From an uncultured Spirochaetota bacterium (GTDB taxonomy: Bacteria > Spirochaetota > UBA4802 > UBA5550), in the NCBI GenBank assembly GCA_937872225.1, contig CALMRZ010000080.1, positions 1 to 41,638 of the forward strand: 41,638 nucleotides of DNA, in the 5' to 3' direction. Below the pieces are notes generated by a model. It did no database searches. It was not told the origin of the DNA and was given only the letters and a program-made list of their open reading frames with translations. The position numbers and the translations under genes are program-made. This document shows, one piece after another, positions 1 through 41,638 of the stretch; position 1 is the stretch's first letter; the number at the start of each line of letters is the position of its first letter.

Positions 1-126
1 AAATTTCAAGATGGGGTTAATTTGACGCTTACGACACAGGATGTGCCGAATGCGTTGGTCCCGGAGGGGGCCTTGGCGGATGTTGGCTATTATGCAAGTC
101 CCCCGCCGGGGGATTTAGGGGGCTAA
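1..126 (+). CDS. C-terminal fragment of an unrecognised protein
   Basis: An open frame runs from the first base of the window to a TAA at 124-126, giving 41 residues (start KFQDGVNLT, end PPPGDLGG). The 5' part lies outside the window. No domain is recognisable. The last residues (SPPPGDLGG) are encoded by a C-run/G-run hairpin repeat at 97-124, so the original C-terminus may have been altered by a repeat insertion. A terminator follows directly, which supports a real transcript end here. Function unknown. Confidence 0.45.
   Translation, partial: KFQDGVNLTLTTQDVPNALVPEGALADVGYYASPPPGDLGG
97..124. repeat. C-run/G-run hairpin repeat, copy 1
   Basis: A run of five C, then five G, then ATTTA and five G form a hairpin with an extra G-run arm. 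Similar pieces occur at 31346-31371, 31972-31993, 37755-37772, 38686-38715 and 38728-38752. This copy encodes the last residues and touches the stop codon of the fragment at 1-126. Confidence 0.6.
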
Positions 127-160
127 AAAAAGCGACGATCATGACCGTCGCTTTTTTTTA
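127..160. terminator. Bidirectional Rho-independent terminator
   Basis: AGCGACG (131-137) pairs with CGTCGCT (146-152). The stem is flanked by an A-run on the left and a T-run on the right, so it can stop transcription from both sides. It sits between the convergent ends of the fragment at 1-126 and the VWA gene ending at 158. Confidence 0.85.
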
Positions 161-1867
161 TATGGCGTTTTCGTCCAGGCCGGTCCGGTCGCGCTCTTCT
201 TCCTCGGCGCGCTTTCTCTTCTCCGCACGGGTGGCCTCCCGGCCTGCCTTTGATAATTTCTTCTTCAAAAATTCCCACAGCTTTACGAGGAGCAAGGTCA
301 GGAGCTGGCCGCGGCTTCCCTTGCCTGTTTCCGAAGTGAATATGAGCTGGGCTTTCTTCATCTCGGCGATGCTGAGCTTGCGGTCGTCCAACTTCATCTG
401 CTTCAGCATCTGCTTGGCCTGTGCCTTGGCCAGCTTCATCGTCTCCTTGTCGTCGGTCAGTTCCTTGCGTTCGACGAACATAAAGACCATGTCCGGGTTC
501 TTGAGCATGCGGCGCTTAAGGCGCACGAGGGTCTCCAGCGCTTCCTGGAGAACGGGGTTCTCTGCGTTCCCGTTTTCCATGAGCATCTGTATGTACTGGT
601 AGAAGAACTGTATCTGCCTGAAGAGCTTTTTCTTGTCGAGGAGCGTCAGCTCACTGATGTCGATGATGGAAAAGCGATCGAGGGAGAACCGGATGAACTC
701 CAGCTGCTCCGGCCCCACGTTGTAGAGGAGGTCGGTATCGAGGTCGCCTATCTGAATGTACTTGTTGGCCACTTCCTTGAGGTCGTTGAACATCTTGTCC
801 GACGAGTCCATGATGCGCCGGAAGGCCGTCTTCTCGGCATAGGTGAGGCCGGCGTCGTTGCCGGTGGCCTTGTACTCGTCCATTTTCTTCTTGATGGTGC
901 GGATGTCCATCGTGTCGCCGTAGACCTGGACGTTCTGGCTCTTCAGGTGGCCCTCCATCTCCATCAGGTCGGGCTTGGCGATGTCGTCGCCGATCTTCAG
1001 CACGTTGAGCTTGATGTCTCCCAGCTTGATGCGGAGCTCGTGCTTCTCGATCTTGCTGATGCCGTCGGTCACCACCAGGATCTCGGATTTCGCCATCTCC
1101 TTGTCAAAGTTGATGTCGCTGATGGCCTGCAGGATCGCATCGTGGATATTGGTGCTGCGGCCGCCGGTGGTGGTGTAGAGGATCTCCTCGATGAGGCGCG
1201 GAAAATCCTGCTGCTTCTCTACCTTTATGAGGTTGCCGGCCTTTGAATCGAATGGACGGTAGAATATCTTGGCGCGGGTGTTGTATTTCCTTCTCAGGAA
1301 CTCGGCGATGATGCACTTGGAATAGAAGGTACGCATCTTCGCTTCCATCGACTTCGATCGGTCCAGGAGTATGAAAAACTTCTGCTCGTACCGGTTCGCC
1401 TCCTTTCCCTTCTTGTCGCGGGAGGTCGACACGGGCTTGAACCGGTCGGCCTCGGTTTCGTAGTGCCGCTGCACCAGCAGCGTCTTGGTGTAGAGCTTTA
1501 TGTTGAAGACTTCCTCTTCCTGGGCCAGCTCCCGGGGGAGGGCCTTCTTCATGTCGATGATGGTGCGGTACCGGTCGATCTCCATCCGGTCCGAGAGGGG
1601 GGAAATCTTTTCCAGGCGGTTGACCTGGATGCTCTCCTTCCGATCGGGCTTGTACTCGCGGTCCTCGCGGGATATTTCCTCTATGGCGCTGAAGGCGTCG
1701 TCCAGGCGCTCATCGGAAAATATGACGCGCGCTATTTCGAAGAGCGCGAAAAACTGCGGGGGAAGGATCGTGCGGGAAAACTCGAAAAAGCCGAGGGAGT
1801 CCCAGTACTCGAAGAAATCGACGTCCTCGGCATCCGCCCGTCTGTGTTGCGCCGTATCGACAGTCAC
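158..1867 (-). CDS. VWA-domain protein, ViaA/CoxE-like partner of the adjacent AAA+ ATPase
   Basis: 569 aa. The central part holds a von Willebrand factor A domain: a hydrophobic strand then D169-R-S171-K-S173 gives the DxSxS metal site (MIDAS), with a further conserved Thr in TTTGGRS (about 232-238) and Asp268 in VVTDGIS. The N-terminal ~150 and C-terminal ~250 residues are mostly helical and charged. No signal peptide or membrane segment is seen, so it is probably cytoplasmic. Translation starts at a GTG, 12 bases after the stop of the ATPase gene. In known MoxR/RavA systems a VWA protein works with the ATPase as an adaptor for protein maturation or assembly; the target here is not visible. 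Last gene of a four-gene unit ending in a strong terminator. Confidence 0.85.
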   Translation of the reverse strand: MTVDTAQHRRADAEDVDFFEYWDSLGFFEFSRTILPPQFFALFEIARVIFSDERLDDAFSAIEEISREDREYKPDRKESIQVNRLEKISPLSDRMEIDRYRTIIDMKKALPRELAQEEEVFNIKLYTKTLLVQRHYETEADRFKPVSTSRDKKGKEANRYEQKFFILLDRSKSMEAKMRTFYSKCIIAEFLRRKYNTRAKIFYRPFDSKAGNLIKVEKQQDFPRLIEEILYTTTGGRSTNIHDAILQAISDINFDKEMAKSEILVVTDGISKIEKHELRIKLGDIKLNVLKIGDDIAKPDLMEMEGHLKSQNVQVYGDTMDIRTIKKKMDEYKATGNDAGLTYAEKTAFRRIMDSSDKMFNDLKEVANKYIQIGDLDTDLLYNVGPEQLEFIRFSLDRFSIIDISELTLLDKKKLFRQIQFFYQYIQMLMENGNAENPVLQEALETLVRLKRRMLKNPDMVFMFVERKELTDDKETMKLAKAQAKQMLKQMKLDDRKLSIAEMKKAQLIFTSETGKGSRGQLLTLLLVKLWEFLKKKLSKAGREATRAEKRKRAEEEERDRTGLDENAI

Positions 1868-1879
1868 GGCCGGCCTCGC

Positions 1880-3373
1880 TTAATAGAGATCACGGTAGTC
1901 CTGCATGATGCCGTTCTTCAGCTCCTGGACCTCCTCCACCGCGGGCGTGAGGTCGAGGATGTTCTTCTTGAGCGACTCGATGGTGAGCTTCTGCTCGTCC
2001 TCGACCCTGCGGGTGGGGAATATCTTCCTCAGGAAATCCATGAGGCTCTGCAGCACGCTCTTGCGGGCGAGGATGGCGTCCCGGCGCTCGGGGTTCTGCC
2101 GTATCTCCTGGAAGACCTGGCGGATGCCCAGGAGCAGCTCGATCTGCTGGAACGCGCCGGTCGCCCGGTAGTGCGCCATGGTCTGGTTGTACACGTCGAG
2201 ATAGAGGTCGACCTCGGACTTGTCCTTGGCCTTCACGGAGATGTAGCTGTTCAGCGTCGTGAGGCAGTGGTACATTTCCTTGAGGTCGTCGGTGTTGACC
2301 TGGAAGCGGTTGTTGAGCAGGGCCGACGCCCGGAGGAAGTCGCCCTGCTTGGCGATCTTACGCGGCGACAGGAAGTAGTTGTAGTCGCTCTTCCGCATCT
2401 CGCTCATGAACTTGTCGATGAGTACGTTCTTCATGAAGTAGATGAAGTCCGGCGTCTCGATCCTGATGGTACGGTTCTTGTTCTTGATGATCTCGTAGAG
2501 GTAAAGGATCTGGTTGAAGTATATCTTCTGCTCCGGCTCGACGGGCTTGCCGCCGCTCATCGAGTAGGTGTGGTCGATGAGGAGCTGGTGGTACACGTTG
2601 GTGTTTTCCGGGATGATGGCCTTGTAGGTGAAACGGTCGAGGACCGCCTCCGTGACCTCGTTCATGCGCATGTAGTTCGCCGTCGCGATGGCCGTGTGCA
2701 CCGCGGTGTCGATCTGCTCGGAACCGTTTATGAATTTCCGCTCGTTCAATACCGTGAGCAGTGACCGGAGCACCACGTCGCTGGCGTCGAAGAACTCGTC
2801 CAGGAACACCAGGTTCGCCTCGATGATGGAGCCCATGATGTTGTGGCGGATGCGTCCCTTCTTGAATTCCTCGATGTTGTACGGGCCGAAGTAGTTGTCC
2901 GGCGTCTGGTCCTTGCTGGCCTGGGACGAGAAGATGCGTGCCCCCTCGAAGGTATTGAAGATGTACTGGGCAAGGTACGATTTGGCCATGCCGGTCCGGG
3001 AGAGGAGCAGCATGTGCTCGCCCGTGAGTATGGCGAATATGGCCTGCCGGATGATCTCGGACCGACCGATGACGTTCTCGCTGATGCGGTTCATGTGCCA
3101 GTTCAGGTTGCCCACGATGGTGGGGATGTCGAACTCGTCCGATTTGATGGAGGCGAGCTCGCTTTTCTGGTCGGGAACCTTCTCGGTTGGGACCCCGGGA
3201 GCGGCTGATCGGTCACGGTCGCTTTTCTTCTTGAGGAAGTTCAGGTAGTCCTTGGCGCGGTCCGATTCCTGGAGGCTGATCTGCTCCAGGGATTTCTCGG
3301 GGAGTACGGGCTTGTTGATGACGCCGTAGCCGTCTTCTTCCAAGATTTTATGTATATCTTTTTGCTTGTCCAT
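1880..3373 (-). CDS. MoxR/RavA-type AAA+ ATPase
   Basis: 497 aa, almost the length of E. coli RavA. Residues ~1-90 are a charged, low-complexity extension. The AAA+ core has a Walker A of the form SRTGMAKS (125-132; the usual first Gly is Ser), Walker B LVFLDE (188-193), a sensor-1-like Asn in ATANYM (233) and an arginine-finger region LDRF (247). The stretch NYFGPYNIEEF followed by LTVLNERKFINGSE closely follows the RavA pattern (FGP...LTAINERQFRNG). The C-terminal part is helical. Such ATPases use ATP to remodel protein complexes together with a VWA partner, which is the next gene (12-base gap). An AAGGTG ribosome site precedes the ATG. The upstream His-less kinase ends 11 bases before it, suggesting co-translation. 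Confidence 0.88.
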   Translation of the reverse strand: MDKQKDIHKILEEDGYGVINKPVLPEKSLEQISLQESDRAKDYLNFLKKKSDRDRSAAPGVPTEKVPDQKSELASIKSDEFDIPTIVGNLNWHMNRISENVIGRSEIIRQAIFAILTGEHMLLLSRTGMAKSYLAQYIFNTFEGARIFSSQASKDQTPDNYFGPYNIEEFKKGRIRHNIMGSIIEANLVFLDEFFDASDVVLRSLLTVLNERKFINGSEQIDTAVHTAIATANYMRMNEVTEAVLDRFTYKAIIPENTNVYHQLLIDHTYSMSGGKPVEPEQKIYFNQILYLYEIIKNKNRTIRIETPDFIYFMKNVLIDKFMSEMRKSDYNYFLSPRKIAKQGDFLRASALLNNRFQVNTDDLKEMYHCLTTLNSYISVKAKDKSEVDLYLDVYNQTMAHYRATGAFQQIELLLGIRQVFQEIRQNPERRDAILARKSVLQSLMDFLRKIFPTRRVEDEQKLTIESLKKNILDLTPAVEEVQELKNGIMQDYRDLY

Positions 3374-3384
3374 GCCGGCACCTT

Positions 3385-5010
3385 TCAGGATAATTTTTCC
3401 ACCAGTGGCAGGATGATCCGGAACGAAGTCCCCTGGCCCGGGGCGCTTTTAAGGCCGATGGTGCCCCCCAGGTTCTGGACTATCGCGGACGTAATCATGA
3501 GACCCAGCCCCGTTGCCTGCTTGCCCTTGGTCGTGAAGAACGGCTGGAATATCTTCTGGAGATTTTCTTCCGGGATACCGATGCCGGTGTCGGTTATCGT
3601 CAGTATGGCGAATTTGCCGTCGGCGGCCTGCACGGTATCAACCGTTATGGTGATCGAGCCCTTTTCGGGCATCGCTTCTTCCGCGTTTTCTATGAACTGA
3701 ATAAGGAGCTGCTGGAGCTGGTTCTGGTTCGCCCTGATCAGGGCGGCCTTCGGGGCCGGTTCGACGGTGACGTCGAAGCCCTCGCTCCGGAGCCGTTTCA
3801 GCATCATGTCCACCTGGTGGCTGGAAAGGACCTTGTTCAGGTCGCAGATGTCCTTGTCCTCCTCGTCGGCCGTGGAAAGGCTCACCAGCTGCTCCGTGAT
3901 ATTTTTTATCCTTCCCACCTCGTGATGCAGGGAATCGATGTATCCCGCAACCGGGCTTCCGTCGTCCAGGTTATTGTCCACGAAGTTCAGGTCCATGACC
4001 ATCTTGTTGATGCAGGCCTTCAGCTCCGAGGCGACGCCGGACGCGAGTATGCCCAGGGCGGAGAGCTTTTCCGCTTCGTACACGCGGTTGGTGATGATCG
4101 ACTGTTCGGTATGGTCCTCCACCATGAAGATGATGCGCTCGACATTGTTGCTTGAATCCATGACCGGGACCACGGTGGCGTTGATGATGAGGTCGCGGCC
4201 GCTGGTAATGGCGCGGTAGGGGATATTGAAGGCCTGGCCGGTCTTTTTGTCCAGCCGGCAGCTTTCGTATAGTTTGCCGAATTCACTCTCGGTGAAAACA
4301 GGCTCGTTAAGAATGTTGACCCCCACCAGGGTGTCTCCCGGGCCGTGGCCCATGATCTGCTTCAGTGCCGGGTTCTCCGACAGGACGATGCCTGACGGGT
4401 CCATGACGAAGATGCCGATGGGAGCGTGCTTGATGACGTCCTCATTGAAATCGCGCAGGTTTTTCAGTTCCTGCTGCTGCTTCAACTGCTCCTTGACCTT
4501 GATCTCGAGGATGCGGCTGTATTCCTTCGCTTTCTTCTCGGCCAGGTGCTTTTCGGTGATGTTCTTCATGATGCCGACGAGGCCGATGATCTCGCCCGTG
4601 TCGGCCTTGATTGGGGAAAGGCTGGCGGTAAGGTATACCTTGTTGCCTTTCTGGTTGTACGTCTTGATCATCTCGTTTTCGAAGGTTTTCCCCTTGTTGA
4701 CGATTTCATCGAAGACGAAGGCGGCGCGCTCATGCTCGATGGAGGGTATGCTCTTGGAATAATGTCCGCTGATCGGTTTTTCCGCCGATGGATTAAAGAA
4801 GTCCCGCCATGATGAATTAATGTAGATGAGGTTGCCTTCCTTATCGAGAACAAAAATAAGGTCTGATGAGGCCTCAACCAGGGAATGGTAATCAATGGGG
4901 ACTTTCTGGCTTTCAGCGCCGCCGGTGCCGACCTGGCTTTTCTGCCGGAGATCGGTTATTATCTGAATCAGCTCTTCTCTGGAACAATTGTTCAGGTTCT
5001 TTTCATCCAT
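3385..5010 (-). CDS. PAS-PAS histidine-kinase-like protein lacking the phospho-accepting histidine
   Basis: 541 aa, no membrane segment. Order: PAS 1 (~40-155), a Lys/Gln-rich coiled coil (~155-190), PAS 2 (~190-305), a DHp-like helix pair (~312-375) and a HATPase_c domain (~405-538). The ATP-binding domain looks intact: N-box Asn442, G1 box DTGIGIP (Asp474), F box FQPFF, G2 GLGLM. The H-box, normally EKLSALGxLAxGVAHE, reads with Ser328 (codon TCG at 4027-4029) in place of His, and the usual NPL is also lost (KACIN). Two His (362, 363) occur in the second helix but not at the classical place. It may bind ATP and signal by conformation, or act as a dimer partner. It lies 20 bases after a 4-TM protein gene and 11 before the RavA-type ATPase. 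Confidence 0.88.
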   Translation of the reverse strand: MDEKNLNNCSREELIQIITDLRQKSQVGTGGAESQKVPIDYHSLVEASSDLIFVLDKEGNLIYINSSWRDFFNPSAEKPISGHYSKSIPSIEHERAAFVFDEIVNKGKTFENEMIKTYNQKGNKVYLTASLSPIKADTGEIIGLVGIMKNITEKHLAEKKAKEYSRILEIKVKEQLKQQQELKNLRDFNEDVIKHAPIGIFVMDPSGIVLSENPALKQIMGHGPGDTLVGVNILNEPVFTESEFGKLYESCRLDKKTGQAFNIPYRAITSGRDLIINATVVPVMDSSNNVERIIFMVEDHTEQSIITNRVYEAEKLSALGILASGVASELKACINKMVMDLNFVDNNLDDGSPVAGYIDSLHHEVGRIKNITEQLVSLSTADEEDKDICDLNKVLSSHQVDMMLKRLRSEGFDVTVEPAPKAALIRANQNQLQQLLIQFIENAEEAMPEKGSITITVDTVQAADGKFAILTITDTGIGIPEENLQKIFQPFFTTKGKQATGLGLMITSAIVQNLGGTIGLKSAPGQGTSFRIILPLVEKLS

Positions 5011-5030
5011 AGGCGATTGTCAATCAGTCC

Positions 5031-5462
5031 CTATTGTTTTGTCCCGGCGACGGCGTTTGCTTCGGCTTTCAATTTTCTCTGGAGCCGGTTGGCTGATATC
5101 AGGAACCATACTTCCACGAAGAGGCTGAGGATGGTGCCGAGGAGAAAGGATCCGCCGAAGAATATCTGGTTCATGTCCAATAGAAACAGGCCGCCCAGGG
5201 CTATAATGGCAAGCAAAACGATCTTGATCGGAAACGAGGCAAGGGTCACGGTGAACATGACCATGATGTTTGAAGTAATGGCTTTTCGCGCTATGAATAT
5301 CCACACGACGGAGAAAAACATGCTCAGCATCGTCCCGAGGAAATAGCCTTTGAATTCAGGAATACTCCTGTTGGAAAAGCAATACACGGTAATGGCGACA
5401 TTGAGTATGATGGGCAGACAGATCAGGATGACCGATTTAATGAATAGCTTTTTCATGAACAC
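5031..5462 (-). CDS. Small four-helix membrane protein, unknown function
   Basis: 143 aa with about four hydrophobic segments (~7-28, ~40-58, ~66-95, ~100-120) and a short basic cytoplasmic tail (NRLQRKLKAE). The size and spacing of the segments recall AtpI-like small membrane proteins, but there is no clear signature and no ATP synthase gene nearby, so that is only a resemblance. It is the first gene of the unit with the His-less kinase, RavA-type ATPase and VWA protein, and may supply the membrane anchor or input for that system (inference). The start used is the first ATG; a second Met two codons on (MKKLF) is equally possible. Confidence 0.7.
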   Translation of the reverse strand: MFMKKLFIKSVILICLPIILNVAITVYCFSNRSIPEFKGYFLGTMLSMFFSVVWIFIARKAITSNIMVMFTVTLASFPIKIVLLAIIALGGLFLLDMNQIFFGGSFLLGTILSLFVEVWFLISANRLQRKLKAEANAVAGTKQ

Positions 5463-5531
5463 TCTGTCAGATAGTTATAATTTTTGAATTATTTCGTCTT
5501 TCTAAACAGCGCGAACGAACTCTATTGATGA

Positions 5532-5567
5532 GGGAGGAAGATGTTCGTTTTTGAACAACTTCCTCCC
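5532..5567. terminator. Long stem-loop downstream of adk
   Basis: GGGAGGAAG-A-TGTTC pairs with GAACA-A-CTTCCTCCC around a GTTTTT loop, with a single A/A mismatch. There is no T-run on the minus strand after it, so it is not a classical intrinsic terminator. It may stabilise the adk 3' end or separate adk from the downstream four-gene unit. Confidence 0.5.
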
Positions 5568-5670
5568 GTCCGTTTACCTGTTTTGTATCGTGCGCGTCAT
5601 AAGCAGCACCAGCCTCGCATAATTCAGATGTCATGTCAAGACTATTTGCGCAATACGGCGGCAGGCCTAT

Positions 5671-6363
5671 CTATCCGAGTTTTTTCATCAGCTCTTCGCT
5701 GACTTCTTTGACTCCCGGTTTGCCGTCCAGTTCTATAATGCGGGGTACGCCGTTGTTTGCCTTGGAGAGCCTTTTGAAATACTCCACCGCGGCCAGGGTC
5801 CCGTTGTTCTTATTATAGTAAATGTCATGGCGCTTGCCGATAGCCGCTTCGTCCTGGTCATCGGAACGGGCGGAAAGGGAGCCGCCGCATACGCGGCATA
5901 CAATGGTGCCGTCTTTTTCGGCCGGTTTGATGGCGTCGATGAAAATATTGTTGGGGTGGTTGTTGTCGGTGGCGCAGAGCCTGCGTCCCATGATGCGGTT
6001 CTTGGCAATTTCACGATCAAGGATTATTTCTATGACGACGTCGAGTTTCAGGCCGGCTTTCTTTAACGCTTCGTCGAGGGCCTTGGCCTGCTCATCGTTG
6101 CGGGGGAACCCGTCTAGGAGCCAGCCTTTCTTGCAGTCGTCTTTCTGAAGCCGGTCCAGGATCATGGGGATGGTGATATCATCGGGAACCAAGTCGCCCT
6201 TGTCGATATATGCTTTGGCTTTTTTACCAAGCTCGGTGCCGCCTTTTATGTTTTCCCTGAAAATCACACCGGATTCAATATGTGTTACACTATACTTTTT
6301 TTGAACTATGGCGCCCTGCGTGCCTTTGCCGCTTCCATTGGGCCCGAAGATAAGAATATTCAT
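5671..6363 (-). CDS. adk: Adenylate kinase with a Desulfovibrio-type metal-binding lid
   Basis: 230 aa. Catalyses ATP + AMP = 2 ADP in the cytoplasm. P-loop GPNGSGKGTQ lies at residues 7-16; the AMP-site motif DGFPRN and the RSDDQDE region are present. The lid carries C130-x5-H136-x19-C156-x2-C159 rather than the usual four-Cys zinc lid. This matches the unusual Cys-x5-His-xn-Cys-x2-Cys motif known from the Desulfovibrio gigas enzyme, which binds Zn, Co or Fe. A good ribosome site (GGAGAGG) sits just before the ATG. Transcribed alone or leading into the downstream unit; a stem-loop separates them. Confidence 0.95.
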   Translation of the reverse strand: MNILIFGPNGSGKGTQGAIVQKKYSVTHIESGVIFRENIKGGTELGKKAKAYIDKGDLVPDDITIPMILDRLQKDDCKKGWLLDGFPRNDEQAKALDEALKKAGLKLDVVIEIILDREIAKNRIMGRRLCATDNNHPNNIFIDAIKPAEKDGTIVCRVCGGSLSARSDDQDEAAIGKRHDIYYNKNNGTLAAVEYFKRLSKANNGVPRIIELDGKPGVKEVSEELMKKLG

Positions 6364-6529
6364 ACAAACACCTCTCCAGAGATTTTTTTACAGGATGAAA
6401 AGTAGCTATATAAAAGTAAAGAAAGTTTTGGAAATAATGCCAATTAATTGGATCACTGTAATGTTAAAAAAATTTCAATTCCCAGGGCGATAATCGTTTA
6501 CTCCTGGAATACCTTTTTCGGGAGACCGT

Positions 6530-7018
6530 ATGTTCATTGATACCACTCTTCATTTACAATCAGCAACAGTATGGAAAATTTCAAAGGCTGCCCGTCTGGC
6601 GGGCCGATCCGGCAGTCATTTGATATCCCGGCTATTGAATATCATGGCCGGTGAGAAGACGGCGCCTCCCGTGTCCTGGTCGAGGATTCGTTATCAGCAG
6701 CGGAACAGCAGTATAAACTGGCATCGTATGCATGTCTCTCTTTCCCCGGTAGAGTATGAGCTCCTGCTCGATTTGAGAAAGGTGTATAAGATGTCCGGTT
6801 CCCATATTATTGCTTTAGCCGTGGACAAGTATATGGATCGATTGCAAGGTGATGTAAAGAATGCCGATAACTATCGCTTATCCTGTTATGTTTTTTCCCG
6901 ATTTATCTTGGATGGGGTCATATGCTGGGCGCAGTACTGGGGGTTGCCCGGAAGGTTGCATTCATTCCCTGATTTGCCGCTTGCTGTGAGAAACCATGTT
7001 CCCCTGCAGGGCGGTTGA
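6530..7018 (+). CDS. Putative ribbon-helix-helix-like DNA-binding protein
   Basis: 162 aa. The ATG follows GGAG by five bases, which supports a real gene. The central part, HVSLSPVEYELLLDLRK then VYKMSGSHIIALAVDKYMD (~68-109), has a beta strand followed by two amphipathic helices as in ribbon-helix-helix (CopG/Arc-type) repressors. The N-terminus is basic (ARLAGRSGSHL). The C-terminal ~45 residues are less regular and could be out of character for the family. The copy of the 10-mer GATAACTATC at 6866-6875 lies inside this gene and four more exact copies lie within 1.6 kb. Binding of this protein to that motif is an attractive but untested idea. It converges on speD. Confidence 0.6.
   Translation: MFIDTTLHLQSATVWKISKAARLAGRSGSHLISRLLNIMAGEKTAPPVSWSRIRYQQRNSSINWHRMHVSLSPVEYELLLDLRKVYKMSGSHIIALAVDKYMDRLQGDVKNADNYRLSCYVFSRFILDGVICWAQYWGLPGRLHSFPDLPLAVRNHVPLQGG
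6866..6875 (+). repeat. GATAACTATC motif, copy 1
   Basis: Exact 10-mer, extended to CGATAACTATCG (arms CGATA/TATCG), inside the ribbon-helix-helix-like gene. Confidence 0.7.
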
Positions 7019-7026
7019 TAGTTATC
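7017..7026 (-). repeat. GATAACTATC motif, copy 2
   Basis: Reverse-strand copy (GATAGTTATC) overlapping the stop codon of the ribbon-helix-helix-like gene and lying just past the end of speD. Confidence 0.7.
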
Positions 7027-7029
7027 GGT

Positions 7030-7422
7030 TTATTCGATATCAACCGTGTCCCATTCTGCCGGATTTGGTCCGCCATTCCCTGAGAGAATGCCACGGCGGA
7101 CTTGGGCAACGGTATAGTGGCGGGCGCCGATCGTTGTCCGAATATGGTTCAGGGCTGCCTTGTAATTGAAATCTGAACAGCTGAAGAGGTCCACGGCGGC
7201 GTAGCTATGCTCCGGCCAGGTGTGGATGGCAAAGTGGGATTCGGCGATAACTATCACGCCGCTCACCCCCTGGGGGCTGAACTGATGGAAAAAGGGCCTG
7301 ATCATGGTCGCTCCGGAGAGCTTCGTTGCGTCGATCATGATCTGTTCGATGAAAGCCGCGTCATCTATCCTGGCGCGGTCGCAATTGAAGAATTCAGCCA
7401 GGTAATGTGTTCCCAGGTGCAT
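7030..7422 (-). CDS. speD: S-adenosylmethionine decarboxylase proenzyme
   Basis: 130 aa, the usual length of the short bacterial/archaeal class. The enzyme decarboxylates S-adenosylmethionine to supply aminopropyl groups for spermidine. The self-cleavage site is visible as E61-S62 in AESHFAIHTWPE: Ser62 becomes the pyruvoyl group, His67 follows in the conserved motif, and Cys82 (FSCSDF) is the expected catalytic Cys. No spermidine synthase is seen nearby. The gene is convergent with the ribbon-helix-helix-like gene and divergent from the 4Fe-4S gene. GATAACTATC motifs lie on each side (7017 and 7475) and one within (7246). Confidence 0.95.
   Translation of the reverse strand: MHLGTHYLAEFFNCDRARIDDAAFIEQIMIDATKLSGATMIRPFFHQFSPQGVSGVIVIAESHFAIHTWPEHSYAAVDLFSCSDFNYKAALNHIRTTIGARHYTVAQVRRGILSGNGGPNPAEWDTVDIE
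7246..7255 (+). repeat. GATAACTATC motif, copy 3
   Basis: Exact copy inside speD. On the coding strand it reads through ATA-GTT-ATC (Ile-Val-Ile); ATA looks uncommon in these genes. Confidence 0.7.
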
Positions 7423-7474
7423 GGATTTCCTTGTTGTTACTACTGATTATATGCTCTCACAGTGTAAAACAGGC

Positions 7475-7484
7475 GATAACTATC
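7475..7484 (+). repeat. GATAACTATC motif, copy 4
   Basis: Exact copy in the 170-base divergent region between speD (start 7422) and the 4Fe-4S gene (start 7593 or 7629), a position suited to control of either gene. Confidence 0.7.
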
Positions 7485-7592
7485 CGTCAATACTAATATC
7501 ATTAGTGCGGCATCTTCTCAATACGAAGAAATGTCCTTGAATAAAAAAAGTAGGATGGGAAAATTGACGCATCATGTAGATAAAAATAGAGC

Positions 7593-8552
7593 ATGATGGT
7601 TAATACTACGTATTACCTGGAGTATGCCATGCTGGATAAGTCTGTTGACGACCTCTTTAATTTCTATTCGCCGGAAGATAAGCAGGATTTTTTCGTCGCC
7701 TACCTGTATCTCAAGCACATGGACCATTTCGCCTATACGGTGCTGAGGACCCTGGGCATGCCCACGGCCGAGCCGCGGAACCATCCCGGCCCTTCCGTTG
7801 ACGCCATGCTCCGGTCATATGTGAAGCAAATTGCGATGCTCGCTCCCGGCAGGGACACCAACATCTACCACGGGAAGGTCATGAAGCATGAAGATGCCCG
7901 CAAGCTGGTATCCCTCAACGTCCCGGTAAGCCACCGCGTGCCGGAACGGGTTGTTCCCTTCAAGATTGCCCGCGACGTTATCCTCGAGAACCCCGGCGCT
8001 ATGGCGGTCGGCATCTGCGCGTGCCGCCAGAACCAGCCGAAGCCGTGCGTTTCTGAATCGGATATGGAGGCGTGCCTGATAATGGGCGATCCTTTCGCCT
8101 CTTTCATCGCCGCGAACAACCCTCGCTTCAGAAAATGCACGAAGGACGAGGCCATCGCGGTGCTGGAAAAGGCCCATGCCCGGGGCGACGTCCATACGGC
8201 CTACTTCAAGAAGGAGATGGGGAACAGGCTGATGGCCATCTGCAACTGCTGCAGCTGCTGCTGCATGGGCATGGTGATGTGGAACAGGCTGAAGGGCGCG
8301 GTCCCCTTTCTCGCTCCGTCGGGCTATGCCGCGGAAGTGACCGAGGATTGCACCGGCTGCGGCGTGTGCGGCGATATCTGCCCCTTCAACGCGATAACTA
8401 TCGATGAAGGAGCCGGCAGGGCGGCTGTGGATCATGCCGCCTGCATGGGGTGCGGCGTGTGCCAGGACTCCTGCAGAGCCGGCGGAATTCTCCTCAGGAA
8501 GGACCCGGCGAAGGGAGAGCCCCTTGATATGGATCTTCTGGGTAAGGATTAA
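7593..8552 (+). CDS. 4Fe-4S ferredoxin-domain protein with Cys-rich centre
   Basis: 319 aa, probably cytoplasmic. Two 4Fe-4S sites form the C-terminus: C253-x2-C256-x2-C259-x3-C263-P and C284-x2-C287-x2-C290-x3-C294. Before them lie CACRQNQPKPC (142-152) and an unusual CNCCSCCC cluster (217-224), which could bind another cofactor or metal. The N-terminal half is helical with no clear family. Likely an electron-transfer protein or reductase subunit; partner unknown. The first ATG (7593) has no good ribosome site; the ATG at 7629 follows GGAG by six bases and may be the true start (307 aa). A GATAACTATC copy lies in the coding region at 8393. Confidence 0.85.
   Translation: MMVNTTYYLEYAMLDKSVDDLFNFYSPEDKQDFFVAYLYLKHMDHFAYTVLRTLGMPTAEPRNHPGPSVDAMLRSYVKQIAMLAPGRDTNIYHGKVMKHEDARKLVSLNVPVSHRVPERVVPFKIARDVILENPGAMAVGICACRQNQPKPCVSESDMEACLIMGDPFASFIAANNPRFRKCTKDEAIAVLEKAHARGDVHTAYFKKEMGNRLMAICNCCSCCCMGMVMWNRLKGAVPFLAPSGYAAEVTEDCTGCGVCGDICPFNAITIDEGAGRAAVDHAACMGCGVCQDSCRAGGILLRKDPAKGEPLDMDLLGKD
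8393..8402 (+). repeat. GATAACTATC motif, copy 5
   Basis: Exact copy (CGATAACTATCG) between the two ferredoxin motifs of the 4Fe-4S gene, coding Ile-Thr-Ile with an ATA codon. Confidence 0.7.
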
Positions 8553-8691
8553 AAAGGCTTGCAATTAATGTTGAGATATGATATGCAGACAAAAATTTGC
8601 GAATGTATATTTTTACAGCCCGATTGGGCGGATAATTGTCTGGGATATTCCTAAAGCTGCGCGGCCCCACGTAGCTGAATGATAGTGATAG

Positions 8692-9378
8692 ATGAGCATT
8701 ATTGACAACTATACGGCGATTGAGAAGGAGATTGCGGCGATAGCCGCGGCCTCCGGCAGAAGTCCCGGCGGCATTCGCATAGTCGCTGTTAGTAAAACAT
8801 TCGATGAATCAGTCATCCAGGAGGCGATAGATTCGGGGATCAGGGTCTTCGGGGAGAACAAGGTCCAGGAGGCCAGAAGGAAAATCCCCAACCTGCGGGG
8901 GGATTTCACGTTCCACATGGTGGGGCACCTCCAGTCGAACAAGGCCCGCGAGGCGGTGCAGCTCTTCGACCTGATCCATTCCATCGACAAGGCCGATACC
9001 GCCGCGGCTGTCGACCGCGAAGCAGGAAGGGTCGGCAAGAAGCAGAAGGTCCTGGTCCAGGTCAATACCTCGGGCGAGGAGAGTAAAAGCGGCATTGAGC
9101 CCGCATCGGCCAGGGACCTGGTTATGCGGGTGACGGACCTGAAGAACCTGGAACTCCGCGGCTTCATGACCATGGCCCCCTTCACCGATGACGAGGGCGT
9201 CATCCGGCAGACCTTCAGGGCTGCCAGGGGGCTAATGGAAGAAATCAACGGGTCGGTGGGGCTCGCCCTCGCGGAGCTCTCCATGGGAATGTCTTCCGAT
9301 TACCGGATTGCCGTGGAGGAAGGGGCGACGCTGGTGAGGATCGGGACGGCCATATTCGGACACAGGAACGCGGAATGA
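8692..9378 (+). CDS. yggS: YggS/PROSC-family pyridoxal-phosphate homeostasis protein
   Basis: 228 aa, typical length. A fold-type III PLP-binding barrel without known catalysis; it keeps free PLP and amino/keto-acid pools in balance. The PLP lysine lies in IVAVSKTFDE (~Lys34). Other family motifs are FGENKVQEA, FHMVGHLQSNK, IHSIDKADTA, VLVQVNTSGEESKSG and the C-terminal LSMGMSSDYRIAVEEGATLVRIG. It overlaps proC by four bases (ATGA), a common arrangement for this pair. No strong ribosome site is visible at the ATG. First gene of the yggS-proC-peptidase-lnt run. Confidence 0.96.
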   Translation: MSIIDNYTAIEKEIAAIAAASGRSPGGIRIVAVSKTFDESVIQEAIDSGIRVFGENKVQEARRKIPNLRGDFTFHMVGHLQSNKAREAVQLFDLIHSIDKADTAAAVDREAGRVGKKQKVLVQVNTSGEESKSGIEPASARDLVMRVTDLKNLELRGFMTMAPFTDDEGVIRQTFRAARGLMEEINGSVGLALAELSMGMSSDYRIAVEEGATLVRIGTAIFGHRNAE

Positions 9379-10187
9379 AGGCAGTGAACAAAAAGATAGG
9401 ATGCATCGGTGCCGGCAACATGGGCGGGGCAATACTGTCGCGCCTGGCCGCCGGGGCGGATCCCTCTGCCATTTCCGTGTATGATATAACCCCGGGCAAG
9501 GCTGACGCGCTGGCCCACGGCACCGGCATAACCGTCGCGAAATCGCCGGAGGATTGCGCCCGCGCGTCTGACATCCTAATTGTCGCGGTGAAGCCGGACG
9601 CGGTCGCCGCGGCATTGAATTCGATCAAGGGCGCCGTCGCGCCCGGTGCCGTAATCGTTTCCATCGCCGCCGGCGTCACCATTGCGGCCATGGAGGAGGT
9701 CCTGGGCCGGTCCATGAAGATCGTGCGCGTGATGCCCAATACGCCGGCCATGGTGGGGGAGGGAATGTCCGTTCTGGCTCCCAATGGCGCCGTTGACGAC
9801 AATTCACTGCTCGATGTTGAGCGGATATTTTCAAGGATAGGCAGGGTGCTTGTCCTGCCGGAGAAGCTCATGGATGCCGTTACCGGACTGTCGGGGAGCG
9901 GCCCGGCCTACGTGTTCACCTTCATCCAGGCGCTGGCCGATGGGGGCGTAAAGCTCGGCATACCGCGGGAGAAGGCGCTGGTCCTCGCCGCGCAGACGGT
10001 CATGGGATCGGCGAAATATCTCCTGGAGAGCGGGGAGGACCCCATGGCGCTTCGCGGAAAGGTAACTTCGCCCGGCGGCACCACCATTGAAGGCATTCAC
10101 GTGCTTGAACGGAGCGGGTTCTCGGGGATTGTCATGGACGCCGTTGAGAAAGCAGCGCAAAAATCACAGAAGCTAGGAGAAAAGTGA
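9375..10187 (+). CDS. proC: Pyrroline-5-carboxylate reductase
   Basis: 270 aa, normal length. Makes proline from pyrroline-5-carboxylate using NAD(P)H. The N-terminal Rossmann motif is GCIGAGNMGGAI; MPNTPAMVGEGM and the C-terminal signature (LSGSGPAYVFTFIQALADGGVK, continuing to the SPGGTT...GI motif) are intact. Start codon overlaps the yggS stop (ATGA), and its TGA overlaps the start of the next gene, so the three genes are probably co-translated. Cytoplasmic. Confidence 0.97.
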   Translation: MKAVNKKIGCIGAGNMGGAILSRLAAGADPSAISVYDITPGKADALAHGTGITVAKSPEDCARASDILIVAVKPDAVAAALNSIKGAVAPGAVIVSIAAGVTIAAMEEVLGRSMKIVRVMPNTPAMVGEGMSVLAPNGAVDDNSLLDVERIFSRIGRVLVLPEKLMDAVTGLSGSGPAYVFTFIQALADGGVKLGIPREKALVLAAQTVMGSAKYLLESGEDPMALRGKVTSPGGTTIEGIHVLERSGFSGIVMDAVEKAAQKSQKLGEK

Positions 10188-11167
10188 TGCTACACTGGCC
10201 GCCCTTCAGCAGGTATCAGGTACGTCAGATAAAGTTCTATTCCATAATAGGCTCGATAGCACTGGCTGCGGTCATGGTCCTGGGCAATATCATTGCCGCC
10301 ATCGTCTGCGACCATGTCACGGTCAAAAAGGGGAGCTATATCACCAAGCAGGGGTTCCCCCTCTTCACCGATGCGAAGGAATATATCCGCATGGTCAAGG
10401 CGTATCCCCACAACCCCGGCGTCAGGCTTTTCACCCACCGCCTTGCCGGCGGCGAATCATACTGGGACGTCGCCTATCAGTACCATATCAACATTGACAC
10501 CCTCATCGGGGCAAATCCCTTCATAACTTCCCTCGTACCGAAGGACGGCATCGAAGTTGTTGTGCCTGCCGCGGACGGTCTCCTTCTTGCCATTGACGAT
10601 GTCCTTGACGTGCGCCGCATGAGGAACCTCCTGGACTACAAGGGCGAGGTGCGGGGCGATTACCTTCCCACGCCATTCAAGATAATCTCGACCGACGATG
10701 TCAGGCTTGTCTTTTTCAAGGGGGAGAAACCGGTGATCGTGAACAATTCCCTGGAAAAGCTTTACCGGATCAAGAACATATTCCAGTCCCCGATACAACG
10801 GGGTTACTTCACCTCCCTCTTCGGCGACAGGGTCCATCCCTTCATGCAGGACGGTGAACTGCGGTATCACAACGGCGTAGATATCGTTGCGGCAACAGGC
10901 ACTCCCGTTCATCCGACGCGGGACGGCATGGTCATCTTCACCGGCTGGCGCGGCGGATTCGGCAACACGGTCATGGTCCAGCACCACGAGGGATATACCA
11001 CTCTCTACGGCCATCTCGAATCAATCAACACAAAGGTCGGAGATTGGGTCACCAAGAAGCACATGATCGGCCGCGTCGGGTCCACCGGCTGGTCCACGGG
11101 GCCGCACCTTCATTTCACGGTCATGAAGCACGGCTGGGACATTGACCCGCTCCTCTTTATCTGGTAG
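10187..11167 (+). CDS. Membrane-anchored M23/LytM peptidase with LysM-like region
   Basis: 326 aa from the ATG at 10187, which follows AGGAG by seven bases and overlaps the proC stop (TGATG); a GTG three bases earlier is a possible alternative. One N-terminal membrane segment (FYSIIGSIALAAVMVLGNIIA) places the rest in the periplasm. Around 75-125, GESYWDVAYQYHINIDTLIGANP resembles a LysM cell-wall-binding unit. The C-terminal LytM domain has the zinc ligands in HNGVD and the HLHF motif (GPHLHF), so it should be an active endopeptidase acting on peptidoglycan cross-links. Lies between proC and lnt. Confidence 0.9.
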   Translation: MLHWPPFSRYQVRQIKFYSIIGSIALAAVMVLGNIIAAIVCDHVTVKKGSYITKQGFPLFTDAKEYIRMVKAYPHNPGVRLFTHRLAGGESYWDVAYQYHINIDTLIGANPFITSLVPKDGIEVVVPAADGLLLAIDDVLDVRRMRNLLDYKGEVRGDYLPTPFKIISTDDVRLVFFKGEKPVIVNNSLEKLYRIKNIFQSPIQRGYFTSLFGDRVHPFMQDGELRYHNGVDIVAATGTPVHPTRDGMVIFTGWRGGFGNTVMVQHHEGYTTLYGHLESINTKVGDWVTKKHMIGRVGSTGWSTGPHLHFTVMKHGWDIDPLLFIW

Positions 11168-11220
11168 TTGTACCGCCGGAGCACCGGAAGAATTGCTTTA
11201 CAATTAAGCGATGTGCTGAT

Positions 11221-12864
11221 ATGCTCGCCGGTAAACGGTGCGCCATGCTGCTCGTAATTGTATCAGCCTTATTATTTATCCTCGCATTTCCCGTCACCAG
11301 TCATGACATCTCCCCGTGGCCCTTTATCTTTTTCGCGCTGACGCCCTTTTTTCTCGGCATTGAGCGCGAGAAGACGTTTATCAGGTCTTTTTTTATCGGC
11401 GCAGTGTGGGGTGCCATCATGTCCCTCGGCCTGGCCTACTGGCTCGTGTATGCCATGATCTGGCAGTACGGCATATCGGTTGCGGTGACGGTCCTCATCA
11501 TAGTCCTGGGCCTGGTAATGCCCCATGCCGTCATATACGGTCTTTTCGCCGTCATGTACCGCTACCTGAAGGATAGTGTTCCCGGCGCCGCGGGGGGCCT
11601 TCCTTTTTACTGCATGACGGTGCCGTCCCTGTGGGTTGTCCTGGAATTCACGCGGGAGATCTTTCCCCTGGTGGTTCCCTGGGGCCTTGCCGGGTACGGC
11701 CTGCAGCCCTTCAATCTTTACATGCAGGCGGCCGATATCGCCGGCATATACGGGATATCCTTCCTCGTGGTGGTGGTGAACGCCCTCATCGCATACCTGG
11801 CCAGGGATATCGGCCTTGATGGATTCAAGAACACGCCACTTTTCCGGAACCTTACCGCACAGATGGCGATAATCGGAAGGCGAAAACGCGCAGCCCTTGT
11901 CGTGCTGGTCCTTGCCATTGCTGTTCCGGTATTGTACGGGGCGGTGCGGCGCGAAGCTGTCAATGACCTCGTCCTGAAGGGGAGGATCCCCGGTTTGCTG
12001 ATCAGCGTATCGGCGGTCCAGGCGAATTTCACCCAGGAGGAGCGGTGGCGGAGGACCGGTTTCATCGAGCGCGTCAACGTGTGCTTGGGGCTGACCAGAC
12101 GGTGCGGGGCGACGCTTTCATCACCGGTCGGTATGAAGATTTCATCGCCGGACAGCATAGTGGTATGGCCGGAAACCGTCCTCAATTCCAGCGGCATGGT
12201 CGACACCAAGCTCTTCTCATATATCCAGTCGCAGATAGGCGGGTCACGCCTCCTTATCGCCGGCGGCGTCCGCCGGACGATCGGCTCCAGGGGAGTCTTT
12301 AATACCGCATTCATAGTCGAGAAGGGCGGCGACGCCTTGTTCTATGACAAGAACATTCTCCTTCCCTACGCGGAAACCGCGCCCTTCGGCAGGCTCTTCG
12401 GCGATTACTATACGGCCCCGGCGGAGTTTCTCGCCGGCGGCACGCCCCCGGCGGCGCGGACCGGGATGGGCCTCATCGGCCTGTCCATCTGCTTCGAGGC
12501 CCTCTATCCCTGGCACGCGCGGCGGGCGGCGGGGGAAGGGGCGCGCCTCCTGGTCAATATATCCAATGACGGCTGGTTCGGCAGGACATCGGAGCCGGCG
12601 CTTCATCTCAGGCAGGCTTCGGTGCGCGCCATCGAGAACCGGCGTTTCATGGTCCGGACATCGAACAACGGATACTCGGCGATCATTTCTCCGGCGGGGG
12701 AATATGTAACAAAAAGCGGCCTCTTTACCCGGGAGTGCGTTTCGGGGGATGCGGTTTTACTGGATCTTCGCACTCTCTATTCGAGGTTTGGGGACTGGAT
12801 TGTTTGCCTATCAGCGGCCGTTATCGGGGTGTTGCTGCTTGTGGTCGCGATCAGGGTCAAGTGA
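11221..12864 (+). CDS. lnt: Apolipoprotein N-acyltransferase
   Basis: 547 aa. Adds the third acyl chain to the N-terminal Cys of lipoproteins in the inner membrane. The first ~240 residues hold about seven membrane segments; a carbon-nitrogen hydrolase domain follows in the periplasm, and a last helix closes the protein (~525-545). The catalytic triad is Glu318 (VVWPETV), Lys377 (YDKNILLPYAE) and Cys424 (LSICFE). SNDGWFG is also conserved. It starts 53 bases after the peptidase gene; the ATG has no strong ribosome site, and a second ATG eight codons later is possible. Its presence with lgt in the same window indicates triacylated lipoproteins. Confidence 0.95.
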   Translation: MLAGKRCAMLLVIVSALLFILAFPVTSHDISPWPFIFFALTPFFLGIEREKTFIRSFFIGAVWGAIMSLGLAYWLVYAMIWQYGISVAVTVLIIVLGLVMPHAVIYGLFAVMYRYLKDSVPGAAGGLPFYCMTVPSLWVVLEFTREIFPLVVPWGLAGYGLQPFNLYMQAADIAGIYGISFLVVVVNALIAYLARDIGLDGFKNTPLFRNLTAQMAIIGRRKRAALVVLVLAIAVPVLYGAVRREAVNDLVLKGRIPGLLISVSAVQANFTQEERWRRTGFIERVNVCLGLTRRCGATLSSPVGMKISSPDSIVVWPETVLNSSGMVDTKLFSYIQSQIGGSRLLIAGGVRRTIGSRGVFNTAFIVEKGGDALFYDKNILLPYAETAPFGRLFGDYYTAPAEFLAGGTPPAARTGMGLIGLSICFEALYPWHARRAAGEGARLLVNISNDGWFGRTSEPALHLRQASVRAIENRRFMVRTSNNGYSAIISPAGEYVTKSGLFTRECVSGDAVLLDLRTLYSRFGDWIVCLSAAVIGVLLLVVAIRVK

Positions 12865-12885
12865 CGGCCCTGCTTCAATAAACGA

Positions 12886-12912
12886 AGGAGGCCGGTTGAT
12901 GCCCGGCCTCCT
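12886..12912 (+). terminator. Stem-loop after lnt
   Basis: AGGAGGCCGG (12886-12895) pairs with CCGGCCTCCT (12903-12912), loop TTGATGC. A strong GC stem but no T-run follows, so it is either a weak terminator or a 3'-end-protecting hairpin between the convergent lnt and barrel genes. Confidence 0.6.
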
Positions 12913-12965
12913 CTGTTCCCGCCGCCCTGAATGCGGCGGATCGTGTTATTCGATAACGAAATCCC

Positions 12966-13784
12966 CTAGCCACGGCCGCGATAGATGCTTCCCTCGCCCA
13001 CACGGAAAAGAATGCCCAGGGTGACATTGACGGCCCCGCAGTGGGAGGTGATTTTATCCTTGCCAGACCTGTAATCCATTACGGAGGTTGCATTTGACCA
13101 TTGGGTCAATGAAAACCATGTCGTGACCGACCGGGTGCGATTGCCCCAAAATAAGGAATATTTCGCAGCCACTTCGGCTGAAATGACGATGACGTTTGAA
13201 ACGGCAACATTCATGCCGAATACGAGGCCCGTCTCGAATGCATACAGGTTGTACGTTGCCCGTGCGGAATGAAGGCCGTAGTTCCCGATCCATAGTGACG
13301 GATCGCCTGGATAAGGACTTACTGTGGACCAGTATTCCTCGAAAATGCCGGTATATTCCTCGCCGAAAAAAGGATCAGTCGTTGAATTGCCCTTGATATA
13401 CCGGAAGCCGAACCCCGGGCCTATCCAGAGCCTCACCCTGTTGGATCCGAATACCTTGAAGCCGAAGGTATTGAAGAAATGGGCGCCGGCGCCTTCGAAG
13501 TCGCTTTCGCCGTCATGGTAGAATTTGTCCCCGCCGATTTTAAGGCGGTAGTTGAAGACCGAAGGACCGAGAATATTTGTGTCGAAGACAAACCCGCCGC
13601 CGGCCACGATGTTATTGATGGAGCCGCTCGTATCGGTCCCGAAGTAGGTCTTATGTTTGATACTCGTGCTTCCCCCGCTGTAATCAAAGGAGCCGTAGCC
13701 ACCCAGCCCGACAGCCATGGCGCTGGAGGCCGATACAGCCGCAAAGACAATTGCCGATATGAGCTGGACTGTTTTTTTTATCAT
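12966..13784 (-). CDS. Putative outer-membrane beta-barrel protein
   Basis: 272 aa. The start at 13784 is chosen because GGAGGGG precedes it and the protein then opens with a typical signal peptide (MIKKTVQLISAIVFAAVSASSAMA). The frame is open 48 codons further upstream, but a promoter overlaps that part. The mature protein is rich in Gly, aromatic and alternating residues (GLGGYGSFDYSGG, RVRLWIGPGFGFRYIKG, NVIVISAEVAAKYSLFWG), as in small outer-membrane barrels, and ends with a strand-like NVTLGILFRVGEG segment. No family is recognised. Single gene convergent with lnt; the AraC-type regulator lies upstream in the same direction. Confidence 0.75.
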   Translation of the reverse strand: MIKKTVQLISAIVFAAVSASSAMAVGLGGYGSFDYSGGSTSIKHKTYFGTDTSGSINNIVAGGGFVFDTNILGPSVFNYRLKIGGDKFYHDGESDFEGAGAHFFNTFGFKVFGSNRVRLWIGPGFGFRYIKGNSTTDPFFGEEYTGIFEEYWSTVSPYPGDPSLWIGNYGLHSARATYNLYAFETGLVFGMNVAVSNVIVISAEVAAKYSLFWGNRTRSVTTWFSLTQWSNATSVMDYRSGKDKITSHCGAVNVTLGILFRVGEGSIYRGRG

Positions 13785-13899
13785 GTTCCCCTCCAGGGAA
13801 GAGTAGATGTACCGCGAGGAGAGCCTCGACTCTGTATCTGTCCCGTCATCAACCGCGGCGACTGTTCCTGTGGCCGGTCCGGATGCTTTGCGTGTAATG

Positions 13900-13928
13900 A
13901 TGATACGCTTTAACAGCATGCGTGTCAA
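13900..13928 (-). promoter_or_regulatory. Sigma70-like promoter of the barrel gene
   Basis: On the minus strand TTGACA (13928-13923), 17-base spacer, TATCAT (13905-13900). Near-consensus; the predicted transcript leader is about 110 bases before the start at 13784. Confidence 0.75.
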
Positions 13929-14022
13929 TGATAAAATAGTATCACCGCTGTTGCGGTTCTTATTCTGATTATAGTACAGACTCTGGCCTGCTGCTGCATC
14001 GCGGCAAATAGTCAGGCGGTCA

Positions 14023-15162
14023 TCATCCTGATGTTTTTCCGTTATGCTTTTTCCGGAATTTGGATGGAGAGAGGCCGGTCATTTTAAAAAACCAGTCATA
14101 AAATGATGTGGGCGAGTTGAAACCAACCGCATAGGAAACGGATATTATTGATCTGTCCGGTTCTTCCAGCAGGAGTTTCTTGGCTTCTTCAATGCGGAAT
14201 TCATTGATATACATATTGAAGTTTTTATTCAATTTCTCGTTGAGAATCTGGGAGAGCTGATACGGTTCTATGGAAAGCTCCCCGGCCAGTTTGTTGAGAT
14301 TGAGGTCCTCATCGAAAAACAGCCTTTCCTCCTTCATGAGGCGGTTCATCCGCGCCAGCACCTCTTCGAGGTTGAGCTTGTTTATCTTTGAACGCTCGTA
14401 GCGTATCTTCTTAACCTGCTGCTGCATGAACTGGAAAAAATGCGGGTCCCGCTTGCTTGCCAGGTATATCAGCAGGATAACGATAAAGGACATGACCGAC
14501 ATTGCCTTGGTGATCAGGAGATAAAACCAGTGGTCGGTCAGCCAGAGATTGTATACTACCAGGCCGATTGAGAAAAACAATGCGACAAGATATGACAGGG
14601 ACATGATAACCACGTACAGCGATGATATCTTTTTTATTCTCAAGTATTTGATGTTCCAGAGGAAAGAACTGTTCCGAATGAATACGGCAAGGTATGACAG
14701 GTTGGCGGCGACCACCGCAAATACTATTGCTGCGTACACGGATTGCATCAGGTTCGACTTCATAAACCTGGCGGGCGTCATGAGGATTTCGCGCTTGGCC
14801 TGGGGGTCAAGGGCATAGTAGGGTATCAGCGCTATCATGATAATCAGCAGGGGAACCATGTGCAGTGTGTCCTTCCACTGCAGTTGGTTATGTTCCACCG
14901 TGAGGGATTTGAAGCAGAAGAAGAACGTGGGCCCGGTGCAATAGAGAAAAGGGATGTACGTGAAGGCAAAGTGGGGATACGTATAAATGAGGCCCGAGAC
15001 CCTGAGGCCGTTATACATCATGCAGTACCCGGCGCTGACAAGGAACGCAGCGAGCATATAGGTGAGCGTGCTTTTCTGCCTGTCCATCAGTTGGCCCAGG
15101 GCCATTGTCCAGGACATGGCTCCGCCGAAAAAAATCAAAAATACGACTATCGGGTCTATCAT
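14023..15162 (-). CDS. Membrane-bound AraC-family transcription regulator
   Basis: 379 aa. The first ~245 residues carry about seven membrane helices, followed by a charged linker and a C-terminal AraC/XylS DNA-binding domain: LNLNKLAGELSIEPYQLSQILNE forms the first helix-turn-helix and the stretch from IISVSYAVGFNSPTSFYDWFF to KMTGLSPSKFRK the second. This architecture (7TM sensor joined directly to AraC HTH) is common in spirochaetes and related bacteria and lets the protein sense a membrane or external signal. No good ribosome site is seen before the ATG. The barrel gene downstream and the secreted hydrolases upstream are possible targets (inference). Confidence 0.9.
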   Translation of the reverse strand: MIDPIVVFLIFFGGAMSWTMALGQLMDRQKSTLTYMLAAFLVSAGYCMMYNGLRVSGLIYTYPHFAFTYIPFLYCTGPTFFFCFKSLTVEHNQLQWKDTLHMVPLLIIMIALIPYYALDPQAKREILMTPARFMKSNLMQSVYAAIVFAVVAANLSYLAVFIRNSSFLWNIKYLRIKKISSLYVVIMSLSYLVALFFSIGLVVYNLWLTDHWFYLLITKAMSVMSFIVILLIYLASKRDPHFFQFMQQQVKKIRYERSKINKLNLEEVLARMNRLMKEERLFFDEDLNLNKLAGELSIEPYQLSQILNEKLNKNFNMYINEFRIEEAKKLLLEEPDRSIISVSYAVGFNSPTSFYDWFFKMTGLSPSKFRKKHNGKTSG

Positions 15163-15302
15163 AGAAGGTGAACGGATGAAACAGGTCTATATATCAGCAT
15201 TAAGATGCAGCAACAATGTTGCTTTGTCTTTTTATAAAAAACGAACATGGCGTCAATAAAAAAACCGGATAGCCGGTAATTTGAACACGTTACCGGGCCA
15301 AA

Positions 15303-15315
15303 TTGCTCTGACCCC
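15303..15315 (+). repeat. CTCTGACMCC tag, copy 1
   Basis: TTGCTCTGACCCC. Shares the core CTCTGAC(A/C)CC with five other intergenic copies in the window. Similar tags are often seen near REP-type or RAYT-associated repeats in other genomes (from memory; not checked). Confidence 0.55.
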
Positions 15316-15421
15316 GGTTAATGGTGCGAAGATAATTATCGGTCACAATATTTTTTATCCGGTGACGGACGTCAAGTTCCCGATCGCAGCAGTTGCAGGT
15401 GCTGTTTCCTCTGTCCCCAAA

Positions 15422-15457
15422 CCAGAAAAACGGCGATCTGAATCGCCGTTTTTCTGG
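15422..15457. terminator. Perfect 16-bp stem terminator
   Basis: CCAGAAAAACGGCGAT (15422-15437) pairs fully with 15442-15457 around a CTGA loop. T-rich on both sides of the GC core, so likely bidirectional. It ends the minus-strand hydrolase gene that stops at 15500. Confidence 0.8.
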
Positions 15458-15464
15458 TTTTGCC

Positions 15465-15474
15465 GATAACTATC
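15465..15474 (+). repeat. GATAACTATC motif, copy 6
   Basis: Exact copy within GCCGATAACTATCGGC (perfect outer arms GCCGATA/TATCGGC), between the terminator and the end of the first CocE-like gene. Confidence 0.7.
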
Positions 15475-15499
15475 GGCTTGTCAGGTTGTTTTAAGCAGG

Positions 15500-18043
15500 C
15501 TACCCCTTTTTTCTCCTTCTCAAATACCGCTGCAGCATGATGGCCGACATCGGCAGCATCATCATCCCGAGGAGCCCCATGACCTCGGCAGCCACGCCGG
15601 CCGGAGTGCCCCGGTAGGTGGCGGCTGTCGCAGTGGAACCGCATCCGGTGGATCCGCCTGACAGCAGGTAATTGTCGGCGGCCTTGTTGTCGCCGATCCA
15701 TTTCCAGGTGTCTCCCTCGCTGTCGGTGTTGGGCGATGAGAAGTCGACCCGCGCCTCGTGGGCCTCGTCGATCACGATGGTGTTGTTCGAGGGCTGGATG
15801 ATCGGCAGCAGGTGCGGGAAATCTGACCCGGACAGGCTTATCCGTATGCGGTGTCCTTTCTTGAAGTTGTTACTGGTGGGCCACAGCTCGATGCAGTACT
15901 GGTACAGTTCTCCCTCGTTGATCGCCTTTGGGTTCTTGTCGGGATTGTCATAGAAGGGGTCAAAGGGGACATACGCCGGATCAAGGGCGTGCTGGACGGT
16001 CTTAACGTCATCAAGCATGCAGGTGGTGGTCTTTCCCGTTGGATCATAGGGGCGGTGCCACGCTGAAAGCCAGCCGGAGGTGATGTTGCGCGCCCTCCCG
16101 TCGGGGAATACGTCGTTGAGTTCGGCGATCCACTGGACGTCGCGCTTGTTCATGCTGTCGAGCATCAGGTTCGCGTCGATGCCGAGCTGGTCCTTTATCA
16201 GATAGAAGATCATGTCGATTGTGGACTGCGTGAGTTTGCTGGAGAATTTCGTCTTTGCCCAAAAAGTGACGGTGAGGGGACCGGTTATTTCCACGTCCTC
16301 GGTCAGCTCTTCGGTGGTGAAGGTGAGGCACTGCTTCTCATCGTGGCGCTCGTCCTCGTACCATTGCGACGCGTCGATGTTCTCTCCCAGATAATACTTT
16401 GACATGTCGGCCAGCATGGCCGGAATGCCCATCAGCCAGCGCACGCTGGACCGGGAACTGCCGCCGTGCAGGTTCAGACCCTCCAACAGGTTGAATACGT
16501 CGTGCTTCAGCACCGGGTTGTCGCCGGTATTGTCCTTGGTCTCGCTCAGGCCGTAGTTGTTGTTCCTGTAAATCTTGAGCAATGTCTGGTCGTCGGTGTA
16601 CCAGTCGCCGTCGATCGGGGTCGGTGCGTGCTTGGTCAGGTAGAGCGTCCTGTGGTCGACCCTGCTCTCGGGCAGGGGCCATGATTTCTCGGCCCGCCAC
16701 TTGTCCTCGCCCATGATATAGAGCATGACCGGGAATTCTTCCATGAAGGGGTCGCTCTTCTTCTTGATCTTCCAGTCGAACCACCGCACCGGCACCTTGC
16801 TGCTCATGATGGAATTGAGGCCTATCCCGATGGCGCCTTCCAGGTGGTAATAGGGGCCGATGACCATTTTTTTATCGGTGGTGGCGTGCTTGCTCAGGCC
16901 GTACTGGTACCAGTTGCAGGTCCCCCGGGTGAAGATATCGTACCAGCCGCCCACTTCAAAGACCGGCAGTTTGCTCGAGATGGTCTTGCCTCCCTCCGGG
17001 AAGGACCAGCCGTTTTTCGGTTTAACCGGCCAGTATATCATCGATGATTTCTTTTCGTAGAAGGGGCCCTTGTTCATGTTGGACGGGTCCATGACCCAGC
17101 CGACGGTGGTCATGATGTGGTCAAGGTGCTCCTGCCAGGTTTTCTGGGCGTTGGCGAGGTCCTGCTTGGTCAATTTTCCCTCCACTCCCAGGTTCACCAT
17201 CGAGGGGAGAATCCCCAGGAGGTCAACGATGCCGAGCCACATGGGGATGAAGAGGAGGTCGCAATTGCCCCCGTGCATGACGATGTCGCGGTAGGCATCG
17301 GCCATGGGGACCTGCGGGAATATCGCTTTCAGGTGGACCGGTTCGCCGGTTTGCGGGTCCTTGTCCACCAGTCCCGCGGTGAGGAACTGGATGATGGCCT
17401 CATAGGAGCCGCCGATCATGCCGACTTTGCCGTCGGACCATGATTTCGAGGGGATAAACGTGTCAACCACGTACTTGATGTCGTACTGCTCGACCAGGTC
17501 AAAGGAACTCCAGTCCCCGGAAGATGATCCGGTCCCGCGGATGTCGATGCCCATGAGATTGTATCCGCTGGCCGCAATGGGAAGGCTGAACATCATCATT
17601 ATTTCCCGGCGGTACGGCGTCACGATAAGGATGGTGGGCTGCTTCTCGCAGCCGGCAGGCCGTATCACCGTGGCCCACAGTTCGGTGTCGCTGTCGCTGT
17701 AGGGGTTTGCCGATTTGGGTACGGTGACCCGTACATTCAGGTCGATCTGGGCGTTGAGTATATTATTCGAAGCTAATTTGCCGGAAATAGTTTCCTTGTC
17801 CGCTGCGGTCAACTGTCCCTTGCATCCCGCGCAGGAATCATCGGTGGTACTATTGACGCAGGGTGTTGTTCCGCCGTTCGAGTCGGAAGTGTCCCCGGGT
17901 GTGGTAATATCCGTATTATCTGAATTATTGGAAGAATTGAGAAACGGCAGGAGGGAGTCTCCTTTTTTATCATCGCAATTAAGGCTCGATGTAACTGTCA
18001 AGGCTATGAAAATGAGCAATAGACATTTAGAACTCTTCATCAA
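15500..18043 (-). CDS. Secreted CocE/NonD-family hydrolase (paralogue A)
   Basis: 847 aa, longer than cocaine esterase-type enzymes (~570). An N-terminal signal segment ends near SSLNC, possibly a lipobox but with a non-canonical -1 Asn; a Ser/Asn/Thr/Asp-rich linker and CAGC (71-74) follow. The alpha/beta hydrolase domain has the oxyanion Tyr in TPYRRE, nucleophile Ser213 (GGSYEA, where the usual last Gly is Ala), Asp369 (GGWYDIF) and His400 (GPYYH). A C-terminal jelly-roll (X-Pro/CocE_C-like) domain covers ~540-800. The end has GCG, a hydrophobic helix and RRRKK, as in GC-TM-RRR sorting tails. Ester or amide hydrolase of unknown substrate, probably surface-exposed. Closely similar to the gene at 19658-22204. 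Confidence 0.9.
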   Translation of the reverse strand: MMKSSKCLLLIFIALTVTSSLNCDDKKGDSLLPFLNSSNNSDNTDITTPGDTSDSNGGTTPCVNSTTDDSCAGCKGQLTAADKETISGKLASNNILNAQIDLNVRVTVPKSANPYSDSDTELWATVIRPAGCEKQPTILIVTPYRREIMMMFSLPIAASGYNLMGIDIRGTGSSSGDWSSFDLVEQYDIKYVVDTFIPSKSWSDGKVGMIGGSYEAIIQFLTAGLVDKDPQTGEPVHLKAIFPQVPMADAYRDIVMHGGNCDLLFIPMWLGIVDLLGILPSMVNLGVEGKLTKQDLANAQKTWQEHLDHIMTTVGWVMDPSNMNKGPFYEKKSSMIYWPVKPKNGWSFPEGGKTISSKLPVFEVGGWYDIFTRGTCNWYQYGLSKHATTDKKMVIGPYYHLEGAIGIGLNSIMSSKVPVRWFDWKIKKKSDPFMEEFPVMLYIMGEDKWRAEKSWPLPESRVDHRTLYLTKHAPTPIDGDWYTDDQTLLKIYRNNNYGLSETKDNTGDNPVLKHDVFNLLEGLNLHGGSSRSSVRWLMGIPAMLADMSKYYLGENIDASQWYEDERHDEKQCLTFTTEELTEDVEITGPLTVTFWAKTKFSSKLTQSTIDMIFYLIKDQLGIDANLMLDSMNKRDVQWIAELNDVFPDGRARNITSGWLSAWHRPYDPTGKTTTCMLDDVKTVQHALDPAYVPFDPFYDNPDKNPKAINEGELYQYCIELWPTSNNFKKGHRIRISLSGSDFPHLLPIIQPSNNTIVIDEAHEARVDFSSPNTDSEGDTWKWIGDNKAADNYLLSGGSTGCGSTATAATYRGTPAGVAAEVMGLLGMMMLPMSAIMLQRYLRRRKKG

Positions 18044-18128
18044 TCACCCTCCAGAAAATGAAACATCACGGCACTTATTCTGTGATTTATCCATACAAAC
18101 ATGAGGTATGATAAATTTCAACAAAATA

Positions 18129-18144
18129 CCGACTGGCCGGTCAG
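18129..18144. promoter_or_regulatory. Operator-like site 1 (hydrolase A)
   Basis: CCGACTGGCCGGTCAG followed by TTTTTT. ACTGGCCGGTCAGT (18132-18145) is a palindrome in 12 of 14 positions, of the kind bound by TetR-family repressors. The same sequence with one change lies upstream of hydrolase B. Confidence 0.65.
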
Positions 18145-18296
18145 TTTTTTGGTAGCAAAAAAATACCCTGGAAATCATGATTTTTAAGGTATTTTATCCG
18201 TTAACGTTGTAAAAGTAGCAAATATTGAAAAATTAATCTTCCTGAATTATAAATTTTTCATTTTCCTGAATTCATATTCATAAATCTGAATTTTAT

Positions 18297-18311
18297 CCGG
18301 CTGGACGGATG
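18297..18311. promoter_or_regulatory. Operator-like site 2
   Basis: CCGGCTGGACGGATG matches the common core CCGNCTGNNCGG of sites 1, 3 and 4; followed by a T-run as in sites 1 and 4. About 255 bases upstream of hydrolase A. Confidence 0.45.
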
Positions 18312-18357
18312 TTTTTAAGTAAAGACATCTGTCTATCACCGGTATTGTGCATATACA

Positions 18358-19287
18358 CTACCGGCAAAATTGAATTATATTTGCCGCCACCTGGTCAGCC
18401 TGTTCCCAGGGAACCATGTGGGCCGCCTTATCAATGAGGACAAATTTTGAATTGGCTATCAATGAATGATACCGCTCGCCCATCGATGGATGCACTACGC
18501 GGTCATACGTTGCCGATATGATAAGCGTCGGCGTTTTGATCTCTCCGCACCGCTTGTCCAGGAAACTCTGGAACAGTCCCTCCCTGGTCACCTTTGCCAT
18601 GGCTTTCCGGTCATCCTTGCTTTTCAGGTTGCTCATCATGATGTCCTTGACGAATTCATCCGGCATCGGGTTTTCCTTGTAAAACATGAGACCCGGAACA
18701 TGGCGCCGTATCATGCCCTCGTCCATCATGTCCGCTGCCAGTCCCTCGATGTGCAGTGCCCTGCCGAACTTTATGTAGCCGGGGAGGAGCTTCGGCGTCT
18801 CTTCCATGCCGGCCGCGCAGATAAGGACGAGTCCCTTGACCCGGTGGGGCGCCTTGAGGGTGATCTTGGCGGCTATCTCGCCGCCCATGCTGTGCCCCAC
18901 GAGATAGGCCTTCTTGATTGAGAGGGAGTCCATGAAGGCGAGGATCCGGTCTACCTGCGCGTCGGTCCCGTAGCTGCAATTCTTGTCCAGAGGCTTGTCG
19001 GATATGCCGTGTCCCAGGAGATCGGGAGCGTATATGTGGTACCTGGCGCGGACCTGCGGGATGATTTTTTTCCAGTAGGCCCCCCAGCAGAGCCATCCAT
19101 GGAGCAAGATCATCGGTTCACCCCGACCGTCTTCAAGATAGTGGAGCGTATTATCGCCGATTTTGATAAAATGAGATGTACCGATTTTTTCCTGCTGTAG
19201 CTCCTTCTTTACTTCTTCGGTAGTGAATTGGATCGACGAGCATCCGGCAAGGAATGCAAATAATATGACTATATTGAGATATCTCAT
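18358..19287 (-). CDS. Lipoprotein alpha/beta-hydrolase
   Basis: 309 aa. The signal peptide ends in FLAGC (lipid-modified Cys16), so it is a lipoprotein. The alpha/beta-hydrolase fold shows HGW (oxyanion region, 63-65), nucleophile Ser133 in GHSMGG, Asp262 in ATYDRVV and His290 in KAAHMVPWE, a full triad. Probably an esterase or lipase-like enzyme of the outer membrane or periplasmic face; substrate unknown. A good ribosome site (AGGAG) and a near-consensus promoter precede it. It lies between the two CocE-like paralogues, all on the same strand, with a related operator core in its promoter spacer, suggesting joint control. Confidence 0.92.
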   Translation of the reverse strand: MRYLNIVILFAFLAGCSSIQFTTEEVKKELQQEKIGTSHFIKIGDNTLHYLEDGRGEPMILLHGWLCWGAYWKKIIPQVRARYHIYAPDLLGHGISDKPLDKNCSYGTDAQVDRILAFMDSLSIKKAYLVGHSMGGEIAAKITLKAPHRVKGLVLICAAGMEETPKLLPGYIKFGRALHIEGLAADMMDEGMIRRHVPGLMFYKENPMPDEFVKDIMMSNLKSKDDRKAMAKVTREGLFQSFLDKRCGEIKTPTLIISATYDRVVHPSMGERYHSLIANSKFVLIDKAAHMVPWEQADQVAANIIQFCR

Positions 19288-19311
19288 GAACTTCTCCTGA
19301 ATTTTTTGATT

Positions 19312-19340
19312 ATAATATTTTCCGTCTGTCCGGTTGTCAA
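19312..19340 (-). promoter_or_regulatory. Promoter of the lipoprotein hydrolase, with operator-like site in its spacer
   Basis: On the minus strand TTGACA (19340-19335), 17-base spacer, TATTAT (19317-19312); start codon is 25 bases downstream of the -10. Site 3 of the operator-like series (CCGTCTGTCCGGTTG, plus strand 19322-19336) fills the spacer, where a bound repressor would block polymerase. Confidence 0.75.
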
Positions 19341-19363
19341 ATTTATAAACTTATTTTGGTTTT

Positions 19364-19403
19364 TGACCAATGAAAAATTACTCTGACCAATGAAAAATTA
19401 CTC
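19364..19403 (+). repeat. Two tandem 20-bp units
   Basis: A 20-base unit starting TGACCAATG and ending ATTACTC is present twice head to tail (19364-19383, 19384-19403) and runs into the CTCTGACACC tag. Likely a slippage or element-end duplication. Confidence 0.85.
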
Positions 19404-19410
19404 TGACACC
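19397..19410 (+). repeat. CTCTGACMCC tag, copy 2
   Basis: ATTACTCTGACACC directly after the tandem units. Confidence 0.55.
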
Positions 19411-19472
19411 GCGGATATGGTATACAGTTGATCATATGTACAGAGTTTACGAATTATTTATAATGTACCTGG

Positions 19473-19486
19473 TTTGCTCTGACCCC
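19473..19486 (+). repeat. CTCTGACMCC tag, copy 3
   Basis: TTTGCTCTGACCCC; identical 14-mer to copy 4, 40 bases further on. Confidence 0.55.
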
Positions 19487-19512
19487 AGATAAAAAATGAG
19501 GCCTCAATCTAA

Positions 19513-19526
19513 TTTGCTCTGACCCC
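19513..19526 (+). repeat. CTCTGACMCC tag, copy 4
   Basis: TTTGCTCTGACCCC, just before the terminator of hydrolase B. Confidence 0.55.
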
Positions 19527-19533
19527 TGAATAA

Positions 19534-19559
19534 AAAACGACGATAACAATCGTCGTTTT
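19534..19559. terminator. Terminator of hydrolase B
   Basis: AAAACGACGAT pairs with ATCGTCGTTTT around a short AACA loop; T-rich on both strands. It lies about 100 bases past the stop of the minus-strand gene ending at 19658. Confidence 0.75.
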
Positions 19560-19581
19560 TTAGAAGTTTACCGATCACTAT

Positions 19582-19613
19582 CCCGATCTTTGCGGCATTC
19601 TGCCGCGATCGGG
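19582..19613. repeat. REP-like hairpin
   Basis: CCCGATC pairs with GATCGGG, with an inner stem GCGGCA/TGCCGC and a TTT bulge. It directly follows a near-copy of the 10-mer (GATCACTATC, 19573-19582). Confidence 0.6.
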
Positions 19614-19657
19614 ATTTCGGCATCCATGTCTCAATCCGACAAATGCGGGACAATTTA

Positions 19658-22204
19658 TTATCCAGAATACCCTCTCTTTTTCCTCCTTATATATCGCTGC
19701 ATCATGATAAGCGACATGGGGATGATCATGATGGCCAGGAGTCCCATGAGCTCAGCGGCCATACCGGCGGCCGTGCCCCTGCGGGAAGCTGCCGAAGCAG
19801 CCGTTCCGCACCCCAGGGTCCCGCCGGAGAGGAGGTACTTGTCCGCATCGGCATTGGTGCCGATCCATTCCCAGGTGGTGCCCTCATTTTCGCTGTTGGC
19901 GACGGTGAAATCTATCTGGGCCGAGTGCCGCGAGTCGATCACGATGGTATTATAGGACGGCTGTAGGATCGGCAGCAGGTGGGGAAAATCAGACCCGGAA
20001 AGGCTCACGCGGATGCGGTGGCCGGCCTTGAACACGTTGCAGGTGGGCCAGAGTTCCACCGTGTACTGGTAGAGTTCCCCCTCTTTGATCGGCAGGGGGT
20101 TCTTGTCCGGTCCGCTGTAGAAGGGATCGAAAGGGACGTAGGACGGGTCAAGGGCGTGCTCGACCACCTGCTTGCCGTCGAGGGTGCAGGTGGATGTTTT
20201 CCCTGAAGGATCATAGGGCCGGTGCCATGCCGAGAGCCAGCCGGAGGTTATGTTGCGGGCCCTGCCGTCGGGGAAGACGTCGTTCAGTTCAGCTATCCAC
20301 TGCACGTCCTTTTTGCCCATGCTGTCGGTTACCATGTTGGTGTCAACATTAAAGGTGTCCTTAATGAGGTCCATGGCGCCGGTAATAAAGCCCTGGGCAA
20401 TGGGGGCCGCGAATTTTGTTTTAGACCAGAAGGTGAGGGTCAGGGGCCCCACGATCTCCATGTCGTCATCAAGGGGTTCCGAGGTGAAGGTCAGGCACTC
20501 CTTTTCGTCATGGCGCTCGTCCTCGTACCACTGGGCCGCGTCGATGTTCTGGCCGAGGAAGAACTTGGACAGGTCGGAGAAGATGGCCTCCATGCCCATG
20601 AGCCACCGCACGCTGGCGCGGGAATTGCCGCCGTGCAGGTTCAGGCCCTGGATCGGGGAGACGACGTCATGCTTCAGCACCGGGTTGTCGCCGCTAAAGT
20701 CCTGGACATCGCTCAGTCCGAAATTATTATTTTTATATATCCGCAGAAGGGTCTGGTCGTCGGTGTACCAGTCTCCGTCAATGGGGGAGGGAGCGTGTTT
20801 GGTCAGGTACATCGTCTTATGGTCGACCCTGCTTTCCGGCAGGGGCCATGATTTCTCCGCCCGCCATTTCCGTTCGCCCATGACATACAGCATGACCGGA
20901 TATTCTTCCATGAAGGGGTCCTGTTTCTTCTTTATCTTCCAGTCGAACCACCGCGCCGGCAGCTGGTTGGTCAGTATGGAATTGATTCCCATTCCCATCG
21001 CCCCGGAGAGATGGTACCATTCGCCGATGATCATCCGCTTGTCGGTTGTGGCGTGGTTTTTCAGCCCGTGGGCATATACGTTGGTGGTGCCGCGGGTGAA
21101 GATGTCGAACCATCCCCCGACGCAGAAGGCGGGGAGTTTATTCGAGAGCGTGAGGCTGCCCTCGGGGAATCCCCATCCGCCCTTAGGCTTCTGCGGCCAG
21201 TATATCATGGTCGATTTTTTCTCGTAGAAGGGGGTCTTGTTCATGTTGTCAGCGTCCATGATCCACCCGATGGTGGTGGTGACATGGTTCCAGTGCTCGA
21301 GCCACGCGGCCTGGGCCTCCGCCGCGTCCTCCTTGGTTATCCTGCCGTCCACTCCCAGGTTCTGCAGCGACGGCAGGATCCCCAGGACGTCCACCATGCC
21401 GAGCCACATCGGGATGAAGAGGAGGTCGCAGTTGCCGCCATGCATGACGATGTCCCGGTACGCGTCCGACATCGGCACGATGGGGAAAATCGCCTTCAGG
21501 TGGACCGGTTCCTTTGTCTTGGGATCGGTTTCCACCAGGCCGGCGGTGAGGAGCTGGATGATGCCCATGTACGATGGGCCGATCATGCCGACCCTGCCGT
21601 CGGACCATACCCTGCCGGGGATGAATGTATCCACCACGTACTTGATGTCGTACTGTTCCACGAGGTCAAAGGACTGCCATGTCCCTTCCGAGGAGCCGGT
21701 GCCCCGGATGTCGACGGCCATCAGGTTGTAGCGGCTCATGACGAGGGGGACATAGAGCATCATCATCATTTCCCGCCGGTAGGGTGTGGCCACCACGATG
21801 GTGGGGAGCTTTTCGCTGCCGGCGGGGCGGATAACCGTTGCCCACAGGTCAATATCGCTTGCGCTGTAGGGATTGGCGGATTTCGGTATGGTGACGCGGA
21901 CGTTCATGTCGATTTTCGCGCCGGTTATATTGTTTTTCGCGAGTTCACTTTGCAGCCGGGCCGCCGCCGTGTCGGTCAGCTGGCCGGGGCACCCGGAACA
22001 GGAATCATCGCCGGCCGGTTCGATGTAATACTTTGAGCTGTCACCGGTACCGGTGCCGGAATTGTCCGTGGCGCTTCCATCGTCGGATGCGGTGCCTGAC
22101 GAAAGAAACGGAAAGAGCGGATTTCCCTTTTCTTCCTGGCAATATAGGCTTGAAAATAGTGTGAAAACCGTGAGAATAAGCGCAATCTTCTTTGAAGTAA
22201 TCAT
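19658..22204 (-). CDS. Secreted CocE/NonD-family hydrolase (paralogue B)
   Basis: 848 aa and alignable end to end with paralogue A (15500-18043). Signal segment ending near SSLYC, a low-complexity Ser/Gly/Thr/Asp linker, CSGC (69-72), then the alpha/beta domain: TPYRRE-type oxyanion motif, nucleophile Ser211 in GPSYMG (here the usual Gly is kept), WFDIFTRGT for the Asp, and a His in the IGEWYHLSG segment. The jelly-roll-like C-terminal domain and the tail (GCG, hydrophobic helix, RRKKR) match A. The paralogues differ most at the linker and around the active-site elbow, which hints at different substrates. A near-consensus promoter and operator-like site 4 lie upstream. Confidence 0.9.
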   Translation of the reverse strand: MITSKKIALILTVFTLFSSLYCQEEKGNPLFPFLSSGTASDDGSATDNSGTGTGDSSKYYIEPAGDDSCSGCPGQLTDTAAARLQSELAKNNITGAKIDMNVRVTIPKSANPYSASDIDLWATVIRPAGSEKLPTIVVATPYRREMMMMLYVPLVMSRYNLMAVDIRGTGSSEGTWQSFDLVEQYDIKYVVDTFIPGRVWSDGRVGMIGPSYMGIIQLLTAGLVETDPKTKEPVHLKAIFPIVPMSDAYRDIVMHGGNCDLLFIPMWLGMVDVLGILPSLQNLGVDGRITKEDAAEAQAAWLEHWNHVTTTIGWIMDADNMNKTPFYEKKSTMIYWPQKPKGGWGFPEGSLTLSNKLPAFCVGGWFDIFTRGTTNVYAHGLKNHATTDKRMIIGEWYHLSGAMGMGINSILTNQLPARWFDWKIKKKQDPFMEEYPVMLYVMGERKWRAEKSWPLPESRVDHKTMYLTKHAPSPIDGDWYTDDQTLLRIYKNNNFGLSDVQDFSGDNPVLKHDVVSPIQGLNLHGGNSRASVRWLMGMEAIFSDLSKFFLGQNIDAAQWYEDERHDEKECLTFTSEPLDDDMEIVGPLTLTFWSKTKFAAPIAQGFITGAMDLIKDTFNVDTNMVTDSMGKKDVQWIAELNDVFPDGRARNITSGWLSAWHRPYDPSGKTSTCTLDGKQVVEHALDPSYVPFDPFYSGPDKNPLPIKEGELYQYTVELWPTCNVFKAGHRIRVSLSGSDFPHLLPILQPSYNTIVIDSRHSAQIDFTVANSENEGTTWEWIGTNADADKYLLSGGTLGCGTAASAASRRGTAAGMAAELMGLLAIMIIPMSLIMMQRYIRRKKRGYSG

Positions 22205-22291
22205 GATCCCTCTCCCCTTGCAATAAAAATGATTGCTGATGATCTCCTGGATTGCGGCGGGAAATGATAGGGCCGCACGTTTGTTCCAAAT

Positions 22292-22319
22292 ATGATACGG
22301 GGGATGACTTTTTTGTCAA
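22292..22319 (-). promoter_or_regulatory. Promoter of hydrolase B
   Basis: On the minus strand TTGACA (22319-22314), 16-base spacer, TATCAT (22297-22292). The start codon is about 88 bases downstream. Confidence 0.7.
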
Positions 22320-22328
22320 TATAAAAAT

Positions 22329-22344
22329 CCGACTGGACGGTCAG
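22329..22344. promoter_or_regulatory. Operator-like site 4 (hydrolase B)
   Basis: CCGACTGGACGGTCAG followed by TTTTTT, one base different from site 1 over 22 bases. It lies about ten bases upstream of the -35 of the hydrolase B promoter. Confidence 0.65.
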
Positions 22345-22759
22345 TTTTTTATGAATTAATATCTTTCTTTGTCGGTTAATTTTACATATGTAAGATTATT
22401 CGAAGAGTACAAGCCGACATTAAGTAGAACTCGCGGGGATAGGATCGGATCTTTGCAATATCCTTTACTCTGGGAGGAACTAAAACATTCCTGCTTTGTC
22501 ATATTATAGAATGGATAGACGCCGGATGCAGCCAGTAATCAGGCCCGGAGCATAGGTGGAGGATCAACCAGGTATGAAATAACGAAAAATAAATTGAATT
22601 TTTTTTAATGCTAAAAATATATGCCTTTATCTTTGTTGTTTTTCTTTTGCGGGATAGTATTTTATAAAGAAGATACGTATAAAAACAGAACTTTTGCAAT
22701 GAAGTAACGCTGCCCTGACAATCATCGCGCGAAACCATTGCGCCTTTCACATCATAAAA

Positions 22760-23536
22760 ATGCGCCATATGAAAAAAATAATAACCGGCATTGTAATCAT
22801 CATTCTTTTTTTTGCCTTTGCCGGTGCCACGGTCTCGCAGGAAGATAGAAAAATCGAGCTGAACGCCCAGGGTATCCTGGCGCGGGTGGACAAGATTTTT
22901 GAATATCCGAAGGGCCTGATCAAGGGAATGCTGAAGCATATCAAACCGGACGGCACAGCAACGACCGTGAATTTCACCGGGCGCATCTCCCAGGATGATT
23001 ATCTCTTCACCTTCAGCAGCAAGGAGCGGGGCGACCAGCTGAAGGTCCTCTATAACCTCGGGGGCGAGGACATCTGGGTCTACAATGTCCATGCCCTGAA
23101 GCTTTTTCACAAGCTGGCCATCGACAAGTACGACGAGGTCCTTTCGACTAATTTTACCTACATCGATCTTTCCAACGCGGATTTCCAGAGCAACTATACC
23201 GCCACTATTGTCGGCGACGCCTTCATCAAGGGGATTGACGCCTGGAAGCTGGTGCTGAAGCCGATCACCAAGGGGGGCGAGTACGGCATGCTGACCCTCT
23301 ATGTGACCAAGGACAGGTTTGTTCCGATCAGGATCGACTACCATGACCGCGACAAGGCCATATTCAAGTTCATGACCCTGGTCAAGGTGAAGGAAAGCGA
23401 GAACAGGATAGTCCCGCTCCGCTACGACATGATGAATATCCGGCAGGGAACGGTCAGCATCGTCTATTTCAGCGAGATAGACGAGGGCGCGACCTTCGAT
23501 AAACAGATTTTCAGGTCTGAAAAACTGGGCGAATAG
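22760..23536 (+). CDS. LolA-like outer-membrane lipoprotein-sorting family protein
   Basis: 258 aa with a cleavable-looking signal peptide (MKKIITGIVIIILFFAFAGATVS, from the second Met at 22769, an alternative start). The mature part has the LolA/LolB-like half-barrel pattern of the family often named outer-membrane lipoprotein-sorting protein: repeated amphipathic strands (YLFTFSSKERGDQLKVLYN, DIWVYN), the AWKLVLKPIT strand and MLTLYVTKDRFVPIRIDYHD. Periplasmic. Members may carry lipoproteins or hydrophobic ligands, often with RND-type exporters, but no transporter is near. The next gene (rsmE) starts 13 bases on, so they may be co-transcribed. Confidence 0.85.
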   Translation: MRHMKKIITGIVIIILFFAFAGATVSQEDRKIELNAQGILARVDKIFEYPKGLIKGMLKHIKPDGTATTVNFTGRISQDDYLFTFSSKERGDQLKVLYNLGGEDIWVYNVHALKLFHKLAIDKYDEVLSTNFTYIDLSNADFQSNYTATIVGDAFIKGIDAWKLVLKPITKGGEYGMLTLYVTKDRFVPIRIDYHDRDKAIFKFMTLVKVKESENRIVPLRYDMMNIRQGTVSIVYFSEIDEGATFDKQIFRSEKLGE

Positions 23537-23549
23537 GTGGATGCCGCCC

Positions 23550-24269
23550 ATGCCCCAATTCTTTGTGACATCATCGGACATCATTGACGGCCGCTGCGCG
23601 ATCCGGGGGGAGGACTACCATCATCTCGTCGACGTCCGGCGGGCCAAGCCCGGGGACATTATCAGGCTCCGTGACGAAAAGGGCGTTTCCCTCGACGCGC
23701 GAATAGAAAGCATCGGCGCCGACCGCCTGGAAACGGTCATCGTCGGCGAAAGCGCCGCGCCGGATGTCCCGGTCGACATCACCCTCTGCCTGTGCCTGAT
23801 CAAGGGCGGCGCCTTCGACCAGGCTATCGAAAAGGCCGTCGAGGCCGGCGTGTCCCGCATCATACCGGTGGTGTCGGAGCGCACGGTGCCCCGCCCGTCC
23901 GACGCGGAGGCGAAGGTGCGGCGGTGGAACCGAAAGGCCGAAGAGGCGGCCAAGCAGTCCCTGCGGGAGCGCGTTCCCGTCGTGGAGGGCGTCCGCGCCT
24001 TCAGCGATGTCATCGGTCTCAACGGCGGCCGTCTGCGCATCATGGCTCACCCGGGAGCGCCGGTATCCCTGAAGCAGTGCCTGCGCGCCGGCCCCGGATC
24101 CGTCGCGGTGAGCATCCTGGTGGGGCCGGAAGGCGGCTTCAGTCCCGGCGAGGTGGAAGCGGCGGCAGCGGCGGGATGGACCGTCGCCGGCTTCGGATTT
24201 TCCCAGCTCCGGGCCGAGACCGCCGCCGCGGTCCTGTGCGGGATCATCGTGTACGAGCGGGGGGGCTAA
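23550..24269 (+). CDS. rsmE: 16S rRNA (uracil-1498-N3)-methyltransferase
   Basis: 239 aa from the ATG at 23550, preferred over 23541 because AGGTGG lies nine bases before it and directly touches the other ATG. SPOUT-class enzyme that methylates U1498 of 16S rRNA with S-adenosylmethionine. N-terminal PUA-like domain (~1-70: CAIRGEDYHHLVDVRRAKPGD), then the knotted domain: KGGAFDQAIEKAVEAGVSRIIPV, SERTV, RKAEEAAKQSLRERVP, LVGPEGGFSPGEV and the C-terminal SQLRAETAAAVLCG. All key motifs are intact. Four bases before the thiamine gene. Confidence 0.95.
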   Translation: MPQFFVTSSDIIDGRCAIRGEDYHHLVDVRRAKPGDIIRLRDEKGVSLDARIESIGADRLETVIVGESAAPDVPVDITLCLCLIKGGAFDQAIEKAVEAGVSRIIPVVSERTVPRPSDAEAKVRRWNRKAEEAAKQSLRERVPVVEGVRAFSDVIGLNGGRLRIMAHPGAPVSLKQCLRAGPGSVAVSILVGPEGGFSPGEVEAAAAAGWTVAGFGFSQLRAETAAAVLCGIIVYERGG

Positions 24270-24273
24270 ACCT

Positions 24274-25353
24274 ATGGAACAGCGGATCTACGCGGCCATT
24301 GACGCGAACCTGAACCGGGCCCTGGAGGGCGTCCGGGTATGCGAGGACGTTATGCGATTCTGCCTCCGTCGGACCGACCTGTCGACGCGCCTCAAGGATG
24401 TCCGGCACCGGATAGCGGGTGCCGCGAAGCGTTTCCCTTCCGGCATGCTGCTGCACGGCCGGGACGTGGAGGGCGACGGTCAGAAGTACGTGGACCTGGG
24501 CGGGGAAGGGACCAGGAACTCCTTGGCGGACCTCTTCTCGGCCAACATCCACCGCGCCATGGAGGCTGTCAGGTCCCTGGAGGAGTTCGGCAAGCTTGCC
24601 GTTCCCGGGTGGGATGACAACCCATTTCAGAACATGCGTTTTTCTCTCTATGATATCGAGCGGGACGGCATGCCCTTTTTGAAACGCCGGCAGAAAATCG
24701 ACAGCTTCAGGCGTTCTCTCTATGCTATCCTTGATTCATCATATGTTAAACGTGACGATTTCGACGACGCGGTCACGAAGATGATACGCGGCGGCGCCTC
24801 CGTCATCCATCTCAGGATGAAGGCGAGCGGCAAGGGGGAAATCCTTACCGCTGCCAGGGACATTGCCACTCTCTGCAGGGAGGGGAAGGTCCTCTTCATC
24901 GTGAATGACCATGTCGATATAGCCGTCCTCGCCGGGGCCGACGGCGTGCACCTGGGGCTCAATGACCTGCGGGCAAACGAAGCGAGAAAACTCATCCCCC
25001 CTGACATGATCATAGGCATTACTGCCTATACGGCCGAAGACCCGGCGCGCATAGAATCTGACGGGGCCGACTATGTGGCGGTCGGGCCGGTGTTCGATAC
25101 CGTGTACAACTCCGCCTCCGGGCCGGTAACCATCAAGGGGACCGGAGTGGAGGTGATATACCGGGCCCGGGCGGCGGTATCCATGCCCATAGTGGCCATC
25201 GGCGGTATAACCCCGGAAGGCGCGGGCAGGGCGTTTTCAGCGGGGGCCGATTCGATAGCGGTGGCGTCATATCTATATAATGATAATAAAATAGAAGAGA
25301 ATTGCCGGGCATTGGCGGAGGCGATAGAGGTTGGTACGAAAGCAGATGAATGA
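24274..25353 (+). CDS. thiE: ThiD2-ThiE fusion: HMP-phosphate kinase-like domain with thiamine-phosphate synthase
   Basis: 359 aa. Residues ~1-135 match the ThiD2-type domain known fused to ThiE in cyanobacteria and others (AIDANLNRALEGVRVCED, ANIHRAMEAVRSLEEFGKL, NMRFSLYDIE), a proposed HMP-P kinase. Residues ~145-359 are thiamine-phosphate synthase, a TIM barrel joining HMP-PP and thiazole phosphate: IHLRMK, LFIVNDHVDIA, GADGVHLGLNDL, VAVGPVFDT and AIGGITPEGA. The usual Gln in GVHLGQ is Leu here. No other thi gene is in the window. Follows rsmE by four bases. Confidence 0.9.
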   Translation: MEQRIYAAIDANLNRALEGVRVCEDVMRFCLRRTDLSTRLKDVRHRIAGAAKRFPSGMLLHGRDVEGDGQKYVDLGGEGTRNSLADLFSANIHRAMEAVRSLEEFGKLAVPGWDDNPFQNMRFSLYDIERDGMPFLKRRQKIDSFRRSLYAILDSSYVKRDDFDDAVTKMIRGGASVIHLRMKASGKGEILTAARDIATLCREGKVLFIVNDHVDIAVLAGADGVHLGLNDLRANEARKLIPPDMIIGITAYTAEDPARIESDGADYVAVGPVFDTVYNSASGPVTIKGTGVEVIYRARAAVSMPIVAIGGITPEGAGRAFSAGADSIAVASYLYNDNKIEENCRALAEAIEVGTKADE

Positions 25354-25375
25354 TAGTAATTACCCTGGTGGAGCA

Positions 25376-25385
25376 GATAGTTATC
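25376..25385 (-). repeat. GATAACTATC motif, copy 7
   Basis: Reverse-strand exact copy (GATAGTTATC, followed by GG) about 20 bases after the ThiE stop. Confidence 0.7.
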
Positions 25386-25427
25386 GGTGCTTTATAACTC
25401 CTGGAAAAATCAGGAGTTATACCAATA

Positions 25428-25441
25428 GGTGTCAGAGTAAC
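25428..25441 (-). repeat. CTCTGACMCC tag, copy 5
   Basis: Reads GGTGTCAGAGTAAC on the plus strand; same core as copy 2. Confidence 0.55.
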
Positions 25442-25506
25442 TAAATAGTACTATACCTCAATGTGGCAGAATGATGCCCTGATCGGGATAACAATCGGTG
25501 CCATCC

Positions 25507-25520
25507 GGGGTCAGAGTAAA
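25507..25520 (-). repeat. CTCTGACMCC tag, copy 6
   Basis: Reads GGGGTCAGAGTAAA on the plus strand; same core as copies 1, 3 and 4. Confidence 0.55.
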
Positions 25521-25590
25521 TAATTCACCGATAACTGGATGTTGCGGAAGAATCAACCATAAGCTATCAAATCTATACAAAATCTTGAAA

Positions 25591-25824
25591 ATGCAGGGAA
25601 AAGACCTACTCGAATCCATCGCCGGTCTACGCCATGAATGGCGGCAGGCCAGGGACGAAAAATTGACCCGGAAGAAGGATATCCTCGCAGGCGGCCATGA
25701 CATGGCAGCGGTGCGCCGTGACCGACTGTACCGTGACCTCCGGAAGCGACAGCATGGCTACGCGGTCAGGATCATACATCTTGAGAGAACCATGAACAGG
25801 AAGAGGGCCCGTGAAAAAAAATAA
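25591..25824 (+). CDS. Small basic helical protein, unknown
   Basis: 77 aa from the ATG at 25591 (MQGKDLLESIAGLRHEW...). The frame is open further upstream to 25498, but that part lies in the repeat zone. Very rich in Arg and Lys with a helical, coiled-coil-like pattern (AAVRRDRLYRDLRKRQHGYAVRI); could bind nucleic acid or a partner protein. No family recognised. Its end overlaps the start of the radical SAM gene by 14 bases, as in coupled genes. No strong ribosome site. Confidence 0.5.
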   Translation: MQGKDLLESIAGLRHEWRQARDEKLTRKKDILAGGHDMAAVRRDRLYRDLRKRQHGYAVRIIHLERTMNRKRAREKK

Positions 25825-27091
25825 TAAGGACCTGTGCATGGCCTACGCCGACGGGGAAGGGAATGTCTGGGACTTCCCCGGCTTCGAGCCCGCCTTCCGT
25901 ACCGGCAACCGTGTTGTCACTGTCGATAGGAACGACCTGATCCCGCTTCCTTACGGGAGCTACCTCTTCTCCCTGCCGGGGCGCTACCCGGTTTTTTTCA
26001 ATCATAAAACCCGCGATTTTCGCCATATGACGGTATCTCCCGACGGAGACGATATTTACGCCGCGTCGGCCTTCCTGGCTTCAGCGTATCTCCGTACCTA
26101 TCTGCCGGCCTATGTCAGGAAAGATGACGCCCCGGTGCTCCCCCTCTGGGCCTATGCCGGCGTCGCGGTCATTGACGGCGAATTCTACGTGCCGGCAATG
26201 CGGATTGACGACGATCCCCGCTCTGACCCCGCTCTCCATGAAAATGACGTTGAGCTGAAGACGGCGATCACCGAGGCGAAGGGGCTTTTCCCCGAGAACC
26301 GCCTCGTGAAACAGCTGGCGAAGTGCTCCACGGCGTACCGCTGCCTGTGCGCGCGGAATTTTTTCCTGGGCCGGTACGAGGCGCCCCTTCCCACGACCAT
26401 GGCCTGCAACGCCCGCTGCGCCGGGTGTCTCTCCCTCCAGGGGAAGGGGTCGCCCTTTCCGCCGTCGCAGCCGCGCCTTGACTTCCACCCCGATCCGGAA
26501 GAGATCGCCGAAGTCGTCCTCCGCCATTTCACCCGGGTGAAGGGCGCCGTGGCCAGCTTCGGCCAGGGGTGCGAGGGCGAGCCGCTCCTCAGGAGTGATG
26601 ACCTGGCCGCGGCGGTCAGGCTCGTGCGCGGGAAGACCGCCTCGGGCACCATCAACCTGAACACCAACGGCTCGAGGCCCGAGGGCGTCAGGGAACTCAT
26701 CGGGGCCGGCCTGGATTCCATCAGGATCAGCCTTAATTCCCCGACCCCGGAATACTATACCCGCTATCACCGTCCGGTCAATTATACCTATGACGATGTC
26801 ATCCGGTCCCTGGACGCGGCCCTGAGCGCAGGGATATTCGTTTCGATAAACCTGTTTTTCCTGCCGGGCTTTACCGATTCGGAGATGGAAGTGAAGGCGC
26901 TGGAGGATTTTCTGGGACGCTTTCCCGTGAGCATGATCCAGACACGGAACCTGAACATGGACCCCGATTATTATTTCGAACAGATCGGTTTCAGCGAGTC
27001 GGAGCCGATGGGGATCAGGAAGCTGGTTGAATTGCTGAAAGAAAAGTATCCGAAAATGCGGCTCGGGTACTATAATCCGCCGCTGCGCTGA
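25811..27091 (+). CDS. Radical SAM protein
   Basis: 426 aa, GTG start after GAGG. The 4Fe-4S site is C199-x3-C203-x2-C206 (MACNARCAGCLS). Further radical SAM barrel motifs are FGQGCEGEPLL (SAM-binding GGE-like), INLNTNGSRPEGV, and SIRISLNSPTPEYYTRYHRP. The N-terminal ~190 residues have no recognisable domain and hold several Cys (KCSTAYRCLCARNF), perhaps a substrate module. Substrate unknown; similar proteins act on proteins, cofactors or RNA. Overlaps the small basic protein gene, which could be its partner (inference). Converges on the large kinase gene four bases away. Confidence 0.88.
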   Translation: MKKNNKDLCMAYADGEGNVWDFPGFEPAFRTGNRVVTVDRNDLIPLPYGSYLFSLPGRYPVFFNHKTRDFRHMTVSPDGDDIYAASAFLASAYLRTYLPAYVRKDDAPVLPLWAYAGVAVIDGEFYVPAMRIDDDPRSDPALHENDVELKTAITEAKGLFPENRLVKQLAKCSTAYRCLCARNFFLGRYEAPLPTTMACNARCAGCLSLQGKGSPFPPSQPRLDFHPDPEEIAEVVLRHFTRVKGAVASFGQGCEGEPLLRSDDLAAAVRLVRGKTASGTINLNTNGSRPEGVRELIGAGLDSIRISLNSPTPEYYTRYHRPVNYTYDDVIRSLDAALSAGIFVSINLFFLPGFTDSEMEVKALEDFLGRFPVSMIQTRNLNMDPDYYFEQIGFSESEPMGIRKLVELLKEKYPKMRLGYYNPPLR

Positions 27092-27094
27092 CGA

Positions 27095-30000
27095 TTACAA
27101 TACGTCAATCACCATAATCGTGACATCGTCCTCGAATTCCTCGTCAAGGCCGCGCCACCTCTTCAGGAGGCCCGTCAGGCTGTCGGTCAGGTCCGCGGCT
27201 GAGAGTTCCCGTCCCCGGATGATGGCGTTCTTCAGGAAGTTGAAATTCATGACTTCCCGTTCCTTGCTGTAAACCTCGAGGAAGCCGTCGGTGTAGAGGA
27301 TTATGCGGTCCCCCGTCTCGAGGGTTGTCTCGTGCATCTCGTAATTGTCCGCCCAGGAGTAGCCGATGAGCCTGCCGGCCGGCGTTATCTCTTCAAGGGT
27401 GCTGCTCTTTTTCCGGTACAGCAGGAGCGGCTCGTGGCCGGACCGTATGTAATAGAGCTTCATAGCGTCGCGGTCGACCAGGGCGTAGCCGGCGGTGACG
27501 AAGCTGTTTTCGATATGGCCGCTCAGGATCCGGTTCATTTCCCTCATCAGCTGGCCGGGCTGGTCGGCAACGTCTTTCAGCATGGAGAAGGCTATCTTGA
27601 CCATTGAGGCGACAATGGCCGCCGGTATCCCGTGGCCCGATATGTCGGAGATGAAGGCGCCGATCCGGTTGTCGTCGATGCGGTGAAAATCGTAGAAGTC
27701 GCCGCCGATGACCTGCATGGGGATGTATTTCACCACGATGTCCAGACCCGGCAGGTGCGGAAGCTTATCGGGAATGGTCGAAAAGTGGATCTTCCGGGCG
27801 AGTTCTATCTCCTGCTTGATTGAGGTCAGCTTCTTGTTCTCGTCAACGGTCTTTTTCAGGCGTATCAGGGTCTTGACCCGCGCAAGGAGCTCGGTCTTGT
27901 CAAAGGGCTTCGGCAGGTAATCGTTGGCGCCGGCGTCAAGGCCGGAAGTCATGTCCGTTATGCGGCTCTTGGCCGTCAGCATCATGATCGGGAGGTCGAA
28001 GAGCGAATGGCGCTCCCGGATGATGCGCGCGACGTCGAGGCCGGACATCTTCGGCATCATGACGTCGAGGATCACCAGGTCCGGGATGAGGCCCGTGCTG
28101 ATCTTGTCCAGCGCGTCGGCCCCGCTTGTTGATTTGACCACGGTGTAGTTCTGTACCGAGAGCTGGTTCTCCAGCACCTGGAGATTGACGGGGTCGTCAT
28201 CCACCACGAGGATCGTCGGCTGGTCGATGATCGGGGCGAAGGCAAGGGGATCAAAGGGCTCGCCGGCCTTCGCGGTGATGTTGTCCCTCCAGTTTTTCTT
28301 TTTCGACGGGACTTTTATTTCATGCGCCTGCGGCACCGGCACCTGCGACTCGGGCGGCCGCCGTATCGGGATCCGGAAGATGAAGGATGAGCCCTTGCCC
28401 GGCTCTGATTCGACCTCTATGTACCCGCCGTGGAGCCTGAGAAGGTCCTTGGTAATGGAAAGACCGATGCCGGTCCCGTTGTAGAGGCGCGATATGGACC
28501 CGTCGACCTGCTCGAAGGGCTGGAATATCAGCGGTATCTTGTCCTCGGGGATGCCTATGCCGGTATCGGTAATGGAAACCTCCATCAGCGAATATTCCGG
28601 GTTCTCGCCCACCAGCACCTGCGCTGAAATCTCCACCTTGCCGGTGTCGGTGAACTTGATGGAGTTGCTGATGAGATTTATCAGGATCTGCTGCATCCGG
28701 TCTTCATCTGCCATTATTATGGGGATGTCGGCCGGGATCGAGTTTATCACGCTGATGTTCTTGCCGCCCTTAAGGTGGCTGGTCAGGTCAATGGCGACAT
28801 CCGTCAGGGTCTTGATGTCGACGGCCTTCATTTTCAGGGTGATGTCCTTGTTGCGGAGCTTCGAGAAGTCCAGGAGGTCGCTGATGAGGCCGCTGAGGCG
28901 CTTGCCGCTCGATATGATCATGGCCAGGTTGGAGCTTACCGTTTCCGGGAGGGTCCCCGCGGCCCCGTCGAGGAGCGATTCCGCGATGCCGATGATGCCG
29001 TTCAGCGGCGTGCGCAGCTCGTGGGAGGTGTTGGCCAGGAAGTCGTCTTTCAGCTTGTCCATGTTCACGAGCTGCATGTTGGTTTTCTCGAGTTCCCTTG
29101 AAAGCTGCTCGACGGAGCCGAAGGCCTTGGAAAAACGCATCGACAGGAGGAACGCCTGGGACAGCACGAAGATGAAAAGACCGAATGGGAAGAAGTTGCC
29201 CGTGTTGATGACCATGTTGTCGTAGAGAATTTCGTTCACCACGGTGACGAAGAGGACCAGGATGCCGGCGATGAACAGTCTGGCCCCCTCGCGCTTGCGG
29301 ACCAGGGAGAGGACGATGGCATAGACGGTGTATACGCTCGCCAGGAGCGTGATAATTTCATACGGGACCACGGTCTTTGAATAGATGTATGCCGGCGCTG
29401 CTATGACGATGGCGGAAAAGACCGCTCCGATGACCTGCAGCGGACGCAGTACCCTGTTGTTGAACTCGAAGGGAAAGATGGAGTTCATGAACATGGCGAA
29501 GAAGGGAAGCCCCAGGTACAGGGTGAGGACCTCGGTCTTCAGCATGATTTCCCAGGGAAAATCCGGAACGAGCTGTATAAGATAAAATTCCCCGTTCACC
29601 AGAGGCCTGATCGAAATGAGAAGACAGAACACTCCCAGGAAGAGGGGTGACCTGTCGTTTCTCCTCAATAAAAACAGGCCCAGGTGGTAGAAGGCCATGA
29701 TGAGCAGGCTCCCGAGCATGAAGATCTGGAAGCTGAAACTCAGGTCCCTGATGCCGTGGATCTCTTTTTTGTTTCCAAAGAAGATAGAGTGAAAGGCGCC
29801 GCCCCGGGTATGATGGTAGTTGGAAACCTGGAGGATGATTTCCAGGATTTCGGACCCGGGCGTGTAATCCGCCACGATCGGCAGGTACTGCGGCCTGGAA
29901 TGTTCCCGCGAGGTCCCCACGGTCCCGTTGGAGGCTATTTTCTCGCCGTTGACGAAAAGGGCGTAGGCGGTGCGCATGTCCATGATTCTGAAAGCGACCG

Positions 30001-30352
30001 GCCCGGAATCCTTTTTTATGAGAACCTTCAGCCGGTAGGTGGCAAAGCCGTTCCCGCTGAGTTTTTTATTTTTGATGACGGTGCCGTTCCATGCCGCAGG
30101 CACTTCAATGTAACGGTCCTTTTCGGGCGCCGGCGCCTTATGGAAATCATCGCTGGTGAGGAGCTTTTTCCAGTAGAATTCCCATTGTCCGTCCAGCTTC
30201 ACCGCGGCCCCGCCCTTTATGTCAAGGCCGGACAGGTCGAGGATGCCCTTTTTGGCCACCGGGCCCCCGTTGCCGCCGGCCGCCTCACGGCATGACGGCG
30301 TGAAAACGGCGAGGCATATCAGGAGTATGGCGCACAATCTGTGTCTCAGCAC
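27095..30352 (-). CDS. 7TMR-DISM hybrid histidine kinase with receiver and SpoIIE/PP2C phosphatase
   Basis: 1085 aa, GTG start. Order: N-terminal signal/hydrophobic segment with TPSC (Cys21); periplasmic 7TMR-DISM jelly-roll (~35-195: LDGQWEFYW, VPAAWNG, YRLKVLI); seven membrane helices (~205-405); HisKA with His444 (NTSHELRTPL); HATPase (~545-665: DTGIGIP, NGTGIGLSI); receiver (~712-835, phospho-acceptor Asp763, Lys815, acidic DDD at 718-720); and a SpoIIE-like PP2C phosphatase (~845-1085: GGDFYDF, ISDISGHGIPAA, YTDGFLEV, DDVTIM). All key residues are present. It can sense an external signal, phosphorylate its own receiver, and set a Ser/Thr phosphatase, which usually controls an anti-sigma-factor antagonist. 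No such partner gene is in the window. Confidence 0.93.
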   Translation of the reverse strand: MLRHRLCAILLICLAVFTPSCREAAGGNGGPVAKKGILDLSGLDIKGGAAVKLDGQWEFYWKKLLTSDDFHKAPAPEKDRYIEVPAAWNGTVIKNKKLSGNGFATYRLKVLIKKDSGPVAFRIMDMRTAYALFVNGEKIASNGTVGTSREHSRPQYLPIVADYTPGSEILEIILQVSNYHHTRGGAFHSIFFGNKKEIHGIRDLSFSFQIFMLGSLLIMAFYHLGLFLLRRNDRSPLFLGVFCLLISIRPLVNGEFYLIQLVPDFPWEIMLKTEVLTLYLGLPFFAMFMNSIFPFEFNNRVLRPLQVIGAVFSAIVIAAPAYIYSKTVVPYEIITLLASVYTVYAIVLSLVRKREGARLFIAGILVLFVTVVNEILYDNMVINTGNFFPFGLFIFVLSQAFLLSMRFSKAFGSVEQLSRELEKTNMQLVNMDKLKDDFLANTSHELRTPLNGIIGIAESLLDGAAGTLPETVSSNLAMIISSGKRLSGLISDLLDFSKLRNKDITLKMKAVDIKTLTDVAIDLTSHLKGGKNISVINSIPADIPIIMADEDRMQQILINLISNSIKFTDTGKVEISAQVLVGENPEYSLMEVSITDTGIGIPEDKIPLIFQPFEQVDGSISRLYNGTGIGLSITKDLLRLHGGYIEVESEPGKGSSFIFRIPIRRPPESQVPVPQAHEIKVPSKKKNWRDNITAKAGEPFDPLAFAPIIDQPTILVVDDDPVNLQVLENQLSVQNYTVVKSTSGADALDKISTGLIPDLVILDVMMPKMSGLDVARIIRERHSLFDLPIMMLTAKSRITDMTSGLDAGANDYLPKPFDKTELLARVKTLIRLKKTVDENKKLTSIKQEIELARKIHFSTIPDKLPHLPGLDIVVKYIPMQVIGGDFYDFHRIDDNRIGAFISDISGHGIPAAIVASMVKIAFSMLKDVADQPGQLMREMNRILSGHIENSFVTAGYALVDRDAMKLYYIRSGHEPLLLYRKKSSTLEEITPAGRLIGYSWADNYEMHETTLETGDRIILYTDGFLEVYSKEREVMNFNFLKNAIIRGRELSAADLTDSLTGLLKRWRGLDEEFEDDVTIMVIDVL

Positions 30353-30675
30353 TTTCGGTACCTGTCGAGAAATGGAGTAGCGGTAAACCCCCGTACGGGG
30401 GTCTTTCAGTCAATGCGTATTATTGGACAATAAGAATACAGGTTTTCTTTTTCAATAAAAATGCAAGGATTTTTTATGATTTTTCTCAGCCCGGCACCGG
30501 GGGTTTCATCGGCGCAGAATCGGGGGACGCTGCATCGGAGCGCCATGCGTATTTTGACAATAATTGCTGAAATAATCTTGACTAATTAATGTCGGGCCTG
30601 TTTCTTTATTCGATAATTTGCCATGTTTTTCCTTCGCCTTATGCGGAAGGAGGATTTATTGCCAAGGAGCACGCC
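30353..30675. other. Intergenic region with perfect palindrome
   Basis: Divergent gap between the kinase gene (minus) and the RAM-domain gene (plus). It has a perfect 16-base palindrome ACCCCCGTACGGGGGT (30387-30402), about 35 bases before the GTG of the kinase gene, and an AT-rich stretch with TTGACA (30554-30559) and TTGACT (30578-30583). Neither has a good -10 at the right distance. Confidence 0.45.
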
Positions 30676-31290
30676 ATGTCCGATACCATCATCCACGCGC
30701 TGGTCCTCATACAAAACTGGGGGGAGGGGGACGATATCATATCCACCCTGAAAAGCGACAAGCACATCGTTTCCATATTTCATATCATGGGGCGATACAG
30801 CTTTCTCATAGACGCGAATTTTGACAACAAGGATCAGCTCTCCGCCTGGATCGGCCGGATGAAATCGATCAAGCTGCGGTCGGGCATGCCGGCGATCATA
30901 TCCATGCAGACGCAGCGGATCATCAATGTTTACAAGCAGAAAGAGGCCTATTCCCTGGCGGATTATCTCTCGATGAACCAGCGGTATCACTTTTTCGTCA
31001 AGATCGACAACCCGCACCATGATGAGGCGCTGCTGAAGCTGCTTTCAAAGAGCCCCATCGTCTCTTCCATCCTGCACGTCCAGGGGGAGAATTCCTTCAC
31101 CATTGAAGTGATCGTGGGCGACTATGACGAATACCGCAGGCTCCTTTCGGAAATGAAGCAGCTGAAGACGATCCACCATATCGAGACCCAGGAGGTTATC
31201 TCGGTGCTCAAGTACCGGAACCAGGTGGTGGGCGAAGGCGGCGGCCCGGTGACGCAGTACGCCGATATCAGGGAGTTGTACACATTGTAG
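30676..31290 (+). CDS. Tandem RAM (Lrp/AsnC ligand-binding) domain protein without HTH
   Basis: 204 aa from the ATG at 30676, which follows AAGGAG by six bases; the upstream open frame is not used. The protein consists of two copies of a ferredoxin-like AsnC/Lrp C-terminal (RAM) domain: ~1-95 (ALVLIQNWGEGDDIISTLK, IFHIMGRYSFLIDANFDN) and ~100-190 (HFFVKIDNPHHDEALLKLL, ILHVQGENSFTIEVIVGDYDEYRRLL). No DNA-binding helix-turn-helix is present. Could sense an amino acid or act as a partner of a full Lrp-type regulator. Single gene; function inferred from fold only. Confidence 0.75.
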   Translation: MSDTIIHALVLIQNWGEGDDIISTLKSDKHIVSIFHIMGRYSFLIDANFDNKDQLSAWIGRMKSIKLRSGMPAIISMQTQRIINVYKQKEAYSLADYLSMNQRYHFFVKIDNPHHDEALLKLLSKSPIVSSILHVQGENSFTIEVIVGDYDEYRRLLSEMKQLKTIHHIETQEVISVLKYRNQVVGEGGGPVTQYADIRELYTL

Positions 31291-31298
31291 TTTTTCCC

Positions 31299-31371
31299 AC
31301 CCATCCCCCCGGATGGGGCTTGTTCAAACATATCGTGATAGAAGACCCCCTTCTGGGGATTTTTGGGGGGG
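31299..31371. repeat. C-run/G-run hairpins after the RAM gene
   Basis: Two hairpins: CCCATCC...CGGATGGG (about 31300-31317), and ACCCCC-TTCT-GGGGATTTTTGGGGGG (31345-31371), which fits the repeat at 97-124. The T-run after the inner stem could make the second act as a terminator of the RAM gene. Confidence 0.55.
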
Positions 31372-31422
31372 ATGACCGGTGATTGTGATTACCCAATAAC
31401 CAGAAACGTAAAGGAACCAATC

Positions 31423-31836
31423 ATGACGAAACCATATACTGTTGAGAATCCTATAGAATACGCGCGCGAGGTTGTCGGACGCGACCCCTTTGCCACCTTT
31501 CTCGGCATTGAGGTCGAGGAAGTGCGGGAGGGATACGGCCGCGTGGGCGTCACGGTGAAGCCGGAATTCATGAACGCGGTCGAACGGGCCCACGGCGGGT
31601 TCATCCACGCCCTGGCGGACCAGGCCTTTGCCGTGGCATGCAACAGCACCGGCGTCATGGCCATAGCGGTGAACTTCAATATCAACTATCTTTCCTCCGC
31701 CGTGGACGGGGAGAAAATTTTCGCCGAGGCGACGCCGGTGAACGTGGGGCGCAAGGTCTCGGTCTGGAGCATCCAGGTGCGCGGCGCCGGGGACAAGCTG
31801 ATCGCCACCGGTACCGGGACCGCCTACCATAAGTAG
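31423..31836 (+). CDS. Hotdog-fold thioesterase, PaaI-like
   Basis: 137 aa from the ATG at 31423, preceded by AAGGAA at six bases. PaaI-type hotdog enzyme: NAVERAHGGFIHALADQAFAVACNS carries the conserved Asn, HGG and catalytic Asp; AIAVNFNINYLSSAVDG and a C-terminal strand ATGTGTAY complete the fold. Family members hydrolyse acyl-CoA thioesters (often phenylacetyl- or medium-chain) in the cytoplasm. No CoA-pathway genes are adjacent, so the substrate is unknown. Probably a single gene. Confidence 0.9.
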   Translation: MTKPYTVENPIEYAREVVGRDPFATFLGIEVEEVREGYGRVGVTVKPEFMNAVERAHGGFIHALADQAFAVACNSTGVMAIAVNFNINYLSSAVDGEKIFAEATPVNVGRKVSVWSIQVRGAGDKLIATGTGTAYHK

Positions 31837-32121
31837 ATGCCAGGTCTTGTTATGACCGCCCCGAACCCCGATGGGCGCGTGGAAAAATATAGGTGCTGGG
31901 TGGTCGGGAGTCCCGACGGGAACCGGGACGGCATCGCCTCTCTCCTTGTGATGACCGTTATGTCTTTCGCGCCCCCTTCGGGAGTCAGGGGGGACGTGAG
32001 TGAGGAATTTCTTGAATTCTAAAATGCACTTATAAGATATGGTTTCTGCATAATTAAGTGTTGACAATGGCCTTCCGGGTCGGATTATACTGGCGCGAAA
32101 CTGAATCTTGTGGAGAATAAC
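31837..32121. other. Intergenic region with hairpin repeat and promoter
   Basis: No gene. A hairpin copy (C-run 31972-31976, G-runs 31980-31982 and 31988-31993) and GGGAGTCCCGACGGGA-type inverted pieces near 31910 lie before an AT-rich stretch and the promoter at 32061-32091. Confidence 0.5.
32061..32091 (+). promoter_or_regulatory. Sigma70-like promoter of the lipoprotein-dapA-dapB run
   Basis: TTGACA (32061-32066) and TATACT (32086-32091), 19-base spacer (18 if TTATAC is used). Start codon of the lipoprotein gene is about 30 bases downstream. Confidence 0.65.
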
Positions 32122-32508
32122 GTGCTGAAACGATTGATTGTACCAGTCATTGCGGGCCTGTTCTTTTTCTCGTCGTGCGACGGTTTTATTGACGGTAAAA
32201 GCGTGGACGCACTGAAGGACTATGAAAAGAAATACTATGTTTTAAAGAAGGACATAGAGGTTGAAGGTAAAAAGCTGAAGAAAGGCGAGGAGGTGAAGAT
32301 CGTGGTCACCGCCGGCAAGGAATGGATCAAGGTTCATGCCTATCCGGCGCGGGCGAACGAGCTTAAGGCGGACCACATCCTGGTGCTTTATATCTTTGAC
32401 GATGATTTCGAGAAAAAGAAATTCAACGTGAATTTCTTCAATGAACAGCTGAACGCGGTGGCCGCCGTCCGGGGCGAAGCCACGGTGTTTGACAAGAAGA
32501 AAAAATAA
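32122..32508 (+). CDS. Small lipoprotein, unknown
   Basis: 128 aa from the GTG at 32122, which follows GGAG by six bases; an in-frame GTG at 32110 is less likely. The signal peptide ends in FFFSSC, a lipobox-like site, so it is probably a lipoprotein. The mature part is rich in Lys, Asp and Glu (YEKKYYVLKKDIEVEGKKLKKGEEVKI) with alternating strands, a small beta-type fold perhaps SH3-like. No family recognised. Followed by dapA six bases on, so it is co-transcribed with lysine/cell-wall precursor genes; a functional link is not evident. Confidence 0.8.
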   Translation: MLKRLIVPVIAGLFFFSSCDGFIDGKSVDALKDYEKKYYVLKKDIEVEGKKLKKGEEVKIVVTAGKEWIKVHAYPARANELKADHILVLYIFDDDFEKKKFNVNFFNEQLNAVAAVRGEATVFDKKKK

Positions 32509-32514
32509 TTATAT

Positions 32515-33408
32515 ATGGATACAGCCATGTTCGAAGGAGTATATACAGCGCTGATAACGCCGTTTAGGAACGGCGTCATTGATTACGACGCCCTTGAAAA
32601 GGTTGTGGCGATGCAGATTGAGAAGGGGATAGACGGCATCGTCCCCATGGGAACAACGGGCGAGTCCCCGACCGTTTCTTTCGAGGAGCACAAGGAATTC
32701 ATACAGCGGGTCGTGAAGCTGGTCAATAAAAAGGTGAAGGTCATAGCCGGCACCGGCGCCAATTCCACCGAGGAAGCCATCTGGCTTTCGCGCGAAGCGG
32801 AGGAGGCGGGCGTCGACGGCGTGCTGCAGGTGAACCCCTATTACAACAAGCCGTCCCAGCGCGGCCTCATCGCCCATTTCGAAAGCGTTGCGAAGTCGAT
32901 CCGGATCCCCGTGGTCCTCTACAACCACCCGGGCCGCACCGGCATCAATTTCCTTCCCGCCGGCGTGAAGGAGCTCTGCAGCCGCGCCGAAAACGTCGTG
33001 GCGATGAAAGAGGCCTCGGGGGACATCAACCAGATGATGGAGCTGCACGAGTTGTGCGGCGACCGGCTGGTCCTCCTGTCCGGCGACGACGGCAACCTGC
33101 TCCCCTTCATGGCCATCGGAGGCAAGGGGATCATCAGCGTCATATCCAACCTGCTCCCCGCTGAGGTGAAGAAGGTCGTCACCCTCTGGAACGGGGGAAA
33201 GACCGCCGAAGCGAAGAAAGAGTTTTACCGGCTCCTTCCCTTGAGCCGGGCCATGTTCCTGGAAACGAACCCGGTGGGGATAAAGGCCGCCATGGCCATG
33301 GCGGGGCTCTGCAGTGAAGACCTGCGGCTTCCCCTGGTTAGTCTGTCGGACGACAACCGGGCAAAGCTCAGGAAGGCGCTCCTTGACTACGGGGTGAAGC
33401 TTTCATGA
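32515..33408 (+). CDS. dapA: 4-hydroxy-tetrahydrodipicolinate synthase
   Basis: 297 aa (293 if the ATG at 32527, MFEGVYTALITPF, is used; that start fits the family better and neither has a strong ribosome site). Condenses pyruvate with aspartate semialdehyde, first step of the lysine/diaminopimelate branch. Schiff-base Lys165 (VAMKEASGD), Tyr136 (YNHPGRTG; family usually YNVPGRT) and Thr47/Thr48 (GTTGES) are present. Overlaps dapB by four bases (ATGA). Cytoplasmic tetramer in known homologues. Confidence 0.96.
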   Translation: MDTAMFEGVYTALITPFRNGVIDYDALEKVVAMQIEKGIDGIVPMGTTGESPTVSFEEHKEFIQRVVKLVNKKVKVIAGTGANSTEEAIWLSREAEEAGVDGVLQVNPYYNKPSQRGLIAHFESVAKSIRIPVVLYNHPGRTGINFLPAGVKELCSRAENVVAMKEASGDINQMMELHELCGDRLVLLSGDDGNLLPFMAIGGKGIISVISNLLPAEVKKVVTLWNGGKTAEAKKEFYRLLPLSRAMFLETNPVGIKAAMAMAGLCSEDLRLPLVSLSDDNRAKLRKALLDYGVKLS

Positions 33409-34199
33409 AAATCGGCATCTGCGGCATCTGCGGGCGCATGGGCGTTTCGGTTCTGAAGATAATGCTTGAGCGGCGGCACGTCCTCGCCGCGGCCTTCGAC
33501 CATGAAGGGGCGCCCCGGTTCGGCGACGATGCCGGCAGGCTCGTCGGCGGCGAGGGGCTGAATGTCACGATAACGGCCATCAACCGGGACGATGTGCGGA
33601 AGGCGGACGGCATCATTGATTTTTCCGCGCCGGCGGCGTCGATGCGCCTCATTGAAGAGGCCCTCTCCGCGGGGAAACCCCTGGTGATCGGCACCACCGG
33701 CCTGTCCGATGACCAGAAGAAGGAGATTGAGAAGGCGTCGCGCCGGATACCGGTCCTCTTTTCGCCCAACATGTCCGTCGGCGTGAACCTTCTGTTCAAG
33801 CTCACCGAAACGGCGGCGCGCGCCCTCAACACCGATTATGACGTGGAGATATTTGAGGCGCACCACCGCTTCAAGAAGGACGCTCCCTCCGGCACGGCCA
33901 GGCGTCTCCTGGAGATAGTAAGGGAGAACATGGGGGGCCTGGAGGATGCGAAGGAAGTGCCGGGACGTGACGGGATCGTCGGGGAACGCACGAAAAACGA
34001 GATCGGCATCCTTGCCATGCGGGGCGGCGACATCGTCGGCGAGCACACGGTATTCTTCACGACCTTCGGCGAGCGGATAGAGCTCACGCACCGCGCCACC
34101 AGCAGGGAGATCCTTTCCTCTGGCGCGGTGACGGCAATGGAATTCCTGGCGGGGAAGCCCGCCGGCCTCTATACCATGTATGACGTGCTGGGGTTGTAA
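33405..34199 (+). CDS. dapB: 4-hydroxy-tetrahydrodipicolinate reductase
   Basis: 264 aa. NAD(P)H-dependent second step of diaminopimelate/lysine synthesis. Nucleotide motif GICGICGRMG, GTTG, SPNMSVGVN, catalytic EAHHRFKKDAPSGTA and the closing GLYTMYDVLGL segment are all present. Starts within the dapA stop and its TAA shares a base with the next gene's ATG, so dapA, dapB and the regulator-like gene are probably translated together. Confidence 0.97.
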   Translation: MKIGICGICGRMGVSVLKIMLERRHVLAAAFDHEGAPRFGDDAGRLVGGEGLNVTITAINRDDVRKADGIIDFSAPAASMRLIEEALSAGKPLVIGTTGLSDDQKKEIEKASRRIPVLFSPNMSVGVNLLFKLTETAARALNTDYDVEIFEAHHRFKKDAPSGTARRLLEIVRENMGGLEDAKEVPGRDGIVGERTKNEIGILAMRGGDIVGEHTVFFTTFGERIELTHRATSREILSSGAVTAMEFLAGKPAGLYTMYDVLGL

Positions 34200-35149
34200 T
34201 GTCCGATAAGAAAGAAACGGCGCCTGACGGCAAGCAGGCCTTCGAGGAAAATCCCTTCAACCCGGAAAACAGGCGGCCCGAGGACATCGTCAGGCTTTTC
34301 TATACCTTCGACGTGCCCATCATACCGGTGGTCTCCAAGCGCGGCATACTCATCGGCGTGCTCAAAAAGGAAGACCTCGTCTCCGAGCTTTCGGACATCG
34401 AGCGCGTGGAAAAGATGAAAATCGACGATTTCGTCACCAGGGTGGCGAAGAAGCTCACCCTCGACGAGCTGCTACCTTTCGGCTCCATCAAGGAGTTTGT
34501 CGTCATCAATATTTTCGGCGACATCCAGGGCAAGTGGTCCCGGCTCCAGCTCTTCACCGCGTCGGAAACCCCGGAACGGTCCGGGGCCTCCGCCGACCGC
34601 GAGGCCGACATCCAGAAGGAGGAGCAGATCCTCGAGTGGATGATCTACCTGATCCTGGAGCATATCCCGCGGGCGCTCTACGCGGTCAATACCAACGGGA
34701 AAACCATCTTTTATAACAGCCATTTCGAAGACCTGTACCGGAAGCATTTGAAAAAAGACGTTGACGTGGCTTTCGTCGAGGAGTCGATAAAAGACCCTGA
34801 CAAAAACGAGCTCATATCCGGCAAAAAAAGCGACGAGCTCATGTTCTTCAACCGCGACTTGAAGATACATTACGAGAAGATCCCCCTGATGAGCAAGCGG
34901 AAGAAGGTGGGTTTTTTATTGTACTGCACGCCGGATGCCGACGACAGGGCGGCTTCGCCGATACCGGGGATCGATATCAAATCAAAGTCACTCGACCATA
35001 TCACCGATGCAGTGGAGCGGATAGTGCTGGTCGACCTGCTGAAGGAAAAAAAGGACCTTGCCGCCGTTGCCAAGTCCCTGAAAATAAGTGAGAAATCACT
35101 GGGTCACAAAATGAAAAAGCACGGCATCAAGTGGAAAAAAGAGGAATAG
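34199..35149 (+). CDS. CBS-PAS-Fis-type helix-turn-helix protein
   Basis: 316 aa, starting in a TAATG overlap with dapB. Residues ~25-70 resemble a CBS-type segment (FDVPIIPVVSKRGILIGVLKKEDLV), ~145-245 a PAS domain (LEHIPRALYAVNTNGKTIFYNSHFEDLYRK), and ~270-316 a Fis/NtrC-type helix-turn-helix (DLAAVAKSLKISEKSLGHKMKKHGIKW). The central AAA+ domain of NtrC-like activators is absent. It may regulate dapA-dapB or wall/lysine genes in response to a ligand, but binding is not shown. No membrane segment. Confidence 0.8.
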   Translation: MSDKKETAPDGKQAFEENPFNPENRRPEDIVRLFYTFDVPIIPVVSKRGILIGVLKKEDLVSELSDIERVEKMKIDDFVTRVAKKLTLDELLPFGSIKEFVVINIFGDIQGKWSRLQLFTASETPERSGASADREADIQKEEQILEWMIYLILEHIPRALYAVNTNGKTIFYNSHFEDLYRKHLKKDVDVAFVEESIKDPDKNELISGKKSDELMFFNRDLKIHYEKIPLMSKRKKVGFLLYCTPDADDRAASPIPGIDIKSKSLDHITDAVERIVLVDLLKEKKDLAAVAKSLKISEKSLGHKMKKHGIKWKKEE

Positions 35150-35527
35150 ATCCATGGGTTTTTGCCCCGCGCGTAAAAAAATACTTGAAAGGACATAATA
35201 ATTTTATTATATTGTTTAACGTAAAAGATGATATTTTTGTTGACTTAAACCGACTGACCCGTAGATTGTCCTTGTTTGAAAAGATTCGGCTCCTCAGTAC
35301 TATCTTTTTTGGTATTATTCCCTATATATATGTTTAAGGGCGTCAAAAAAACGTAATATAATCCTGCATAATAACATTATACAATAACACGCTATTTTAA
35401 TAATCATTTATCTTGGTTTTCAACAAGTGTTTTAGCGGGATAATCAGCACAACGAGATCCATGCCTTCCGGCAGTTTGCGCGGCAGGGCATCATGCAATA
35501 TCAATTAAAAAATCAGAAGGAAATTCT
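35150..35527. other. Leader region of rho
   Basis: AT-rich, no convincing gene. Candidate promoter TTGACT (35240-35245) and TAGATT (35262-35267), 16-base spacer. That would leave a leader of about 250 bases, which is often where rho autoregulation by its own termination acts. No strong hairpin seen. Confidence 0.4.
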
Positions 35528-36925
35528 ATGGCACGAACTACGGAATCCGCGAAGTCCAGGATTAAAACCGAAAACACGCCGGTCAACGGAAACGGGACTG
35601 AAAACATCGAAGCGGCACCGGTCCAGGAGACTGCGGCGCCGGAGCCTCCCCGCAACGGCAAAACATCGGAAATTTGGCTTGACCTGGCCGAGCTGAAGAC
35701 AAAAAAGATAACCGACCTGGTCAACATCGCGAAGGAGATGGGCATTGAGCGGATTTACGGGATGAAAAAGCAGGACCTCATCCTGGAGATCCTCAAGTCC
35801 CAGACCGAGCAGAAGGGGCTCATATTCTCGAGCGGCGTCCTTGAGATCCTGGCGGACGGCTACGGGTTCTTGAGGTCGACCAACTACAATTACCTTCCCG
35901 GTCCCGACGATATCTACGTGTCGCCGTCGCAGATACGGCTCTTCGGACTGAAGACCGGGGACACCATCGCCGGCCAGATCCGGCCCCCGAAGGACAATGA
36001 GCGCTTTTACGCCCTCCTCAGGATCGAGGCGGTCAATTTCGAAAACCCGGAACAGCTGCAGAAGCGGGTGCTCTTCGACAACCTGACCCCGCTCTATCCG
36101 CAGGAGCGCATCAACCTTGAAACTGAAACTGAAAACGTCGACATGCGCATCGTCAACCTGATAACGCCGATCGGAAAAGGACAGCGTGCCCTCATCGTGG
36201 CGCCGCCCCGCACCGGTAAAACGATACTGCTGCAAAAAATTGCCAATTCCATAACGACGAACCACCCCGAGATCTACCTCATCGTTCTTCTCATCGACGA
36301 GCGTCCTGAAGAGGTGACGGACATGCAGCGCACGGTCAAGGGAGAGGTCATATCCTCCACCTTCGACGAGCCGGCAAGCCGCCACGTCCAGGTCACGGAG
36401 ATGGTGCTGGAAAAGGCCAAGCGCCTGGTGGAGCACAAGATGGACGTGGTAATACTCCTTGATTCCATCACCAGGCTGGCCCGCGCCTACAACCAAGTGG
36501 TGCCGACCAGCGGCAAGATCCTCTCCGGCGGCGTCGACTCCAACGCCCTGCACCGGCCGAAGCGCTTTTTCGGCGCCGCGCGGAACATCGAGGAGGGCGG
36601 GAGTCTCACCATCCTGGCGACGGCCCTCATCGACACCGGGAGCCGCATGGACGAGGTCATTTTCGAGGAATTCAAGGGCACCGGCAACAGCGAGCTGCAC
36701 CTTGACCGCAAGCTGGTGGACCGGCGCATCTTCCCGGCCATCGACATGAGCAGGTCCGGCACCCGTAAAGAAGAATTATTGCTTGACACGGAAGAGCTAA
36801 ATAAACTATGGGTTCTCAGGAAGGCCCTCTCCTCAATGAGCGCTACGGAAGCGATGGAGCTCCTTGTTGAAAAGATGAAGGCCACGAAAAACAACAAGGC
36901 TTTCTTCAAGGCCATGAATTCATAA
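35528..36925 (+). CDS. rho: Transcription termination factor Rho
   Basis: 465 aa; AAGGA lies before the ATG. Hexameric RNA-dependent ATPase/helicase that ends transcription. A ~45-residue acidic/Pro-Asn-rich extension precedes the N-terminal helical Rho_N ([18 protein letters not shown]) and the cold-shock RNA-binding domain ([14 protein letters not shown]). The ATPase core has Walker A APPRTGKT (225-232), Walker B DVVILLDS (306-313), the Q-loop [14 protein letters not shown] and the R-loop region. Extension is longer than in E. coli Rho (419 aa). rpmE follows 15 bases later. Confidence 0.98.
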
Positions 36926-36940
36926 ACCAAGGATCGTACC

Positions 36941-37141
36941 ATGAAACCGAATATACATCCCGAATACAAAGATACGGTAATAAAATGCGCGTGCGGCAAC
37001 GAGATCAAGACGAAATCAACCGCGAAGGACCTTCACGTTGAGATCTGCTCGAACTGCCATCCCTTCTACACCAAGAAGCAGAAGATCGTCGATACCGCCG
37101 GCCGGGTCGAGAAATTCAAGAAAAAATACAACATCAAATAG
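36941..37141 (+). CDS. rpmE: 50S ribosomal protein L31
   Basis: 66 aa. Zinc-containing (C+) form: C16-x-C18 and C36-x2-C39. KPNIHPEYK and [10 protein letters not shown] are family signatures. It is a component of the large ribosomal subunit, placed after rho as in many bacteria. Confidence 0.97.
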
Positions 37142-37171
37142 TTGCGGCAACACCATCGATTTGAATCTGCT

Positions 37172-37203
37172 GAGAGACCGGGTACTGCCGGTCTCTCTTG
37201 TTT
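37172..37203 (+). terminator. Terminator of rho-rpmE
   Basis: GAGAGACCGG (37172-37181) pairs with CCGGTCTCTC (37188-37197), loop GTACTG, followed by TTGTTT. Confidence 0.8.
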
Positions 37204-37328
37204 ATGGGGATGATGGCGCCGGGGACGGCCTGAACCGGGCGGCCGTTTTTCCGTTTTTTAAGATAAAGACTCTATGGTGGAAACCGTTATGCCGATAGTA
37301 TAATAACACCACCATGGAAGGGACAGCG

Positions 37329-37511
37329 ATGGCATCTAAAAGACTTGGCGAGATACTCATGGAAAAAGGCATCATCACCAATGACCAGCTCAACGAAGCG
37401 CTGCAGGTACAATCGTCGAAAGGAGGCCTGCTGGGCATAATCCTCGTGGAGATGGGGTACCTCAAGCCGAAGATGCTGGCGAATTTTCTCGAAACCCAGA
37501 AGTATTCCTGA
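37329..37511 (+). CDS. Stand-alone GspE N-terminal-like (MshEN) small protein
   Basis: 60 aa from the ATG at 37329, which follows AAGGGA by six bases; an ATG at 37314 is possible. The sequence (RLGEILMEKGIITNDQLNEALQVQ, then LGIILVEMGYLK, MLANFLETQ) is the compact helical domain found at the N-terminus of GspE/PilB ATPases, where it can bind nucleotides such as c-di-GMP. Here it is free-standing. TATAAT at 37299-37304 could be its -10, though no good -35 is seen. May be a soluble ligand-sensing module. Confidence 0.75.
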   Translation: MASKRLGEILMEKGIITNDQLNEALQVQSSKGGLLGIILVEMGYLKPKMLANFLETQKYS

Positions 37512-37805
37512 TGCCTCTCGCATGAAACCTCGCGCACCGGCCCCCTGCTTGGTGCGCTTTTCCTATGATTTTCCCGACCCGCGAAGCGGGCCCGTGAAAA
37601 GAAGCGGTGATGTATTTGAATAACAATGCAATACCGGATTCTTAGGCACGCGCGTAAAAAGACCCGTTGAAAATATGGAAGAGATTTCTTTTCGTCCGGA
37701 AAAAAACGGGACCCGCTGTCATGATGGGCATGTACATTAATGGCGGGGCACCTGCCCCTTCGGGGGAGAGGGGGCAATGAACACCATGGGAGGAGATGTT
37801 TTCTC
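37512..37805. other. Intergenic region with hairpin copy
   Basis: Just under 300 bases, no gene. Holds a TGCCCCTTCGGGGGAGAGGGGGCA-type inverted repeat (37754-37777 region), a member of the C-run/G-run family, just before the end of lgt. Confidence 0.45.
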
Positions 37806-38561
37806 CTACGCCGCTTTCTGCGCCTGTTTTCTCACCAGGAATATCCCGAGGGCGCCGGTGATGACGTAGAGAATGCCGATGATCTGGCCCTGGGTGAGCT
37901 CCAGGGCGAACTTCGGGTTGAGTCTGATGAACTCCACCAGGAACCGCGCGGTGCCGTTCAGGATAAGGTAAAGGAAGAAAATCATTCCCGCCGGGAGCTC
38001 CTTCTTGCGCAGCTTCATGAAAAGGATGAAGAACATGAAAGAGACGAAGGACTCGAAGAGGGGGGTGGGGAAAACCGCCGCCGTGACCGGCACGATGCCG
38101 TTCGGGTAGGGCGTGCCCAGGAACGTCGAGGTGGCGATGCCGTAGCAGCCGTCGCCCGACACGTGGCATCCCAGCCTGCCGACGCCGTAGGCAAGGGTCA
38201 TGGCAGGGACCACGATGTCGAATATCTCAAGGATGCTTTCCTTGCTCTTGCGTATCAGGATCATGGAGAGGAGGAAGGCCAGGATGAACCCGCCGTACAC
38301 GGACAGGCCCGCGCCGGAGAAAATCATACCCTTCGGGTCGCGGAGGAATTCTCCCATGTTTTCGAAAATGTGGAATATCTTCGCTCCGACGATGGCGCTG
38401 GGGATGATGACCAGGAGGAGCTTGTATGCCAGTTCGGGGTCTTTTCCCCTGATCGTGAGCTCCCGCTCGGTGAGAAGGAAGGCCAGGTAGAACGCCAGGC
38501 CGAGCATCAGCCCGTAGGACCCGATGTTGATGAATTTATAGCTGAACAGTATGGGATACAT
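37806..38561 (-). CDS. lgt: Prolipoprotein diacylglyceryl transferase
   Basis: 251 aa from the ATG at 38561 (MYPILFSYKF), which follows GAGG by nine bases; the TTG at 38570 has no room for a ribosome site. Transfers a diacylglyceryl group to lipoprotein Cys, first step of lipoprotein maturation in the inner membrane. Seven membrane segments; signature GRLGCHVSGDGCYG (the usual GRIGNFxNGE form is changed), FPTPLFES and FLVEFIRLNP with the conserved Arg residues. Works upstream of lnt, also in this window. Confidence 0.92.
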   Translation of the reverse strand: MYPILFSYKFINIGSYGLMLGLAFYLAFLLTERELTIRGKDPELAYKLLLVIIPSAIVGAKIFHIFENMGEFLRDPKGMIFSGAGLSVYGGFILAFLLSMILIRKSKESILEIFDIVVPAMTLAYGVGRLGCHVSGDGCYGIATSTFLGTPYPNGIVPVTAAVFPTPLFESFVSFMFFILFMKLRKKELPAGMIFFLYLILNGTARFLVEFIRLNPKFALELTQGQIIGILYVITGALGIFLVRKQAQKAA

Positions 38562-38884
38562 GGATGTCAACCTCTGGATAATTTCGTTATCGAATCCCGT
38601 TATGTAACATGATACCGAAGATATTTGTCAAGATATTTTGAAGGATATCCTTGCCCCGTCTCTGGCGCGGCCATTTATGTTTTTACCACCCCCGTCCCCC
38701 GGAGGGGGCGTGGGGGAATAGCCTTCGTGCCCCCTTTGGGGACAGGGGGATAGGAATCTCGGGAAGCGTTCGCCCTCTTGTTGAAAAGGATTATTCGGGG
38801 GCGCTAATAAGTGCGATTGTTTAGTTGTTTTTTGTCGATATTGGTAGTATACTAACTCACGGACGGGGAAATTACGAGGGAACC
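38562..38884. repeat. Intergenic region with two C-run/G-run hairpins
   Basis: No gene. ACCACCCCCGTCCCCCGGAG... (38686-38715) and GCCCCCTTTGGGGACAGGGGG (38730-38750) are the clearest extra copies of the family at 97-124. Together they give four G-runs on the plus strand within about 52 bases, so a G-quadruplex is also possible. Confidence 0.55.
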
Positions 38885-39244
38885 ATGGACAGCAAGGAAC
38901 GGGTTGAGCTGATACGGCGGGGAAACGAGTTGTTCAATAGCGGCGATATAGCAAAGGCCGCCGCATTGTTCGTGAAGACCGGCTACCGCGACGGCCTTAC
39001 CAGGATCGCCGACCACCTGTTCTACGACAAGAGACAGCCCCTGGTGGCCCTGAAGTATTACCGGATGGTGAACCGCCAGGACAAGGTGAACGAGATTTTC
39101 GAGCGCATGGTCTACGCCTTCGGCAAGCTCATGGGCAAGGAGCCCCCGAAGCGGAAGGTTGAGCTGCCTCCCCTCAAGGTGTCCCCCAAGCTGAAGATCC
39201 TCGCGGAGGAAATTCTAAGGAATAACGAAGCGGCAAAGAAATAG
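38885..39244 (+). CDS. Small helical protein, unknown
   Basis: 119 aa from the ATG at 38885 (MDSKERVELIRRGNELF); GAGGGA lies just before it, while the earlier in-frame ATG (38825) has no ribosome site. Looks like a TPR-type helical repeat protein (GNELFNSGDIAKAAALFVKTGYRDG; LVALKYYRMVNRQDKVNEIFERM). Basic C-terminal tail. Probably cytoplasmic, protein-binding. No family recognised. Followed by a terminator. Confidence 0.8.
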   Translation: MDSKERVELIRRGNELFNSGDIAKAAALFVKTGYRDGLTRIADHLFYDKRQPLVALKYYRMVNRQDKVNEIFERMVYAFGKLMGKEPPKRKVELPPLKVSPKLKILAEEILRNNEAAKK

Positions 39245-39278
39245 CATTGAAATGATATTTTTCGTTTTGGGAATTAAG

Positions 39279-39303
39279 GCCGTCTTGTAAGAGACGGCTT
39301 TTT
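39279..39303 (+). terminator. Rho-independent terminator
   Basis: GCCGTCT (39279-39285) pairs with AGACGGC (39292-39298), followed by five T (39299-39303). It ends the 38885-39244 gene and immediately abuts an ATG at 39304, so that ATG is unlikely to be a real start. Confidence 0.85.
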
Positions 39304-39382
39304 ATGCCCTTACGGGAATTTATCTCCAAGCGGGAAAAAACATTGATTATTTTCTGTCACACTGGTACAGTGAAGCCTGGTC

Positions 39383-39537
39383 ATGATACTCGACAAACTG
39401 AAAAACATTTTTTACCAGTTCCGGAAGAGTATGGAACGAGCTTCCGTGATTTCCTGCCATCGGAAAACCTGACGATGCTCGTCATCGGAGGCGGCGCACT
39501 TTCGGCCCTGGAGCTCGGCGTTTTGTTTCTTTCATGA
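39383..39537 (+). pseudogene. 5' part of a frameshifted membrane protein
   Basis: From the ATG at 39383 the frame reads MILDKLKNIFYQFRKSMERA, then stops early. The adjacent frame continues naturally as SFRDFLPSENLTMLVIGGG, followed by ALSALELGVLFLS, a membrane helix, and stops at 39537. The third frame carries on at 39534. Two shifts of the same sense would join all three parts. A possible promoter (TTGATT 39343-39348, TACAGT 39366-39371, spacer 17) lies upstream. Could be true decay or sequencing error. Confidence 0.5.
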
Positions 39538-39989
39538 CCCTGGGCATCACCAATAATTATTATCCCCTGGCCGTTGTCCTGTTCAATTGCCTCATGATAC
39601 CGCTGATAGTGCTGATCAAGCGGCGTTCCGGGCCAAGACGGGTGAAGCGGGCGGCGATTCTATGGAATGCCGTCGCCCTCAATGTTTTCGCGTGGATTAC
39701 CTCCCGCCTCATCTTCGGTTTCCGCCTCCGATCGTTCATGGACAAGGGCATGATACAGCGCAAGAACATTGAACTTGAATCTGAAAAGAAAAATCTTGAG
39801 GGCGCCCTGGCGAAGGTGAAGCGCCTTTCGGGCCCCCTTCCCATCTGCGCCAACTGCAATAAGGTGCGGGACGACCGGGGGTACTGGCAGCAGGTGGAGG
39901 AGTATGTCGCCGAGAGGTCGGAGGCCGCCTTCAGCCACAGCCTCTGCCCGGAATGCATGAAAAAACTCTACCCTGATCTTGACCGATAG
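39534..39989 (+). CDS. Membrane protein with C-terminal Cys motif
   Basis: 151 aa, start overlapping the previous frame's stop by four bases (ATGA). Two membrane helices (~10-28, ~42-62), a coiled coil (IELESEKKNLEGALAKVK) and the tail LPICANCNKVRDDRGYWQQVE, then YVAERSEAAFSHSLCPECMKKLYP. That tail is a known ending of many signalling proteins (PICxxCKKIRDDxGYW...FSHxxCPxC). The four Cys may bind metal. The protein is likely the second half of a longer membrane sensor broken by a frameshift (see the entry upstream), or a coupled small protein. Function unknown. Confidence 0.65.
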   Translation: MTLGITNNYYPLAVVLFNCLMIPLIVLIKRRSGPRRVKRAAILWNAVALNVFAWITSRLIFGFRLRSFMDKGMIQRKNIELESEKKNLEGALAKVKRLSGPLPICANCNKVRDDRGYWQQVEEYVAERSEAAFSHSLCPECMKKLYPDLDR

Positions 39990-40065
39990 CCTGCGATGGC
40001 CCTGAATTTTCCGCAGGGACGGAAATTGTAATTGCGCTCTGCGGCGAAAAATTTATGCCGGTGCC

Positions 40066-40405
40066 ATGATTGTCGGCCTGGTCAATACCACCGCCCTTTT
40101 CGCCGGATGCCTGTCGCTCCTCCTGTCGGCGGGGCAGCGCCACCCTAAATTCTTCCAGATGCTGCTGACGGAGGCCCCGAACAAAAGGTGCGGGCGTTCC
40201 ATGCTTCAGGGACTCGATCTGAAAGAGCTTGGGAGACGTCTCAAGGTGCTGATGGAACACGGGAAGAAGTACGCCGATGAGTCCATAACCCTCGGCAGCC
40301 TGGCCCTGGCGAACGGGTCCGCCCTCGCGGGCATGTCCTTTCCCAATTCGTGCTTGCCTTCAAGGTCAAAGAGTCGTTGTGTGGTGCCTGGATGGATGTA
40401 TAGTG
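40066..40405 (+). other. Open frame of doubtful coding status
   Basis: A 173-codon frame starts at 40066 and runs past 40587, overlapping the metallo-hydrolase gene. The first ~95 residues (MIVGLVNTTALFAGCLSLLL..., DLKELGRRLKVLMEHGKKYADESITLGSLALANGSALAG) look somewhat protein-like, with a hydrophobic N-terminus, but the rest is a shadow of the next gene. No clear ribosome site. Could be a decayed gene. Confidence 0.3.
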
Positions 40406-41434
40406 ATGGCTACACTACAGGAAATACAGCCCGGCATTTTCCTGGTCACCGAGCGGGGCGGGTGGGGGCCGATGCGGCCGCCGATGAACCTGTACGTGCT
40501 GACCGGCGAGGACGGCCTGCTCTACGAGGCGGGTTACGGCACCAGGGGCTCCGTTCGGTACCTCGCGCGGGAGATACGGCGCATTGAAGCGCACTGCCGG
40601 GACAGGGGAGAGCCCTGTTCGATCAGGAGGGTCCTGCCCAGCCATGCCCACCCGGACCATTTCTCCGGCCTCGCGGCCCTCAGGTATAGGCTGGGTCTGC
40701 GGATCCTGCTGACCCGCCCGATGCTTGAAACGATCGGGTCCCGGGAGAGATACCGCGCTTCCTACAGGACAGAGCGCGGTGACCGGAACGCTCTGGTCCG
40801 CTTCATCGCTGCGTGCGTCGTTGACCCGGCCGCGTCCTGGTTTTATGAAAAGCTGTACGGGACCCGGTTCGTCGATGACCCCGATGAGATTATCGGCGAC
40901 AGCGGGGTCATGGCGATAGGCGGCCGGGCCTGGCGGCTTGTCGCGACACCGGGGCACTCCCCTGACCACCTGTCGCTGTACGATGAAGGGTCCGGCATAT
41001 TGCTCGGCGGCGACAATGTCCTCCGGAGCGTAACCACATGGCTCGGCCCGCCTAAATCCGACCTGAAGATTTATATTCAAACCCTCGAACGCATTCGGGC
41101 GCTTCCCAACCTGCGCCTCATCCTGGGCGCCCACGGGAGCCCGGTGGAAAATCCCCGGGAGCGCGTAGCCGAGATCATCGAATGGCGCCGGCAGCGCCTT
41201 GAACACGTGCATCAGGCGGTCAAGAAGAGCGGCGGCGCGGGAATCAGCAAGGCTGGGGTGGTCCGCGACATCTACCGCGGCGAAGGCGCCGTGAAGCGGT
41301 ACATGGCGGACGGATGGGTCGATCTTTCCCTCGCTTATCTCCTCGAAGAGGGCCGCATCCGGGAAGTGTCCCCGGGCAGGTACGCGGCTTCAACGGGACA
41401 TGGCGGCGCGGTGAACAGGAAAAACGTGCGATAA
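40406..41434 (+). CDS. Metallo-beta-lactamase-fold hydrolase
   Basis: 342 aa from the ATG at 40406 (MATLQEIQPGIFLVTERGG); a GTG 27 bases earlier also keeps the frame. Zinc motif H80-A-H82-P-D84-H85, then ATPGHSPDHLSLY, LLGGDNVL (Asp) and a GAHGSP His, all consistent with a binuclear metallo-hydrolase, probably lactonase/thioesterase or RNase-like of the LACTB2 group. The C-terminal ~70 residues are helical (GAVKRYMADGWVDLSLAYLLEEGRI), like the winged-helix tail of that group. Cytoplasmic; substrate unknown. Confidence 0.85.
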   Translation: MATLQEIQPGIFLVTERGGWGPMRPPMNLYVLTGEDGLLYEAGYGTRGSVRYLAREIRRIEAHCRDRGEPCSIRRVLPSHAHPDHFSGLAALRYRLGLRILLTRPMLETIGSRERYRASYRTERGDRNALVRFIAACVVDPAASWFYEKLYGTRFVDDPDEIIGDSGVMAIGGRAWRLVATPGHSPDHLSLYDEGSGILLGGDNVLRSVTTWLGPPKSDLKIYIQTLERIRALPNLRLILGAHGSPVENPRERVAEIIEWRRQRLEHVHQAVKKSGGAGISKAGVVRDIYRGEGAVKRYMADGWVDLSLAYLLEEGRIREVSPGRYAASTGHGGAVNRKNVR

Positions 41435-41474
41435 GGGCCAGGGACCGTCATGGAAATGATCCCGTCCATCCGCG

Positions 41475-41636
41475 TTATCTCTTTCTCCGCGCGCGGTGGA
41501 CGGCCATTCTCGGTTTCGAGCGTTTCCGTGCCACGACCTTTTCCCGCTGTCCAGCCGGGGCCTTGAGTCTTTGCAGCGCCTTCGGCCAGGTGGATTCGAA
41601 CATTTCCCTGGACGCTTCAATCGCGTCGGGACCAGG
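41475..41636 (-). CDS. C-terminal fragment of a truncated gene
   Basis: Reading in from the right edge on the minus strand gives 53 residues ending at a TAA (41477-41475): PGPDAIEASREMFESTWPK, then ALQRLKAPAG and a strongly basic tail (RKRSKPRMAVHRARRKR). The start lies outside. No domain recognised; the basic end suggests nucleic-acid or membrane contact. Convergent with the metallo-hydrolase gene. Confidence 0.5.
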   Translation of the reverse strand, partial: PGPDAIEASREMFESTWPKALQRLKAPAGQREKVVARKRSKPRMAVHRARRKR

Positions 41637-41638
41637 CA

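Follow-up and report, generated by a model that had tools for sequence, protein, structure and literature searches.

The stretch of DNA analysed here (the window) is a contig of 41,638 nucleotides from the genome of an uncultured member of the Spirochaetota, whose relatives include Spirochaetes bacterium RBG_13_51_14 and RBG_16_49_21. Its minus strand carries a run of four closely packed genes in the order TM4, kinase, AAA+ and VWA, and an inverted repeat lies between the first of these and the adenylate kinase gene (adk):

5031 to 5462, minus strand: TM4, which opens the operon; small membrane protein with several TM segments and a weak likeness to AtpI, the ATP synthase I chain
3385 to 5010, minus strand: sensor kinase of 541 amino acids lacking the H-box histidine, with PAS and HATPase_c domains in Pfam, an AlphaFold model and 35 orthologues
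1880 to 3373, minus strand: MoxR-type AAA+ ATPase, with bpMoxR/AAA_5 and AAA_lid_8 domains in Pfam
158 to 1867, minus strand: VWA-domain protein (VWA_2/VWA_CoxE) with an intact MIDAS
5532 to 5567, strand not assigned: 15-nt inverted repeat in the adk/TM4 intergenic region

The likeness of TM4 to AtpI lies below the Pfam cut-off (PF03899, E 4e-4, 21.1 bits against 25.1). A preliminary description of this DNA had placed the kinase 20 bases after the membrane protein gene and 11 bases before the AAA+ gene, and both distances are correct, with the TM gene ending at 5031 and the AAA+ start codon (ATG) at 3373. The adk gene (window 5671-6363) is directly upstream of the operon, an arrangement shared by roughly two loci in three. 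No T-tract terminator was scored at the inverted repeat, which probably insulates the operon from the adk transcript.

Comparison of the gene order around orthologues showed the same TM4-kinase-AAA+-VWA arrangement on one strand in 31 loci from six families, wherever the contig extends far enough, with median gaps of 20 nt between TM4 and the kinase and of 16 and 12 nt downstream. TM4 is at its place in 29 of the 31 loci and is missing or unrecognised in two. At L040:4592-5704, the usual TM4 place upstream of the kinase, there is a PAS-PAS protein with no kinase domain and a Cys-containing end (VCPECLKKYFPDIG). Among 46 genomes of the order, 35 have both the kinase and the AAA+ gene, 10 have neither, one has the AAA+ gene only and none has the kinase only (Fisher p 3e-9, a value not corrected for shared ancestry). 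Profiles of the AAA+ protein (E<=1e-30) and of the VWA protein (E<=1e-6) matched 36 and 37 of 296 genomes of the phylum, respectively, every one of them in the order to which the window belongs; outside the phylum, 33 genomes yielded nothing beyond weak matches to the MoxR core. The single genome with AAA+ only, G008, has an adk-TM4-AAA+-VWA locus from which the kinase is cleanly gone between TM4 and AAA+, which indicates that the AAA+/VWA pair is able to persist without it. The TM4, AAA+ and VWA proteins of this operon (L161:1591-5060) are unusually divergent. The kinase is thus tightly linked to the AAA+/VWA pair, although operon linkage alone is no proof of contact.

The kinase consists of an N-terminal helix, a first PAS domain (PAS1, residues 40-150), a signalling helix (152-195), a second PAS domain (PAS2, 196-299), a DHp region (301-376) and a GHKL/CA domain (387-536). 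Pfam matches to PAS and HATPase_c bear out the two PAS domains and the ATP-binding domain that had been proposed from the sequence. Of 25 orthologues, 10 are matched by the HisKA model (PF00512; best E 1.8e-7), which leaves the window protein itself unmatched, and the DHp helices are visible in the AlphaFold model of that protein (mean pLDDT 79.6, pTM 0.42), which contains PAS1, the long helix, PAS2, a DHp hairpin and the GHKL domain. Taken alone, the DHp-CA part resembles ZraS, CckA and DivL (Z 20-22). The ancestor of the protein is a HisKA-type sensor kinase of the AtoS/ZraS/NtrB-like kind. Three of its positions are central to what follows:

4027 to 4029, minus strand: TCG codon of Ser328, at the phospho-acceptor position of the H-box; His in 0 of 35 orthologues
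3697 to 3699, minus strand: Gln438, at the first position of the N-box, where 42 of 46 paralogues of the same genome have Asn
3685 to 3687, minus strand: Asn442, the Mg-coordinating Asn of the N-box; invariant in 35 of 35 orthologues

The preliminary description had reported Ser328 in place of the H-box histidine, and the TCG codon is there as described, the H-box reading GVA-S-ELKACIN where a paralogue, for example, has GIA-H-EINNPLT. Orthologues were collected by a profile search of the 46 genomes of the order (n=35); 34 of them are full length and none has an internal stop. None carries a histidine at this position, the residues being Tyr in 17, Ser in 14, Leu in two, Val in one and Glu in one, so the claim stands when orthologues with a normal His are looked for. 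Among the kinases of the same genome in which the H-box column could be aligned in an HMM survey (n=44), 42 have His, one has Gln and one is the window protein with its Ser. As read from these alignments, it is the absence of His, and not the presence of Ser, that is the conserved feature of the family. The adjoining Asn-Pro had also been described as lost; the Pro is indeed gone in the window, but Pro333 is still found in 21 of the 35 orthologues. Because Leu and Val are among the replacements, there would be no general substitute acceptor at the H-box, and as His362 and His363, raised earlier as residues that might be phosphorylated instead, occur in just four of the 35 orthologues, they too offer no conserved substitute. 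We therefore rejected both Ser and His362/His363 as substitute acceptors. In a tree of 31 orthologues the family forms a single clade (support 100/99), with Tyr in families f2, f4, f5 and f7 and Ser mainly in f1, and the simplest reading of this distribution is a single loss on the stem, such that the phospho-acceptor His would have disappeared at the base of the kinase family. One orthologue, at L048:5639-6727, carries Glu as its H-box replacement and lacks both PAS1 and the helix that precedes it. A second kinase without the histidine is encoded in the same genome as the window kinase (L172; G000:C2 near 31791-32132), with Gln at the H-box (ANITQELRTPLSG) and an intact N-box.

The ATP-binding domain had been described as intact, which holds for Asn442, Asp474, Gly501 and Gly503, all invariant, but not for the first N-box Asn, which is replaced in 35 of 35 orthologues (His in 18, Gln in 14, Asp in two, Glu in one, Asn in none). 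The second N-box Asn is the Mg-coordinating residue (PMC10017428). Together with D474xG476xG478, FFTTKG and TGLG, which are invariant or almost so, these residues indicate that the predicted nucleotide pocket is largely retained. The kinase is under strong purifying selection: dN/dS among close pairs is 0.008-0.09, similar to that of the neighbouring genes, and is low in the DHp as well. The H-box and the lower DHp are among the best conserved parts of the protein, their mean entropy being 0.9-1.0 bits where that of the PAS domains is 1.5-1.6. In the lower DHp and hairpin, F343, N347, P353 and Y357 are invariant and N342 is present in 34 of 35 orthologues, while the same positions are variable among paralogues. 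Conservation across 342-357 is what would be expected of a binding surface, and it does not say which partner is bound. On sequence grounds, with the His absent from all 35 orthologues, the protein is most likely a non-phosphorylating sensor, as the preliminary description had held.

That description had also named the downstream pair RavA/ViaA, a label that fits only loosely. Among named relatives, RavA comes closest to the AAA+ protein (E 1.5e-25), but the score against the NCBIfam RavA family (PRK13531) is 90 bits where the cut-off is 681, with a match that spans positions 20-326 of 498. Nor was a LARA domain recognised: past AAA_lid_8, Pfam gave no match in the window protein. Its best Pfam match is PF20030 (bpMoxR, 1.7e-31), followed by PF07728 (4e-15) and PF17868 (1.2e-7), and its Walker A, Walker B and sensor-1 residues are intact and invariant. 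With this MoxR-type core and the adjoining VWA gene, the AAA+ protein is a MoxR protein. The VWA protein gave no ViaA model among its NCBIfam matches; its likeness is at the level of VWA_2/VWA_CoxE only, and it has no relative in the PDB by sequence. Its VWA fold spans residues 157-378 (Z about 16), the model being poor beyond these residues, and ViaA is absent from the structural matches, which settles nothing. The MIDAS motif (DRSKS...T...TDG) is intact, with D169, S171, S173, T239 and D268 invariant in 21 sequences, and the protein represents an order-specific family. RavA-ViaA of E. coli is alike in that a VWA gene comes after a MoxR AAA+ gene, whereas the operon in the window adds the TM4 and pseudokinase genes, its AAA+ protein is far under the RavA cut-off and its VWA protein falls outside the ViaA models. 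The MoxR-vWA ternary conflict systems are alike in the bpMoxR match and in the placing of MoxR beside vWA, but we saw no beta-propeller or effector gene here. An anti-phage system was also considered and set aside, as PADLOC gave no match.

The AAA+ protein has a short conserved peptide near its start, which we regard as a candidate docking motif:

3320 to 3343, minus strand: LEEDGYGV, residues 11-18 of the AAA+ protein

The motif [LFY]xx[DE]G[YF]x[IV] is found near the AAA+ start in all 35 genomes with the kinase (the G is E in one) and is joined to the MoxR core by a variable linker; the difference in entropy between motif and linker is in part overstated, since the linker sequences were compared without gap alignment. 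The motif is absent from the AAA+ protein of G008, where the upstream reading frame has no room for it. This loss of kinase and peptide together is suggestive, not proof, as it is one event in a fast-evolving lineage. In G033, where the kinase is without PAS1, the AAA+ protein still carries the motif, which makes PAS1 an unlikely target for it. The kinase-less locus and the peptide together hint at the site of a possible contact.

A precedent for such a contact is NifL, which forms a direct inhibitory complex with an AAA+ protein, carries FAD in PAS1 and responds to ADP. NifL uses its GHKL/DHp region to touch the AAA+ domain of NifA and passes on no phosphate (PMC12998174), and ADP stabilises NifL on NifA (PMC9866876). 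Compared with solved structures by Foldseek, the window kinase has A. vinelandii NifL, bound to NifA, as its second match (E 9.5e-26). The TM-score of this match is about 0.28 with a large rmsd, and other PAS histidine kinase structures score similarly, so the match reflects shared domain order and not a shared pose. By family cut-off the kinase is not NifL, as it scores 98.4 bits against NCBIfam TIGR02938, under the threshold of 242.45. The two proteins are alike in their PAS-PAS-DHp-GHKL order, their derivation from a histidine kinase and their genes adjoining an AAA+ gene. They differ in their neighbours, NifA being a sigma54 activator while the AAA+ protein here is of the MoxR type with a VWA partner, and also in the H domain, where A. 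vinelandii NifL retains the conserved His (PMC9866876) that is missing from the kinase described here.

Because the kinase has in common with NifL its domain order, a retained nucleotide pocket, an AAA+ neighbour and the absence of phosphotransfer, we propose control of the NifL kind, and lean towards a pseudo-histidine kinase that would control the MoxR/VWA machine directly, gated by nucleotide and by its PAS domains, through a contact that we infer. In this mechanism the PAS domains would respond to a signal in the cytosol and the GHKL domain to ATP/ADP, and the two inputs would jointly reshape the DHp/GHKL region, so that the reshaped kinase dimer would bind or release the AAA+ protein. The N-terminal peptide LxxDGYxI of the AAA+ protein would probably help this binding, and the outcome would be an AAA+/VWA chaperone-like machine that is switched on or off without phosphotransfer. 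A more specific version, in which throughout the clade the pseudokinase docks on the N-terminal peptide of the MoxR AAA+ protein to gate MoxR/VWA in response to nucleotide and PAS signals, as an independent second invention of the NifL-NifA principle outside the sigma54 activators, is one that we advance tentatively and hold at somewhat less than even chances.

The main rival is that the protein is an accessory of the DivL/RocA kind, whose partner would be a response regulator, or a second histidine kinase, in a distant two-component system, and whose place in the operon would serve co-expression only; we consider this unlikely, while giving it real weight. We know of no link between DivL and MoxR/VWA. 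In Caulobacter DivL, as here, the H-box His is replaced family-wide, the GHKL fold is kept and a PAS sensor is present. DivL has Tyr at the H-box position throughout the alphaproteobacteria, and Ala in one, is inactive as a kinase and acts as a sensor of DivK~P (PMC4211667). The same residue stands at the H-box of the 17 Tyr-bearing orthologues, DivL is among the structural matches (4q20, Z 20.4 over 206 residues), and the lower DHp, the usual docking site of response regulators, is conserved in the kinase family. The partner of DivL, however, is a response regulator (DivK), whereas none was recognised by eye among the recurrent neighbour genes here; the replacement is Tyr in DivL, against Y/S/L/V/E in this family and Ser in the window; and the presence of the kinase tracks that of the AAA+ gene exactly, G008 excepted.

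It is less probable still that the protein autophosphorylates on Ser, Tyr or another residue, or on His398 of the DHp-CA linker, in the manner of the chloroplast sensor kinase (CSK), for which no AAA+/VWA partner is known to us. The retained nucleotide pocket, the Tyr or Ser at the H-box of 31 of the 35 orthologues and the presence of His398 in 34 of them are all in keeping with such activity, but four orthologues carry Leu, Val or Glu at the H-box, the first N-box Asn is lost throughout, and His398 lies outside the DHp helices in the AlphaFold model. CSK, in which the His is replaced by Tyr, Gln or Glu with ATP binding retained (PMC5054060), is alike in its altered H-box and its ATP site, and is itself a plastid redox regulator. 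A HisKA protein acting only as a phosphatase would dephosphorylate a response regulator through ExxT/N, the phosphatase motif of HisKA kinases, and we rejected this as very improbable: Glu329 is present in 34 of 35 orthologues, but the complete motif occurs in just six, position 332 being V in 15, N in six, A and G in three each, Y, S and M in two each, and D and E in one each. Finally, a decaying gene or an assembly or sequencing error, which has only the missing His in its favour and to which we give practically no credence, is ruled out by 35 intact ORFs without stops, low dN/dS, descent in one clade and the kept gene order.

To our knowledge, the regulation of MoxR AAA+/VWA machines is largely unknown. 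In the open-licence literature that we searched, we found no MoxR protein linked with a PAS protein or histidine kinase and no earlier report of a kinase lacking its His that is tied to a MoxR/VWA pair, so the novelty of the link, which the preliminary description had called a new type, is provisional. In a survey of MoxR-vWA systems, the vWA-associated effectors were reported to include no histidine kinase domains (PMC7159879). A dedicated sensor without the phospho-acceptor His, kept across an order, provides a concrete candidate for the regulator of a MoxR AAA+/VWA machine, and it suggests that the conversion of a histidine kinase into a direct controller of an AAA+ protein, as in NifL-NifA, may have occurred more than once.
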